Below the pieces are notes generated by a model. It searched no databases. It had not been told where the DNA came from and saw only the letters and a program-made list of their open reading frames with translations. From positions 1-64,000 of the forward strand of contig NZ_JARGDK010000014.1 of the NCBI RefSeq assembly GCF_029210495.1: a stretch of 64,000 nt of DNA, read 5' to 3'. The stretch comes from Pseudothioclava nitratireducens. GTDB lineage: Bacteria; Pseudomonadota; Alphaproteobacteria; Rhodobacterales; Rhodobacteraceae. Made by a program: the position numbers and the translations under genes. Positions within the stretch are counted from its first letter, which is position 1; the number at the start of each line of letters is the position of its first letter. Positions 1 through 64,000 of this stretch are shown piece after piece.

Positions 1-77
1 CGACCATACACCTCGATGGCCACCTGAGATTACACCGAAGACGGCGCTGAATTTACACCACGTCCGTGGACGCTACC
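1..77. mobile_element. Probable end of an insertion sequence interrupting cheD
   Basis: On the minus strand the CheD reading frame is typical up to the residues VLEF and then runs into sequence that looks like no CheD. This flanking DNA carries GGTGTAAATTCAGC and a second GGTGTAA 22 bases further, plus the small palindrome CCACGGACGTGG. Repeated GTGTAAA near the tip is a trait I associate with ends of IS256-family elements, so the transposase would lie left of base 1. The junction is near base 77-80. The family assignment is inference; no transposase codons are visible here. Confidence 0.4.
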
Positions 78-434
78 AAACTCCAGGACAAACGCGGCGT
101 TTTTAGCCCCAATATCCGAGAGACCCTCCATCATCCTTGCGCCTCCAAATACCTTGGCACACAACGCTGTCCGTCGTGCACCTTGTTTAATCAGTTCATT
201 GATCAGGAGCTCCATCGCGTTGACGCCGAAACTAGCACTCTGGATCGCAGAACCGGTATTTTCCGGAAGAAGAAAGTGGTTCATTCCACCAATCCCGCAC
301 TGGGCATCGTAGAGGCAAGTTGCGACGCACGATCCGAGGATCGTGGTGATGGACCGGCCATCCGGTGAGCCCGTGACATACTCACCTTGCGAGATGTGGC
401 GCGGCCTGAGAGCCGCTACATCACCATGTTGCAT
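30..434 (-). CDS. cheD: Chemoreceptor glutamine deamidase CheD, C-terminally truncated
   Basis: CheD deamidates glutamines on chemoreceptors and can bind CheC or CheY-P in other species. The 134-residue product has the catalytic Cys in GSCVATCLYD and the catalytic His in GGMNHFLLP, so the active site is present. Family members are usually about 160-200 residues; here the protein leaves the family pattern after VLEF and ends 15 residues later with an unrelated tail, apparently because an insertion sequence entered the gene. The start overlaps the cheB stop by 14 bases, so translation is coupled. The C-terminal strands that complete the fold are lost, and the protein may be inactive. Confidence 0.8.
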   Translation of the reverse strand: MQHGDVAALRPRHISQGEYVTGSPDGRSITTILGSCVATCLYDAQCGIGGMNHFLLPENTGSAIQSASFGVNAMELLINELIKQGARRTALCAKVFGGARMMEGLSDIGAKNAAFVLEFGSVHGRGVNSAPSSV

Positions 435-1479
435 TTTCGCTGCCTCCGAACGCGCTGACGCGCTTTTTTTGCGAACAGATCGAGAGGACTTCTTCAGCTA
501 TTTCGGAAAGCGGGAGTGCCTTCTCAGCAGCCCCCGTTTCGATCGCAGCCTTGGGCATCCCATATACGACTGACGTCGCCTCGTCCTGAGCGAGACATCG
601 CGCGCCTGCTTTGCGCATAATGCCCATGCCATGTGCGCCATCGCGGCCCATTCCCGTGAGGAGTACGCAAACCGCTCTGCTCGCAATCTCTTTCGCGGAC
701 GCAAACAGTAGGTCTACCGAAGGGCGATGCCCGCTTACCTTTTCCGATGCGCGAAGGTGACAGCGCGGCGGTTGTCCGACATCCAGTTCGAGATGATACT
801 CGCCGCCGGGGGCGAGATAGACATGTCCTGGTAAAAGGGCCGCGCCTTCGGATGCCAAAGTAAGTCGCGGAGCGATACGCGTGTCTAGCCGGCGTGCGAA
901 ACTCTCGAGAAATGTCGGAGGCATGTGCTGAGCGATGAGCGTCGGCGGACAGTTTTGCGGAAAAGAGGCCAGAACAGTCTCCAGTGCATCTACCCCCCCC
1001 GTCGACGAACCGATCAGGACGTAACTGCCGTTCCATTGGAAATGCTCACGCGGCGGGGGCCGGCTCACGCTTTCGCGTATCCGAATGTTTGCGGACGCGG
1101 CAGTAAAAAGCTTATCCGGCAGATCGGCGAACGCAGCCCCGATATCGCCCGATATCGGCTTCCCCACACAATCAACGGCCCCGAGCGACATTGCTTCGAT
1201 GGCGGCTGCTGAGCCGCGATGTGTGAGCGTCGAAATCATGATCACTGGCATCGGTCTGAGGCGCATGATCTTGTCCAGAAACGCGATTCCGTTCATCCGC
1301 GGCATCTCGACATCAAGCGTCAACACATCTGGCAACAGTAGTTTTATCTTCTCGCGTGCTTCATAAGGATCACCGGCTTCGCCCACTACGACGAGGCGCG
1401 GGTCTTGAGCGACACGTGCTCTGATGATCTGTCGAATCGTCGCTGAATCGTCGACGATCAAAACGCGCTTCTGTCGCAT
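421..1479 (-). CDS. cheB: Protein-glutamate methylesterase/glutaminase CheB
   Basis: CheB removes methyl groups from chemoreceptor glutamates and so resets adaptation. The 352-residue product has an N-terminal receiver domain (about residues 4-120, phospho-acceptor Asp56 in TLDVEMP, preceding DD pair at 10-11) and a C-terminal methylesterase domain with the catalytic Ser in LIGSSTGGVDAL (about residue 156), His in IAQHMPP and Asp in LLTGMGRDGAHG. I chose the ATG at 1479 because GGAAGGGGG lies seven bases upstream; a TTG six codons earlier would sit on that ribosome site. It is the middle gene of an mcp-cheB-cheD unit and is activated by CheA, which is not in this window. Confidence 0.95.
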   Translation of the reverse strand: MRQKRVLIVDDSATIRQIIRARVAQDPRLVVVGEAGDPYEAREKIKLLLPDVLTLDVEMPRMNGIAFLDKIMRLRPMPVIMISTLTHRGSAAAIEAMSLGAVDCVGKPISGDIGAAFADLPDKLFTAASANIRIRESVSRPPPREHFQWNGSYVLIGSSTGGVDALETVLASFPQNCPPTLIAQHMPPTFLESFARRLDTRIAPRLTLASEGAALLPGHVYLAPGGEYHLELDVGQPPRCHLRASEKVSGHRPSVDLLFASAKEIASRAVCVLLTGMGRDGAHGMGIMRKAGARCLAQDEATSVVYGMPKAAIETGAAEKALPLSEIAEEVLSICSQKKRVSAFGGSENATW

Positions 1480-1521
1480 GAAAATGCCCCCTTCCAAACT
1501 CTGAAGTTCACACGCATTGGC

Positions 1522-4500
1522 TCAGAAATTCTCCCATTCCTCATCGGTAGGTGCCGACTCCAATGCTGCATTTCCAGTGACGAAAGTCGAAGACGCTGAA
1601 TGTTGGGAAGCCGTAATTGCCGGGGTGATTTTCGTGGCTTTCGGCTCCATCTGATCGAGTGATGCGCTGCGGGTGCGAAATTGTCCGACAGTTGCGCGAA
1701 GCGTCGCGGCACCACGGCTCAACGAGTGGCTTGCGGCGGTGGTCTGTTCGAACATTGCAGCATTCTGCTGCGTTACCTGATCCAGTTGATTCATCGCTGA
1801 ATTGATTTCTTGGAGACCGATCGACTGTTCTTTCGCGCCCGAAGCAATGTCGGAAACACGTTTTGCGACGTCATTGACCGAGTTCAAAATCCCTTCGAGA
1901 GCTTGACCAGCCTCTCCGACGAGATCCACACCGCGCCGGACATGACCAGTCGACGCCGTGATAAGGGCATCGATCTCGCGGGCGGCATCGGAGGAGCGCT
2001 GCGCAAGCGCGCGAACCTCGGAAGCGACGACTGCGAAGCCGCGGCCAGCCTCACCGGCACGGGCAGCCTCGACCCCGGCATTGAGCGCGAGCAGATTGGT
2101 CTGAAAGGCGATTTCGTCGATGACGCCGATAATCTTCGATATCTCCTTGGACGAGTCATCGATTTCGGTCATAGCTTCAACCGCTTGCTTGACGATTTCG
2201 CCCGAAGATTCAGCGCCGCGCCGCGCCAGAACAACCACGCGATCCGCTTCGGCAACACCATCGGCAGAGGAACGAACCGAGGAGGTTAGCTCGTCAAGCG
2301 CAGCCGCTGTTTGCTCAAGCGTGGCGGCCTGTTTTTCTGTCCTCTGGCTCAGATCCTCCGCTGCGCGCGTGATCTCATTGGCCTCTCCGTCGATCTCGAC
2401 CGCATTTCCGATCACGGTTTCCATCGCCGCCGAAAGCTTTTCAAGCGCCAGGTTGAAATCGTCACGCAATTGCATGTGCTCCTCACCGAACCCGTCTTCA
2501 AGGCGCACGCAAAGATCGCCATCGGAGAGCTTATTGAGGCCAACCCGCAGGGCATCGAAAACCATTTGCTGCCGCTCAAGGATCTGATCTGTGCGCTGCT
2601 GCGCATGTGCCAGGTTCGTTTGCGCCTCTGTGACATCATTGGCGATCAGCACCAGCTTCAACATGATATTGTTGCGATCGGGCACAGGGGTGATCGATCC
2701 ATCTGCGATAAGCTGCTGTCCTGTCGAGGATTTGAAGCGGAAACGGCCAATCACCGGGCGGAAAGCCCGAAGTTCAGCTTCATAGTCACCCTTATATCCC
2801 AGCACCTCCACGACATCCTCGAACTTCGCCCCGATGAGCCCGTTGCCATCGATCTGCAAAGCCGCCTCAACATTGTGATTGACACGCCGGATCTGCATTG
2901 CCGGAGACAGCTCGCAGATGATCTGGCGGGCTTCGATGACGTCCAACAGCGCGCGATGCATCCGCAGCGCAGTCACATCACGCCATTCAACAACGAAACC
3001 GATCTGCGCGCCGGTTTCGTCTGTAATCTCACTCACATCAAGGCCAAAGCGCCCATCCCCGACCGCAATATCGGTGTGATAGGGGAGGTTCTTGGGATCG
3101 CGCAAAATCGAACGCGCGCGTTCGGGAAGCTTGTGAAACACATCCATCGACTTGCCGGCAATATTGTCGGAACTCAAATCCGGCGCAATCTTTCGGAACT
3201 CCTCAATCTTTGCATCGAGCAGTTTGAACTGGGCCTTGTTGCAGTGGATGATCCGAAAATCATGATCGACAATCATCATGGCCGCGGAAGATGCATCGAA
3301 TGCGGTCCCCTGCATGACGGACTGGACCATTGTCGCATCCGCGACCGCCAGATCGAAGCGGAGTGTCTCCAGAGCATTGGCGATCTCTCCGATTTCATCC
3401 TTGCGCGCCCCGATCTCAACCGCGTCCTCGCGGTCGCCGCCCGCAATCTTGCGGATTGCGTCGCCGATACGCACAAGCGGCCCGGAGATCGAACGTGCCA
3501 GCGCCCAGGACAGCGCAATCATCAGCAAGATATTCCAGCTGGCGTGGAACGCCATCTCTCCGGCGAGTTTGCGAGCGGGCGCGAAAACCTGCGCCGTCGG
3601 AACCTCGGCGACAAGTGCGAGATCAGCACCGAAAAGCTGCATGGGACGGTAAGCAAGCATGGCCTGCTCCCCCATCGCACCTAACGCCTGCCGCGTCCCC
3701 GCCTCTCCTCTCAGTGCCAGCCCGATCGCTGCGTTCCCATTCAGGTCGACATTTGGGGTCTCAAGCTGCCCCGCACGCACACGACCCTTATTATCGGCGA
3801 TATAGGCTACCCCCTCGCCTGCACCACCCGCGTCAAGGATCTGTGTGATCTGCTGACCCGCCGCACGTATTGCCACGAACCCCAATAGCCGCCCATCCGT
3901 CACGGTAACCGGCATCAGCGCGAAAAGACCGCCTCCCGCGGTCCCATCCGCTACAGAAAACTCGGAAACGTGCAGGGATGGTGCCTCCGCCTCGGATGCG
4001 CTGCGGACAAGCGCCTTAAGCGGCGAGGCGGCGGCGCTCTCCCCCATAAGATCTTGCGCAAACTCTTGGCCTTTGGCCATTGAGTAGAGAACACGACCAT
4101 CGGGTGAGATCAGGAAAAAATCATCATAGCCCCATTGCGCATTTTGAACCACGATGCCGGGGTGAAAGCTGCGATGCTGGATCGAATAATCGTTCACATC
4201 TCCCGAAAATTCGAGCTTGTAGCGTTCTTCCGCAGGGTAAGGATTCTTGGTCTGGAAGGTCTTTTCGAGATAGGCGGGCGCATCGTCCCCCAAACGACGC
4301 CAGGCGGCGCTGAAATCGCGTAGCGCGCGTGCCGTGGCTGCATTGGCCGCCGTTGCCCGCAGATTGGCCTCTACCTGATCGGCCCAATCCTGAATTTGGC
4401 GCGCCTGACCCTGCACAGATTGTTCAAGAGTTTCCGTGCTTTGCACCGCAAGGATCGCGCTGGCCGACCGATAGGCAGATACGCCCATGATCGTCAGCGC

Positions 4501-4569
4501 GAAGATTGAGATCGCCACCAGAATAAGGGGCAGTTTCACACTCAATTTCACATTCGAAAAGAACTTCAT
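1522..4569 (-). CDS. Methyl-accepting chemotaxis protein with HAMP and two PAS domains
   Basis: A 1015-residue chemoreceptor. A first membrane helix (about 13-32) is followed by a periplasmic sensor of about 300 residues, a second helix (about 340-360, [12 protein letters not shown]), a HAMP linker (about 362-415), two PAS-like domains (about 423-540 and 545-660), and the methyl-accepting signalling domain (about 735-985). The signalling hairpin tip reads [20 protein letters not shown]. The protein ends in EEWENF, which fits the xWxxF pentapeptide that tethers CheR and CheB. Start ATG at 4569 has GGAGA eight bases upstream; the open frame extends 25 codons further with no family resemblance. 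The ligand is unknown. cheB lies 42 bases downstream. Confidence 0.93.
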
Positions 4570-4676
4570 CGGCCAATCTCCGGTCCAGTATCGAGAGGAC
4601 GCGCGCCGGCAACGCCGCGACCCATTGGACCGGACCATGAACAAAAGACCTGAAGATTCGTTTAAGCCAGCCCCGG

Positions 4677-5450
4677 TCAGGGGCGACGCAGCGCCGCAAA
4701 CAGCAGGCCAGCCCGGCGCGCGAATTCCGATGGCATGAGCGCGCTCTGGGCGACGCGCACAGGTTTGGCAGCGGCACGTTTGAGGATGCCGGGCGCGGCA
4801 TGTGTCTGAAGCCAGACCGGCGCGAGCCGTTCGCGGATGTCCACCTCCAGCGCTTTGCGGGCGTCCTCTGCATCGGCAAGCCGCGCAAGCCCCTGCCGGG
4901 CCAGCGCCGACACGGCTTCGGGACGGCCATCAAGCAAAGGCACGCGTCCGCGGGCCTCCAGTTCCGGGATCGCGCAGAGAAACTGGGCAAGCCCCGCAGC
5001 CCAACCCGCTGAACGCATCGCGGGCGCAGCCTCGGTCCCCACACCAAGCCCCTGCGCCGCCGCCATCAGCACCCCGCCCGAGGTCGCATCGATATAGCTC
5101 TCGAAGGCTGTCTGATCCGAGAACGGCTCCGACCAGCAATCCCAGCGGCGCGCCTCGGCGGCCTCAACCAGCAGGGCAACCGGCACACCGTCCGCAATCG
5201 CAGCCTCAAGCGCCGGGCCGATTTCATGCGGGATCTGGCCGCGCTCCAGCGCGTCGATCCACCATTGCAGCCGCATCTCGGCGACCATCGGCTCGGCCGA
5301 GGCCCAAGGGGCGCGCGCGATCTCAACGTTATAGGCGGCGACCGCAAAGAGAACCGGTCGCACCGGCGCGGGCGCGGCCATGATCGCGGCAAAGCGCATG
5401 GGGTCCGCGCGCTGCACCCGTTCCGCCGCGATCCGGTCGTCCGGCGTCAT
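4677..5450 (-). CDS. Squalene/phytoene synthase-fold protein, NDUFAF6-like
   Basis: The 257-residue product has the all-helical head-to-head prenyl synthase fold, recognised from the segment around [16 protein letters not shown] and [15 protein letters not shown]. The Asp-rich metal-binding motifs (DxxxD) of real squalene or phytoene synthases are not visible where expected, as in the mitochondrial complex I assembly factor NDUFAF6, which belongs to this superfamily. A catalytic carotenoid or squalene enzyme is therefore less likely, and a respiratory-complex assembly role is an inference from the family. The start overlaps the cimA stop by four bases (ATGA), so the two are translationally coupled. 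Confidence 0.75.
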
Positions 5451-7069
5451 TCCGCAGGCGCCCCGTCGCGCAGAAGCTTCCAGTAGACCGCCTCAAGCAG
5501 CGCCTCAAAGGACGCGTCCACGATATTCGCGGACACCCCCACGGTCGACCAACGCTGGCCTTTGCCGTCCTCGCTGTCGATGATGACGCGGGTCACGGCC
5601 TCGGTGCCGCCTTGGGTGATGCGCACCCGGAAATCCACGAGCTTCATGTCGTCGATATAGGCCTGATAGGGGCCGAGATCCTTGGCCAGCGCCTTGGAGA
5701 GCGCGTTGACCGGGCCGCGGTCGCAGCCATGCTCGTCGAAGCTCTCCGAGACAGACAGCTTCTTCTCGCCGCCGATCTTGACGACGACCACGGCCTCCGA
5801 GGAATTGACCATCTTGTCGTAGCGGTTCTTGCGGCGCTCCACGGTGACGCGGTAGCGCTTCACCTCGAAGAAGTTCGGCATGAGCCCAAGCTCACGCCGC
5901 GCGACCAGTTCAAAGCTCGCCTGCGCGCCGTCATAGGCATAGCCCTCATCCTCGCGGCGCTTGATCTCATCGAGGATACCGGCCAGACGCGGGTCCTTGG
6001 GATCGACCTCGATCCCCATGCCCGACAGCCGCGCGCGCAGGTTCGACTGCCCCGCCTGATTGGACATCGGAATGAGCCGCGCGTTGCCGACCAGAACGGG
6101 GTCGATATGCTCGTAAGTCGAGGGGTCCTTCAGGATCGCGCTGGCATGCAGCCCGGCCTTATGCGCAAAGGCGGAGGCGCCGACATAAGGCGCGCTGCGC
6201 AGCGGCACGCGGTTCAGGATATCGTCGAGCTTGCGCGAAAGTTTCGTCATGCCCGCCAGCGCGGCCTCGGTGATGCCGGTCTCGAATTGCGAGCGGAACG
6301 GCTCCTTGAGGAGCAGCGTCGGGATCAGCGTGGTGAGGTTGGCATTGCCGCAACGCTCCCCCAGACCGTTCAGCGTGCCCTGGATCTGGCGCACGCCCGC
6401 CTCGACCGCCGCAAGGCTCGCCGCGACCGCATTGCCGGTGTCGTCGTGGCAATGGATCCCCAGCCGATCACCGGGTATGCCCGCCTCGATCACAGCGCGC
6501 GTGATCCCGGCCACCTCATTGGGCAGCGTGCCGCCATTGGTATCGCAGAGCACCACCCACCGCGCGCCCGCCTCATAGGCTGCCAGCACGCATTGCAGCG
6601 CATAAGGCGCGTTCGACTTGTAGCCGTCGAAGAAATGCTCGGCATCGAACAGCGCCTCGCGGCCCTGGGCGACCATATGGGCGACGCTCGCGCGGATGTT
6701 TTCGAGGTTTTCGTCAAGCGTGATCCCAAGTGCGGTGGTCACGTGATAATCATGCGTCTTGCCCACCAGACAGACCGCCGGCGTGCCGGCATTCATCACG
6801 CCCGCGAGCACATCGTCATTGGCCGCCGAGCGCCCTGCCCGCTTGGTCATGCCAAAGGCGGTGAAGGTCGCCTGCGTGTCCGGACGGGCGGCGAAGAACT
6901 CGGAATCCGTGGGGTTCGCACCCGGCCAGCCGCCCTCGATATAGTCGATCCCGATGGCGTCGAGCGCCTCGGCGATGGCGATCTTTTCGGGGACCGAGAA
7001 TTGCACGCCCTGCGTCTGCTGCCCGTCACGCAGCGTGGTGTCATAAAGGTATAGACGGTCGCGCGTCAT
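5447..7069 (-). CDS. cimA: (R)-citramalate synthase
   Basis: Condenses pyruvate and acetyl-CoA to citramalate, the threonine-independent entry into isoleucine synthesis. The 540-residue protein opens with YDTTLRDGQQTQG, the metal- and substrate-binding signature of the isopropylmalate synthase-like TIM barrel, followed by GGWPGANP; the HxH metal pair is in GIHCHDDTGNA. The last 150 or so residues form the LeuA-type regulatory domain, which usually mediates isoleucine feedback. The long form with FxxxxxPGANP fits CimA rather than LeuA. The ATG at 7069 shares one base with the cysS stop (TGATG); open frame upstream of it lies inside cysS and is not family-like. Confidence 0.92.
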   Translation of the reverse strand: MTRDRLYLYDTTLRDGQQTQGVQFSVPEKIAIAEALDAIGIDYIEGGWPGANPTDSEFFAARPDTQATFTAFGMTKRAGRSAANDDVLAGVMNAGTPAVCLVGKTHDYHVTTALGITLDENLENIRASVAHMVAQGREALFDAEHFFDGYKSNAPYALQCVLAAYEAGARWVVLCDTNGGTLPNEVAGITRAVIEAGIPGDRLGIHCHDDTGNAVAASLAAVEAGVRQIQGTLNGLGERCGNANLTTLIPTLLLKEPFRSQFETGITEAALAGMTKLSRKLDDILNRVPLRSAPYVGASAFAHKAGLHASAILKDPSTYEHIDPVLVGNARLIPMSNQAGQSNLRARLSGMGIEVDPKDPRLAGILDEIKRREDEGYAYDGAQASFELVARRELGLMPNFFEVKRYRVTVERRKNRYDKMVNSSEAVVVVKIGGEKKLSVSESFDEHGCDRGPVNALSKALAKDLGPYQAYIDDMKLVDFRVRITQGGTEAVTRVIIDSEDGKGQRWSTVGVSANIVDASFEALLEAVYWKLLRDGAPAE

Positions 7070-8466
7070 CACAGGCCCTCCAGCTTGGAGGAATCGAAGC
7101 CCGCTCCGGGCACGAGTTCCACGCCCGCCTTCGACATACGCACCTCGACGCCTGCCTCGATCAGCGCGGATTTGAGCGCATCGACGGGGGCGAAGTCCTT
7201 GGTTTCCATGGCGGTGGCACGGAGCGCGGCAAGTTTGGCCGCGAGACTCGAAAGGTCTGCCTCGGGCGCTTGAGCCCAATCGCCCATCCCATCTTCCAGA
7301 AGCCCCAGCATCGCCGCCGAAGCCTTGAGAGTGGCCGGGTCTTTAATCCCGTGCAAAACCGCAATGGCCCCGGCGGTATTCAGGTCATCCGCCAACGCCG
7401 CGATGACCTCGGGCGCCACGGTGCCCGGCTCAACCCCCGCCGTCATCGCACGCCACTTGCGCAGCGTCGCCTCCGCCTGACGCGCCTTCTCGGCCGTCCA
7501 GTCCATCGGCTTGCCGTAATGCGTCTGCAAGAAGACGAACCGGATCACCTCACCGGGGATACCCGGCTCGCCATCATGGCCATCAAGCAGATCGCGCACG
7601 GTGAAGAAATTGCCCAGGCTCTTGGACATCTTCTTGCCCTCGACCTGAAGCATCTCATTGTGCAGCCAGTAGCGGGCAAAGCCACCCTCGGGATGGGCAC
7701 AGCAGCTTTGCGCGATTTCGTTCTCGTGATGCGGGAATTGCAGGTCGATCCCGCCCGCATGAATGTCGAAAGACGCGCCCAAGAGTTCATAGCTCATCGC
7801 CGAACACTCGATATGCCAGCCCGGCCGCCCGCGGCCCCACGGGCTGTCCCAGCCCGGCAGCCCCGCATCAGAGGGCTTCCAGAGCACGAAATCCATCGGG
7901 TCTTCCTTGAAGGGGGCGACCTCGACCCGCGCGCCCGCGATCATGTCATCGACCGAGCGCCCCGACAGAGCGCCATACTCCTTGTAGGAGCGGACGCGGA
8001 ACAGCACATGGCCGTCCTTGGCATAGGCATGGCCCTTGGCGATCAGATCCTCGATCATGGCGATCATCGCGCCAATGAAATCCGTTGCGCGCGGCTCATG
8101 ATCGGGGCGCAACGCGCCAAGCGCGTCCATATCCGCGTGATACCAACCGATCGTCTCTTCGGTTCGCTCGCGGATCAGCTCCTCCAGCGTGCCCGGTGCC
8201 CCCGCCTCTTTGCGGGCAAGGGCCGTCGCGTTGATCTTGTCGTCCACATCGGTGAAATTGCGCACGTAAGTAACGTGATCCGGGCCATAAACATGGCGCA
8301 GGAGCCGGTAGAGCACGTCGAACACCACCACAGGTCGCGCGTTGCCCAGATGCGCCCGGTCATAGACGGTCGGCCCACACAGATACATCCGCACATTGGC
8401 GGGATCGAGCGGCACGAACTCCTCGAGCTTCCGGGTCTTCGAGTTACGCAAATGGATCTGGGTCAT
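7069..8466 (-). CDS. cysS: Cysteine--tRNA ligase
   Basis: Charges tRNA-Cys. The 465-residue class I synthetase shows the zinc-ligand region [10 protein letters not shown], the HIGH-type signature as HLGN, the second zinc site around WHIECSAM and [10 protein letters not shown], and KMSKS in [11 protein letters not shown]. Length and motif spacing match bacterial CysS. It is the first gene of a tightly coupled cysS-cimA-NDUFAF6-like unit, with stop-start overlaps at both junctions. The pairing of cysS and cimA is presumably an operon of convenience; no shared reaction is evident. Confidence 0.97.
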
Positions 8467-8628
8467 GGGTCCCTCGCAGGTGGTCCCGGCGGGGCTTATC
8501 AGCTTCGAGTAGGGTTTGGAAACTCGGAAACGGCCCGCCTGAGAAAACTCAGCAGATGTGGATGGTAATCTGGGTGCGGATCGTGGTCATGGCGCCTTGA
8601 TAGCGTGGCCTGCGCGCCTTGCCAAGCG

Positions 8629-9423
8629 TCAGGCCGCGCGGTCGGCGGCAACGGGTTGGAAGGGCCGGATTTCGACCGATTTTCCTTCGAAGACACAGAA
8701 GGAATTTGGCGGCACTTCGATCCAATCGACCTCATTCGCCTCCAGGGGTTCAGAGACGACCGCCCGCCCCCGCCGCGTGTCCGACCAGCGATGGTAGAGC
8801 GAGGGCGCCTGATCGTCCGAAGCATAGCGCACGGCATAGAGCCGCTGCCCATCCGAAAACGCCGCCGTCAGCCGCATATGGGGCGTGGTGCCGCGCGCGC
8901 GGCTGAGCGCCTCAAACCGCGCGGTGGCACGTTCCAGCGCGCATTGCGGATCGGCCTCGAGCCCCATGTCGAGCGCGACAAGAAACAGCGCCTCGGAATC
9001 CGTGGCGCCCAGACGACGCGGATAAAGACCATCCGGGATCATCATCTCGGCATCGCGCCGGAAGGCCTCATAGCCGCCGACCTGCCCGTTATGCATGAAG
9101 GACCAGTTCCCATGCACGAATGGATGGCAGTTATTGCGGCTCGTCGCAGTGCCCGTCGAGGCGCGCACATGGGCGAGGAACAGATGCGATTTCACCGTGG
9201 CCGTGAGCGAGCGCAGGTTCGGGTCGGACCAGGCGGGCATTACATCGCGGTAAAGTCCCGGCTCGCGCTTCTCGCCATACCACGCAACCCCGAAGCCATC
9301 GGCATTGATTGCCGTGTGGCATTGCGTGGCGCATTGCGACTGATGGATCAGCGAGTGGCCGGGACGGCTCACGATCTCATCGAGAAATATCTCTTGCCCG
9401 ATATAGGCGGCCCAGCGGCACAT
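8629..9423 (-). CDS. Class II glutamine amidotransferase (YafJ/EgtC-like)
   Basis: The 264-residue protein begins MCRWAAYIG, so after removal of Met the N-terminal Cys2 would be the nucleophile of a class II (Ntn) glutamine amidotransferase. Further family marks are NADGFGVAWYG, LAHVRASTGT and the NCHPFVHGNWSFMHNGQV segment that forms the glutamine pocket. There is no synthase domain, so the partner or substrate of the released ammonia is unknown; gamma-glutamyl hydrolase activity as in EgtC/DUG3 is possible, but no ergothioneine genes are nearby. It stands alone, 162 bases from cysS, and that interval holds nothing I can name. Confidence 0.85.
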   Translation of the reverse strand: MCRWAAYIGQEIFLDEIVSRPGHSLIHQSQCATQCHTAINADGFGVAWYGEKREPGLYRDVMPAWSDPNLRSLTATVKSHLFLAHVRASTGTATSRNNCHPFVHGNWSFMHNGQVGGYEAFRRDAEMMIPDGLYPRRLGATDSEALFLVALDMGLEADPQCALERATARFEALSRARGTTPHMRLTAAFSDGQRLYAVRYASDDQAPSLYHRWSDTRRGRAVVSEPLEANEVDWIEVPPNSFCVFEGKSVEIRPFQPVAADRAA

Positions 9424-9505
9424 TTTCCGACCCTTGGCGGTTAACCCGCACTTTGAAATTCCTGCCCCGCAAGGATGCTAGCACATCCTCGCGGGAAAGA
9501 GGAGA

Positions 9506-9799
9506 TCAGGCATTTTCCTCGACAATCACGAGGTCACGCTCGGACGCACCCTTGGCGAAAGAGAGCGCCTCTTGATAGGCGGGCGAGTTGTAGCAATCGA
9601 CCGCCGCCTGCATCGAGGGAAAGCGCGTGACGACGTGGCGAGCGCGCTCGGCCCCCTCGAGCGTGTGATAAGGCGTGGCGCGTGCAAGGAAAACCCCGCC
9701 GTGATCGGCAATCGCCTGCGTGGCGCGCTTGGCATATTCGCCGTAACGCTCGGGGTCGGTCACATGCACATGGGCAATCCAAAGAGCGGTGGGCATCAT
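9506..9799 (-). CDS. DUF1330 family protein
   Basis: A 97-residue ferredoxin-like (dimeric alpha-beta barrel type) protein of the DUF1330 family, recognised from [26 protein letters not shown] and the late block [10 protein letters not shown]. No enzymatic role is established for the family. The start region reads ATGATG; both codons have the AGGAG ribosome site, and the second would share one base with the alaS stop (TGATG). Either way it is translationally coupled to alaS and was probably read from the alaS promoter. Confidence 0.85.
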
Positions 9800-12450
9800 G
9801 CTTCTCCTGCAATGACGGCCTTGACGGCGGCAATCGCCTCGTCGGCCTTGGACGGATCAGCCCCGCCGGCCTGCGCCATGTCGGGACGGCCACCGCCGCC
9901 CTTGCCGCCCAGTGCTGCCGCTGCTGCGCGCACCAGATCGACGGCGCTCACACGATCGGTCGCGTCGGCGGTCACGCCCGCAGCCACGGCCGCCTTGTCG
10001 CCGGTATCCGCGACGATCAGGACCACGCCGCTGCCAATCTGATCCTTGAGGCTGTCGACGAGCGGCGGAAGATCCTTACCCGAGACACCCGAAACCACTT
10101 GAGCTACGAACTTCAAGCCATTGATTTCAATTGCTTCCAGTCCACCCGACGCACCGCCGCCCATGGCCAGCTCGCGGCGCAGTTGCGCGACCTCATTGGC
10201 GAGTGCCTTGCGCTCGTCCGCCAGCGCCTTGACGCGGTCGGCCACCTCGTTCACCGAGGTCTTGAGCGTCGCGGCCACCTCGGCCAGACGCGCGTTCTGT
10301 GCGTTCAGATAGTCCAGCGCGGCCTGCCCGGTCAGCGCCTCGAAGCGGCGCACCCCCGCCGACGACGCGCTGTCACCAAGCGCGACGAAGGCACCGATAT
10401 CGCCCGTGCGCTTCACATGCGTGCCACCGCAAAGTTCCAGCGAATAGGTCTTGCCGTCCGCGCCCTTCCCCGAGCCAAGCTCTTCGCCCATCGACACGAC
10501 GCGGACCTCATCGCCGTATTTCTCGCCAAAGAGTGCCTGCGCCCCGATGGCGCGCGCATCGTCGGGCGTCATGATCCGCGTCTCGACCGGGCTGTTCTGG
10601 CGGATGAAGGCGTTCACCTCCTGCTCGACCTGCGCCATTTCCTCGGCGCTCAGCGCCTTGGCATGGCTGAAGTCGAAGCGCAGACGATCCTCGGCATTGA
10701 GCGAGCCCTTCTGGGCCACATGGGCACCAAGCGCACGGCGCAGGGCCTCGTGCAAGAGGTGCGTTGCCGAGTGGTTGGCGCGGATCGCGCTCCGGCGGCC
10801 GTGGTCCACCTCAAGCTTCGCGGGCTGACCGCGCGAAATCTCGCCCTCGATCACCTCCGCGATATGAATGAAGACGCCGGCCACTTTCTTGGTGTCGGTG
10901 ACCTTCGCCAGACCCGTCTCGGTCCGGATATGGCCCTGGTCCCCGACCTGACCACCGGCCTCGGCATAGAACGGCGTCTGGTTGACGACGATCTGCACCG
11001 CGCTTTTGGACGACGCGAGCTCAGCCCCGTCCGCCACCAGAGCGACGATCTGCGCCTCGGCCTCTTCGGTATCGTAACCAAGGAACTCGGTCACGCCCTT
11101 GGTCTCGGCGATGTCAAACCAGAGCGTGCTGTCGGTTGCCTCGCCCGAGCCCGCCCAAGACGCACGCGCCTTGGCTTTTTGCTCTTCCATGGCGCTGTCA
11201 AACCCGGCGGTATCGACCTCGCGGCCCTTCTCACGCAGCGCATCTTGCGTCAGGTCCAGCGGGAAGCCGTAAGTATCATAAAGCTTGAACGCCGCTTCGC
11301 CCGGAAGCGCGGCCCCCTCGGGCAGCTTGCCCAGCTCGTCGTCGAGCAGCTTGAGGCCGCGATCGAGCGTCTGCTTGAAGCGGGTTTCCTCAAGCTTCAG
11401 CGTCTCTTCGATCAGTGCTTGCGCGCGCCCAAGTTCCGGATAGGCCGCGCCCATCTGGCGCACCAGCGCGGGCACCAACTTGTACATGACCGGGTCCTTG
11501 GCGCCCAAGAGATGCGCGTGGCGCATCGCGCGGCGCATGATCCGGCGCAGCACATAACCGCGCCCATCATTCGAGGGCATCACGCCATCCGCCAGAAGGA
11601 ACGAAGTCGACCGCAGGTGGTCCGCGATCACCCGGTGATGCACGTTGCCCGGCCCATCGGGGTCATGGTTCGTCACGTTGGCCGAGGCCTCGATCAGCGC
11701 GCGCATCAGGTCGGTGTCGTAGTTGTCGTGCTTCCCCTGCAACAGCGCGCCGATCCGCTCCAACCCCATGCCGGTGTCGATCGACTGCATGTCGAGCGCG
11801 CGCATCGAGCCGTCCTCGAATTGCTCGTTCTGCATGAAAACGACATTCCAGATCTCGATGAAACGGTCGCCGTCTTCTTCGGCCGAGCCGGGCGGTCCAC
11901 CCCAGATGTGATCGCCATGGTCGTAGAAGATCTCGGTGCACGGGCCGCAAGGACCGGTCGGGCCCATCTGCCAGAAATTGTCCGACGTCGCGATACGGAT
12001 GATCCGGTCCTCCGGCACGCCGACCTTCTTCCAGATCTCGAACGCCTCGTCATCGGTGTGATAGACCGTCGTCAAAAGACGCTTCGGATCAATGTCGAAA
12101 TCCTTGGTGATCAACTCCCAGGCGAAGGGGATTGCTTCCTTCTTGAAATAATCACCAAAGCTGAAATTCCCCAGCATTTCGAAGAAGGTATGGTGGCGCG
12201 CCGTGTAGCCGACATTGTCCAGATCGTTGTGCTTGCCGCCCGCGCGCACGCATTTCTGCGCGGTCGTCGCGCGGACATAATCGCGCTTTTCCACGCCGGT
12301 GAAACAGTTCTTGAACTGCACCATACCCGAGTTGGTGAACATGAGCGTCGGGTCATTGCGCGGCACCAGCGGCGAGCTGTCCACGATCCGGTGACCGTTG
12401 CGTTCGAAGTAGTTCAGAAAAGTCGAGCGGATATCGTTCAGGCTGGGCAT
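9796..12450 (-). CDS. alaS: Alanine--tRNA ligase
   Basis: An 884-residue class II synthetase. The catalytic core is N-terminal ([24 protein letters not shown]), followed by the tRNA-recognition region, the editing domain with HxxxH ([12 protein letters not shown]) and the CGGTHV zinc/editing motif in [12 protein letters not shown], and the glycine-rich C-Ala domain ending in [16 protein letters not shown]. Full length for the family. It precedes the DUF1330 gene and overlaps it by 1-4 bases. recA lies upstream on the same strand, separated by a terminator, so alaS has its own promoter in the interval 12451-12515. Confidence 0.97.
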
Positions 12451-12515
12451 GTCTTTCGGCCTTCCGGGGCAAATTTTCCCCCGTTTAACGCCCCCACCCT
12501 GCCCTGTCCAGAAAG

Positions 12516-12542
12516 CAAAAAGGCCGGGTCATCGACCCGGCC
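12516..12542 (-). terminator. Rho-independent terminator of recA
   Basis: Read on the minus strand, an 8-bp GC-rich stem (GGCCGGGT/ACCCGGCC) with a five-base loop is followed directly by a run of five T. It lies 30 bases after the recA stop and before alaS. Confidence 0.85.
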
Positions 12543-12572
12543 ATCTTGCGGCGCATTCTGCGCCAGCGCGTC

Positions 12573-13634
12573 TCACTCTTCGGTGAGCGCGGCATCCTCG
12601 TCGCTCGCACCAAAATCGAGCCCGTGGCTGGCCCGGATCTTGTCCTCGATCTCGTAGGCGAGATCGGGATTGTCGCGCAGATATTGCTTGGCGTTCTCGC
12701 GGCCCTGACCGATCCGCTCGTCACCATAGGAGTACCAGGCGCCCGACTTGTTCACGACGCCGGCCTTCACACCGAGATCGACCAATTCGCCCATCTTCGA
12801 GATGCCCTCGCCATACATGATGTCGAATTCGACCTCGCGGAAGGGCGGCGCGACCTTGTTCTTGACCACTTTGACGCGAGTCTGGCTGCCGACGACCTCG
12901 TCACGATCCTTGATCGAACCGATCCGGCGAATATCGAGACGGACCGAGGCGTAGAATTTCAGTGCGTTCCCGCCCGAGGTGGTTTCGGGTGAGCCAAACA
13001 TGACGCCGATCTTCATACGGATCTGGTTGATGAAGATCACCATGCAGTTCGAGCGCCCGATCGACGCCGTGAGTTTGCGCATCGCCTGGCTCATCAACCG
13101 GGCCTGGGCACCGACAGTCGCATCGCCCATGTCGCCCTCGATCTCAGCCCGCGGCGTGAGTGCCGCCACCGAGTCAACAACGACAAGGCTGACAGCGCCC
13201 GAGCGCACCAGCGTATCGACAATCTCGAGCGCCTGCTCCCCCGTATCGGGCTGCGAGATCAGCAATTCCTCGAGATTGACGCCGAGCTTGCGGGCATATT
13301 GCGGATCGAGCGCATGTTCGGCGTCAACAAAGGCGCAAACCCCGCCCTTTTTCTGCTCTTCCGCCACGCAATGTAACGTCAGGGTCGTTTTCCCAGAGCT
13401 CTCGGGGCCATAAATTTCAACGATCCGGCCCTTCGGCAGGCCACCAATCCCGAGCGCGATATCGAGCCCCAGCGAGCCGGTCGAGGTCGCCTCGATCTCG
13501 GGCGCGGGGTTGTCCCCCCCAAGCTTCATGATCGAGCCCTTGCCGAATTGACGCTCGATCTGCGCCAGCGCGGATTCGAGCGCTTTTTGTTTGTCTGCGT
13601 TGCTTTTGTCTTTCATCTCGAAAAGGCCCGTCAT
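12573..13634 (-). CDS. recA: Recombinase RecA
   Basis: RecA pairs homologous DNA and triggers LexA self-cleavage. The 353-residue protein shows [15 protein letters not shown], Walker [10 protein letters not shown], the [11 protein letters not shown] switch region, Walker [11 protein letters not shown], and the DNA-binding loop region [15 protein letters not shown] chose the ATG at 13634, which has AAGGAAGG ten bases upstream and gives the usual RecA length; the open frame extends 44 codons further through the promoter region, without family resemblance. A candidate LexA operator lies 64-106 bases upstream of the start and a terminator lies 30 bases downstream, so recA is monocistronic. Confidence 0.97.
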
Positions 13635-13697
13635 CTGTTTTCTGCCTTCCTTATCCCACAGAGTGCTCTGCACGACAATCGACAGAGCCACCTTGGT

Positions 13698-13740
13698 GTT
13701 TGCGCTTTGTTCTGCCTCTGTATGAATACAAAAGAAGAAC
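13698..13740. promoter_or_regulatory. Candidate LexA (SOS) operator of recA
   Basis: Alphaproteobacterial LexA binds GTTC-N7-GTTC. Here two near-matches face each other: on the minus strand GTTC-TTCTTTT-GTAT (13740 to 13726), and on the plus strand GTTC-TGCCTCT-GTAT (13709 to 13723), with the GTATGAATAC palindrome at the centre. A further half-site GTTT lies seven bases before the plus-strand GTTC, forming GTTT-N7-GTTC (13698-13712). Each box has one imperfect half. Position in the recA upstream region supports function; which box LexA uses cannot be decided from sequence. Confidence 0.55.
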
Positions 13741-13843
13741 ATTTCAATCCAATTCTTCACACCCATTCATTTCCTATTGAGGTTAAAGAAAGGTTTACCA
13801 GCCCGGTGAAGCTGGGTATTGAGACCAAAAATATGGGGCAGTC

Positions 13844-14434
13844 ATGCTGATATTCTGGGATCAACGGCTTGTTTTTCTAGCGACTCCGAAGGCCGGGTCA
13901 TCTGCTGTCGAGGCCGCGCTCGAGTCTCTTGCCGCCGTGACCATGCCGCGCCCGGCTCCGCTCAAACACATGACCGCAAGTGCCTTTCGCACGCATCTCG
14001 CGCCCTATCTCGAATCTGTGACGGGGACGCGATTCACGACGGTCGCCCTCATGCGTGAACCGATCAGTTGGCTACGGTCGTGGTATCGCTTCCGTCTCCG
14101 CGACGATTTCGAGGACCCGACGCATCCGATGCAGGGGCGTAGTTTCGAAGCGTTCATTCACGACTACATGGCCCAAACCCCACCGGCGCATGCAAGACTT
14201 GGAACCCAGGGCGACTATCTGCTGGGCACCGATGGACGGCCCGCAATCGACCAGATTTTCCGATACGAGAATATTGAAGGCTTCGTGCATTTCCTCGAAG
14301 ATCGGCTCGACTGCGCGATCACCCTGCCCCGTGTCAACGTGCCGCCCGCGGTAGATGTCGCGCTGAGCCCGAGCACTGAAGTGCAGTTGCGTAGCGTGCT
14401 CGAGCGCGATTTCACACTCTACAACAGCCTTTGA
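13844..14434 (+). CDS. Sulfotransferase-family protein
   Basis: A 196-residue cytoplasmic protein with the layout of PAPS-dependent sulfotransferases: a P-loop-like 5'-phosphosulfate loop near the N-terminus (LATPKAGSSAVEAAL) and a 3'-phosphate loop with Arg and Ser (LMREPISWLRSWYRFR) at about residue 70. The rest is short for the family. The acceptor is unknown. It is divergent from recA across 209 bases and converges with cckA 30 bases downstream of its stop. Confidence 0.7.
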   Translation: MLIFWDQRLVFLATPKAGSSAVEAALESLAAVTMPRPAPLKHMTASAFRTHLAPYLESVTGTRFTTVALMREPISWLRSWYRFRLRDDFEDPTHPMQGRSFEAFIHDYMAQTPPAHARLGTQGDYLLGTDGRPAIDQIFRYENIEGFVHFLEDRLDCAITLPRVNVPPAVDVALSPSTEVQLRSVLERDFTLYNSL

Positions 14435-14464
14435 ACCGTTGCCCGCAGTCAGGCGGGCAGCCTT

Positions 14465-16777
14465 TCAGGGCAGTTGATTCTGCACCGTCGCCGTCAACTC
14501 GCTCAGCGAGAAAGGTTTGGGCAGGAAAACCGAGTTGGGAACCGGCGGACGGCCATCCGTAAAGACGTCTTCGGCATAGCCCGAAACGAAGACGACGGCT
14601 GTTCCCGGACGTTGTTTCAGGGCCTCTGCAACCCAGGTGGGACCATCCATGCCTGGCATGATGACATCGGTTACGAACACGTCGACCGAAAGCGTCTCAT
14701 CCTCGAGAATCTGTAACGCCTCTTCTGCGTTCTCGGCTTCGAAGACAGTGTAGCCACGCAGTTTGAGCGCACGCGAGGCAAAAGCGCGCACCGGCGCCTC
14801 ATCTTCGACCAGCAGCACGCTTGCATTCTCTTGCGATGTCGCCCCTGGGCTGACGACAGGTTTCTCGACCTCGGCATCGACTTCTGCAACACGCTCATCC
14901 GCGGGAAGATAGATCGTGAAACAGGTCCCCGACCCAAGAACGGAATCGCAGAAAATATATCCGCCCGTCTGCTTGATAATACCGTAGGCGGTGGACAGGC
15001 CCAGTCCCGTGCCTTCACCCGCGCGCTTGGTCGTGAAGAACGGCTCGAATATCTTCGAGAGTTTGTCCGGGGCAATGCCCGTTCCCTCATCTGAGACCTT
15101 TACGAGCACATAGCTCCCCTTGGGAACGGAAACGCGGTCCAGTTTTAGATCCTCGGCCAGTGAGAGATTTTCCGTCTCGATACGCACCTCACCGCCGCCC
15201 GGCATCGCGTCTCGGGCATTCACGACCAGGTTCATGACAACCTGCTCGAATTGCCGCTTGTCGACCCGGATCGGCCTCAGATCGGGATCATGGGTGAAAT
15301 TCAGGAAGACTTTCTCTCCGACGAGTCGGTTGAGAAGATGCGTCAGATCGGAAAGTGTGTCGCGCAGATCGATAATCCGTGGCTTGAGGGTCTGTTTGCG
15401 CGAAAAGGCCAGCAACTGTCCGACCAAAGAGGCAGCACGATTGGCATTTTGACTGATTTGGTCGAGATCAGCGTAATCCGGATCGCCCTTGTCATGGCGT
15501 AACATCAACAAGTCGCAATGCCCCGAAATCGCCGTCAGCAGATTGTTGAAATCATGTGCGACCCCGCCGGCGAGTTGACCGATCGCCTGCATTTTCTGGC
15601 TCTGAACGAATTGTGCCTCCAGCGTTTTGAGCTGCGTGGCATCGGAGAGCACTGCGATCAACCCGGCCTCACCATTCTCGACCACCCGGCTCAGGGTTAC
15701 CTGGAGAAACACCTCGGTATCGCTGCTGCGGGTGCGGATCACCTCTGGCCGGCGATCGGCACGGCCCGAAAGCGCGTCCTGAACCCAGTCGGATACGGGC
15801 CGCCCAAGCCCCTCGAAGAGATCGCCGAAAACAGACTCCTCTTCGACCTTGCCAAGCAGACCCCGTGCCGCGCGATTGACCGCGATAACCCGTCCATCGG
15901 CGGCAATGCGCATCAAGGCCACCGGCAGCGTCTCGAAGGAGGCCGGATCATGCGTAGGGGTCCGGGCCTCGGCGCCGGGCAGCAGGTAAATCTCTGTCCG
16001 GCCGCCATTGCCTTCGACCTGCGCAACCGTCGCACGCAGTGCCCCTCCGGGCGTCATGATCTGATGCTCCTCGCCAGTCTGAAGCGGCAGATCGGAGAAG
16101 ATTCGATCCAGCGTGCGCACCCGTTCACCAACGAGCCGACGCATCGCCTCGTTCATGAACAGGATTGTGCCGTTCTTCGACGCGGTCAGCATCGGCAAGC
16201 TGATCGTCTCCGCACCGCGCCCGCCTGCCGCGCGCTCGGCCATATCCTCGAGCCGCCACAAAAACCCGTCTTCACCAACAAGGTGCACCGAAAGCCGCAC
16301 GTGACCGCGCCGCGTCACGAGATCTTCGCGCGCGGCGCCAAGGACCGCGGCCTTTCCTTGCAGCCGCTTGATGACAGAGCCGGGATTGGCGAACAATTCG
16401 CTGAGTGCGCCCGTCAGGCTTTGCCCGCTCCGAGCGCCGAAGCGTTCCAGCGCGGCGTGATTCTGAAAACCGATTTCACCATCCGGATCGGTCGTGAAGC
16501 TCGGCGAGGCATCATGCGCGATGAACCCCGACAGAAGCTCATGCAGCCGCGATTTGCGGGCGCTCTGCCACGCATGCGCCCCCCGCATCAACATCGCCAG
16601 AAACCCAAGACTGCCCGCGATCGACAACAACACCATCGCCAGGATGCGGTCGGGAACGATCAACCCGGCCCCACCGGCCAGCAGTGCCACCAAAAACAAA
16701 TAGATCGCCCCCGGCGCCAGCATCGAAGCCGTGCGCGCCAGTGGCAACAAAGGCGGTTCCGAATGCGCCAAGGTCAA
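14465..16777 (-). CDS. cckA: Hybrid histidine kinase CckA
   Basis: CckA autophosphorylates and passes phosphate through its receiver to ChpT, which serves CtrA and CpdR. The 770-residue protein has two membrane helices (about 22-65), a cytoplasmic PAS region, the dimerisation/phospho-acceptor helix MQAIGQLAGGVAHDFNNLLT with the acceptor His, an ATPase domain (NLVVNARDAMPGG; GEGTGLGLSTAYG), and a C-terminal receiver with the acceptor Asp in VDVFVTDVIMPG. This order and the HDFNNLLTAI signature are typical of CckA. The only start in the right place is TTG at 16777 with GGGAGGG close upstream; an ATG at 16723 lacks a ribosome site. chpT is also in this window at 58 kb. Confidence 0.92.
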   Translation of the reverse strand: MTLAHSEPPLLPLARTASMLAPGAIYLFLVALLAGGAGLIVPDRILAMVLLSIAGSLGFLAMLMRGAHAWQSARKSRLHELLSGFIAHDASPSFTTDPDGEIGFQNHAALERFGARSGQSLTGALSELFANPGSVIKRLQGKAAVLGAAREDLVTRRGHVRLSVHLVGEDGFLWRLEDMAERAAGGRGAETISLPMLTASKNGTILFMNEAMRRLVGERVRTLDRIFSDLPLQTGEEHQIMTPGGALRATVAQVEGNGGRTEIYLLPGAEARTPTHDPASFETLPVALMRIAADGRVIAVNRAARGLLGKVEEESVFGDLFEGLGRPVSDWVQDALSGRADRRPEVIRTRSSDTEVFLQVTLSRVVENGEAGLIAVLSDATQLKTLEAQFVQSQKMQAIGQLAGGVAHDFNNLLTAISGHCDLLMLRHDKGDPDYADLDQISQNANRAASLVGQLLAFSRKQTLKPRIIDLRDTLSDLTHLLNRLVGEKVFLNFTHDPDLRPIRVDKRQFEQVVMNLVVNARDAMPGGGEVRIETENLSLAEDLKLDRVSVPKGSYVLVKVSDEGTGIAPDKLSKIFEPFFTTKRAGEGTGLGLSTAYGIIKQTGGYIFCDSVLGSGTCFTIYLPADERVAEVDAEVEKPVVSPGATSQENASVLLVEDEAPVRAFASRALKLRGYTVFEAENAEEALQILEDETLSVDVFVTDVIMPGMDGPTWVAEALKQRPGTAVVFVSGYAEDVFTDGRPPVPNSVFLPKPFSLSELTATVQNQLP

Positions 16778-16895
16778 TACCCTCCCAGAATCGGCTCCTG
16801 ATATTGCGCGTCAAAAGGCTTAAAGCCCGATTAACACCGCCCAGAAACACAACCCTAGGATGCAACCTGTGCTCCACAGTATCCTTTGATTTGTA

Positions 16896-18059
16896 TCAAT
16901 CCTTTTTCAGAACCGTGACAAAAAAGCCATCGCCCCCCGCCAGCGGCCCCAGACGGCGCTGGCTCTCGATCCGCCAGCCGCCTTGCGCAGAAAAGGCCGC
17001 AATACGGTCTTCGTTTTCGGCGCGCAGCAGCGAGCAGGTCATATAAGCGAGCCTCCCGCCGGGCGCGACGTGGTCAGAGGCGCGGGTCAGAATATCAGCC
17101 TGAAGGGCGCAAAGCTCGGCCAGTCGCTCTGGCGTCAATCGCCATTTCGCCTCGGGTGTGCGCCGCCATGTACCGGAGCCCGAACACGGCGCGTCGACCA
17201 GCACCAGATCGTAAACCCCGCGCGCCTGCCCCGGCGCGCAGGTCTCGATCCGTGCCCCGGCCCGTGCAGCGCGAGGCGCAAGATCGCGCATCCGTCCGGC
17301 ATCAATGTCATGCGCCGATATCCGCGCCTCGGGACAAGCGGCCGCCATGGCGAGCGCCTTGCCCCCACCCCCGGCACAATAGTCGAGAACCCGCAGTCCG
17401 GGCACGAGCGGCAAGTCCTCCACCGCGGCCTGCGACGCGGCATCCTGCAGCTCGACGAGACCTGTCTCATAGGCCTTGGAACGCTGAACCCGGCGCGCGC
17501 CGTCCTGCACTTCGAGTGCCGTCTCTGCCAGCGGATGCGGCGCTGCGACGATCCCCTCCGCCGCGAGCGCGGCAATGGCGCCGGCCCGGTCCGTGCGCGC
17601 ATGGTTGATGCGCAGGAAGCCAGGTGCCCGCGCCTGCATCAGAAGGCTGACCGCTGCAAAATCCTCACCCAGAGACTCTTCGAGTTGGGGAATAAGCCAG
17701 TCCGGCCAATCCATCCGCGCGCGGGCTTGCGGACCGGGGTCATGGCCCGCGGCGGATTCTGCGGCGCTGAGTGGCGCGGGTGCGAACCGCGCGCCGGTGA
17801 ACAGGGTAGACGGATCGACGCCGCGCGCGCGCAAAGCGCCCAGCATCATCCCGCGCCCTGTCTCGGCCCCTCCGAGAGCCGCGAAAGACCGCCAGCAGCG
17901 CAGCGCGTCGAACACCAGATCGCGGATCGCCGCGCGATCGCCCGAGCCCGCGAACCGGTTGCCCCGCGCCCAATTGGTCAGGACCTGCTCGGCAGGCCCG
18001 CCCGCGCGGATCTGATCGAGAATGTCGATGGCGGCGGAAAGGCGGGCGGCTGGGGTCAT
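16896..18059 (-). CDS. RsmB/NOP-family RNA (cytosine-C5) methyltransferase
   Basis: A 387-residue SAM-dependent methyltransferase. The N-terminal NusB-like region (about 1-120) is followed by a Rossmann domain with the SAM loop DYCAGGGGKALAMA, the catalytic DAPCSGSGTWRR motif and the second conserved Cys in YMTCSLL. The likely product is 5-methylcytosine in 16S rRNA (C967 for RsmB), but the exact target base is inferred from family only. It starts 94 bases after the actP stop with a terminator between them. Confidence 0.88.
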   Translation of the reverse strand: MTPAARLSAAIDILDQIRAGGPAEQVLTNWARGNRFAGSGDRAAIRDLVFDALRCWRSFAALGGAETGRGMMLGALRARGVDPSTLFTGARFAPAPLSAAESAAGHDPGPQARARMDWPDWLIPQLEESLGEDFAAVSLLMQARAPGFLRINHARTDRAGAIAALAAEGIVAAPHPLAETALEVQDGARRVQRSKAYETGLVELQDAASQAAVEDLPLVPGLRVLDYCAGGGGKALAMAAACPEARISAHDIDAGRMRDLAPRAARAGARIETCAPGQARGVYDLVLVDAPCSGSGTWRRTPEAKWRLTPERLAELCALQADILTRASDHVAPGGRLAYMTCSLLRAENEDRIAAFSAQGGWRIESQRRLGPLAGGDGFFVTVLKKD

Positions 18060-18105
18060 GGGGTCCTCGGGCTTTGCCCCGTCCTAACGCGCCCCGCCCC
18101 AAGTG

Positions 18106-18133
18106 AAAAGGCCCCGCGCGGGCGGGGCCTTTG
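18106..18133 (-). terminator. Rho-independent terminator of the DUF485-actP operon
   Basis: On the minus strand an 8-bp stem (GGCCCCGC/GCGGGGCC) with a four-base loop is followed by TTTTC. It lies 21 bases downstream of the actP stop codon. Confidence 0.8.
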
Positions 18134-18153
18134 CCTGATTTTCGGTGGGGCGG

Positions 18154-19809
18154 TTAGTGCGCCACGGCGCCCGCCGCACCCAACCCGGTCTCGGAGCGCA
18201 CGAACTGCGCGTCGAAGCCGGCCCGGTCGATCCGCGCGCGCGCCGAATTGTCGGTGATCGAGAAGAACCAGATCCCCCCGAACGCCGCCGCCATCGAGAA
18301 CAGCGCGTATTGCGAATAGGGGAAGATCGGGGTCTCGAAGCCGAGCACGGCAACCCAGACCGTCGGCCCCAGCACCACCAGCGCGACCGCCGTCACGAGG
18401 CCCATCAGCCCCCCGATGAACGCGCCGCGCGTGGTCATCTTGCGCCAGAAGATCGACATGAACAGGACCGGGAAGTTCACCGAGGCCGCGAGGCCGAAGG
18501 CAAGACCGACCATGAAGGCGATGTTCTGGTTCTCGAAGGCGAGACCAAGCACGATCGCCACCACGCCAAGCACGAGCGTCGCAATGCGCGAGACCTTCAT
18601 CTCGGCCTTGTCCGATGCCGCGCCCTTCTTGATCACGTTGGCATAAAGATCATGCGCGACCGCCGAGGCCCCCGAAAGCGCCAGCCCCGAGACCACTGCC
18701 AAGATCGTTGCAAAGGCCACCGCCGAGATGAAACCGAGGAACACGTTGCCGCCCACCGCTTTCGCAAGGTGGATCGCCGCCATATTGCCGCCACCGGTGA
18801 TCGCGCCATCGGTCAGGAACTCGGGCCGCGTGCCGACAAGCGTCACCGCAAGGAAGCCGATCGTGACCGTCAGCACGAAGAAATAGGCGATGAATCCGGT
18901 CGCGTAGAAGACCGATTTGCGGGCCTCTTTCGCATCCGGCACGGTGAAGAAGCGCATCAGGATATGCGGCAGGCCCGCCGGGCCGAACATCAGCGCCAGC
19001 GCCAGCGAGATCCCCGAGATCGGGTCCGTCACCAGCGAGGTCGGCATCTTGATGATGTCGTGCTTGGCGTGGTTATCCACCGCCGCCGCCATCATGGCTT
19101 CAAGATCGAAGCCGAACTGCGCCAGCCCCAGCAGCACGAGGACCGTCGCCCCCGAGAGCAGCAGAACCGCCTTCACGATCTGCACCCAGGTCGTCGCCAG
19201 CATGCCGCCGAAGGTCACGTAGAGCATCATCAGCACGCCCACGAGCAGCACCGCATAGGCGTAATCGAGCCCGAACAGGAGCTGGATGAGCTTACCCGCG
19301 CCAACCATCTGCGCGATCAGGTAAAACACCACGACCGTCAGCGCGCCAAAGGCGCTGAGCGTGCGGATCTTGGTCTGCTCAAGGCGGAAGGACGAGATGT
19401 CCGAGAAGGTGTATTTCCCGAGGTTGCGCAGGCGCTCGGCGATCAGGAACAGGATGAAGGGCCAGCCCATGGTGAATCCCACGGTATAGACCACCCCGTC
19501 CACACCCTTGGCGAAAACCATGCCGGACACGCCCAGAAACGCCGCCGCCGACATATAGTCGCCCGCGATGGCCAGACCGTTCTGGAAACCGGTGATGCCG
19601 CCGCCGGCGGTGTAGAAGTCAGAGGTCGATTTGGTGCGCCGTGCGGCCCAGCCGGTAAGGAACAACGTCGCCACCACGAAGAGCAGGAACATCCCGATCG
19701 CGGTCCAGTTGGTCGCCTGCTTGACGACATCGCCCTCGATCGCGTCCCCGGCGGCAAAAGCCACCCCCGCCGCGAGCGTGAGCGCGGCACTCAGAATAAT
19801 GCGTTTCAT
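18154..19809 (-). CDS. actP: Cation/acetate symporter ActP
   Basis: A sodium:solute symporter family protein of 551 residues that imports acetate and other short carboxylates. A cleavable signal-like N-terminus ([19 protein letters not shown]) precedes about 13 membrane segments; the core helices around [18 protein letters not shown] and [14 protein letters not shown] match ActP. I took the ATG at 19809, which has GAGGGA upstream and gives the family signal peptide; the frame is open 18 codons further. It follows the DUF485 gene by ten bases, the usual yjcH-actP pairing. Candidate regulator sites precede the operon. Confidence 0.92.
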
Positions 19810-19819
19810 GGCTGATCCC

Positions 19820-20119
19820 TCAGTTGCGCAGCACGTCTCTGGACAGGGCATCGAACTCGCCATTGGCGCGGCGCGTGTAGATCCCGGTCATCACGAAGGC
19901 AAAGGCCTGCACCAGCCAGCCCAGCAGCAACCCGATGGCCCAGTCCGACCCCGACAGCACAGGCGCGCCGAACATCTTGGGCGCGAAGATCGCAAATGCG
20001 ATGAAAGCCGCGTAGACCACCAGAATGATCAGCGTCAGCGTGCGGGCGAACCGGTTTCTCTTGGCCACAAGCTCATGGAACTTGGGATTGGCCAGAATTT
20101 TTTCCTGAATGGCGTCCAT
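19820..20119 (-). CDS. DUF485 inner-membrane protein (YjcH-type)
   Basis: A 99-residue protein with two membrane helices ([18 protein letters not shown] and [20 protein letters not shown]), typical of DUF485 proteins that are almost always encoded just before an ActP symporter and are thought to assist it. The ATG at 20119 has GAGGAGGGATGG immediately upstream, so the longer open frame (to 20257) is not used. The next gene, actP, starts ten bases after its stop. Confidence 0.88.
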
Positions 20120-20164
20120 CCATCCCTCCTCAAAAAGATGGCATCGCCTAGCGCTGCGGAAAGA

Positions 20165-20271
20165 TTTGCGAAAGGCTTTGTTCGCCTCACGCAAGAAAAT
20201 GTCGCGCCGGGACGGCCCGCAGGCCGGGGATTTTATGCAAACTCCTTGCTGGTGCAAAATTTCTTTGCAAA
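20165..20271. promoter_or_regulatory. Candidate short-chain acyl regulator (ScfR/RamB-type) sites upstream of DUF485-actP
   Basis: The 341-base interval between the DUF485 gene and guaB holds a perfect TTTGCAAA palindrome (20264-20271), GGTGCAAA five bases before it (20251-20258), TATGCAAA (20234-20241), and TTTGCGAA-AGGC-TTTGTTCG (20165-20184). PccR of Rhodobacter sphaeroides and RamB of Corynebacterium bind repeated TTTGCAAA-type sequences before acyl-CoA and acetate genes. The match to an acetate permease operon is suggestive; binding is inferred. Confidence 0.5.
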
Positions 20272-20411
20272 ATTATGCCATTAGATCGCCATGACCGGAT
20301 TTCACCGGGTCGCGCCGCTTGGTGGACCTGCGCCCTCGGCGGCAGACGATTCGAAACTTGACCAACTGGCCGAACCCGTTCTGTTCGATCTTTGTTTTCT
20401 TTACCGCCATG

Positions 20412-20440
20412 AAAAAACCCCGGTCAAAGCCGGGGTTTTT
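20412..20440 (-). terminator. Terminator downstream of guaB
   Basis: A symmetric hairpin: six A, CCCCGG, a six-base loop, CCGGGG and five T. On the minus strand it follows the guaB stop by about 20 bases and ends in T6. It could act in both directions. Between it and 20165 I see only the actP upstream sites and no credible gene. Confidence 0.85.
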
Positions 20441-20460
20441 CAGTGTCCGATAGCTGCGGA

Positions 20461-22943
<2,483 letters not shown>

Positions 22944-23081
22944 GATGCACTCCTCTACAGGCTCGTGCCGACAATCGAATATTTCAACGAACATAGCAAT
23001 ATTTTGTGGGAGGCGCGATGAAAAGCGCTAAACTCGCGCCGAGCGAGGCGTGGTGACGCAGGCAAGTGTGCCGATGCGCGC

Positions 23082-23969
23082 TCAACCGGGGAGCACCAGC
23101 ACCGTCGCGCCGAGGCGTTCAAGGCGCGCGCCCGTGCCGCGCTTGAAATGCATCAGCCCCGCGCCCGTCTCGCTGTTGACATCTCCAAGATCGAAGCGGC
23201 GCACACCCGCCCTGCGCAGCCGCATCGCGGCATCCCAGAGCAGCCGGTTATGCGCCCCCGGCCGCCGCCCCTCCTCGCCACTCCAGCCGATCTGGTAGCG
23301 TGCACCCGTCCCATGCCGCAGGACAATGATGCCCGCGCAGGGCGGCCCGTTGCGCCGCTCGGCGCGCAGGCACCACACGTCGCCCGGTCGCGCCTGCGCC
23401 CAATCGGCGATCAGCGCGGGGGGCAAGGCGCGATAGCCGCGGGCCTTGCGCTGCGCGGCTTCGGCCTCCAGCAGCCAAACGGGATCGGGATCGGCCGTGA
23501 TCCGCAGCCCGGCGCGCTCTGCCGCGCAGAGCCGGTTGCGCCATTTCCCCGCCAGCGCCGCGCGCAGCGCCTCGGGTTCGGGCGTCAGGTCCCAGACCGC
23601 ATGGTGGCGCGGTGTCACCAGGGGCACCAGCCCGAAGCCTGAAACCGGCTCAGCCAGCGTGGCGACCAGCACACCGGGGCAGAGCCGCGCCAGACGGCGC
23701 AGCAGATGGCGCCGCTCATCCGCGCTCAGATCCTCGGCAAAAACCGGGCCATGACTCAAAAGCCAGAACGCGCCGCGCCCCAGGACCTGAGCCATCCCGA
23801 CCAGCCCGCCTGCGCGCTGGAACAGAACGCGCCGCACCCGCCGCCCGCTGCGGCGCGCAAAACCCCCATAGGCCGCGAAGGCCTGCATCGGCGCGGTCGG
23901 AAACGCGCCAAGCATGCCGTCCCAACCGGCGTCATCCCCGTCCCAGATGCGGATCTCAAAAGCTCTCAT
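23082..23969 (-). CDS. FemAB-like GNAT acyltransferase
   Basis: A 295-residue protein whose C-terminal half fits the GNAT fold used by FemAB-like (Acetyltransf_6) proteins: KWRNRLCAAERAGL, PPCAGIIVLRHGTGARYQIGW, NRLLWDAAMRLRRAGVRRFDLGDVN. Proteins of this type transfer acyl or aminoacyl groups, but the substrate is not deducible here. I used the ATG at 23969 (MRAFEIRIWDGD); the open frame upstream crosses the divergent promoter region. It faces the small membrane gene at 24045 across 75 bases that carry an inverted repeat. Confidence 0.7.
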   Translation of the reverse strand: MRAFEIRIWDGDDAGWDGMLGAFPTAPMQAFAAYGGFARRSGRRVRRVLFQRAGGLVGMAQVLGRGAFWLLSHGPVFAEDLSADERRHLLRRLARLCPGVLVATLAEPVSGFGLVPLVTPRHHAVWDLTPEPEALRAALAGKWRNRLCAAERAGLRITADPDPVWLLEAEAAQRKARGYRALPPALIADWAQARPGDVWCLRAERRNGPPCAGIIVLRHGTGARYQIGWSGEEGRRPGAHNRLLWDAAMRLRRAGVRRFDLGDVNSETGAGLMHFKRGTGARLERLGATVLVLPG

Positions 23970-23976
23970 GCCCCCG

Positions 23977-24007
23977 TTAAGACAGGCTTTACCTAAAACA
24001 GTCTTAA
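23977..24007. promoter_or_regulatory. Inverted repeat TTAAGAC-N17-GTCTTAA in a divergent promoter region
   Basis: Perfect 7-base arms (23977-23983 and 24001-24007) lie between the divergent starts at 23969 and 24045. The arms and spacing would suit a dimeric regulator acting on both genes. No regulator gene adjoins; function is inference. Confidence 0.35.
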
Positions 24008-24044
24008 TGAGCGCAAGGGTCACCGCGAAAGACCGAGGAAACCG

Positions 24045-24194
24045 ATGAAACCTGCCGGACCGCCCCAAGCGAAACGCACCACGCCGACCCCCGCGCCACG
24101 GCTGACGCTTTGGGCGGCGGGGCTGATCGCATTGGCCCTTTCGGCGCTTTGGCTGATCGGCCTTGGCACATGGCATCTGCTGGGGGCACTGTGA
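24045..24194 (+). CDS. Small single-span membrane protein (49 residues)
   Basis: A short open frame with a good ribosome site (GAGGAAA four bases before ATG). The product has a basic, proline-rich N-terminus (MKPAGPPQAKRTTPTPAPR), then one continuous hydrophobic helix from about residue 20 to the end (LWAAGLIALALSALWLIGLG), and stops at GAL. Charge placement predicts N-terminus inside. I recognise no family. It is 60 bases before a DMT transporter on the same strand and might be co-transcribed with it. Confidence 0.6.
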   Translation: MKPAGPPQAKRTTPTPAPRLTLWAAGLIALALSALWLIGLGTWHLLGAL

Positions 24195-24254
24195 AAACGC
24201 TGGACACAGAGCCGTGGGCGCGCCATTCAAAATCCCTGCTCAGGACAGGACCAG

Positions 24255-25187
24255 ATGTCAGACCTCGCGCCCTTGCACCCGCCAGCCCGACCCGGCCGCG
24301 CCGCCCTCTGGATGATGGGCGCGATCACCGGCTTTGTGTCGATGGCGATTGCAGGCCGCGCGGTCGCGCCTTGGCACGATACGTTCGAGATCATGACATG
24401 GCGGTCACTGGTCGGCATCGTGACGGTGCTGTTTGGCGCATGGCTCACAGGGCATAGCCGAGAGATCCGCGCCCGCCATCTCGGGTTGCATACGCTGCGC
24501 AACGTCGCCCATTTCACCGGGCAGAACCTTTGGTTCGCGGCTCTGCCCCTGATCCCGCTCTCGCAGCTTTTCGCGCTGGAATTCACCTATCCGATCATCG
24601 TGGCTTTGGCGGCGCCGGTCTTTCTCGACGAACGGCTGAGCGCGCGGCGGCTGATCGCAGCGGCGATCGGTTTTGCCGGCGTGCTGATCGTCGTCGAGCC
24701 CTGGCAGGCGGGCGGTCTTGGCGTTGGCACGCTGCTGGCGCTCGGCTGCGCCTTTGGTTTCGCAGGTTCGGCCTTGACCACCAAACGCCTGACCCGGACC
24801 GCGCCCATCACCGAGATCCTGTTCTGGCTGACCGTGATGCAATGCGGCTTTGGTCTTGTGCTGGGGCTTGCGGATGGGGCGCTGGCGCCGCCGAACATGC
24901 ACAGTGCACCGTGGCTGGTGTTGATTGGCCTGGCCGGGCTTGGGGCACATTTCTGCCTGACACGGGCGCTCTCGCTTGCGCCAGCCTCGGTCGTGGCCCC
25001 CGTCGATTTCCTGCGCCTGCCGCTGATCGCGGTCGTTGGCGCGCTGTTTTACGCAGAGCCATTTGCCGCACCCGTCCTCGTCGGCGGCGCAATCATTCTG
25101 TTGGCAAACTGGATAAACCTGCGCAAAACCGCCCCGTCCGTGACCATTGCGCCACAAGCTGCGGTGCAGCACGACCCCGAGACGTGA
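24255..25187 (+). CDS. DMT-superfamily (EamA) transporter
   Basis: A 310-residue protein with ten predicted membrane helices in two EamA repeats; the first repeat includes MTWRSLVGIVTVLFGAWL and PLIPLSQLFALEFTYPI, the second starts near LGAHFCLTRALSLAPAS. EamA proteins export or import small metabolites; the substrate is not evident. The ATG at 24255 follows AGGACAGGA. The tail after residue 290 is short and hydrophilic. No partner gene is obvious besides the small membrane protein upstream. Confidence 0.85.
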   Translation: MSDLAPLHPPARPGRAALWMMGAITGFVSMAIAGRAVAPWHDTFEIMTWRSLVGIVTVLFGAWLTGHSREIRARHLGLHTLRNVAHFTGQNLWFAALPLIPLSQLFALEFTYPIIVALAAPVFLDERLSARRLIAAAIGFAGVLIVVEPWQAGGLGVGTLLALGCAFGFAGSALTTKRLTRTAPITEILFWLTVMQCGFGLVLGLADGALAPPNMHSAPWLVLIGLAGLGAHFCLTRALSLAPASVVAPVDFLRLPLIAVVGALFYAEPFAAPVLVGGAIILLANWINLRKTAPSVTIAPQAAVQHDPET

Positions 25188-25282
25188 CGTAAAGCCGCAG
25201 CGATAATTGATTCACGTTAACGTCATGCTAGGGTTCGTGTGGGGAAACATACGACTGAACACGCTAGGGAAGAGGAACGCTA

Positions 25283-26371
25283 ATGAGACGTGTTTTGATG
25301 ACTGCCAGTGCTCTGGCACTTGGCGCAACGGCCGCAACCGCGGGGGGGATCGAGCGTTCCACCCAGTCGGTCGGCATTCTGTTTGAAAAAGGCAACTATG
25401 TCGAACTGAGCTTCGGCGGCTTCAACCCGGATGTGAGTGGCTCCGTCGGGGGCGGCGCTGCGCTTTCGGGCGACATGGCGGCCAGCTATGGCTCGCTCAG
25501 CTTCGGCTATAAGCGCGCGCTGACCGATCAGCTCGACTTCGCTCTGATCTATGATCAGGCGATCGGGGCGGATGTCGATTATCCGACCGGGACGGGCTAT
25601 CCGGCGCAAGGTTCGACCGCCGAGATCGACTCGCACACGCTGACGGCGCTGCTGCGCTACAAGCTGCCGCAGAACATCTCGCTGATCGGTGGTGTGCGGG
25701 CGCTGCGCACTGAGGGAGTCGTTAACCTGCCTGCAGTTGCAGCTTATACGATGAACTCAACTTCCGAGACTGACTTTGGCTATGTTTTGGGTGTTGCTTG
25801 GGAAAAACCCGAGATTGCTGCTCGCGTTGCGCTCACTTACAATTCCGAGATTGAGCACGACTTTACTTATCACGAAAGTGCAGACTTTTCTGGCGTAACC
25901 GGAGATAGCTTCGAAACTGTTACAATCCCGAAATCCGTGAACCTGGAGTTCCAGACAGGTGTTGCGAAAGATACCCTTCTTTTTGGTTCTATTCGCTGGG
26001 TTGACTGGAAAGCCTTTGATATTACGCCCACAGGCTACGATTCAATTCCCGGCCAAGACTCCTTGGTGGATTACACCGAAAACGTGACCACTTACACGCT
26101 GGGCCTTGGCCGCAAGTTCACCGAGAACTGGTCGGGCGCCGTGATCCTCGGCTACGAAAAACATACCGGCACCCCCACAGGCCAGCTTGGCCCGACCGAC
26201 GGCTTCAAATCCGTGGGCCTAGCCGCGACCTATACGCGTGACAACATGAAGATCACGGGCGGCCTGCGCTATGTCGATATCGGCAACGCGACCACCAACC
26301 CGCTGATCAGCGGCTCGTTCAAGGACAACTCGGGCTGGGGCGCGGGTATCCGCGTCGGCTACAGCTTCTGA
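25283..26371 (+). CDS. FadL/OmpP1-like outer-membrane protein
   Basis: A 362-residue beta-barrel protein with a signal peptide (MRRVLMTASALALGATAATA) and mature start GGIERSTQSVGILFEKGNYVEL, a pattern of OmpP1/FadL relatives in Rhodobacteraceae. Alternating strands continue to the C-terminal GIRVGYSF, whose final Phe is the barrel-assembly signal. FadL proteins admit hydrophobic compounds such as fatty acids. The stretch from about 25715 to 26085 is much richer in A and T, with T- and A-ending codons, than both ends of the gene. An ACGTTAACGT palindrome lies about 65 bases before the start; a terminator follows the gene. Confidence 0.8.
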   Translation: MRRVLMTASALALGATAATAGGIERSTQSVGILFEKGNYVELSFGGFNPDVSGSVGGGAALSGDMAASYGSLSFGYKRALTDQLDFALIYDQAIGADVDYPTGTGYPAQGSTAEIDSHTLTALLRYKLPQNISLIGGVRALRTEGVVNLPAVAAYTMNSTSETDFGYVLGVAWEKPEIAARVALTYNSEIEHDFTYHESADFSGVTGDSFETVTIPKSVNLEFQTGVAKDTLLFGSIRWVDWKAFDITPTGYDSIPGQDSLVDYTENVTTYTLGLGRKFTENWSGAVILGYEKHTGTPTGQLGPTDGFKSVGLAATYTRDNMKITGGLRYVDIGNATTNPLISGSFKDNSGWGAGIRVGYSF

Positions 26372-26393
26372 TCCGATACGATCCCGACAGTCT

Positions 26394-26424
26394 GAAAGCC
26401 CCGCGCCCTCTGCGCGGGGCTTTT
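26394..26424 (+). terminator. Rho-independent terminator after the FadL-like gene
   Basis: A 9-bp stem (GCCCCGCGC/GCGCGGGGC) with a five-base loop and a trailing TTTTG, 26 bases after the stop codon. Confidence 0.88.
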
Positions 26425-26494
26425 GCTTTGAGTGAATTGTAATTGGCACAAGATCCGGGTGGCATCGCTGGCCACGATCCCCCTAGAAGATCGC

Positions 26495-27400
26495 ATGAGC
26501 CATTCACCGCCCCAACAACATCAGATGACGCCGCTGGCGTGGCTGCTGCTCTTGCTGCTGGCCATGATCTGGGGTGGATCGTTCATCTCGAACAAGGCCG
26601 CACTCACCGAGATTAGCGTTTTCACCGTCGTCGCGCTTCGGGTGAGTGGCGGCGCAGCGCTGCTCTGGGCCTATGTGCTGATCCGTCGCCTGCCCCTGCC
26701 CCGTGATCCGCGCTTTCTCCTCCGATTTGCGATCATGGGATTGCTGAACAACGCGGTGCCATTCTCGCTTATCGTGTGGGGACAACAGCATATCGAGAGC
26801 AGCCTCGCCTCGATCCTGAACGCCTCGAGCGCGGTGTTCGGCGTCGTGATCGCCGCCCTCGTCTTCGCCGACGAGCAGTTGACCCGGCGCAAGGCGATCG
26901 GCGTCACACTCGGCTTTACGGGTGTCGTAACAGCCATTGGCATCGGCGCGCTGACCAGCCTCGATCCGACGGCGCTCGGGCAATGGGCTGTGGTCGGTGC
27001 TTCGATCACTTATGGGATCGCCGCCGCCTATGCGCGCCGCGCGATCACCGGGCTGCGCCCCGAAGTGGCGGCGGCCGGGATGCTCACCGCTGCCGCGCTC
27101 TGGATGCTCCCGGTCATGCTCTGGCAGGACGGCATACCCACATTCGATTGGGCGTGGCCGACTTGGGCCGGGCTGATCTGGCTGGCCTTCGTCTGCTCGG
27201 CCATCGCCTATCTGCTCTATTACCGGGTGCTCGCGCTGGCGGGCATGGGGAACCTGTCGCTCGTCGGCCTGTTGATCCCGCCCTTCGCCATTCTTGCGGG
27301 CTGGATCGCCTATGGCGAGCGGCTCGGCTGGAACGCGGTGCTGGGCTTTGCGCTGCTCGCCGCGGGCCTGATCGTGCTGAACCGTCGCAAAACCCCGTGA
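26495..27400 (+). CDS. DMT-superfamily (EamA) transporter
   Basis: A 301-residue ten-helix transporter with two EamA repeats; the first contains MIWGGSFISNKAALTEI and the second GIAAAYARRAITGLRPEVAA. RhaT/YdcZ-type family marks are clear but the substrate is not. The start could be ATG 26495 or, ten codons later, ATG 26525 just before the first helix; neither has a strong ribosome site. It is unrelated in detail to the other EamA gene 1.3 kb upstream. It stands between the FadL-like terminator and the ATPase gene 48 bases downstream. Confidence 0.85.
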   Translation: MSHSPPQQHQMTPLAWLLLLLLAMIWGGSFISNKAALTEISVFTVVALRVSGGAALLWAYVLIRRLPLPRDPRFLLRFAIMGLLNNAVPFSLIVWGQQHIESSLASILNASSAVFGVVIAALVFADEQLTRRKAIGVTLGFTGVVTAIGIGALTSLDPTALGQWAVVGASITYGIAAAYARRAITGLRPEVAAAGMLTAAALWMLPVMLWQDGIPTFDWAWPTWAGLIWLAFVCSAIAYLLYYRVLALAGMGNLSLVGLLIPPFAILAGWIAYGERLGWNAVLGFALLAAGLIVLNRRKTP

Positions 27401-27448
27401 CCTTGGCCGCCGCCCGCGCTAAACCTGCGCAGGATCAAGGGGTAAGGC

Positions 27449-28309
27449 ATGTTCTATTCCACGCGCTCGGACTGGCTCAACGCATCGCGCAAACGCGTGC
27501 TCCTTTTTGGCATGTCAGGTCTGGGCAAAACCTATCTCGCCTCGATGCTGCGCGAAGGCACGGGCGATTGGTTCCACTACTCGGTCGATTATCGCATCGG
27601 CACCCGCTACATGGGCGAGTTCATCGCCGACAACTTCAAGCGCGAGGCGATGAAGGTCCCGTTCCTGCGCGAATTGCTGCTGTCTGACAGCGTCTATATC
27701 GCTTCGAACATCACCTTCGACAATCTCGCGCCGCTCTCAACCTATCTGGGCAAGCCCGGCAGCCCCGCAAAAGGCGGCCTGCCCTTCGATGAATATATGC
27801 GCCGCCAGAACCAGCACCGCGCCGCCGAAAAGGCCGCGCTGCTCGACAGCGCGCATTTCATCGAGCGCGCGAAGGACATCTACCAGCTCCCGCATTTCGT
27901 CTGCGACTCGGGCGGTTCGATCTGCGAGGTGGTCGACCCGGCTGATCCGAAAGACCCGATCCTGACGGCGCTTTCCTCGAACCAGCTCATGGTCTGGATC
28001 GAGGGGTCGGAGGCGCATACGGATGAGTTGGTCCGCCGCTTCGACCGCGCGCCGAAACCGATGTATTATCAGCCCGATTTTCTCGAGCGGAAATGGGTCG
28101 AATACCGCGTTAAGCGCGGCCTCAAGGAAGATGAGGTCAACCCCGATGACTTCGTGCGCTGGACCTACCGTCAGGCACTCGAACACCGCCAGCCGCGCTA
28201 TGCCGCGATGGCGCAGAACTGGGGCGTCAAGGTCAAGGCCGAGGATGTCGCCCTTGTGCGAGACGAGAAAGATTTTACCTCTCTGATAGCCCAGACCCTC
28301 CCGGCCTGA
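27449..28309 (+). CDS. P-loop ATPase of unknown role
   Basis: A 286-residue soluble protein with a Walker A motif near the N-terminus (LLFGMSGLGKTYLASML, about residues 18-34). Downstream blocks include YSVDYRIGTRYMGEFIADNF, YIASNITFDNLAPLSTYLGKP and HFVCDSGGSICEVVD, which I recognise as a conserved alphaproteobacterial protein usually labelled only as ATPase. The early DYRIGTRY pattern and single nucleotide domain resemble small-molecule or nucleoside kinase-like P-loop proteins, but no function is assigned. The start has AAGGGGTAAGGC upstream. It precedes metA by 52 bases. Confidence 0.75.
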   Translation: MFYSTRSDWLNASRKRVLLFGMSGLGKTYLASMLREGTGDWFHYSVDYRIGTRYMGEFIADNFKREAMKVPFLRELLLSDSVYIASNITFDNLAPLSTYLGKPGSPAKGGLPFDEYMRRQNQHRAAEKAALLDSAHFIERAKDIYQLPHFVCDSGGSICEVVDPADPKDPILTALSSNQLMVWIEGSEAHTDELVRRFDRAPKPMYYQPDFLERKWVEYRVKRGLKEDEVNPDDFVRWTYRQALEHRQPRYAAMAQNWGVKVKAEDVALVRDEKDFTSLIAQTLPA

Positions 28310-28361
28310 GCCACGCCGTTAAGACAAAACATCAACTTCGGCAGATAAAGGACTGAAAACA

Positions 28362-29282
28362 ATGCCCATCACCCTCCCGGAAACGCTTCCTGCCTTCGAC
28401 ATCCTGTCGCGGGAAGGCGTGATGGTGATGACGCCCGAGCGCGCGATGCGGCAGGAAATACGGCCGCTGCGGATCGGCTTGCTCAACCTGATGCCGAAAA
28501 AGATCCAGACCGAAAACCAGTTCGCCCGGCTGATCGGTGCAACCCCCATCCAGATCGACTTTCAACTGATCCGGATGACGGAGCACCAGACCAAGAACAC
28601 CGCCGCAGAGCATATGGAGACCTTCTATCGCCCCTTCGCGGAGGTGGCGGAAACCGGCGAAAAATTCGACGGGCTGATCATTACCGGCGCGCCCATCGAA
28701 CAGATTCCGTTCGAGGACGTCACCTATTGGGATGAGTTGCAGCGCGTGTTTGACTGGACCCAGAGCCATGTCTTCTCGACCTTCGGCGTCTGCTGGGGCG
28801 GCATGGCAATGGCCTATCATTTCCACGGCGTGCAGAAACATCTCCTCGACCACAAGGCCTTCGGCTGCTTCCGGCACCGCAACTGCGTGCCCGCCTCGCC
28901 CTATCTGCGCGGGTTTTCGGATGACCTTCTGGTCCCGGTGAGCCGCTGGACTGAGATGAAACGCGACGAAATCGAGGCGGCGGGGCTGCGGATTCTGCTC
29001 GACAGCGACGAAACCGGCCCTTGCCTTGTCGAGGATACCGCGCATCGCGCGCTCTACGTCTTCAACCATTTCGAGTATGATTCCGGCACGCTCAAGGAAG
29101 AATATGACCGTGATGCCGCTAGCGGAAAGCCGATCAATGTGCCGATCAACTACTACCCTGACGATGATCCGGCCAAGGCGCCGACCAATCGCTGGAAATC
29201 CCACGCGCATCTGCTCTACGGCAACTGGGTAAACGCGATCTACCAAGACACACCTTACGACCTGGCCGAAATCGGGCGGTGA
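28362..29282 (+). CDS. metA: Homoserine O-acyltransferase MetA, probably acetyl-CoA dependent
   Basis: Activates homoserine for methionine synthesis. The 306-residue class I glutamine amidotransferase-like protein has [16 protein letters not shown], the catalytic Cys in [14 protein letters not shown], and the late His/Glu block [14 protein letters not shown]. At the acyl-CoA specificity position the motif reads GAPIEQ, with Glu where E. coli MetA has Gly; in Bacillus cereus MetA that Glu selects acetyl-CoA. The enzyme is therefore likely a homoserine O-acetyltransferase, an inference from one residue. A palindromic repeat follows the gene. Confidence 0.92.
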
Positions 29283-29289
29283 GCGCGCG

Positions 29290-29431
29290 GAGGGGGCGCT
29301 GCCCCCTCTTTACTCCGTAAATTCACCCCCGGGATATTTGACGCGATTGGAGAGAAGAGGTTCTCCACCAATCCAATCGCTCGAAATATCCCGGGGGAGC
29401 CTGCCAGAGGCAGGTGGGGGCAGAGCCCCCG
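29290..29431. repeat. Dispersed palindromic repeat element (copy 1, complete)
   Basis: Perfect 14-base arms CCCCCGGGATATTT (29326-29339) and their complement (29384-29397) enclose a second inverted pair, GCGATTGG (29343-29350) and CCAATCGC (29373-29380). Outside the arms lie short GC-rich hairpins, GGGGGCGCTGCCCCC and GGGGGCAGAGCCCCC. The same architecture recurs near 55.1 kb, with half copies near 50.3 and 60.7 kb. It fills the metA-ppk2 interval. REP-like element by structure. Confidence 0.85.
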
Positions 29432-29503
29432 GACTGTGCGCTTGCGGCCCAACCTGCCGCCGCTATAGTGAAACCAGTTCACATCCGGAACGCGGAAATG
29501 CAA

Positions 29504-30388
29504 ATGGCTGATAAAACAACCGAAATTCCTTTCGTTGGCGATATCTCCAGCTATCTCGAGCAAGAGGCGCCGAAAGAAATCCGCAAGGCGCTCGATAAGG
29601 CGAAGAAGGATGAGATCCTGTCGCCCAGCTACCCGTATAAATCGGAGATGAAGAAGAAGGATTACGAGGCGCATATGGAGGCGCTTCAGATCGAACTGGT
29701 CAAGATGCTGTGGGACCTCAAGGCGACCGGCAAGCGGTTGGTGGTTCTGTTCGAGGGCCGCGACGCCGCTGGCAAGGGTGGCACAATCGGCCGGATGCGC
29801 GAGAACCTGAACCCGCGCTCGGCCTATGTCGTGGCTTTGCCCAAACCGACCGAGACCGAGGCGACGCAATGGTATTTCCAGCGTTATGTCGACTGGTTGC
29901 CGGCGGCAGGCGAGATCGCGCTGTTCGACCGGAGCTGGTATAACCGCGGCGTGGTCGAGCATGTGTTCGGGTTCTGCACGCCCGAGGCACGGGCGCATTT
30001 CTTTGCACAGCTGCCGGACTTTGAGAAGATGCTCGTGGATGAGGGGATCGTGCTGGTCAAGCTCTGGCTCAATGTCGGGCGCGCAGAGCAACTCAAGCGG
30101 TTTCTCGAACGCGAGAAAGACCCGCTCAAGCAGTGGAAGCTGAGCTGGATCGATGTCGAGGGGCTGAAACGTTGGGACGCCTATTCTGCGGCGATTTCCG
30201 AGACGCTGGAGCGATCCTCGACAGCGCATGCGCCCTGGACCGTCGTGCGTTCGGATGACAAGAAGCGTGCCCGCATCGCCGCGATCCAGACTGTGCTCAA
30301 CGCGGTGGATTACGCGAAAAAAGACGCAAAAGCCATTGGCGCTGTTGATGAATTGATTTGCGGGGGCGTCGATCTTCTCGATGTCTAA
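29504..30388 (+). CDS. ppk2: Polyphosphate kinase 2 family protein
   Basis: PPK2 enzymes transfer phosphate between polyphosphate and nucleotides. The 294-residue protein has Walker A in [14 protein letters not shown], the lid region with [15 protein letters not shown], and Walker B in [16 protein letters not shown]. Single-domain length is typical of class I PPK2, which prefers NDP or GDP as acceptors in relatives; class is not provable here. Of two close ATGs the second (29504) has GGAA at correct spacing. Its last eight bases overlap the start of the TetR gene. Confidence 0.92.
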
Positions 30389-30998
30389 GCAAGGCTATCA
30401 TCACGGCAATCTGCGTCAGGCGCTGGTCGAAGCGGCGCTCAGGCTCATCGAAGAGAAAGGGCCCACGGGTTTCACGCTCTCGGAGGCGGCCAAGTCGGCA
30501 GGCGTGACACCGGCGGCGGTCTATCGGCATTTCGAGGGCCGCGAGGCGTTGATCGAGGAAGGTGCCCGGCAAGGCTATGCGATCTTCGCCGATCTGATGG
30601 AGCATGCCTGGGCGGATGGCAAACCCTCTGCGCTGGCCGCATTCGGCGCGGTCGGGCGCGCCTATCTTGCGTTTGCGCGGCGCTACCCCGGTCATTACAT
30701 GGCGATGTTCGAAAGCGGTATCTCACCCAACCGGGTGCCGGCACTGGCGCCCTTGGCCGAGCGCGCCCATGCTGTGATGGAACGGGCGACGGCCGCGCTG
30801 ACGGCGCATTTGCCCGCTGACAGGCGACCGCTGCCAGCGATGGTTGCCGCGCATATCTGGGCGATGAGCCATGGTGTCGTGGAGCTTTATGCGCGCGGCG
30901 AGCCCGGGGCGCGGGCGCCTTTCCCGCCAGATGATTTGCTCGAGACCGGGATCGGGGTCTATCTGCGGGGTCTCGGGATCATCGACGCCGACCGATGA
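30381..30998 (+). CDS. TetR/AcrR-family regulator
   Basis: A 205-residue repressor-type protein. The N-terminal helix-turn-helix is at about residues 25-55 ([21 protein letters not shown]) and the C-terminal ligand domain ends with the WHG-type segment [19 protein letters not shown]. It overlaps the end of ppk2 by eight bases, so both are read from one message, and it may control that unit. The ligand is unknown. It converges on the lysE gene, whose stop is 22 bases away. Confidence 0.88.
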
Positions 30999-31019
30999 GG
31001 GCCGTGGTCCGGGGTCGTT

Positions 31020-31649
31020 TCAACGCGTGCCGAGGGTCAGCACGCTATGGCCGATCGCCCAGAGACCAAAACCCGCCATCATCAGCGCCGACACACGCCC
31101 GACCCAGAGTGTGAATGCCGCGGGCAGCCGACGATGCAAAAGCGCCACGGTGCCGCTCAGCGCGATCCACCAGCCCATCGAGCCAAGAAACACACCCAGC
31201 ACCACCACGGCGGCGGTTTGTGGGGTCGCGCTTTCGGCAAGGCCCAGCCCCGCGAAGATCGCGGCAAAGCTGAGGATCGTAGCCGGGTTGGTGAGCGTGA
31301 GCGCAAAGGTCGCAACGCTCGTCCCCAGCAGGCCCCGCGTCGCGGATGCGAGTTGCGCGGCCTTTGGCGTGGCAAGGTCGCGCGGCCATGACCTCATGGC
31401 CAGCCAAAGCAGGAACAGCCCGCCAATCACCCCAAGCGGTGTCGAAATCCGCGTGAGAACGGCTGCGAAACTTGCAAAGCCAAGCGCCGCGAGGCTCGCG
31501 TAGAACGCATCGGCCAGTGCTGTACCCAACCCGCCAGCCGCGCCTGCCCAGAACCCGCGATGCAGCGCCCGCTGAATGCAGAGCGCGCCGATTGGTCCGA
31601 CCGGCGCCGCAATCGCCAACCCCATCGCCAAAGCCTTGAGAAACAGCAT
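31020..31649 (-). CDS. LysE/RhtB-family amino-acid exporter
   Basis: A 209-residue membrane protein with six predicted helices; it starts MLFLKALAMGLAIAAPVGPIGALCI, the LysE family N-terminus with the conserved P-V-G-P turn. Family members export amino acids such as lysine, arginine, homoserine or threonine. The ATG at 31649 shares one base with the stop of the Lrp-type gene (TGATG), so the exporter and its likely regulator are translationally coupled. Open frame upstream of that ATG lies in the Lrp gene. Confidence 0.88.
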   Translation of the reverse strand: MLFLKALAMGLAIAAPVGPIGALCIQRALHRGFWAGAAGGLGTALADAFYASLAALGFASFAAVLTRISTPLGVIGGLFLLWLAMRSWPRDLATPKAAQLASATRGLLGTSVATFALTLTNPATILSFAAIFAGLGLAESATPQTAAVVVLGVFLGSMGWWIALSGTVALLHRRLPAAFTLWVGRVSALMMAGFGLWAIGHSVLTLGTR

Positions 31650-32098
31650 CACGCGCCCCTGTAAATGAAGGGGGCATCCACCACCGTCGAGAGCGCCAGC
31701 ATGGTTTCCGAACGCGCGATCCAGCCGCCGGATTTGAGCCTTGCCAGAAACGCCTCGACCCCGGAGAGGCTTTCGACGCGGATTTGCAGCAGATAAGACC
31801 ACGCGCCCGTGACATGGTGGCAGGCGCAAATCGCGGGCATATCCCTCATGGCGCGGCGAAACCCGTCCTCGGACGCGTCCGGCGCCAGCGCGACCCAGAT
31901 GAATGCGAGAACAGGGCGTGAGATCTGTTCAGGGGCGACATCGGCGCGGATGGCACGGATCGTGCCCGCTGCCTGCAACCGCCGGACCCGCTCGTTCACC
32001 GCCGATGGCGAAAGCCCGACCGCAGCCCCAAGCTGGGCGAGAGACTGGCGCGCATCCGCCCCCATCAGCCGCAGCAACTCATGATCCGTCCGGTCCAT
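31649..32098 (-). CDS. Lrp/AsnC-family transcriptional regulator
   Basis: A 149-residue regulator with an N-terminal helix-turn-helix (QSLAQLGAAVGLSPSAVNERVRRL, about residues 17-40) and a RAM ligand domain (about 65-140; ACHHVTGAWSYLLQIRV). Such proteins sense amino acids and often control a neighbouring LysE exporter, here the next gene. The ATG at 32098 is preferred because GGGCGGGACGGA precedes it and MDRTDHELLRL is the usual N-terminus; an in-frame start exists 11 codons earlier. Three phased ATAATTT repeats lie upstream. Confidence 0.9.
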   Translation of the reverse strand: MDRTDHELLRLMGADARQSLAQLGAAVGLSPSAVNERVRRLQAAGTIRAIRADVAPEQISRPVLAFIWVALAPDASEDGFRRAMRDMPAICACHHVTGAWSYLLQIRVESLSGVEAFLARLKSGGWIARSETMLALSTVVDAPFIYRGA

Positions 32099-32162
32099 TC
32101 CGTCCCGCCCCCCCCGTTTGCAATAAGCCACAGGTGTCGGGCAGTCTCAGGCGAGGCGCAAC

Positions 32163-32231
32163 ATAATTTTCAGAGCATCTGCATAATTTACGATCATGAA
32201 CAGGTGATAACCGGATTGCGCCGTATAATTT
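32163..32231. promoter_or_regulatory. Candidate Lrp-type operator: three phased ATAATTT repeats
   Basis: ATAATTT occurs at 32163-32169, 32183-32189 and 32225-32231, spaced 20 and 42 bases apart, close to two and four helical turns. The third lies in the near-palindrome CGTATAATTTACG. The A+T content contrasts with the surrounding sequence. Position upstream of the Lrp gene and the tendency of Lrp proteins to bind phased AT-rich sites support autoregulation. Confidence 0.5.
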
Positions 32232-32249
32232 ACGGCCCTCCTGCCGAAA

Positions 32250-33092
32250 TCAAAGATCCTGCCCGGACAGCCGCAAGGCCAATGCCGCCCCAAGCGCCGC
32301 CGAGCTTTGCTCAAACACATGGTCGAAGGCCGCAAATTGCGCGCGCACGAAGGCCTGACCCGACTCGGATCGGGCAAACGCGATCCAGCTTTGCAATTCC
32401 GCGTCAGTCAGCGGCCGGTAGGCGAGCAACAGGTAGGATTCGATCCAGCGCGAGACTTCCGCGCGAATCTCCGGCTCTTGGGCGAGAACATCTGCGACCA
32501 TCTCCTCCTCGGAAATATCGTAGGGATAGGCTCCGCCCGCGACCATCGCCCGGTAGAAAACCAGATTCGCATTCAGACCGCCCAGAACATTAGCCTCGAC
32601 CGTATCGGAGACCTCGATGATCTCCCGGATGAGTTCAAGGCGCGGATCGCCCGCCATTTCTGCAGCGTCAAGCTCCGCCTCGGCGGCCTCTTCGAGGGCC
32701 GGATCGAGCAACGCTTCGCGCGCCGTGAGTTCGAGGGTAATCAGCCGCTGGCCAAGCGGCGCTTCGAAAAACGCCTCCAACGGCCCGACATATTGCTTGG
32801 GAAGCTCTCGAAACAGAACCGCTTCAAAAGCGGGCACAAGACGGTTTGGCGCATGGATTTCGGCCACCTGTGCCAACCAAGACGGGTCCGCAGTCTGCCC
32901 CATCACATCTTCGGCGAGCGTCTCACCATAGGTCGCGGCCTCGTGCTGAAGAATTTCGAACAGGGCATCAGAGCGTAGCAACTCGGCAAGACGCGCCTGA
33001 TCCGCGCGCGCCTGAGGCCCGCTCAGCACCAGAAGCGCGCACCCGAGAAGCGTGACGCCCAGACGAAACCAAAGGGTGAATCGTGCCGCCAT
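32250..33092 (-). CDS. Exported DUF2059-domain protein
   Basis: A 280-residue protein with an N-terminal signal peptide (MAARFTLWFRLGVTLLGCALLVLSGPQARA), then an acidic helical mature part. The C-terminal half (SRWIESYLLLAYRPLTDAELQSW, FARSESGQAFV) matches the DUF2059 family of periplasmic proteins of unknown role. The ATG at 33092 gives the signal peptide; the open frame extends upstream across the tRNA-Ser gene on the other strand and is not used. It ends 151 bases from the Lrp gene. Confidence 0.78.
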   Translation of the reverse strand: MAARFTLWFRLGVTLLGCALLVLSGPQARADQARLAELLRSDALFEILQHEAATYGETLAEDVMGQTADPSWLAQVAEIHAPNRLVPAFEAVLFRELPKQYVGPLEAFFEAPLGQRLITLELTAREALLDPALEEAAEAELDAAEMAGDPRLELIREIIEVSDTVEANVLGGLNANLVFYRAMVAGGAYPYDISEEEMVADVLAQEPEIRAEVSRWIESYLLLAYRPLTDAELQSWIAFARSESGQAFVRAQFAAFDHVFEQSSAALGAALALRLSGQDL

Positions 33093-33279
33093 CCCTGCCC
33101 TCCATTGCGCGCCCGAAACGGCCCGCCTCACCCACGGTGACCCGCCGCGCGCCGCGGCGCAACCCCCGTGCAGCGACAGGATCGCGGGATCGGCAAGCTT
33201 GGGTGAAAAAACCGAAAAAACCGGTTGCAAGCCACCGCGCGCCGCTATAAATCCACCGCTACCTAAAGACCACCGATGC

Positions 33280-33369
33280 GGAGAGGTGCCGGAGCGGTCG
33301 AACGGGGCGGTCTCGAAAACCGTTGTGGGTGTGAGCCCACCCAGGGTTCGAATCCCTGTCTCTCCGCCA
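33280..33369 (+). tRNA. tRNA-Ser (anticodon CGA)
   Basis: A 90-base class II tRNA with acceptor stem GGAGAGG/TCTCTCC, anticodon loop CTCGAAA, a long variable arm (GTGGGTGTGAGCCCAC) and the T-loop GGTTCGAATCC. The discriminator is G and CCA is encoded. It reads UCG codons. Confidence 0.97.
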
Positions 33370-33450
33370 TTTTCCACCAAGGCTGACGACGTCAATTCAG
33401 ATCTGCATCCGCTTGCGGTGCGGGGCTTTTGCGCGTTTGATGCGCGGGTG

Positions 33451-34194
33451 ATGACAGCAGACACGCCTTCCCCTCGAACACCCACGATCCACCCGCTTGG
33501 GCTGGACGGGCTCTTGGTGCGTATGGCCGCGCAATTCACGCCAGAGGCAAACGCGCGTGTGGCTGCTTTGCACGCCGATCTGTTGCGCACGCCGCCCGTC
33601 GGGTTTGTCGAGAGCGCCCCGGCGCTTGCGTCCCTGCACCTGCGCTTCAATCGGCTCCTGACCGACCGGCAGAGTTTCGCCCGTGAGATCGAGGAGAGGC
33701 TTGAGGGGCTTCGTCACGTGGCGCGGCAGGCGCGCCGCATCTGGCATGTGCCGGCGCATTTCGGCGGTGATGCCGCCCCACAGCTCGCCGAGACAGCAAG
33801 CCTTGCCGGGCAGCGTCCCGAGGCGTTGATTGCTGAACTTTGCGGGCTTGAGCTGAACGTTCTCGCGATTGGCTTTGCGCCGGGCCAACCCTATCTCGGC
33901 ACCCTGCCCCCGCATTGGGACATACCCCGGCAATCCGCACTCACCGGGCAAGTCCCCGCGGGGGCGATTACCACGGCGATCCGGCAGATCGTGCTGTTCG
34001 CCAATCCCTCGCCGACCGGATGGCGCCAGATCGGGCGTTGCGCGTTTCGACCGTTTCGGCCCGAGGCGGAGGTGCCTTTCGTCCTTCGTCCCGGCGACAT
34101 GATGCGCTTTCACGCTATCGGCGGAGCCGAGTTGGCAGCGCTAGAAGCCGCGCGCGACCCGGATGGCGGGGCACGGCTGGAGCAGCTGGCATGA
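33451..34194 (+). CDS. pxpB: 5-oxoprolinase subunit PxpB
   Basis: Part of the ATP-dependent PxpABC 5-oxoprolinase that opens 5-oxoproline to glutamate. The 247-residue protein matches the KipI/allophanate-hydrolase subunit 1 fold, with LCGLELNVLAIGFAPGQPYLG and the GQVPAGAITTAIRQIVLFANPSPTGW region. The start ATG 33451 lacks a strong ribosome site; a GTG three bases earlier is possible. It overlaps pxpC by four bases (ATGA) and starts 81 bases after tRNA-Ser. KipI-type sporulation control is not relevant in this background. Confidence 0.9.
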   Translation: MTADTPSPRTPTIHPLGLDGLLVRMAAQFTPEANARVAALHADLLRTPPVGFVESAPALASLHLRFNRLLTDRQSFAREIEERLEGLRHVARQARRIWHVPAHFGGDAAPQLAETASLAGQRPEALIAELCGLELNVLAIGFAPGQPYLGTLPPHWDIPRQSALTGQVPAGAITTAIRQIVLFANPSPTGWRQIGRCAFRPFRPEAEVPFVLRPGDMMRFHAIGGAELAALEAARDPDGGARLEQLA

Positions 34195-35222
34195 GCGGCG
34201 TCATCGAGGTTCTCTCGGCTGGTCCCGCGCTCAGCGTGCAGGATATGGGTCGCGAGGGCTGGCTCGCCTTTGGTCTGGCGCGGGGCGGCGCAGCGGACCG
34301 GCTCGCGCTTTACGAGGCGGCGGCACTCCTGAACGATCCCGCGCCCGAGGCTGCGTTGGAACTCGCAGGCATGGGCGGGCGGTTCCGCACGACCATGACG
34401 ACTCGCCTCGCGCTGACCGGTGCGCCGATGCGCGCAAGTCTCGACGGCCAACCGCTGCACTGGAATGCGAGCCACCTCTGGCCTGCCGGTTCGGTGCTCG
34501 AGATCGGTCCGGCGGACTCCGGGATTTATGGCTACCTGAGTGTGGCGGGCGGCATCCGAACCCAAGAGCGTCTCGGCGCGCGTGCGACACAGGCAGCGGC
34601 AGGGCTTGGTCGGCGGATTGCGACCGGGGATCGGCTGCCGATCGCGCCCGACCCTGCCCCGGACACGCCTTCGCGGATGCTCCCTGTCGAGGATCGCTGC
34701 ACGGGCGGGATTTTACGCGTGATCACGGGCCCGCAAACGGCGCTTTTCGACCCTGCCACCGTGGCGCGGTTTTTCGCAAGTCCGCATATCGCGGCCACGG
34801 GAAACCGGCAGGGCTTGATGCTGGAGCGGCAAGCGGCCCCTTTTCAGATCGCCTCTGGCACCACGATCCTATCCGAACCGATCACCCCGGGCGACATCCA
34901 GATGACCGGCGCGGGGCACCCTGCGATCTTGTTGGCGGATTGCCAGACCATTGGCGGCTATCCCCGGATCGGAACCGTCTTGCCTGTGGATTTGCCTCGC
35001 ACCGCACAGGCGCGCCCCGGCTCCCGGCTCCGGTTTCAGCCCGTCTCGCTGGAGGACGCCGAGGCGCTCTCGCCGCCGGAAGAGACGTGGCTTCGGGCGC
35101 TTCGGCGTCTCAGCCGTCCATTCGGGTTCGGGCCTGACAGCCGCGCGCTGCTCAGCTATCAACTGATCGGCGGGGTCATTCGCGGCGATGAGGAGGAACC
35201 ATGGCGCGCAGGGTCGATCTGA
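34191..35222 (+). CDS. pxpC: 5-oxoprolinase subunit PxpC
   Basis: The biotin-independent carboxyltransferase-like (KipA) subunit, 343 residues. Family marks are SVQDMGREGWLAFGLARGGAADR at the N-terminus, YLSVAGGIRTQERLGARAT, and the C-terminal GAGHPAILLADCQTIGGYPRIG. It works as a complex with PxpB and PxpA. Both junctions overlap: four bases with pxpB and 22 with pxpA, so the three subunits are made together. Confidence 0.92.
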   Translation: MSGVIEVLSAGPALSVQDMGREGWLAFGLARGGAADRLALYEAAALLNDPAPEAALELAGMGGRFRTTMTTRLALTGAPMRASLDGQPLHWNASHLWPAGSVLEIGPADSGIYGYLSVAGGIRTQERLGARATQAAAGLGRRIATGDRLPIAPDPAPDTPSRMLPVEDRCTGGILRVITGPQTALFDPATVARFFASPHIAATGNRQGLMLERQAAPFQIASGTTILSEPITPGDIQMTGAGHPAILLADCQTIGGYPRIGTVLPVDLPRTAQARPGSRLRFQPVSLEDAEALSPPEETWLRALRRLSRPFGFGPDSRALLSYQLIGGVIRGDEEEPWRAGSI

Positions 35223-35944
35223 ATGCGGATTTGGGCGAGAACTGCGGCGATGACCGGGCGCTGCTGCGGATCGTGAACTCGGCCAATATCTGCGCGGGGC
35301 TTCACGCGGGCAGCCCCGCGATCATGGCGCAGACGATGGCGGCGGCGCGCGATGCGGGCGTGGGCATCGGGGTGCATCCGGGCTTTGACGATCGCGCCAA
35401 TTTCGGGCGCACCCGAATGGCCTTGTCGACCTTCGACCTCACCGCGCTGATTGCCTATCAGGTCGGCGCGGCCAAGGCCGTGGCCGAGGGACTTGGGACA
35501 AAACTCGATCACCTGAAGCTCCACGGCGCGCTGGCGAACATGGCGAGCGAGGACGCGGCGCTCGCCAAGGTCTGTTTCGAGGCCGCGCTGGCCGTCGATC
35601 CGGGGTTGAAGCTCGTTGTGCTTGCCGCCACCCGGCAACAGGAAGCAGCCGAAGCACTCGGCGCGCCTTGGGCTGGTGAAATCTTTGCCGACCGCGCCTA
35701 TGAGCCGGATGCGACGCTGGTTGATCGCTCGAAGCCCGGCGCCGTGATCCATGACAGCGCGCTGGCCGCGCGCCGTATCCTCGCCATGCTGGAGGCGGAT
35801 GCGATCATTGCCGAGGACGGGGCGCGCATAGCGGCTCGGATCAACACGATTTGTCTGCACGGAGACACGCCCGAAGCCCTCGGCATGGCCCGGGATATTC
35901 GTGAGGCACTGCACGATGCAGGGATCACGCTTGCGCGGCTCTAG
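35201..35944 (+). CDS. pxpA: 5-oxoprolinase subunit PxpA (LamB/YcsF family)
   Basis: A 247-residue LamB/YcsF protein that opens the lactam ring with PxpBC. It starts VDLNADLGENCGDD and has NICAGLHAGSPAIM, IGVHPGFDDRANFGR, HLKLHGALANMA and ICLHGDTPEA, the expected metal- and substrate-binding blocks of this fold. The ATG at 35201 is preceded by GATGAGGAGGAACC, a strong ribosome site inside pxpC. No transporter is attached to the operon. It converges with lpxB, leaving six bases between stops. Confidence 0.92.
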   Translation: MARRVDLNADLGENCGDDRALLRIVNSANICAGLHAGSPAIMAQTMAAARDAGVGIGVHPGFDDRANFGRTRMALSTFDLTALIAYQVGAAKAVAEGLGTKLDHLKLHGALANMASEDAALAKVCFEAALAVDPGLKLVVLAATRQQEAAEALGAPWAGEIFADRAYEPDATLVDRSKPGAVIHDSALAARRILAMLEADAIIAEDGARIAARINTICLHGDTPEALGMARDIREALHDAGITLARL

Positions 35945-35950
35945 GCGCGC

Positions 35951-37102
35951 TCACGCCCTGCCCAAATGCGCGAGAACCGAGCGCGCGGCGCGCAGACCCG
36001 GGTCCTCTCCGCCCTCGCCCAAACGCTCCATCGTCAGCGCCATCGCCGCGTGTTGGGCCGCGCGCGACTCCGGGTTTTCGATCAGATCGAACAGCGCCGC
36101 CGCAATCGGCCCCGGCTCGCAACGCGCGCCCAGAAATTCCGGGATCGCCCGCGTCTCCGAGACGAGATTCACAAGCGTCACCGTATCGACCTTGAGGAGC
36201 CGCCCGATAATCAGACGCGAGAGCCACGCCATGTCATAGGCGATCACCATGGGCGTTCGGCTGGCAGCGAGTTCAAGGCTCACCGTTCCTGACGCCGCCA
36301 GCGCCAGATCGGCGGCGGCAAAGGCCGCGCGCTTGTCGGCGGTCTCCTCGACGACAATTGGCGCAACGGGCCAGCGCGCCGTCATCTCGCGCACCATGGG
36401 CGCCACCCCGCGCACGGTCGGCAGCACCACACGCAGTCCCGGCTCCCGGTCGCGCAGCCGCATCAGCGCCTCGTCGAAGCGCGGACCAAGCCGCTTGACC
36501 TCGCCCGCGCGCGAGCCGGGCAGGCACAGAACCAAAGGCTGATCCGGGCCGATCATATGGGTCTCGCGGAAGGCCTCGGCCTCAAGCGCGCTTGCGCGCG
36601 GTTCGGCCACCACCGGATGCCCGACGAAATCGCAGGTCATCCCGGCGGCTTCCATATAGGGCGGCTCGAAGGGCAGCAGCGCGAGGACGTGATCCACCAC
36701 CTCCGCCATTTTCGCCGCACGACCGGGTCGCCACGCCCAAACTGAGGGCGCGACATAGTGGATGGTGCGCAGATCGGGCCGGACGGCACGGGCCGCGCGC
36801 AGCACGCGCAGACAGAAATCGGGGCTGTCGATAGTGATAACCGCGTCCGGCGGATTGGCGCAGATGGCCTCGGCGGTTTCCGCGATGCGGCGCTTCAGAT
36901 GGCGGTATTTCGGCAAGACCTCCATCAATCCCATCACCGAGAGGTCTTCCATCGGGAAGCGGCTCGAAAGCCCTTCGGCCTCCATCAGCGGGCCACCGAT
37001 CCCTTCGAATGTCACCGCCGGGGCGAGCTGCTTGATCCCAGCCATCAGCGCAGCGCCGAGCTTGTCGCCCGAGGCCTCGCCCGCGATGACGAAAAGCCTC
37101 AT
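35951..37102 (-). CDS. lpxB: Lipid-A-disaccharide synthase
   Basis: The glycosyltransferase (GT19) that joins lipid X and UDP-2,3-diacylglucosamine. The 383-residue protein begins MRLFVIAGEASGDKLGA and contains YVAPSVWAWRPGRAAKM, the LPFEPP segment, FVGHPVV and LCLPGSRAGEVKRL, all typical of LpxB. The ATG at 37102 overlaps the lpxI stop by four bases. Last gene of the envelope operon, converging with pxpA. Confidence 0.96.
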   Translation of the reverse strand: MRLFVIAGEASGDKLGAALMAGIKQLAPAVTFEGIGGPLMEAEGLSSRFPMEDLSVMGLMEVLPKYRHLKRRIAETAEAICANPPDAVITIDSPDFCLRVLRAARAVRPDLRTIHYVAPSVWAWRPGRAAKMAEVVDHVLALLPFEPPYMEAAGMTCDFVGHPVVAEPRASALEAEAFRETHMIGPDQPLVLCLPGSRAGEVKRLGPRFDEALMRLRDREPGLRVVLPTVRGVAPMVREMTARWPVAPIVVEETADKRAAFAAADLALAASGTVSLELAASRTPMVIAYDMAWLSRLIIGRLLKVDTVTLVNLVSETRAIPEFLGARCEPGPIAAALFDLIENPESRAAQHAAMALTMERLGEGGEDPGLRAARSVLAHLGRA

Positions 37103-37917
37103 GGCGCGCAGGCCCAGAGGAACAGCCCCGCCTCTTGCGCGGCTGCAACGGTGGCCTCGCGGTCGAGAAGCATCACCCCGCCAGCTTCCCACGCAATGCC
37201 TGAAAGACCTGCTTTCGCAGCGTTTGCAACGGTTTGCGGGCCGATTGCGGGGAGGTCGATGCGGCGATCCTGACCGGGCTTGGGTGCCTTGTAAAAGACG
37301 CCGCCCGCGCCCTTCGGATCGGGGCGCAGCCCCTGATGATCGGCGGCGAAGGCGAGCATCGCATCGGTGCCGGGAAGGGATTCCACGGCCAGACACAACC
37401 CCTGCGCCACGACAGCGCCCTGCCCGACATCCACCGATCCGAGCGCGGCCACGATCTCGGCGGCACGCGCCTGATCGCGGCGATCAGCCTCGGTCACATC
37501 CCCACAGAGAATGCCCGCCTCGGGCACCAGATCGGACGCGATCTCATGCGCGCCAACAACCCGAAGGCCCCATTCTTCAAAGAGTTCAATCACGGCGCGC
37601 AGGGTTTCATCGTCACCCGCCTGCATTGCTCCCAGAAGGCGCGGCACGAGGCTCGCGGTCTGCGGATCGAAAAACTCGGGCTCCAGCTTCGGGCGCTGCA
37701 TCGCGCCTGCGAAAACCACCGTTTCGATCCCGCGCGCGACCAACCCGTCCAGAAACGGAACCAGCCGCTCGACCCGGAAGCGCTCTGGCGTAGCACCGGG
37801 CACGGCGCTCGGGAAGCCTTCGAGTTCGCAGATCAGCAGATCGGGCCGCGCCTTGGCCAGCAAGGCGGGCAGAAGACCGGTTCCGGCGATCAGCGCGGTG
37901 TCGGGCGTCCCAGTCAT
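37099..37917 (-). CDS. lpxI: UDP-2,3-diacylglucosamine pyrophosphatase LpxI
   Basis: Releases UMP from UDP-2,3-diacylglucosamine to form lipid X. The 272-residue protein belongs to the LpxI (former DUF1009) family that replaces LpxH in most alphaproteobacteria: VFAGAMQRPKL, GDVTEADRRDQARAAEI, DVGQGAVVAQGLCLAVE and the C-terminal GIAWEAGGVMLLDRE. Its position between lpxA and lpxB, overlapping both by four bases, fits the pathway order. Confidence 0.94.
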   Translation of the reverse strand: MTGTPDTALIAGTGLLPALLAKARPDLLICELEGFPSAVPGATPERFRVERLVPFLDGLVARGIETVVFAGAMQRPKLEPEFFDPQTASLVPRLLGAMQAGDDETLRAVIELFEEWGLRVVGAHEIASDLVPEAGILCGDVTEADRRDQARAAEIVAALGSVDVGQGAVVAQGLCLAVESLPGTDAMLAFAADHQGLRPDPKGAGGVFYKAPKPGQDRRIDLPAIGPQTVANAAKAGLSGIAWEAGGVMLLDREATVAAAQEAGLFLWACAP

Positions 37918-38696
37918 CGCGGCGTCAGGAAGGAGCGGTCGGAGGGGCCAAGGATGAAGTCGAGCACTTCGCGGGCGAGTTCGCCCTCGGCGCCTTCTTC
38001 GGCGAGTTTGCGGGCCTGTTCACGGAAATTCCCCTCGGAGAGTCCCATGTAAAGCTGGCGCAGGGCACCGATTTCGGCGCGCGCAACACCGCGCCGCTTG
38101 AGGCCCACGAGGTTCAGCCCCTCAAGCCCCGCGCGCGGTCCCGCAACGAGGGCGTGGGGGATCACATCCGCGGTCACCATCGAGAGCGCACCAATGATCG
38201 CGCCGCGCCCGATGCGCACCCATTGGTGCACACCCGACAACCCGCCAACGATCACGTCATCCTCAAGCACACAATGCCCGGCAATCGCCACCGAGTTCAC
38301 AAGGATCACGCGGTCCCCGATCTGGGCGTCGTGGGCAACGTGGCAGGACGCCATGAACAGCCCGTCATCGCCCACCCTGGTGACCCCGCCACCGCCCTCC
38401 GTGCCGGTGTTCATCGTGACATATTCGCGGATGCGGTTGCGTTTGCCGATCACGAGGCGCGTATGCTCGCCCTTGAACTTGAGGTCTTGCGGGATCTGGC
38501 CGAGCGAGGCGAAGGGAAAGACCACCGTCTCATCGCCGATCTCGGTGTCGCCGGTCACCACGACATGCGATTTGAGCACCACAGCGCGCCCGAGCTTCAC
38601 CTCGGGGCCGATATGGCAGAAGGGGCCGATCTCGCAATCGGGGCCAATGACCGCGCCCTCTTCGATGACGGCGCTGCTATGGATGCGCGCGCTCAT
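37914..38696 (-). CDS. lpxA: UDP-N-acetylglucosamine O-acyltransferase
   Basis: First committed step of lipid A synthesis, transferring a 3-hydroxyacyl chain from acyl carrier protein. The 260-residue protein is a left-handed beta-helix with many hexapeptide repeats (EEGAVIGPDCEIGPFCHIGP onward), the catalytic His in MASCHVAHDAQIGD and the conserved GLNLVGLKRRG at the start of the helical C-terminal domain. It starts three bases after the fabZ stop. Confidence 0.96.
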   Translation of the reverse strand: MSARIHSSAVIEEGAVIGPDCEIGPFCHIGPEVKLGRAVVLKSHVVVTGDTEIGDETVVFPFASLGQIPQDLKFKGEHTRLVIGKRNRIREYVTMNTGTEGGGGVTRVGDDGLFMASCHVAHDAQIGDRVILVNSVAIAGHCVLEDDVIVGGLSGVHQWVRIGRGAIIGALSMVTADVIPHALVAGPRAGLEGLNLVGLKRRGVARAEIGALRQLYMGLSEGNFREQARKLAEEGAEGELAREVLDFILGPSDRSFLTPR

Positions 38697-38699
38697 GAC

Positions 38700-39170
38700 T
38701 CAGCCCTTGAGGTCCATCATCGCGGTGAATTCGGCCTGCGCGGCCAATTCGCCATCGACCATCGCCTTACCCTCGAATTTCCAGATCTTGCCGCCGCCAC
38801 GCTTGGCTTCGACATGCAGCTCAAGGCAATCGCCCGGCACGACCATGCGGCGGAACTTGGCTTTGTCGATCCCCATGAAATAGGTCAGCAGGTCCTTGCC
38901 GATGATGTCCATCGAGATGCCGACCAGCACCGCCGAAGTCTGGGCCAGCGCCTCGATGATAAGCACGCCCGGCATGATCGGCTTGGCCGGGAAATGACCC
39001 TCGAAATGGGGCTCATTCGCGGTCACCATCTTGATGCCCACCGCCGACTGGTTCGGCACGATGTCACGCACCTTGTCCACCAGCAGGAACGGGTAGCGAT
39101 GCGGGATGATCTTCTTGATCAGATCGAGATCGGCCTCGGTATAGGGTGCGGGGGTCGGCTTGTCGGACAT
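38700..39170 (-). CDS. fabZ: 3-hydroxyacyl-ACP dehydratase FabZ
   Basis: Dehydrates 3-hydroxyacyl-ACP in fatty acid elongation and competes with LpxA for the same substrate. The 156-residue hot-dog protein has the catalytic His in [16 protein letters not shown] and the catalytic Glu in [13 protein letters not shown]. Length is normal, with a short N-terminal lead. It sits between skp and lpxA; in many relatives lpxD would precede it, but no lpxD is here. Confidence 0.96.
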
Positions 39171-39255
39171 GATGGCTCCTCGGCTTCTTGGGTGCGCCGG
39201 GGCGCTCCGATGGGAAACTTGCTAGCAACGTGCGGCGGGCTTGGCAAGGACGGCG

Positions 39256-39912
39256 CTATTGCGCGGAAGGGTCGGTCGGCGCAGGTACGGCGGCGGGCGC
39301 GTCGGCCCCCGCGCCTTCGGAGTCTATCGTGACGAGCGGCGCGACAACGCCCGCCCCATCCCCGATATCGCGGTCGATCAGGGTCACAAGATCCTCGGTC
39401 ACGTCGATATTGGCCAATCCGCGGATGATCGCGCGCCGGTCAAGCACGACGACGGCGCCCCGCTCAGTCAGCATCGTGTCGAGCACCGGCACAACGGACT
39501 GGATAAAGGCCTGCCGCTCTTGTTCAAGCTGCGTCTGGATCGCCTGCGCCTTGGCTTTCTGGGCCGCCCGGATCTCGGTCGCACGGGTGTCGAAGGCATC
39601 CGCCTCAAGGCGGAACGCCTTGGGGTCCATCGCCGGGCGACGGTCGGTCAGCGCACGCTCCTCGGCCACAAGATCATCGGCGATCCGGTTATTCTCCGCG
39701 TTAAGCGCACGCGAAGCCGCCGCGATCTCGCGGCGCACCCGAATGCCCCATTGCGACTGATCGTAGAGCGTTTCCCAATCGAGCGTCAGCACCGGGCTGG
39801 GCACAACGATCCGCGACTGGCCGGCGCCCGGTTGCTCCTGCGCAAGCGCGGCCTGCGGCGCCAGCGCGCAGATCCCCGCCAGCGCCGCCGCAATCAGCGT
39901 GTCGCGCGCCAT
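39256..39912 (-). CDS. skp: OmpH/Skp-family periplasmic chaperone
   Basis: A 218-residue exported protein with a signal peptide (LIAAALAGICALAPQAALA) and a mature coiled-coil body rich in Ala, Glu and Arg (REIAAASRALNAENNRIADD, EERALTDRRPAMDPKAF). This is the OmpH/Skp pattern: tentacle-like helices that hold unfolded outer-membrane proteins after export. The ATG at 39912 follows TGAGGTCGTG, seven bases after the bamA stop. The C-terminus carries a Pro/Ala-rich tail. Confidence 0.88.
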   Translation of the reverse strand: MARDTLIAAALAGICALAPQAALAQEQPGAGQSRIVVPSPVLTLDWETLYDQSQWGIRVRREIAAASRALNAENNRIADDLVAEERALTDRRPAMDPKAFRLEADAFDTRATEIRAAQKAKAQAIQTQLEQERQAFIQSVVPVLDTMLTERGAVVVLDRRAIIRGLANIDVTEDLVTLIDRDIGDGAGVVAPLVTIDSEGAGADAPAAVPAPTDPSAQ

Positions 39913-39919
39913 CACGACC

Positions 39920-42277
39920 TCAGAACTCGGTCGTGATCGTCAGGTCGAAGGTCTGTTCCTTGTCGTAGCTCTCTTTTTCGAGCGCCTTGGTAAAGTCGAG
40001 ACGCAGCGGGCCGATCGGCGAGGACCACAGCAGCGACGCGCCGACGACTGAACGCCAGTGCAGATCGTCATCCACCGTGCCCGCCGTGCCAGCGGTATTC
40101 TCCAGCCCCCAGACCGAGCCGACATCGAAGAATACGGCGCCCGAGAGGTTATATTCAGACGGCAGTCCGAGCGGGAATTCCGCCTCAACGCTGGCTACGG
40201 CGTAGTATTTCCCGCCAAGAGCATCCTGATTGGTGGCGGTCACATCACGCGGACCGATGCCGTTGCGCTCGAAGCCGCGCATCACGCCATTGCCCGAGAA
40301 CCGCTCGAGAATGCGCGACTCGCTGTCGCCAAGGCTGTGCATCACACCGCCCTCCAGCGTCGCCTTGAGCGTCACCTCTTCCTGGAACACCTTGCGCTGG
40401 CCGCGCAGAAGCGCGGTGGTCATGATGCCTTCGTAATCGCCGCCCAGACCGTAGTAATCCTGACCAAAGCGGAACAGAACGCCATAGCGCGGGTCGAGAC
40501 CGGTATTGCGGGTATCATAGGTGTAGCTGTAACCCAGCCCCGATTTCCAAAGCTGGCCGAAATTGTCTTCTTCGTTTTGCAGAAGTATTGAGCTGCCATT
40601 ATCCGCCGGGTTCGCAGGGTCTCCACGATCGACATCGAACAGCTCGTCGCGCGCCAGCGTGTAGCGCAGCTCGAAGCGGCCATTGCGCGAGACCGGGAAC
40701 TCGATCGAGGGCGAGAGGCTCATCATCTTGGTCGAGTAGTTGGAATTCGCGTTCTCGGTGGTCGAATACGACCCGCGGAAGGCGAATTTCAGGTCACGCC
40801 CAAGGAAGGCCGGTTCGATGAAGGTCAGCGAGCCGCCCTTGTCGCTCGAGGCCGAGCTGACCGAAAGGCCGACATATTGACCACGCCCGAGGAAGTTCGA
40901 TTCCTGAAGGTTGATCGACAGGCCGAGGCCCGATTCCGCACCATAGGCCGCACCGAAAGACAGCGCGCCGGTCGGCTGCTCTTCAAGGTTCACATCGACC
41001 ACGACCTGATCGTCGGCACTGCCCTGACGGGCTTCGACTTCGGCATTCGAGAAGAAGCCAAGCGCACGGATACGCTCTGCCGAGGCGCGGATTTCGCGCG
41101 GGTTGAAGGGGTCGCCTTCGACCGTGCGGAACTGACGGCGCACGACGCGGTCAAGGGTGGTGTTGTTGCCCTCGATGTCGATCCGCTCGACGAAGATGCG
41201 CGGCCCGCGCACCAGAGCGAATTCGATATCGAGCGTGCGGTCGCGCTCATTGCGGGTGATCCGCGGCTCCACGCGCACGAAATTGGCGCCCTTGCGCAGC
41301 GCCTGCTCTTCCATCCGGGTGATCGCAAGATCCACGGCGGCGGGGCTGTAGATGACACCTGAGCGGATCTTGGCCAGACGCTCGAACTCAGCGACATCCA
41401 GTTCCGGGATTTCCGAAACGGTCGTGACCGCGCCGAATTTGAATTGCTGACCTTCGCGGATGTTGAAGGTCATGAAGAACCCGTCGCGGTCGCGCGCCAT
41501 TTCCGAGCTGACGCCGGTCACCTGCACATCGACATAGCCGCGCGAGCGGTAGAAATCGGTCAGAAGCTGGCGATCGAACTCGACCCGTTCGGGGACGAAT
41601 GTGTCGCGCTGCACGAAGGTGCGCAGGATGCCCGCCTGTTTAGTTGCCAGAACGCGGCGCAGCCGGCGGTCGGAATAGGCGCGGTTGCCGGTAAAGGAGA
41701 TGCGCTCGATCTCGGTGACCTTGCCTTCCTTGATCTCGAAGGCGACGTCCACGCGGTTGCCATCGCGGCGGATGACCTTGGGATCGACACGCGCCGCCAG
41801 ACGGCCCGCGGCAGCATAGGCTTCGACGATCTTGGCCGCGTCCGCCTCGACGGCGGCGGGCGAATAGATCTTGCGCGACTGGGTCGAGACGATCTCGGCA
41901 AGTGCCTCGTCCTTGAGCTTCTTGTTGCCCTCGAAATTGACGATATTCACCGTCGGATATTCCGAAACGCGGATCACCAGCGTGTTGCCCTGCGGCACAA
42001 GCTCGACGCTCTCGAAAAGACCAGAGCCCTGAAGCCGCTGATAGGCGTCGTTGAGCGCACCAGCCGACAGCGTCGCGCCGCGGGCGATTCCCGCATAGGT
42101 GATGATCGTCTGGGCCTCGATCCGCTCGTTCCCTTCGATCTGAAGGGCGGAGAAGCTGTAGCTTTGCGCCGATGCGATATCGGGCGAAGTGACTGCCATT
42201 GCAAGGAAAATTGCGGCGCTGCCCAACAAGCTGCGCGCCATGCCCGGACCCTTTGCCCGTTGCGGCTTTTTCATCAT
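39920..42277 (-). CDS. bamA: Outer-membrane protein assembly factor BamA
   Basis: The central beta-barrel of the BAM complex. The 785-residue protein has a signal peptide (cut near SAQSYSF, residue 38), five POTRA repeats (about 40-440; first starts SFSALQIEGNERIEAQTII), and a 16-strand barrel including GSPIGPLRLDF late in the chain, ending LTITTEF with the C-terminal Phe signal. Starts ATGATG with GGGGAGAGGG upstream. A hairpin terminator separates it from rseP and the small gene, so bamA should also have its own promoter, within 42278-42343. Confidence 0.96.
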   Translation of the reverse strand: MMKKPQRAKGPGMARSLLGSAAIFLAMAVTSPDIASAQSYSFSALQIEGNERIEAQTIITYAGIARGATLSAGALNDAYQRLQGSGLFESVELVPQGNTLVIRVSEYPTVNIVNFEGNKKLKDEALAEIVSTQSRKIYSPAAVEADAAKIVEAYAAAGRLAARVDPKVIRRDGNRVDVAFEIKEGKVTEIERISFTGNRAYSDRRLRRVLATKQAGILRTFVQRDTFVPERVEFDRQLLTDFYRSRGYVDVQVTGVSSEMARDRDGFFMTFNIREGQQFKFGAVTTVSEIPELDVAEFERLAKIRSGVIYSPAAVDLAITRMEEQALRKGANFVRVEPRITRNERDRTLDIEFALVRGPRIFVERIDIEGNNTTLDRVVRRQFRTVEGDPFNPREIRASAERIRALGFFSNAEVEARQGSADDQVVVDVNLEEQPTGALSFGAAYGAESGLGLSINLQESNFLGRGQYVGLSVSSASSDKGGSLTFIEPAFLGRDLKFAFRGSYSTTENANSNYSTKMMSLSPSIEFPVSRNGRFELRYTLARDELFDVDRGDPANPADNGSSILLQNEEDNFGQLWKSGLGYSYTYDTRNTGLDPRYGVLFRFGQDYYGLGGDYEGIMTTALLRGQRKVFQEEVTLKATLEGGVMHSLGDSESRILERFSGNGVMRGFERNGIGPRDVTATNQDALGGKYYAVASVEAEFPLGLPSEYNLSGAVFFDVGSVWGLENTAGTAGTVDDDLHWRSVVGASLLWSSPIGPLRLDFTKALEKESYDKEQTFDLTITTEF

Positions 42278-42343
42278 CGCCCTCTCCCCGACCGCCAGTC
42301 GTTTTGTCTAGGGAATTGACTACCGGGAAAGGCCCACCTTGTC

Positions 42344-42387
42344 AAAAGCGCAACAGCCGCCCGGCAGGATCGCGGGGCGGCTGTTGC
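42344..42387 (-). terminator. Hairpin terminator between the small membrane gene and bamA
   Basis: A 13-bp perfect stem, GCAACAGCCGCCC (42350-42362) with its complement (42375-42387). Read on the minus strand it is followed by GCTTTTGAC. It lies about 40 bases after the small gene and would stop most transcription coming from rseP before bamA. Confidence 0.8.
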
Positions 42388-42427
42388 GGATGTATCGGTT
42401 TATCGCAGGCCCAGAGGGCGAACTGGC

Positions 42428-42601
42428 TCAGAGACGGTGCAGGAGGCTCGGGTCAATGCCGAACATATCGGCCAGTTGCAAACCGATCAGCGCAGCACCG
42501 CACAGCGCAACGATCGTCGCCAGCGGCACGAGAATACGGTCCAGCGACAGCTCTACCATCAGCGACAGCCCGCGATAGCCTTCGGCGATCATCATCTGCA
42601 T
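42428..42601 (-). CDS. Small membrane protein between rseP and bamA
   Basis: A 57-residue product: a short polar N-terminus (MQMMIAEGYRGLSLMVELS) then a hydrophobic helix (RILVPLATIVALCGAALIGL) and a short tail, so one membrane span. GAGGAGG six bases before the ATG at 42601 is one of the strongest ribosome sites in the window, which argues for a real gene despite the size. I recognise no family. Its place between the site-2 protease and BamA makes an envelope role possible, but this is only context. Confidence 0.65.
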   Translation of the reverse strand: MQMMIAEGYRGLSLMVELSLDRILVPLATIVALCGAALIGLQLADMFGIDPSLLHRL

Positions 42602-42721
42602 GGCGAACCTCCTCACCGGCGCGCTATCGGAAAGCGCACAAAAATCACAAGATGATGTTTAACGCCTCAATGTGGCCGAATTTGGGCGAAAGGCCTGATT
42701 TCCGCGCCGCAGAGCCGCCGC

Positions 42722-44056
42722 TCAGCAGAAAATATCGTTCCAGAGCCCGAAGAGCATGAGCGTCAGCACCAGCGAGAGGCCAAGCGCCATCAGCCCGTTG
42801 AGGATCTTGTCCGAAGGTGGCTTGCCCGTCACGCCTTCCCAGATGTGGAACATCAAATGCCCGCCGTCGAGGACGGGAATCGGGAACAGGTTCAGGAAGC
42901 CGACAGCCGTCGACAGCACGGCGATGAACCAGATGAAATCCTCAAGCCCGCCCTTGGCCGCTGCGGCAGAACTTTCCGCGATACGCAGCGCGCCCGACAA
43001 GTTGCACGACGAAATCTTCTGTAAGATCATCGCCTTGAGGCCAGACACGGATTGCGCGATGATCCCCCATGTCTGGCGCACACCGCCGCTCATGGCCTCA
43101 CCGATCCCCGTCGGACGGGTTTCGGGCGTGAAGACGAAAGCACCAGTCGCCCCGATGAGCCAGCGCGTCTCGAACTCGCCATTGCCCAAGGGCAAATCGG
43201 TGCGGCGCGGGGCGAGCGTGACAACGCTGCGTGCTCCGGTTTCGGGGCGCCACAGATCAAGGACCAAGGGCCGCCCCTCACCCGCCTTCACCGCCGCTTG
43301 AAGATCGGCAAAGCGCCAAACCGGCGTGCCGTCGATCGCGGTGATCACGTCGTCCGGCTCGATCCCCGCATCATAAGCAGCAGAACCGGCCGCAACACCG
43401 ATCAGAACCGGCGGGAAGAGTTGCGGACCCGTGATCTCGATCTCCGAGCCCGCGCGATTCACCCGCCAAGGAAGCGTTTCGGTCGGCGGCAGGCTTTCGA
43501 CGATGGCGTTCATCGCGCTGTAATCGGGCGTCTCGACGCCGTTCACGGCCAAGATGCGGTCGCCCGCCTGCAACTCATAAGTGCCGCCCGGAAGCTCGAT
43601 CAGCTCACCCACGGCAGGCTCATCAATCGGCGTGCCGGACCAAAGCATCAGCCCCGCGATCACGAAAATCGACAGGATGAAGTTGAAGATGGGGCCAGCA
43701 GCAACCGTCGCTGCGCGTGCCCAGAGCGGCGCGCCATGCATCGTGTGGCGGCGCTCCTCGGGGGAGAGTTGCGACATCTCGGCCTCATCCACCCCGGCCG
43801 AGGCGGCATTCGCATCGCCCAGAAACTTCACGTAACCGCCCAGCGGGATCGCCGAAATCTGCCAGCGCGTGCCGTGGCGATCCACGCGGCTGATGAGCTT
43901 GGGGCCAAAGCCAAGACTGAACACCTCGGCCTTGATGCCCGACAGGCGGCCAATGATGTAATGCCCATATTCATGGACCGCGACGATGATCGAGAGCGCG
44001 ATGACAAAGGCACCGGCGGTGTAAAGCAGGTTGCCGAAATCAGGCAGAAAATCCAA
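42722..44056 (-). CDS. rseP: RIP site-2 zinc metalloprotease RseP
   Basis: An intramembrane protease that cleaves membrane-bound regulators and signal peptides. The 444-residue protein has the zinc motif HEYGH in the first helix (about residue 28), the FSLGFGPKL segment, a PDZ domain (GSAAYDAGIEPDDVITAIDG), and the LDGGHL metal-binding motif near the C-terminus, with four predicted helices. Only one clear PDZ consensus is seen. It follows dxr by 13 bases and precedes the small membrane gene by 120. Confidence 0.95.
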   Translation of the reverse strand: MDFLPDFGNLLYTAGAFVIALSIIVAVHEYGHYIIGRLSGIKAEVFSLGFGPKLISRVDRHGTRWQISAIPLGGYVKFLGDANAASAGVDEAEMSQLSPEERRHTMHGAPLWARAATVAAGPIFNFILSIFVIAGLMLWSGTPIDEPAVGELIELPGGTYELQAGDRILAVNGVETPDYSAMNAIVESLPPTETLPWRVNRAGSEIEITGPQLFPPVLIGVAAGSAAYDAGIEPDDVITAIDGTPVWRFADLQAAVKAGEGRPLVLDLWRPETGARSVVTLAPRRTDLPLGNGEFETRWLIGATGAFVFTPETRPTGIGEAMSGGVRQTWGIIAQSVSGLKAMILQKISSCNLSGALRIAESSAAAAKGGLEDFIWFIAVLSTAVGFLNLFPIPVLDGGHLMFHIWEGVTGKPPSDKILNGLMALGLSLVLTLMLFGLWNDIFC

Positions 44057-44069
44057 TGCTCTGGTCCTC

Positions 44070-45233
44070 TCAGGTCAGCTCATGCGCAAGGCGGCGGGCC
44101 TCGCGGTCGGTGGCCATGATGTTATCGAGGCTGAAAGCGGCATTTCCAAGGCCCTGACGCGCTGACATTTCCGTCAGAACGCGCTCGACCCGTTCAGCCA
44201 TATCAAGAAAGCCGATCTTCTCGGCGATAAACAGGTCCAGCGCCGCCTCTTTAGCCGCATTGAAGGCCGCCCCCGCCATGCCGCCTGTCGCCATTACCTC
44301 TTGGGCAAGCCGCAGCGCCGGGAAGCGCGTCAGATCCGGGGCGCTGAAATTCAGCGTGCCGATCCTGGCGAGATCAAGCCGGGCAACCGGCAATTCGTCG
44401 CGCTTGGGCCAGTTCAGCGCATAGCCGATCGCGTGCCGCATATCGGGCGCACCCAGATGCGCCATCAGTGCCCCGTCACGAAAGCCGACCAGCGCGTGCA
44501 CCAGCGATTCCGGGTGCACGAGCACTTCGATCATCCCGGGCGAAACCTTGAAATATTCTTTGGTTTCAACAACCTCCATGGCCTTATTGAACATGGAGGC
44601 CGAGTCGATGGTGATCCGCTGTCCCATCGCCCAATTCGGATGGCTCGAGGCTTCGGCCACCGTGGCGTGGCGCAGCTTATCAAGGGGCCAGTCGCGGAAC
44701 GCCCCGCCCGAGGCGGTGATGATGATCCGCTCCACCTCGGCGATATCCTCACCGACGAGGCCCTGAAAAATCGCGGAATGCTCGCTGTCGACGGGCAGGA
44801 TCGTGGCGCCGTGCCGTTCCGCCTCGGCCAGCAGGAGCGGCCCTGCGGTCACAAGGCTTTCCTTATTGGCAAGCGCAAGCGTCGTCCCGTGCCGAAGCGC
44901 ATGAAATCCCGGCGCCAGCCCCGCAGCCCCCACGATGGCCGACATGATCCAGTCGGCGGGCCGGTCTGCGGCCTCGATCAGCGCCGCCTCACCCGCCGCG
45001 GCCTCGATCCCCGATCCATGCAGGGCATCGCGCAGCGCGGGCAGGCAGTCTTCATAGGCCGTGACTGCCACCTCGGCCCGCAGCGCGCGCGCCTGAGAGG
45101 CCAGCAGATCGACATTCTGTCCGCCCGTAAGCGCGACGACCTGATAGGCCGCAGCCCCGCCCTGCCGCGTCAGCAGGTCGAGCGTGTTGACCCCGATGGA
45201 GCCGGTCGAGCCGAAAACCGAAACGCGGCGCAT
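44070..45233 (-). CDS. dxr: 1-deoxy-D-xylulose 5-phosphate reductoisomerase
   Basis: Second step of the MEP isoprenoid pathway, converting DXP to MEP with NADPH. The 387-residue protein starts MRRVSVFGSTGSIGVNTLDL (NADPH site) and has the metal and substrate blocks LPVDSEHSAIFQGL, TASGGAFRDWP, HPNWAMGQRITIDSASMFNKA and VHPESLVHALV. Supplies precursor for UppS encoded two genes upstream. It starts three bases after the cdsA stop. Confidence 0.97.
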   Translation of the reverse strand: MRRVSVFGSTGSIGVNTLDLLTRQGGAAAYQVVALTGGQNVDLLASQARALRAEVAVTAYEDCLPALRDALHGSGIEAAAGEAALIEAADRPADWIMSAIVGAAGLAPGFHALRHGTTLALANKESLVTAGPLLLAEAERHGATILPVDSEHSAIFQGLVGEDIAEVERIIITASGGAFRDWPLDKLRHATVAEASSHPNWAMGQRITIDSASMFNKAMEVVETKEYFKVSPGMIEVLVHPESLVHALVGFRDGALMAHLGAPDMRHAIGYALNWPKRDELPVARLDLARIGTLNFSAPDLTRFPALRLAQEVMATGGMAGAAFNAAKEAALDLFIAEKIGFLDMAERVERVLTEMSARQGLGNAAFSLDNIMATDREARRLAHELT

Positions 45234-45236
45234 TCC

Positions 45237-46043
45237 TTAGCCCCCCGTCAGCGGCAAGGGCATGAATTGCGAGATCAGCAGTAACAGCAGCACCGCGCCC
45301 AACAGCGCATCGAAGCGGTCCATGACGCCGCCATGACCGGGGATCAGGGACGAGCTGTCCTTGACGCCCGCGCGCCGCTTGATCCAGCTTTCCGCGATGT
45401 CCCCCATCTGCCCTGCAAAGGCGACGAGCGGCGACATCCAGATCAGCGCCGCGCCCCCGCCCACCAGCGTGAACAGCCAGCCGATCACCGCCGCGCCGAT
45501 CCAGCCTGCGACCGTGCCCGACCAGGTTTTCTTTGGGCTGATGCGCGGCCAGAATTTCGGGCCGCCCAGAGTACGGCCCGCGAAATAGCCCGCCACATCC
45601 GAGATCACCACCACCGCAACGATCCAGGTGATCGCGCCAAGCCCCTGCCCTTCGCGCAGCGCCACCAGCCCGTATCCCGTGAGCATGATGCCAAGCGCGT
45701 ACAGCCCGAAGATCGGTCGGTCCTGACGGCTCCCCCAAAGCCCCGCGAGCGGCGGCAGGACCAACAGCGCCAGCGCGAAAGGCGAGTGCAGGAACAGCAC
45801 CAGCGCCAGAACGCCCGCGGCGATCACCCCCAGCAAAATTGCGTTGCCGGACGCGCTCGGCCCGGTCATCGTCGAAAGCTCCCAGATCATCAGCCCGGTC
45901 ACGACGATCGCCAGCAGCGCAAAGGCCGCGCCCCCCAGCCAGATCGCAACCCCGCCAAGCGCCAGCATCACGATGGCCGAGGCCACGCGCTTCTTCAGGT
46001 CCCCCCAGCGTCCCGCCGGGGCCGTGCTCTGCGGCGCGCTCAT
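45237..46043 (-). CDS. cdsA: Phosphatidate cytidylyltransferase
   Basis: Makes CDP-diacylglycerol, precursor of membrane phospholipids. The 268-residue integral membrane protein has about seven helices and the CdsA C-terminal signature region ISPKKTWSGTVAGWIGA with nearby DSSSLIPGHGGVMDRFDAL. The ATG at 46043 shares one base with the uppS stop (TGATG); a GTG directly before it is less likely. Part of the pyrH-to-rseP envelope unit. Confidence 0.95.
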   Translation of the reverse strand: MSAPQSTAPAGRWGDLKKRVASAIVMLALGGVAIWLGGAAFALLAIVVTGLMIWELSTMTGPSASGNAILLGVIAAGVLALVLFLHSPFALALLVLPPLAGLWGSRQDRPIFGLYALGIMLTGYGLVALREGQGLGAITWIVAVVVISDVAGYFAGRTLGGPKFWPRISPKKTWSGTVAGWIGAAVIGWLFTLVGGGAALIWMSPLVAFAGQMGDIAESWIKRRAGVKDSSSLIPGHGGVMDRFDALLGAVLLLLLISQFMPLPLTGG

Positions 46044-46798
46044 CACTTGGCCCCGCCAAAGCGCCGGTCGCGCCGACCAAAGCGGGCCAGCATCTCGGCC
46101 AATTGCTCGGGCGTGAAATCGGGCCAGAGCGTCTCGGTGAATTCGTATTCGGAATAGGCCGCCTGCCAGGCGAGGAAGTTCGAGGTCCGGGTCTCGCCGG
46201 AAGTGCGGATCACCAGATCCGGATCGGGCAGGCCCGCCGTGTCGAGCCGCGCTTCGAAAGCGGCCTCATCGAGTTGATCCTCGGTCAGCAGGCCTGCGGC
46301 GTAATCGCGTGCAAGCTGCGCTGCGGCCCGCGCGATCTCGTTGCGGCCACCATAGTTGATCGCAACCGTCAGGTTGAGCCGGGTGTTCACCGCCGTGCGC
46401 TCTTCGATCCCCGACATCAGCCGGCTGAGCTTGGAATCGAGCCGCCCGCGCCCGCCGATGAAGCGCATCCGCACACCGAGCGCGGACAGCTCATCCGCCT
46501 CTTTCTCGATATAGCGCGCGAAAATCCCCATCAGGCCAAGGACTTCTTCGGTCGAACGCTTCCAGTTCTCGGTCGAGAACGCATAGACGGTCAGGTATTG
46601 CACGCCCATCTCGGGGGCGGCGCGCACGATCTGCTTGATCCGTTCGGCGCCGCGCCGATGCCCGGCGAGCCGCGGCCACCCCTTGTTGGTTGCCCAGCGG
46701 CCATTGCCATCCATGATGATCGCCACGTGGCGCACACCGTAATCGACCCCCGAAGTTTCGGGCGGCGTATCGGAATTGTCGCGATCTGTGAGGGCCAT
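46043..46798 (-). CDS. uppS: Isoprenyl transferase (undecaprenyl diphosphate synthase)
   Basis: Builds the C55 carrier for peptidoglycan and surface polymers. The 251-residue cis-prenyltransferase has HVAIIMDGNGRWA (catalytic Asp), GHRRGAERI, the YAFSTENWKR segment, and DLVIRTSGETRTSNFLAWQ. The ATG at 46798 has GGGAAGG upstream and gives the normal length; a GTG eight codons earlier is not needed. Overlaps cdsA by one base. Confidence 0.96.
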   Translation of the reverse strand: MALTDRDNSDTPPETSGVDYGVRHVAIIMDGNGRWATNKGWPRLAGHRRGAERIKQIVRAAPEMGVQYLTVYAFSTENWKRSTEEVLGLMGIFARYIEKEADELSALGVRMRFIGGRGRLDSKLSRLMSGIEERTAVNTRLNLTVAINYGGRNEIARAAAQLARDYAAGLLTEDQLDEAAFEARLDTAGLPDPDLVIRTSGETRTSNFLAWQAAYSEYEFTETLWPDFTPEQLAEMLARFGRRDRRFGGAK

Positions 46799-46826
46799 CA
46801 AACGCCTTCCCGGCTTGCGCACGTCC

Positions 46827-47390
46827 TCAGACCTGCATGATTTCGGCTTGCTTGGCCTCGAGCGCCTTGTCGATCTGCGCGATATGCTTGTCGGTAAGGT
46901 CCTGAACCTCGCCCTCCCAAAGCTTCACGTCATCCTCGGACATGCCCGCGGCCTTGGCCTTCTTGACCTGATCCATCCCGTCGCGGCGCACGTTGCGGAC
47001 GGCCACGCGTGCGTGCTCGGCATATTGCGCGGCGACACGGGTGAGTTCCTTGCGGCGCTCCTCGTTCAGCTCCGGGATCGGCAGCATGATGATCGTACCG
47101 TTGGTCTGCGGGTTGATGCCCAGACCCGACTCGCGGATCGCCTTTTCGACCTTGTTCACAAGGCCCTTGTCCCAGACGTTGATGGTGACCATGCGCGGCT
47201 CGGGCACGTTCACGGTGCCGACCTGGTTGATCGGGGTCATCGCGCCATAGGCGTCGACCATCACCGGCTCCACCATCGTGGCAGAGGCACGCCCGGTGCG
47301 CAGCGAGGCGAATTCCGCCTTGAGCGCGCCCATCGCGCCATCCATGCGGCGTTGCAGGTCGTCGAGGTCAATCTCTAGATCGTCGGACAT
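46827..47390 (-). CDS. frr: Ribosome recycling factor
   Basis: Splits post-termination ribosomes with EF-G. The 187-residue all-helical/beta-barrel protein shows the conserved [35 protein letters not shown]-like block (here [15 protein letters not shown]) and [31 protein letters not shown]. Length is normal. It lies 68 bases after pyrH and 28 before uppS, the usual order. Confidence 0.97.
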
Positions 47391-47458
47391 GGTCTGGTTT
47401 TCCGTCTTGTTGGTGCGGCTTTCCCCGGTTCTAGCCCAGGTATGGCCGGAAAGATAGC

Positions 47459-48190
47459 TTAGCCCTGCACGCGGGTATAGGTGCCCTCACCCGCGAGGAT
47501 GCCACGGAAGCCGCCCGGCTCGTCGAGCGAGAACACGATGATCGGCTTGTTGTTGTCGCGGGCCAGCGCGATCGCCGAGGCATCCATTACGCCGAGGTTC
47601 TTTTGCAGCACCTCGTCGTAGCTGACCGTATCGTAACGCTTGGCGTCGTCGAATTTTTTCGGGTCCTTGTCATAGACCCCATCGACCTTGGTGCCCTTGA
47701 AGATCGCCTCGCAGCCCATCTCGTTGGCGCGCAGCGTGGCGGCGGTGTCGGTGGTGAAATAGGGGTTGCCCGTGCCGGCGGCGAAGATGCAGACGCGCTT
47801 CTTCTCGAGGTGACGCACGGCGCGGCGGCGGATATAGGGCTCGCAGACCTGATCCATCGGAATCGCCGAGATCACCCGCGTATTCACGTTCAGCGCCTCG
47901 AGCGCGGCCTGCATGCCGAGCGCGTTCATCACGGTGGCGAGCATCCCCATGTAGTCGGCGGTGGTGCGCTCCATCCCCTGCGCGGCGCCCGCGAGGCCGC
48001 GAAAGATGTTGCCGCCCCCGATCACCATGCAGATCTCGACACCCAGATCGTGAACCGATTTCACTTCCTTGGCGATGCGGTCGACCGTCGGCGGATGCAG
48101 GCCATAGCCCTGCGTCCCCATCAGCGCCTCGCCCGAGATTTTCAGAAGGACCCGTTTATACGTCGTTTTCGTTTCGCCATCCGCGCTCAT
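47459..48190 (-). CDS. pyrH: Uridylate kinase
   Basis: Phosphorylates UMP to UDP; hexameric amino-acid-kinase fold protein of 243 residues. Motifs: [49 protein letters not shown] and [21 protein letters not shown] used the ATG at 48190 ([14 protein letters not shown]); the open frame goes 21 codons further into the divergent promoter region shared with miaA. First gene of the long envelope unit. Confidence 0.97.
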
Positions 48191-48320
48191 ATCGGGTCCC
48201 CATTGCCGGTTGTCTTCGGGGCGCAAAATGTCCCAAATGGCGGCGGTGTTCAACCTCGGGAATGGGTTCTGCGTGCGATGCGCGGAAATTCCCCCCAGCC
48301 ATGACGCGAAACGGTCTTAT

Positions 48321-49211
48321 ATGCTTGGCAAAATGCCCCAGATTTCACCCAAGCGCCCGGTGCTGATCGCAGGACCCACGGCCAGCGGCAAATCGGCGCT
48401 CGCGCTGGAAATTGCCGAAACGCAGGGCGGCGTTGTGGTCAATGCCGATGCGCTTCAGGTCTGGTCATGCTGGCGCGTGCTTTCCGCGCGCCCCTCCGCC
48501 GAGGAAGAGGCCCGCGCGCCGCACCGGCTTTACGGCCATGTGGCGCCGGGGGACGATTACTCGGTCGGGCATTGGCTGCGCGATATCGTCCCGATCCTTG
48601 AGACCCATCGCGCCGGCGGGCCGCGTCCGATCATCGTGGGCGGGACCGGGCTTTATTTTACCGCTCTGACCGAAGGGCTTGCCGAAATCCCCGCGACCCC
48701 GCCCGAAATCCGCGCCGAGGCAGATGCACGCCGCGAAGCCGAAGGACACGCGGCGCTCCTGGCCGAGTTGGACCCCGAGACCGCATCCCGCGTCGATCCG
48801 CTCAACCCGATGCGCGTCCAGCGCGCCTGGGAGGTGATGCGCGCCACCGGGCGTGGTCTGGCCGCATGGCAGGACGATACGCCCGCGCCTGTCCTGCCGC
48901 TCGCCCAAACTGATGCCCTTCTGCTTGACGCCGAGCGCGACTGGCTGGCCGAGCGGATCGACCGCCGGTTCGATCTGATGCTGGCCCAAGGCGCGCTCGA
49001 CGAGGTCCGCGCGGTGCTGCCGATCTGGGATTCGCAGGCGCTCTGGGCGCGGGCCATCGGCGCCCCCGAACTTGTTGCATTTCTGCAAGGCGAGACCGAT
49101 CTGGAGACCGCGACGGAGCGCGCGCAGGCGGCTTCTCGCCAATATGCAAAGCGCCAACGCACATGGTTTCGTAGCAAGATGCGCCGCTGGCACAAGATCG
49201 CGTGTCCTTGA
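48321..49211 (+). CDS. miaA: tRNA dimethylallyltransferase
   Basis: Adds dimethylallyl to A37 of tRNAs reading UNN codons. The 296-residue protein has the P-loop [19 protein letters not shown], the DALQVW segment, [15 protein letters not shown] and the C-terminal [18 protein letters not shown]. The catalytic Asp follows VNADALQ. Start is ATG 48321 or, four codons later, ATG 48333; neither has a clear ribosome site. Length is slightly below the E. coli enzyme, whose C-terminal extension is absent. Divergent from pyrH. Confidence 0.95.
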
Positions 49212-49312
49212 CCGCCGCATGGCGAGTCCTTGCCGAGATGTCAGAAAATTGTTGGTTTCAAAGGGGTTCGGGCCTATTCTTCACGCGCCCTGAACCATTG
49301 AAAGCTGCTCGC

Positions 49313-50194
49313 GTGAAACTCTTCACCGCCCCTCCGCTGTCGCAATTCGCCAAACCCGGCAAGCCCGCCCAAAAGACCGAGGTGCCGCGGATGGCGGGTC
49401 TCTTGCCCGAGACGCCGTCGCAGACCCGCATCCTTCAGATGCAGCGTCTGGCGCAGGGCGGCCGCTGGCGCGCCGAGGCGATGCGCGCGCTGTCCGAGCC
49501 GTGCCTCTTGTGGTTCACCCGTGGTCAGGGCCGGATCACCATCGGCGGCGTGACCCGCGGCTATGGCCCGCATAACGCGATCTTCATTCCGCCCGGCGTC
49601 ATGCACGGCTTCGAGATCGGCCCGCAGACCCATGGCTGGGTGCTCTATTTCGGGCGCAACAGCGATGTCACCCTGCCCCACGCGGTTGAACATCTGCGCA
49701 TCCGCGAGGCCCATACCCAGAACGAGCTTTCCAGCGAGATCGAGGCCGTCCAGCGCGAAATGGCGAGCGATCGTCCCGGTTCCGACCGCGCCGCCCGCCA
49801 CCATCTCGGCCTGATCGGCGTCTGGCTGGAGCGCCAGATCGGCGCGCCCACGCATGAGCGGCAAGCCAGCACCGCCGCCCGCCGGCTCGTCGCGCGCTAC
49901 AGTGCGCTTCTTGAACGTGATTTCCGCTCGGGTCATAGCGTGGCCGATTTCGCCCGCGAGCTTGGCGTGACACCCACGCACCTCACCCGCGTCTGCCGCC
50001 AAAGCTGCGGGCGCGGTGCCTCCGAACTCTTGCAGGATCGCCGCCTCTACGAGGCCCGCCGCCTGCTCAGCGAAACCAAGGCCCCCGTCAAGACAATCGC
50101 ACAATCGCTCGGCTTCAGCTCCGCGGCCTATTTCGCCCGCAGCTTCCACGCGAAAACCGGCAAGACCCCGTCCGAGTTCCGCCGCGCGCCTTAA
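49313..50194 (+). CDS. AraC-family transcriptional regulator
   Basis: A 293-residue regulator: an N-terminal cupin-type AraC-binding domain (about 60-150; HNAIFIPPGVMHGFEIG) and a C-terminal double helix-turn-helix (about 195-290; VADFARELGVTPTHLTRVC and IAQSLGFSSAAYFARSFH, then TGKTPSEFR). The start is uncertain: GTG 49313 has only weak ribosome-site support, and an ATG lies 26 codons later. It converges with the aldehyde dehydrogenase gene. Targets are unknown; the neighbouring dehydrogenase is a candidate. Confidence 0.85.
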   Translation: MKLFTAPPLSQFAKPGKPAQKTEVPRMAGLLPETPSQTRILQMQRLAQGGRWRAEAMRALSEPCLLWFTRGQGRITIGGVTRGYGPHNAIFIPPGVMHGFEIGPQTHGWVLYFGRNSDVTLPHAVEHLRIREAHTQNELSSEIEAVQREMASDRPGSDRAARHHLGLIGVWLERQIGAPTHERQASTAARRLVARYSALLERDFRSGHSVADFARELGVTPTHLTRVCRQSCGRGASELLQDRRLYEARRLLSETKAPVKTIAQSLGFSSAAYFARSFHAKTGKTPSEFRRAP

Positions 50195-50220
50195 CATCGC
50201 GCCCTTTCAGGATGCCATGC

Positions 50221-50258
50221 AAAACGGGCCGGGATCGATCGTGATCCCGGCCCGCCTT
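50221..50258. terminator. Bidirectional-type hairpin between the AraC gene and the aldehyde dehydrogenase
   Basis: A 12-bp perfect stem, CGGGCCGGGATC (50225-50236) with its complement (50243-50254), six-base loop. On the minus strand it ends CCCGTTTTGC, a good terminator for the dehydrogenase; on the plus strand the tail CCTTGTC is poor. Confidence 0.75.
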
Positions 50259-50270
50259 GTCAGTCTGCCC

Positions 50271-50310
50271 GAAATATCCTCGGGGGGTGTGGGGGGCAGA
50301 CAGCCCCCCA
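50271..50310. repeat. Dispersed palindromic repeat element (half copy)
   Basis: GAAATATCCTCGGGGGG matches the right arm of the complete element at 29.3 kb, and it is followed by the hairpin GGGGGGCAGACAGCCCCCC. The left arm and the GCGATTGG pair are missing. It lies between the terminator and the dehydrogenase stop. Confidence 0.75.
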
Positions 50311-50319
50311 CCGCTGGCC

Positions 50320-51846
<1,527 letters not shown>

Positions 51847-51953
51847 TGTGTCTTCCTCCCATAAAACCCCGGAGCCCGTGCTGGGTCCGGCATAGGGAAA
51901 TCCTGCTCAATCCCTGCATGGGCTGCATAGCCGCCCTGCCCTCTGGCGATGGC

Positions 51954-51976
51954 TGAGATGTCTCAGCCCTGAGACA
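51954..51976. promoter_or_regulatory. Inverted repeat upstream of the aldehyde dehydrogenase gene
   Basis: TGTCTCA (51959-51965) and TGAGACA (51970-51976) form a perfect 7-base inverted repeat with GCCC between; TGAGA directly before it adds an overlapping CTGAGATGTCTCAG dyad. It is 113-130 bases before the start, a distance usual for activators working from afar. The regulator is unknown, and I could not find a convincing -24/-12 promoter. Confidence 0.4.
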
Positions 51977-52094
51977 GGTGCAGTCGCAGAAACCCGGCCG
52001 AACGCAGCGCCTACGACTTTCGCACAAGACCAGCGGCGCACGCATCGCCGCTTGAAGCCCTGCCCCGCGCTCCCTATATTGAGCGTGTTCCCTC

Positions 52095-52395
52095 GGGGAC
52101 TATGGACATAAACGCGCATGTAATAAACGGATCGGACCCGGGGGCGGTACCCGGCGGCTCCACCAAACATCCCTCGTTGGGGGCGAATGGGGCCGAAACA
52201 GGATCGACGAACGTCTAAAGATGTTAGCTTTGTCCCGGTGAGCGACCACCGTTATCGGTGCAAATTGTACAGTTGCCAACGACAACCGTGCTCCGGTCGC
52301 TCTGGCTGCGTAAGCAGCTCGGGTAACCGAAACCTAACTCCTTGCGCTTAGCAGCGTAAGGCGGGGCCCGCAGGAGCCTTGCAACAGAATCCTGC
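52095..52395 (+). ncRNA. ssrA: Transfer-messenger RNA, circularly permuted two-piece form
   Basis: The tRNA-like 3' half comes first and ends GGCTCCACCA at 52165. After a 23-base spacer, the 5' half begins GGGGCCG at 52189, and GGGGCC pairs with GGCTCC to form the acceptor stem, the mark of the permuted alphaproteobacterial gene. The tag frame runs 52275-52313 and reads ANDNRAPVALAA then TAA; the resume codon GCC follows TACAGTT. The precursor is cut to two RNAs held by base pairing. The outer ends given are approximate; a hairpin (GCAGGA/TCCTGC) with TCTTTC follows at about 52370-52410. tmRNA frees stalled ribosomes and marks their products for proteolysis. Confidence 0.93.
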
Positions 52396-52514
52396 ACCTT
52401 CCCCCCTCTTTCGGATCGAAATCCCGTGCGCTGGCGCGAAGATTCTCATGCGCTTTAACCTTACCGTAAAGCGACTCGGCGCAGTCTGCCCTCCGGACAT
52501 AGATGGAGTGGCCC

Positions 52515-52943
52515 ATGTCAAAACTCGATATTCTACAGGACTGGTTCGAAAAGGTCTGGATGCAGGGCGATATGGACGCCGTGGATGGCTTTTTCGCCCC
52601 GACGGTCTCGGCACATGGCATCATCGACGGGCTGGAGGCCCGGCCCGAAGATTTCAAAGAGTTCATTCCTGCCTTGCGCGCCCATACCCGCGATGTCGAA
52701 TTCACCGTGCTGCGCCATATCGATGCGGGAGAGTGGCTGTGGGTTCTGGTCGGGATCAAAGCCCGCAGCGCCGCGACGCTGGAACCGATGGAGTTCTCTG
52801 GGCAGTTGGCCATCCGCTTCGAAGGCGACAAATTCGCAGAGGCCTACAACCATTTCGACTTTGTCAGCTTTGCCGAGCAGATCGGGGCCATGCCGCCCGA
52901 TACGGTGCTCTTGTGCATGTCGGGCGAACAGCTATCGCTTTAG
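52515..52943 (+). CDS. SnoaL/NTF2-like protein
   Basis: A 142-residue alpha+beta cone protein of the SnoaL/nuclear transport factor 2-like superfamily: LQDWFEKVWMQGDMDAVDGFF at the N-terminus and VSAHGIIDGLEARPEDF, then the sheet ending FAEAYNHFDFVSFAEQIG. The fold is used for enzymes and for binding; without a typical catalytic pair here, function is unknown. ATG 52515 has GGAG six bases upstream, better than the ATG four codons earlier. It lies between ssrA and sspB. Confidence 0.7.
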   Translation: MSKLDILQDWFEKVWMQGDMDAVDGFFAPTVSAHGIIDGLEARPEDFKEFIPALRAHTRDVEFTVLRHIDAGEWLWVLVGIKARSAATLEPMEFSGQLAIRFEGDKFAEAYNHFDFVSFAEQIGAMPPDTVLLCMSGEQLSL

Positions 52944-53032
52944 AATGGGGCGCGTCCTTGTGCGACCGCGCCCCTCTTCCCTTGGCAGACGAATCCCCTA
53001 TGCTGTGCCCAAGCAGTCAGAATAGGTGGGGA

Positions 53033-53488
53033 ATGACGCGCAGCATCGATTACGGCAACCTGATGCACAGTGCCATGCGTGGCCTGATCCAGCAGGTTCT
53101 GACCGAAACCTCTGAGCACGGTCTGCCCGGCGCCCATCATTTCTTCATCACCTTCAACACGCAGCATCCCGATGCAGAGCTGGCGAGTTGGCTGCGCGAC
53201 CGCTACCCTGAGGAAATGACGATCGTCATCCAGCATTGGTTCGACAATCTCGAAGTGGATGATGACGGCTTTGCGATCACGCTGAATTTCGGCGACGCCC
53301 CCGAGAGGCTCCGCGTTCCCTTTGACGCCATTTCGACCTTCGTGGACCCTTCGGTCGAGTTCGGCCTCCGCTTTGAAACCCAGTCTTACGACGACGAGGA
53401 TGAGACCGAAGACGAAGAAGACGACGCCGATGATCCGCCGATCCGGGGCGATGCCGAAGTCGTCAGCCTCGATCAATGGCGCAAGTGA
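53033..53488 (+). CDS. sspB: SspB, alphaproteobacterial ssrA-tag adaptor for ClpXP
   Basis: Binds ssrA-tagged proteins and hands them to ClpXP. The 151-residue protein has the SspB core (about 1-115; GAHHFFITFNTQHPDAELASWL, HWFDNLEVDDDGFAITLNFG), an acidic flexible linker (DDEDETEDEEDDADD), and a C-terminal ClpX-binding tail ending VVSLDQWRK. The ATG at 53033 starts MTRSIDYGNLMH, as in Caulobacter-type SspB; the open frame upstream is not family-like. It is encoded 0.6 kb downstream of ssrA, the gene for the tag it recognises. Confidence 0.9.
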   Translation: MTRSIDYGNLMHSAMRGLIQQVLTETSEHGLPGAHHFFITFNTQHPDAELASWLRDRYPEEMTIVIQHWFDNLEVDDDGFAITLNFGDAPERLRVPFDAISTFVDPSVEFGLRFETQSYDDEDETEDEEDDADDPPIRGDAEVVSLDQWRK

Positions 53489-53654
53489 TCCACGTGGTCC
53501 GTTGAGCTGCTCTCGTCGGGCTACGTTCGGGCGACGTTAAAATCGGTCCAAACCCCCGTATACAACCGCATACCGATTGCAAAATCGACGCGCGCGCTCT
53601 ATGACGCGCTCGACAGTTCTGCATTGTCGCACTTGTAGCGCACGGAGGCCCACC

Positions 53655-55049
53655 ATGACCGCGACCCGCACCGAAACCGACAGCTTCGGCCCGCTCGAAG
53701 TTCCCGCCGACAAATACTGGGGCGCGCAGACGCAGCGCTCGATCATGAACTTCCCGATCGGCTGGGAGCGCCAGCCGGTGCCGATCATCCGCGCGCTCGG
53801 CGTGATCAAGAAAGCCTGTGCGCTGGTCAACAAGGCGCAAGGCGACATGGAAGCGGAAATCGCAGACGCCATCGCGGCTGCCGCCACCGAAGTGATCGAA
53901 GGCAAATTCGATGACAACTTCCCGCTGGTCGTCTGGCAGACCGGCTCGGGCACCCAGTCGAACATGAATGCGAACGAGGTCATTTCGAACCGCGCCATCG
54001 AGATGCTGGGCGGCGTTATGGGCTCGAAAAAGCCCGTCCACCCCAACGATCACTGCAACATGGGTCAGTCCTCGAACGACACCTTCCCGACCGCGATGCA
54101 TGTCGCGATCGCGATGCAGGCGCGCGACGTTCTGATCCCCGGCCTCGAAAAGCTGCACGCGGCCCTCGCCGCCAAGGCCGAAGAGTTCAAGGACATCATC
54201 AAGATCGGCCGCACCCACACGCAGGATGCGACGCCCTTGACGCTCGGCCAGGAATTCTCGGGCTACGCCAAGCAAGTCGAGCGCGGCATCGAGCGGGTGA
54301 AAATGTGCCTGCCGCATATCTATGAGCTGGCGCAGGGCGGCACCGCCGTCGGCACCGGGCTGAACACCCGCGTGGGCTGGGACACCCGCGTGGCGGCCCA
54401 AATCGCCGAAATCACCGACCTGCCCTTCGTCACCGCGCCGAACAAGTTCGAGGCTCTGGCCGCGCATGACGCGATGGTGATGTTCTCGGGCGCGCTCAAG
54501 ACCGTGGCCGCCTCGCTCTTCAAGATCGCAAACGACCTGCGCCTTCTGGGCTCGGGCCCGCGCTCGGGTCTGGGCGAGCTGATCCTGCCGGAGAACGAAC
54601 CGGGCTCGTCGATCATGCCGGGCAAGGTCAACCCGACCCAAGCCGAAGCGCTCACCATGGTCTGCGCCCATGTGATGGGCAATGACGCCGCCGTCGGCTT
54701 CGCGGGCAGCCAAGGCCATTTCGAGCTCAACGTCTATAACCCGATGATGAGCTATAACGTCCTGCAATCCATGCAACTGCTCGGCGACTCGGCCTCGGCC
54801 TTCACCGACAACATGGTCGCAGGCACGCAAGCGAACGTGGCGCGCATCGACAAGCTGATGAAAGAATCGCTGATGCTCGTTACCGCACTCGCGCCGACCA
54901 TCGGCTACGACAACGCCACCAAGGTCGCAAAAACCGCGCATAAGAACGGCACCACGCTCAAGGAAGAAGCCATCGCGCTTGGCTTCGTGGATGAAGAGAC
55001 CTTCGACCGTATCGTGCGCCCCGAAGACATGATCGGTCCGAAAGGCTGA
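53655..55049 (+). CDS. fumC: Class II fumarate hydratase
   Basis: Interconverts fumarate and malate in the TCA cycle. The 464-residue fumarase/aspartase protein has [52 protein letters not shown] and the signature [15 protein letters not shown]. No iron-sulfur ligands, as expected for FumC. ATG 53655 has GGAGG seven bases upstream. A strong terminator follows 23 bases after the stop, so it is a single-gene unit. Confidence 0.97.
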
Positions 55050-55071
55050 TACTGGCGCTCTGTGAACCCCG

Positions 55072-55100
55072 AAGGGCGGCCCTTTTGGCCGCCCTTTTTT
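55072..55100 (+). terminator. Rho-independent terminator of fumC
   Basis: AAGGGCGGCC and its complement, five-base loop, then six T in total at the 3' side. It begins 23 bases after the fumC stop. Confidence 0.92.
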
Positions 55101-55101
55101 A

Positions 55102-55240
55102 TGGGGGCGCTGCCCCCGGCTGCCTGCGTCAGCCTCCCCCGGGATATTTTCAGGCGATTGGAAACATGTCCCGTCTTCCAATCGCGCTCAATATCCTCGG
55201 GGGTGAGGGCCGCAGGCCCGAGGGGGCAGACAGCCCCCTT
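55102..55240. repeat. Dispersed palindromic repeat element (copy 2, near complete)
   Basis: CCCCCGGGATATTTT (55136-55150) pairs imperfectly with AATATCCTCGGGGG (ending 55203), and enclosed GGCGATTGG pairs with CCAATCGC, as in the copy at 29.3 kb. Flanking GC-rich hairpins are GGGGGCGCTGCCCCC and GGGGGCAGACAGCCCCC. The inner loop differs between the copies. It fills the fumC-DUF4169 interval. Confidence 0.85.
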
Positions 55241-55273
55241 CCCCCGCGCGCCGCTTCCTGCCAGAATAGATTC

Positions 55274-55456
55274 ATGTCCAAGGTCACCAATTTGAACCAG
55301 GTCCGCAAGCAACGCGCCCGCGCCGAAAAGCGGGCTGCGGGCGATGCGAATGCGGCGAAATTCGGACGCAGCAAGGCGCAGCGCCAGATCGAGGCGGCGC
55401 AGACCGAGAAAGCCACGCGCGCGCTCGATCAGCACTTACGCGACCGCGACACATGA
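55274..55456 (+). CDS. DUF4169 family protein
   Basis: A 60-residue, strongly basic helical protein: VTNLNQVRKQRARAEKRAA at the start, then GRSKAQRQIEAAQTEKA. This is the DUF4169 family, found in alphaproteobacteria, function unknown. No clear ribosome site, perhaps because the gene follows a repeat element. Its stop overlaps the start of the ribbon-helix-helix gene by four bases, and the two genes go together in related genomes, so they may form a small regulatory pair. Confidence 0.8.
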   Translation: MSKVTNLNQVRKQRARAEKRAAGDANAAKFGRSKAQRQIEAAQTEKATRALDQHLRDRDT

Positions 55457-55683
55457 GCCGACCGCGAAAGCACTCTTTGACTCTTGGCGGGCACCGGACC
55501 TCGGTGACGCTCGAAGATGAGTTTTGGGCGGCGTTTCGCAAGATCGCCCGCGACGAAGGTAAAGGGATCAATGCGCTGGCGGCGGAAATCGACGCGGCGC
55601 GCGGCATGGAAACCGGTCTGGCCACGGCAATCAGGCTTTTCGTTCTGGCGCATCTCGAAACACAGCTTCGGACGCGGCCCTAA
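55453..55683 (+). CDS. Ribbon-helix-helix domain protein
   Basis: A 76-residue protein with the short strand SVTLEDEFWAAF followed by two helices (IARDEGKGINALAAEIDAAR; GLATAIRLFVLAHLETQL), matching the ribbon-helix-helix fold (RHH_4-type). Such proteins bind DNA as dimers, but targets are unknown. Overlaps the DUF4169 stop by four bases (ATGA). Convergent with the small gene that ends 19 bases away. Confidence 0.8.
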   Translation: MSRPRKHSLTLGGHRTSVTLEDEFWAAFRKIARDEGKGINALAAEIDAARGMETGLATAIRLFVLAHLETQLRTRP

Positions 55684-55701
55684 TCGCCGCCGGATTCGGG
55701 A

Positions 55702-55935
55702 TCAGTTCGGGCGGCGTGCGCGCGAGAGGATGCGCGGCTTGGGCCGCGCTGCGGTCAGGGTCAGATCCGAGCGAAACAGGGCGACGATTTCCTCGCGCGT
55801 GACCGTATCGGTCGTATCGATTTCAGGCTCTGTCTTGATCCCCGCCATTCTCCAGGCCGGGATCGCAATCCGAAACAGTGCAGCCGAAAACGTGCGGCCC
55901 ATCGAGACCTTGAGCGTGCCTTGAGGTTGCATCAT
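55702..55935 (-). CDS. Small basic protein of unknown family
   Basis: A 77-residue protein without a recognised family. The N-terminal half (LKVSMGRTFSAALFRIAIPAWRM) could form amphipathic strands or helix; the middle is acidic (EPEIDTTDTVTREEIVALF), and the tail is Arg-rich (RPKPRILSRARRPN). ATGATG start with GAAGG immediately upstream, so either Met may be used. No partner gene adjoins on its strand, the nearest being olsA 130 bases away. The real status as a gene is moderately supported by coding-like composition. Confidence 0.5.
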   Translation of the reverse strand: MMQPQGTLKVSMGRTFSAALFRIAIPAWRMAGIKTEPEIDTTDTVTREEIVALFRSDLTLTAARPKPRILSRARRPN

Positions 55936-56064
55936 CCTTCAATCCCCCTGTCGATCGTGGCGTGGCGCTGGCAGGCGCGGTGCAGACGAGACAAAAATAG
56001 GGATCGGTGGCGAAGAGATCAGTGAGAAACTGGGGTGGGTTTTCCCCCCAAGATGACGCAAACG

Positions 56065-56886
56065 TCAATCTCTATGTGGCAAGGCCGAACGAACCATCTC
56101 TTCGGAGCGCTGCGCGAGCGCCTTGCGCCCGTCAAAATCGGCGACATCGAGCGGCTCATGGAACACGATCTCGACCCGCCCCTGACGCGGGGCTGCCAGC
56201 ACCTTGAGCAGATGCGGGCCAAATTCCATGTCGCCCCACCAGCCGTAGAAGCGCGGGTCCTCCCCCTTGGGGGCATGATAGATCACGGTGACCGGCTGAA
56301 TCTGCATCACCTTGTCGAGGCCATGGGTAAAGAAGGCCTGAAACAGGGTCGGTTTGAAGGGCAGGACGCGGCGCGCATCGGTGGAGGTGCCTTCGGGGAA
56401 GAACAGCAGGTGATGGCCGGCGCGAATACGGTCCTCCATCATCTTCTGCTGGGCGCGCGCCTCTTTCGGATCACGGCGGATGAACATCGTCCCCGTCGCC
56501 CGCGCCAGCCAACCGATCCCGGCCCAGCCCGCGACATCGTCCTTGGCCACGAAATAGACCCGCTGACAGGCATTGAGCGCGAAAATATCGAGCCAGGAGC
56601 CGTGATTGGCGACCACCGCCCCGATATGCTCCATGGGGCGCCCGCGCACGCGGTAACCGATCCCGAGGATCGCCAGCGCCAGCCGACAGACGGTTTGCGT
56701 GATCCAGGGCGTCCACGGGCGGCGCAGGCCAAAAAGCGGGCGCTCGATGAGCCGCAAGAGCAGCAAGAGCATGAGACCGCCATAGGTCACGACCCCGAGG
56801 GCACCGCCCCGCAGGCCCACGCGCAACCACCCCATCGGCTTGATCGGCGCCTCTTCGGGTTCGGCCTCACCGTGCCATGTGCTCAT
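56065..56886 (-). CDS. olsA: Lyso-ornithine lipid O-acyltransferase OlsA-like (PlsC family)
   Basis: A 273-residue membrane-bound acyltransferase with one N-terminal hydrophobic helix (GALGVVTYGGLMLLLLLRLI), the acyltransferase motif I NHGSWLD, motif II-type GTMFIRRD and motif III FPEGTSTD. It could act on 1-acylglycerol-3-phosphate, but its overlap with an OlsB gene (ATGA) points to ornithine lipid synthesis as the second acylation step. Both roles are known for OlsA in Rhodobacter capsulatus. Assignment rests on gene context. Confidence 0.82.
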   Translation of the reverse strand: MSTWHGEAEPEEAPIKPMGWLRVGLRGGALGVVTYGGLMLLLLLRLIERPLFGLRRPWTPWITQTVCRLALAILGIGYRVRGRPMEHIGAVVANHGSWLDIFALNACQRVYFVAKDDVAGWAGIGWLARATGTMFIRRDPKEARAQQKMMEDRIRAGHHLLFFPEGTSTDARRVLPFKPTLFQAFFTHGLDKVMQIQPVTVIYHAPKGEDPRFYGWWGDMEFGPHLLKVLAAPRQGRVEIVFHEPLDVADFDGRKALAQRSEEMVRSALPHRD

Positions 56887-57668
56887 GCGGAGCGCCCCTC
56901 GTGGCGGCGGGTATAAAAGCTGCGATGCTTGTCGCTCATCGCCTTGGTATCCATCAGCAAAAGCACATCCGTCGTGTTGAAGGGCGCGTCGATATAGGCG
57001 CCCTCGCCCACGAATCCGCCCAGACGCAGATAGGCTTTGATCAGGGTCGGCATCTCGGCCATGGCCTGACGCCGGTCAAGCGCCTCGGGCGCGACAAGAT
57101 CCATCCGCTGCGCGTGCGGCGGCAGAGCGCGGGCGCGCAAGTCTTCGGGCGCAAGATGATGATGATAGAGCCATGCAAGCGGCATCTTCAGCGCCTCTGG
57201 GTCAGTGCCATGGAAAGAGGCCACGCCGAACAGAATCTCGATCTCGCGCGCGAGGACATAATCGGCCAGTGCATTCCACAAAAGCAGCATACCAGCGCCG
57301 CCGCGATGCGCCGGGTGCACGCAAGAGCGCCCCAGTTCGAGCAGCTTGCGCCCCGATTGCCGCAGCGGTGTCAGGTCGTATTCGGAATCGCAGTAGTAGC
57401 GCCCGATCTCGGCTGCGCGCTCGGGCGGTAACAAACGATAGGCACCCACGACATGATCCGCGTCGGCGGGGTCGCGCGCGCGGTCGATCAGCAGCAGATG
57501 GTCATAGGCCGCGTCGAACTCGTCGCGTTCAAGCCGTTGGGCATGATCGACCAAGGGACCGTCCCCGCCGAGCTCCTCGACAAAGACCTGATAGCGAAGC
57601 CGCTGCGAGGCGCGCAAATCCGCCTCGTCCCGCGCCAGCCGCGTTTCGAATTGTCCGCTCTGCGACAC
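56883..57668 (-). CDS. olsB: L-ornithine N-alpha-acyltransferase OlsB
   Basis: First step of ornithine lipid synthesis: transfers a 3-hydroxyacyl chain from ACP to ornithine. The 261-residue GNAT-fold protein has QRLRYQVFVEELGGDGP, VVGAYRLLPPERA, ELGRSCVHPAHRGGAGMLLLWNAL and a C-terminal domain ending MSDKHRSFYTRRHEGR. I chose GTG 57668 with GGCAGGG upstream; an ATG 42 codons earlier lies in low-complexity Arg/Pro sequence. It is followed by olsA with a four-base overlap. Confidence 0.88.
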   Translation of the reverse strand: MSQSGQFETRLARDEADLRASQRLRYQVFVEELGGDGPLVDHAQRLERDEFDAAYDHLLLIDRARDPADADHVVGAYRLLPPERAAEIGRYYCDSEYDLTPLRQSGRKLLELGRSCVHPAHRGGAGMLLLWNALADYVLAREIEILFGVASFHGTDPEALKMPLAWLYHHHLAPEDLRARALPPHAQRMDLVAPEALDRRQAMAEMPTLIKAYLRLGGFVGEGAYIDAPFNTTDVLLLMDTKAMSDKHRSFYTRRHEGRSA

Positions 57669-57830
57669 GCCCTGCCCTGCCTGCTTGTTCCAAAGGTTTT
57701 TTATGTCACCCGCGCCACGCTTGGCAACTGTGGGCGACGATCGGGGACGCAAGGGTTTTTCCGGAGCTCCGGCTGTGCAAGCGTGGTTTCGCATCCAGGA
57801 TGCGCCCCGCCCGTCAGCGTCGTTAACGTT

Positions 57831-58013
57831 TTATAAACCCTGATCCGGAATAACGAGACCAAGTTCAACCCGGCGCCCGTCGATAACCTGCTTGCCTGCA
57901 TGTTCGAAATTGACCGTGATCTTGTCGCCAATGCGCGATTGCACCTGACCGATGCCCCAATCGGGGGCCATCGGATTGCGCACCAGCATGCCGGGTTCGA
58001 GAATTTCGTTCAT
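57831..58013 (-). CDS. DUF3553 family protein
   Basis: A 60-residue beta-rich protein: PGMLVRNPMAPDWGIGQVQS, GDKITVNFEHAGKQVI and RRVELGLV. This is the DUF3553 pattern, similar to the tail domain of UvrD/PcrA helicases that binds RNA polymerase, which is a known resemblance and not a proven role here. ATG 58013 follows GGTGGATGGCAG. It is divergent from chpT, with 25 bases between starts, so the two share a short promoter region. Confidence 0.82.
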   Translation of the reverse strand: MNEILEPGMLVRNPMAPDWGIGQVQSRIGDKITVNFEHAGKQVIDGRRVELGLVIPDQGL

Positions 58014-58038
58014 CTGCCATCCACCTGTGGAATCATCC

Positions 58039-58647
58039 ATGTCCTTTGAGACCCCCGCTCCCCAAACCGATCTCGTGGCGCTTCTGGGCTCGCGACTCTG
58101 CCACGACCTTATCAGCCCTCTGGGCGCGATCGGCAACGGGGTAGAGTTGCTGGCAATGTCGGGCACCGGCATGTCACCCGAATTGCAATTGATCGCGGAA
58201 AGCGTGAACGCCGCCAATGCGAAGCTGAAATTCTTTCGGGTGGCATTTGGCAAGGCGGGAGCGGAGCAACGGATTGGGCGCCCCGAAATCGTCGCGCTGC
58301 TTGACGAAATGTCGCGCACGGGGCGGCTGCGGCTCGTGTGGGAGGCAGAGGGCGATCACGCCCGCGCGCAGGTGAAGCTCGCCTTTCTGGCGGTGCTCTG
58401 CCTGGAAACGGCGCTGCCCTTCGGCGGCACGGTGCAGATTTCAACCGATGGCACCGGAGGCTGGCGCGTGGCCGGCGAGGCGCAACGGACAAAGCCCGAC
58501 CCCGCGCTTTGGTCAGTGCTGGAGGGGGCCGCCCATGAGGTGCCGCCCGCGCAGGTGCAGTTTCCGCTTCTGGCAGAGGCGGCAGCGGCGCTGGGCCGCA
58601 AGCCGCGCTGGCAGGTGAACGAGACGCAGGCCATCATCGAGATATGA
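58039..58647 (+). CDS. chpT: Histidine phosphotransferase ChpT
   Basis: Relays phosphate from CckA to CtrA and CpdR. The 202-residue protein begins with a dimerisation helix carrying the phospho-acceptor His in SRLCHDLISPLGAIGNGVELL (about residue 22) and ends with a degenerate ATPase-like domain without the usual N- and G-boxes, as in ChpT of Caulobacter. The ATG at 58039 gives the standard N-terminus. It is convergent with proA; a hairpin that starts inside its stop codon terminates proA. Confidence 0.9.
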   Translation: MSFETPAPQTDLVALLGSRLCHDLISPLGAIGNGVELLAMSGTGMSPELQLIAESVNAANAKLKFFRVAFGKAGAEQRIGRPEIVALLDEMSRTGRLRLVWEAEGDHARAQVKLAFLAVLCLETALPFGGTVQISTDGTGGWRVAGEAQRTKPDPALWSVLEGAAHEVPPAQVQFPLLAEAAAALGRKPRWQVNETQAIIEI

Positions 58648-58673
58648 AAAGGGCGGCGCGTTTGGCACCGCCC
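58646..58673 (-). terminator. Terminator of proA
   Basis: GGGCGG (58651-58656) pairs with CCGCCC (58668-58673). On the minus strand the stem is followed by TTTTC, overlapping the chpT stop region, 10 bases after the proA stop. Confidence 0.7.
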
Positions 58674-58683
58674 GGTTCTGCCA

Positions 58684-59949
58684 TCAGGGGCGCACGGTCC
58701 CGTCGCCCACGACCACATATTTGAACGAGGTCAGCTGCTCGGCCCCCACCGGCCCGCGCGCGTGCAGCTTGCCTGTGGCGATGCCGATCTCGGCCCCCAT
58801 CCCGAATTCGCCACCATCGGCGAACTGGGTCGAGGCGTTGCGCATCAGGATCGCGCTGTCGACCCGCTCGAAGAAGGTGGCGGCGGTCGCGTCGTCTTCG
58901 GTCAGGATCGCCTCGGTATGGGACGAGGAATAGGCGCGAATATGCGCAATCGCGCCTTCTACCCCGTCGACCAACGTCGCCGCACAGATCGAGTCGAGAT
59001 ATTCCCGCCCGAAATCGTCCGGCTGCGCGGGCACCGTGCCCGGGATCTCGGCCAGCGCCCCGGCTGCGCGCACCTCGACACCTGCCGCCAGCAGGTCCTC
59101 GATCAGCACAGCGCCGTGCTGTTCGTAGAAGGCCCGGTCGATCAGCAGACATTCCATCGCACCACAAATCCCGGTGCGCCGGGTCTTGGCGTTGAGGACG
59201 ACCTTGCGCGCTTTCTCAAGATCCGCAGCCCCGTCCGCATAGACGTGGCAGATCCCTTCGAGATGGGCAAAGACCGGCACGCGCGCCTCGGCCTGCACCA
59301 GACCCACCAGACCCTTACCCCCGCGCGGCACGATCACGTCGATATAGGCGACGGCCTTCAACATCTCGGCCACAGCCGCACGATCGCGCGTCGGCACAAG
59401 CTGAATTGCCGCCTCGGGCAGACCCGCGGCCTTCAGCCCATCAACGAGGCAGCCATGGATCGCCCGGCTCGAATGGAAGCTCTCGGAGCCGCCGCGCAGG
59501 ATCACCGCATTGCCCGACTTGAGGCACAGCGCGCCCGCATCCGCCGTCACGTTCGGGCGCGATTCATAGATCACCCCGATGACGCCAAGCGGCGTGCGCA
59601 CACGCTGGATATGCAGGCCCGAAGGCATGTCCCATTCCGCGATGACATCGCCGACCGGGTCTTTCTGACCCGCGACAGCCCGCAGACCCGCGCAGATCCC
59701 TTCGATCCGCGCCTCGTCGAGCATCAGCCGGTCCATCATCGCGGGGCTCAGCCCCTTGTTGGCGCCGTAAGCCATATCCTCACCATTGGCGGCGATGATC
59801 TCGTTGCGGCGCTCCCAGACCAGATCGGCGGCGGCGCGCAGAGCGGCCTCCTTCGCCTCGGCTGGCGCAAAGGCCAGCTCGGCAGCCGCGGCGCGCGCAG
59901 CGGCACCCAGCTCTTCGATCAGGCATTTTGCATCCAGTTGGTCTTTCAT
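58684..59949 (-). CDS. proA: Gamma-glutamyl phosphate reductase
   Basis: Second step of proline synthesis. The 421-residue aldehyde-dehydrogenase-like enzyme has [35 protein letters not shown], split here as [14 protein letters not shown] and [25 protein letters not shown], and the catalytic Cys region [15 protein letters not shown]. Complete length. proB is not next to it in this window, unlike in many bacteria. A terminator follows. Confidence 0.96.
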
Positions 59950-60010
59950 GATCCTCTCCTCGGATTAAGGTTCCGCGATATAAAGGCAGACGGCGCGCGA
60001 CGGCAAGCGA

Positions 60011-60250
60011 TCAGCGCGCGCCATCCTCGGGTGCCGCAACCTTGCGCCGCGCCAGCTTCACCGCCACCAAAAGCCACGGCGCACCGTGCAGCACCAGATC
60101 GAACCAGTCGATCGGACGCACCAGCGTCCCCGCCATCAGCATCTTGAGCTTTTCCCAGATATGCGGCTCGGGCGTGAACGGCGCGAGGCCCAGAAACAGC
60201 GCTGCAATCACCGCGGTTTGTAGGGAAATCCGGTCGATCAATCGCAGCAT
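60011..60250 (-). CDS. Small conserved membrane protein
   Basis: A 79-residue protein with two hydrophobic stretches (LQTAVIAALFLGLAPF and IDWFDLVLHGAPWLLVAVKL) and PEPHIWEKLKMLMAGTLVRP between them. I recognise the block around APFTPEPHIWEKL as a widespread alphaproteobacterial small protein that databases often call an RND transporter, for which its size gives no support. Start at the second Met (60250) suits the first helix. It is 61 bases upstream of proA on the same strand. Confidence 0.7.
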   Translation of the reverse strand: MLRLIDRISLQTAVIAALFLGLAPFTPEPHIWEKLKMLMAGTLVRPIDWFDLVLHGAPWLLVAVKLARRKVAAPEDGAR

Positions 60251-60341
60251 AGCGGCCTCCATCGCATGAACGCGCCCTGCTTAGAGCGCGCAAGCCACGA
60301 AAGCAACGCCACAGCGTTCCGATCACCTGAAGGGGAAGAAG

Positions 60342-60418
60342 TGGCGCGGTTGACGGGGCTCGAACCCGCGACCCCCGGCGTGACAGGCCGGTACTCTAAC
60401 CAACTGAGCTACAACCGC
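60342..60418 (-). tRNA. tRNA-Asp (anticodon GTC)
   Basis: A 77-base tRNA: acceptor GCGGTTG/CAACCGC, anticodon loop CTGTCAC flanked by the CCGGC/GCCGG stem, T-loop GTTCGAGCC, discriminator G and encoded CCA. Identical to the copy starting at 60444. Confidence 0.97.
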
Positions 60419-60443
60419 GCACAGCGCTCGGGCGATCCGGAAA

Positions 60444-60520
60444 TGGCGCGGTTGACGGGGCTCGAACCCGCGACCCCCGGCGTGACAGGCCGGTACTCTA
60501 ACCAACTGAGCTACAACCGC
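60444..60520 (-). tRNA. tRNA-Asp (anticodon GTC), second identical copy
   Basis: Same 77 bases as the downstream copy, with a 25-base spacer between them. Transcribed first, so both probably come from one precursor. Confidence 0.97.
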
Positions 60521-60730
60521 TCACCATCTGCCCGGATCGCCGCCCGAGCGTGGGGAGCGTATTACGAGGCCCCGGTGGCGGCGTCAAGCGCGTCCGCGCA
60601 TTTCTCGTGACAAAAGTTTTTCATTCGCCCGCAGCTGTTCCCATGCGGCAGGCTCGACGCCTCCAGCGGGCGTATTTACAGGTTGATGAAAGCCAATACC
60701 GCAAAGAAAATCCTGCCCCTTCATCAAACC

Positions 60731-60768
60731 GGAAATACTCCGGGGGTCCGGGGGCAGCGCCCTCGGCC
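60731..60768. repeat. Dispersed palindromic repeat element (half copy)
   Basis: GGAAATACTCCGGGGG resembles the right arm of the complete elements, followed by the small GC-rich hairpin GGGGGCAGCGCCC. One base differs in the AAATATCC core. It lies 8 bases before the pirin stop. The rest of the interval 60521-60775 shows no gene. Confidence 0.6.
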
Positions 60769-60775
60769 TGGCTGA

Positions 60776-61714
60776 TCAGCGGGACGGCGCGGGGATGAAT
60801 TCTTCGTCGTCATGGGGTGGCAGACGGAATCGGCCATGCGCCCAATCACCCGCGCGCCATGCTTCGCGCGCCGCGTCGATGCGTTCTTTCGACGAAGCAA
60901 CGAAGTTCCACCAGATATAGCGCGGCCCTTCCAGCGTCGCGCCGCCCAGAATCATCAACCGTGCGCCCTGCCCCTCGGCATGAACGGAAATCTTGTCGCC
61001 CGGACGGAAGACCAGCATCTGTCCAGCCTCGAAGCGCTGGCCCGCGACGGTCACAGAGCCTTCCAGCACATAGACGCCCCGATCCTCGTGATTGTCTGGC
61101 AGCGGCAGACCGGCATGGGGGCCAAGTTGCGCGTCGGCGTAGAACATCTCGGAGGGCAGCGCGAGCGGCGCCCGCGCGCCCCAGGCATCCCCAAGGACAA
61201 GACGCACTGTCTTGTTCTCGGCCTCGAGCACGGGCAGCGCCTCGGCGCCCACATGGGTAAAGCTCGCCGCGCCGTCTTCCTGATCCTTTGGCAGCGCCAC
61301 CCAAGTCTGGATACCGGACATCCGCTGGCCGGTCTGACGCAGATCGCCGTCAGTCCGTTCGGAATGGGTGATCCCGTGGCCCGCGCTCATCCAGTTGACC
61401 GCACCGGGCGTGATCCACTGATCCGACCCCAGACTATCGCGGTGATGCAAGCGGCCATCGAGCAGATAGGTCACAGTGGCCAAGCCGATATGAGGGTGAG
61501 GCCGAATGTCGATTCCCTCGCCCGAGAGGAATTCTACCGGGCCGATCTGGTCGAAGAAGATGAAAGGGCCAACCATCTGGCGCTTGGCCGAGGGCAAAGC
61601 GCGACGCACCTCGAAGCCGCCAAGATCGCGCGCACGCGGCGCAATGACGGTTTCAATGGCGTCCACCATGTCTCCGGTGGGGATTGAGGGATCGAGGGCG
61701 GGGTTCCAGCTCAT
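60776..61714 (-). CDS. Pirin family protein
   Basis: A 312-residue bicupin. The N-terminal cupin carries the metal ligands in RPHPHIGLATVTYLLDG with later WMSAGHGITHSER, and the C-terminal cupin has EDRGVYVLEGSVTVAG and FRPGDKISVHAEG. Bacterial pirins can act as quercetinases, as iron-dependent or redox-sensing proteins; no specific role is clear. The ATG at 61714 starts MSWNPALDPSI. Alone between tRNA-Val and tRNA-Asp genes. Confidence 0.9.
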   Translation of the reverse strand: MSWNPALDPSIPTGDMVDAIETVIAPRARDLGGFEVRRALPSAKRQMVGPFIFFDQIGPVEFLSGEGIDIRPHPHIGLATVTYLLDGRLHHRDSLGSDQWITPGAVNWMSAGHGITHSERTDGDLRQTGQRMSGIQTWVALPKDQEDGAASFTHVGAEALPVLEAENKTVRLVLGDAWGARAPLALPSEMFYADAQLGPHAGLPLPDNHEDRGVYVLEGSVTVAGQRFEAGQMLVFRPGDKISVHAEGQGARLMILGGATLEGPRYIWWNFVASSKERIDAAREAWRAGDWAHGRFRLPPHDDEEFIPAPSR

Positions 61715-61851
61715 GTCGGGCTCCTTTCACCCTCCAAGATAGAGCGCGATCGCCGCCCGTATAGCCCGCGCCAGAGCGCAACAGGGCTGCGCCAACACAC
61801 AACACATCAACAATGACCCGTAAGTCATTGGTTTTTATGCGTCATGGGGAA

Positions 61852-61927
<76 letters not shown>

Positions 61928-61987
61928 CACGGCGCCTCTCATAGCGAGGCGCTTGCATCCGCGCAAGCCCGCGCAGCATGGGCCAAT

Positions 61988-62016
61988 GAAAAAGGCGCGC
62001 CCTGTGGACGCGCCTT
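61988..62016 (-). terminator. Terminator after tRNA-Val(CAC)
   Basis: AAGGCGCG and its complement CGCGCCTT enclose a nine-base loop; on the minus strand it is followed by TTTTTC. It lies eight bases after the tRNA 3' end. Confidence 0.8.
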
Positions 62017-62023
62017 GAAATTC

Positions 62024-62098
62024 TGGTGGGCGATAACGGATTTGAACCGCTGACATCTTCGATGTGAACGAAGCGCTCTACCGCTGAGCTAATCGCCC
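62024..62098 (-). tRNA. tRNA-Val (anticodon CAC)
   Basis: A 75-base tRNA: acceptor GGGCGAT/ATCGCCC, anticodon loop TTCACAT in the same CTTCG/CGAAG stem as the other tRNA-Val, T-loop GTTCAAATC, CCA encoded. It starts 13 bases after the HU-like gene stop on the same strand, so it is probably cut from that message. Confidence 0.95.
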
Positions 62099-62111
62099 GG
62101 TGGAGCGGCTT

Positions 62112-62567
62112 TTAGCTGTCCTGACCGTCCTCTGCAAGAGGGTCCGTGTCGGTTTTTTCACCCCCCTCGTCATTCGCGTCATCCCCATCGGTGCTGCGAC
62201 GGATCTTGACGACCAGCACCTCATGTTCGCTGCGTTCGACCTGACGGTTCACACGCAATTTGCCCAGCGGGCTCAGCGAAAGCGTTTCGCCCTTTGAAAG
62301 CGCGTCGCCGAGTTCCGCGAGAACCGCCTCGGTGATATCACGCACCTGCCCCATCTTGGCATCGGTCCGAGCGGCGACCCGCTCGATAAACTCTTTCTTG
62401 CGAAGCATCACACTCGGCTCTGCCGCGGCCTCCGTCGGTTTCGCTTCGCTCACCACGGCAAGCTTCACCGGTGCCTTCGGCGTGGCGGCGGCGGCGGTTT
62501 TCGCCGGACTCGTCTTGCGGGTGGTGGTTGCCTTGGTGGTGGTGGTCTTGCGCGTGCGCTTGGCCAT
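62112..62567 (-). CDS. HU-family DNA-binding protein with basic N-terminal and acidic C-terminal tails
   Basis: A 151-residue nucleoid protein. Residues 1-55 form a Lys/Thr/Ala-rich tail (MAKRTRKTTTTKATTTRK) like histone H1-type tails; residues about 55-130 are the HU/IHF core (LRKKEFIERVAARTDAKMGQ, EAVLAELGDALSKGETLSL, GKLRVNRQVERSE), and the end is acidic (DGDDANDEGGEKTDTDPLAED). ATG 62567 follows GGGGACGAGCA; earlier starts give an unrelated lead. It lies between lon and tRNA-Val; a lon-HU order is known elsewhere. Confidence 0.82.
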   Translation of the reverse strand: MAKRTRKTTTTKATTTRKTSPAKTAAAATPKAPVKLAVVSEAKPTEAAAEPSVMLRKKEFIERVAARTDAKMGQVRDITEAVLAELGDALSKGETLSLSPLGKLRVNRQVERSEHEVLVVKIRRSTDGDDANDEGGEKTDTDPLAEDGQDS

Positions 62568-62650
62568 TGCTCGTCCCCGTTGTTTCTGATTCCTCAACAC
62601 ATTACGGGTAAATTCGTTAACAATCCACAGGCCTCCCCCTGCCCCCATCG

Positions 62651-62680
62651 GAAAAGGGCGCGCCCAGTGGACGCGCCCCT
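62651..62680 (-). terminator. Terminator of lon
   Basis: GGGCGCG (62656-62662) pairs with CGCGCCC (62672-62678); on the minus strand it is followed by TTTTCC. It separates lon from the HU-like gene. Confidence 0.75.
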
Positions 62681-62700
62681 CTGTGCTGAATAAGCCGGGA

Positions 62701-64000
62701 TCAGTGCGCGGTCGCGCCCTGCCCTTCGGCCTTGGCGGCTGCGGCAGCTGCGGCGGCGGCCTCTTCGGCCTCTTCGTCCCAGTCGATCGCCTCGGGCATC
62801 CGCACGAGCGCCTTGGGCAGAACCTCGGTCACGTGGCTCACCGGGATGATCGTCAGACCTTCCTTCACGTTGTCGGGTATCTCGGTGAGGTCCTTCTCGT
62901 TATCGGCCGGGATCAGCACCGTCTTGATGCCGCCCCGAAGCGCCGCGAGGAGTTTCTCCTTGAGACCGCCGATGGCCAGCACGTTGCCACGCAGGGTCAC
63001 CTCACCGGTCATCGCCACATCCTTGCGGACCGGAATGCCGGTCAGCACCGACACGATCGAGGTCACCATGGCGATCCCCGCCGACGGGCCGTCCTTGGGC
63101 GTCGCGCCTTCAGGAACGTGGACGTGGATATCGACCTTCTCGAACTTGGGCGGCTTCACCCCAAGCTGCGGCGAGACCGAGCGCACATAGCTCGATGCAG
63201 CGTCGATCGATTCCTTCATCACGTCGCCGAGCTTGCCGGTGGTCTTCATCCGCCCTTTACCCGGCAGCTTCAGCGCCTCGATCTGAAGCAGATCGCCGCC
63301 GACGCTGGTCCAGGCCAGCCCCGTCACCACGCCGACCTGATCCTCTTTCTCGGCCAGACCATAGCGATGCCGACGCACGCCGAGATAGTCGCCCACCTTG
63401 GCCTCGTCGATGGTTACGGTTTTCACCGCGCCCTTGCCCTTGATGATCTCGGTCACCGCTTTGCGCGCGAGCTTGGCGATCTCGCGTTCAAGATTCCGCA
63501 CCCCGGCTTCACGGGTGTAGTGGCGGATCACGTCGGTCAGCGCCTCGTCCGAGAGGGAGAATTCCCCCTTGCGCAGCCCATGTGCCTTGATCTGTTTCGG
63601 GATCAAGTGCTGGCGGGCGATCTCGCGCTTCTCGTCCTCGGTGTAGCCCGCGAGCGAGATGATCTCCATCCGGTCCAGAAGCGGACCCGGCATGTTGTAG
63701 CTGTTGGCCGTAGTCAGGAACATCACGTTCGAGAGGTCGTATTCCACCTCAAGGTAGTGATCGACGAAGGTTGCGTTCTGTTCCGGATCAAGCACTTCCA
63801 GCATCGCGGAAGCGGGATCGCCACGGAAATCCTGCCCCATCTTGTCGATTTCATCGAGCAGGATGAGCGGGTTCGTCGTTTTCGCCTTTTTCAGCGCCTG
63901 AATGATCTTGCCGGGCATCGAGCCGATATAGGTGCGGCGGTGGCCGCGGATTTCGGACTCGTCACGCACGCCGCCGAGCGAAATGCGAATGAACTCGCGC
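62701..64000 (-). CDS. lon: ATP-dependent protease Lon, C-terminal part
   Basis: The reading frame runs off the right edge, continuing upstream as [16 protein letters not shown], so the gene is partial here. Seen are the end of the AAA+ module ([18 protein letters not shown], Walker [22 protein letters not shown]), the sensor-2 helical part, and the protease domain with the catalytic Ser in [13 protein letters not shown] and Lys in [11 protein letters not shown]. The last 30 residues are Ala/Glu-rich ([20 protein letters not shown]), a low-complexity tail. Lon degrades misfolded and regulatory proteins in the cytosol. Confidence 0.96.

Follow-up and report, generated by a model that had tools for sequence, protein, structure and literature searches.

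The window, that is the whole stretch of 64,000 nucleotides that was analysed (contig NZ_JARGDK010000014.1 of Pseudothioclava nitratireducens, positions 1 to 64,000), carries on its plus strand a circularly permuted gene for a two-piece tmRNA (ssrA, 52070-52404), predicted by ARAGORN and matched by the Rfam models RF01849 (alpha_tmRNA, 52048-52398, 297.6 bits for a gathering threshold of 50, E = 7.9e-86, model positions 1-355 of 355) and RF04321 (151.2 bits). Both the permuted order and a tag reading frame ending in hydrophobic-Ala-Ala are present in the ARAGORN prediction. The tag frame, ANDNRAPVALAA plus stop, occupies 52275-52313 on the plus strand (206-244 of the gene) and is composed of an N-x-N head, a linker and a C-terminal LAA; ARAGORN and RF01849 thus agree with the permuted gene, coordinates and tag of the preliminary description. 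A sigma70-type promoter-like site of ssrA, TTGAAG-17-TATATT, was read from the sequence at 52052-52080 (plus strand), inside the RF01849 match. Profile searches of the same genome at E <= 0.001 returned one match for ssrA and one for SspB. Farther along the window, at 60342-60520 on the minus strand, lies a tandem pair of tRNA-Asp (gtc) genes near two tRNA-Val genes.

The Caulobacter ssrA is the studied case of the alphaproteobacterial two-piece tmRNA; its tag is AADNDNFAEEFAVAA, and there too N-x-N stands about 12 residues from the C-terminus. The window gene resembles the alpha two-piece tmRNA (RF01849) in its permuted gene, its full-length model match, its tag frame and its C-terminal LAA, and has no visible structural difference from the Caulobacter gene. 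The tag had been described as differing from that of Caulobacter, which holds for the linker but not for the N-x-N head, the same in both.

The sspB gene (53033-53488, plus strand; ORF 53033-53485 plus stop) encodes a predicted adaptor of 151 amino acids that would hand tagged proteins to ClpXP. Its product matches the Pfam SspB family PF04386 (152.8 bits, cut-off 27) and the solved SspB chains 2qas (E = 1.5e-25) and 2qaz (E = 6.4e-23), which we take to be Caulobacter structures, as well as the related 2nys, presumably the Agrobacterium structure. With these alpha-type proteins it shares the PF04386 match, the core alignment, an acidic linker and a VVSLDxFR-type C-terminal peptide; it differs from them in having QHWF where they have QHQYW, the QHWF type being common to most members of the window's own family that were seen. 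The C-terminal peptide after the acidic linker, VVSLDQWRK (53459-53485, plus strand), follows a motif pattern common to relatives (VVSLDxFR type, seen in 276 out of 292 distinct SspB sequences) and is likely to be the ClpX-tethering motif. The window pair is an ordinary permuted alphaproteobacterial tmRNA with an ordinary alpha-type SspB. Elsewhere in the sample, SspB matches with one internal stop were seen in three genomes (G007:C3:7383-7802, G070:C12:23962-24447 and G079:C8:60765-61172), two of them not beside ssrA; these are possibly decaying genes or sequencing errors, and the three genomes were counted among those having SspB.

The gap between ssrA and sspB in the window is 628 bp and contains one gene, SnoaL-like, at 52515-52943 on the plus strand (PF12680, 39.8 bits; PF07366, 30.8 bits). 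The earlier statement that ssrA lies just before sspB holds as to its upstream position, but the two genes are not adjacent, the SnoaL-like gene having gone unmentioned. A fumC gene follows sspB on the same strand (53655-55049, TIGR00979, 749 bits), and a gene for an ExaC-type aldehyde dehydrogenase lies upstream of ssrA on the opposite strand. Among 80 named loci, fumC was found downstream of sspB, at most 3 kb away and with the same orientation, in 76, and a SnoaL-like homologue in the same interval and strand in 21, 26 of the 80 being unable to show it since no tmRNA was called in the flank. In a congener (G401) the gap is 586 bp and the SnoaL-like product is 52% identical to that of the window; the two genomes are simple cases of an opened interval, the window with one SnoaL-like gene. 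Another locus, L151, comes from a record titled Nocardioides marinus DP1N28-1; this name seems not to fit the sequence, because its SspB is 66% identical to that of the window and its tag is ANDNRAPVALAA, and the assembly is possibly mislabelled or mixed.

For the distribution of the gene order, 387 genomes of the class were examined, and a tmRNA match was obtained in 370. SspB was searched in 230 of these 370, a non-random set made of the 150 with the best-scoring tmRNA matches and the first 80 others by handle. Both matches were present in 219 genomes, from which 6 of the window's own family were removed to give the 213 used for linkage. In 183 of these 213 genomes sspB follows ssrA on the same strand at no more than 5 kb, and in 162 at no more than 300 bp; in the other 30, the two genes are on different contigs (19, which cannot be judged) or elsewhere on the same contig (11). 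The median gap among linked genomes was 129, 114 and 115.5 bp in three sub-samples of the class. The order with a short gap on one strand is thus typical of the class (162/213), and the window shows it only loosely. As a control, smpB, which encodes the protein that partners tmRNA directly, was located in 79 of the first sub-sample's 80 genomes and was within 20 kb of ssrA in none of the 79 (on the same contig in 22), while in the same sub-sample sspB was within 5 kb of ssrA in 70 of 77.

The survey of ssrA-sspB distances in relatives that had been proposed thus found linkage, and not the absence of it that was to count against the idea; the linkage is real and, with 183 of 213 genomes outside the own family, probably far older than was supposed. 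From these counts and the smpB control, the order ssrA-sspB, often followed by fumC, is considered to be widespread in the class and probably ancestral, and to have been opened within the window's own family. The available part of PMC4131195 surveys the neighbourhood of smpB and holds no mention of SspB, nor does the available part of PMC11915505. The ssrA-smpB neighbourhood of the former, as far as that part goes, is similar in that the tmRNA gene stands beside the gene of a partner, and different in that in our class sample the neighbour is a degradation adaptor and not SmpB. No report of the ssrA-sspB order was found among the matches listed in the open literature, most subscription papers lying outside this scope.

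In the window's own family, 140 genomes were considered, of which 134 have both ssrA and sspB. The genes are within 15 kb of each other in 107 of the 134 and within 5 kb in 103, and only 23 have them within 300 bp; in 19 they are on different contigs and in 8 elsewhere. The median gap among linked genomes of the family is 1503 bp, against about 120 bp in the class. Inserted genes loosen the pair here, and they are mostly on the same strand, 40 of 53 loci of the family having only plus-strand frames of at least 90 amino acids in the interval. Eight inserted frames from four loci could be named, as SnoaL-like, ChrB-like, chromate-transporter and DUF1194 genes. A chromate-transporter gene is found between ssrA and sspB in each of the loci L128, L123, L159 and L196, some of which add a ChrB-like, a DUF1194 or a SnoaL-like gene.

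Promoter-like sites were searched as sigma70-type sites only, with at least 9 of 12 matches. In the class sample they were detected in 67 of 109 regions upstream of ssrA (11.6% in shuffles) and in 11 of 109 short gaps (9.9% in shuffles). Close upstream of sspB they were present in 12 of 140 short-gap loci (7.4 expected, a slight excess) and in 5 of 71 loose loci (4.3 expected). Where sspB was not shown to be linked the count was 4 of 14 (0.9 expected), but 9 of these 14 genes are simply on a different contig, and just one of the 4 sites belongs to the 5 clearly separate sspB genes. An excess of promoter-like sites is thus seen before ssrA but not within the gap, which is best read as a sign of a joint ssrA-sspB transcription unit; at least part of sspB transcription would then start from the ssrA promoter, as one primary transcript. 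A terminator scan was set aside as evidence of read-through: one rule gave sites in 5 of 131 gaps (1.4 expected) and in 9 of 130 stretches after sspB, and under a second, sites followed 1 of 151 ssrA genes with tight linkage, 4 of 78 with loose linkage and 0 of 10 for which linkage was not shown (3 of these 10 being only on another contig than sspB). Since this last group lacks terminators as well, a lack of them in the gap says nothing.

The linkage could alternatively be a passive relic, the order having been inherited from the ancestor of the class with no benefit from co-expression or co-inheritance. This would agree with the 30 of 213 genomes outside the own family in which no linkage within 5 kb was shown (19 of them undecided, on different contigs) and with the inserted genes that part ssrA and sspB in the own family. 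We consider it improbable, given that the gap is about 120 bp in most sampled genomes while smpB has no fixed relation to ssrA, and that promoter-like sites show no excess in the gap.

What the adaptor may read in the tag was approached through tag sequences. The 213 genomes with SspB used here are the 219 with both matches minus 6 whose tag was not readable or not fetched (G281, G201, G094, G037, G074 and G106), with 5 genomes of the own family kept, so that this set differs from the one used for linkage. Their tags have the head ANDN in 196 of 213 cases and N-x-N in 211 of 213 (exceptions, G092 and G004). In 198 tags the codons of the ANDN head vary (first Asn, AAC 124 and AAT 74; Asp, GAC 107 and GAT 91; second Asn, AAC 122 and AAT 76), and because synonymous codons vary it is the peptide, not the RNA, that appears to be conserved.

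In fourteen genomes from four families (f39, f83, f25 and f68), the SspB A1 profile matched nothing up to E = 1, although the same search recovered the SspB of G332; PF04386 likewise had no match in the eight of them that belong to the original sample. The other six (G316, G175, G251, G378, G285 and G216) were added from families already found to lack SspB, and for these the A1 profile alone was run. Five further genomes were left out, namely G170, G115, G476 (a draft of the own family), and G047 and G231, which have no readable tag. An assembly gap is likely in G170 and G115, because SspB is present in G076, of the same family, and in G332, of the same genus. G047 and G231 (family f47) gave no A1 profile match and only sub-threshold alpha tmRNA matches; they may have a highly divergent tmRNA or one of a different form. 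In one genome placed in the same class (G068, locus L379), a standard one-piece tmRNA was observed (RF00023, 152.9 bits) and no SspB was found.

The tags of the 14 SspB-less genomes, ten of which were seen in Rfam alignments, are AKSDYAEYALAA, AKRDYAEYALAA, AKSDYAEYSLAA, ANDDYAELPLAA, ANDDYAELALAA, ANESYAIAA (two genomes), ANESYALAA (two genomes), ANDKFALAA, ANDNELALAA, ANNNELALAA, AKNNQLALAA and ADDNFEYAMAA. N-x-N is found in only 2 of these 14 (G025 and G285), against 211 of 213 where SspB is present (Fisher test, p = 2.8e-16, a value that ignores ancestry), and in 1 of 8 when only the SspB-less genomes of the original sample are used. On a midpoint-rooted tree of 200 tmRNA sequences, which includes the tag itself and was used only for the grouping of the SspB-less families, f39 stands apart from f25 and f83, and the latter two are placed together in a clade of 11 that also contains three SspB-positive genomes. 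The separate position of f39 makes at least two losses of SspB likely, and the losses are likely to have been few events. At the level of presence and absence, co-evolution of tag and adaptor is supported, in that most sampled SspB-less genomes lack the N-x-N head, and SspB would be what selects for N-x-N. These natural absences of the adaptor indicate, in the tags found there, what SspB may have been selecting for.

The position of N-x-N in the tag was also considered. Short tags (up to 15 residues) have the first Asn of their N-x-N at a distance of 8-14 residues from the C-terminus. Long tags (entered as 20-40 residues) occur in 17 genomes with SspB, and 13 of these 17 have an N-x-N within that interval; 5000 shuffles of the residues of these tags gave 3.55 +/- 1.62 and never reached 13, the interval of 8-14 having been set from short-tag lengths once the pattern had already been noticed. 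Many long tags hold two or more N-x-N. In 15 of the 17 the frame opens where expected, behind a stretch resembling AUAA or AUAG; in G130 it should begin about nine residues earlier and in G092 it is doubtful, the C-terminal distance being unaffected in both. A total of 33 tags were entered by hand: that of G000 from ARAGORN, that of G092 from ARAGORN minus the first residue, those of G068 and G115 from the analysis that gave the SspB-less tags, and the remaining ones from a motif search, several of them being seen in Rfam alignments. Presence or absence of N-x-N and its spacing, taken together, fit an SspB that would read N-x-N at a fixed spacing from the end bound by ClpX, and a candidate recognition rule for the alpha-type adaptor can be proposed, N-x-N at 8-14 residues from the C-terminus.

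Genomes with long tags (loci L213, L288, L262, L204, L205, L242, L246, L250, L257, L267, L335 and L358 among others) are mostly small, and their tags often repeat the N-x-N block and still end in Ala-Ala. Tandem heads of the NDN or N-x-N type were observed in L258 (G117), L354 (G044), L373 (G332) and L370 (G115), as in ANDNAQFVAANDNFVVEGDIAIAA; such tags are possibly two-site tags. According to the available part of PMC8512704, a doubled AANDENY in E. coli brings no significant gain in affinity, which speaks against a simple benefit from two heads.

A second alternative is that N-x-N owes its conservation to something other than SspB (RNA structure, the start of tag translation, or SmpB) and that its loss in SspB-less genomes reflects only the general decay of small genomes. 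All 14 SspB-less genomes are indeed small (1.2-1.7 Mb), and odd tags also occur in several small genomes with SspB. Among genomes of at most 2.1 Mb, ANDN is present in 40 of 54 tags with SspB and in 1 of 14 without (p = 6.8e-6; 1 of 8, p = 1.5e-3, for the original sample), and because only 40 of these 54 genomes keep ANDN, part of the change in tags is considered to be general to small genomes. N-x-N, by contrast, is kept by 52 of the 54 small genomes with SspB and by 2 of the 14 without (p = 1.1e-9; 1 of 8, p = 5.7e-7). This difference, the variation of synonymous codons in the head, and the long tags, in which N-x-N is away from the start of the frame and at its usual C-terminal distance in 13 of 17, make this alternative distinctly unlikely, even more so than the passive relic, and leave selection by SspB as the preferred reading.

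The weakest explanation, that linkage holds together a lineage-specific tag and SspB groove and that this accounts for the contrast between the window pair and that of Caulobacter, has in its favour that most SspB proteins of the own family carry QHW[FY] in place of the QHQ[FY]W of most others and that QHW[FY] goes together with a tag linker that is mostly [RK]AP in this family, but it is very doubtful, since QHW[FY] and [RK]AP mark one clade and would count as one event at most, AP-containing linkers also occur with QHQFW- or QYQF-type SspB, the tag head is nearly constant (ANDN in 196/213, N-x-N in 211/213) and linkage is looser in the own family than in the class. The two signatures are best seen as clade markers, inseparable from ancestry, and the co-divergence of the window tag and SspB put forward in the preliminary description is left unsupported. 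The suggested correlation of SspB residues with tag residues was computed on 200 genomes with usable SspB, and covariation with the middle residue of N-x-N was strongest at window SspB positions 14, 101 and 69 (Q to E), with p = 3.5e-6 to 7e-4. It was discounted and not taken as support, the 13 departures being lineage-bound (in the own family or in odd-tag lineages) and the p values having no tree correction.

The preferred reading of the locus, which we hold to be probable, is that a class-wide and probably ancestral ssrA-sspB order has been loosened here by a SnoaL-like gene, and that SspB binds N-x-N and ClpX binds LAA, at a limited distance that allows hand-over. In this scheme, tmRNA would add Ala and ANDNRAPVALAA to stalled chains, SspB would hold the N-x-N head of the tag, and ClpX would hold SspB through its C-terminal peptide VVSLDQWRK; the hydrophobic-Ala-Ala end (LAA) would then reach the ClpX pore, the limited distance from N-x-N to LAA letting SspB hand the substrate over to ClpX. 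These steps rest on established knowledge of SspB in E. coli and Caulobacter. For the broader proposition we see roughly even chances: an ancestral transcription unit led by an RNA gene, in which tag and adaptor may form one evolving module, with N-x-N at a set distance, a rule that would still hold in tags lengthened to 20-40 residues, many of them with an additional N-x-N, and would collapse with the loss of the adaptor.

In E. coli, the gene context is sspA-sspB, unlike the ssrA-sspB order found here. The E. coli tag, as described in the available part of PMC8512704, is modular, AANDENY binding SspB and ALAA binding ClpX; the likeness lies in this modular tag, with a head for SspB and a C-terminal end for ClpX, which fits the N-x-N spacing observed here, and the difference in the head AANDENY, which has no N-x-N.

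Because one partner is an RNA gene, the ssrA-sspB pair could escape neighbourhood surveys that consider proteins only. The pair of the window is ordinary in itself, and what its context would provide is a gene pair found across the class, together with a supported candidate rule for what the adaptor may read in the tag.
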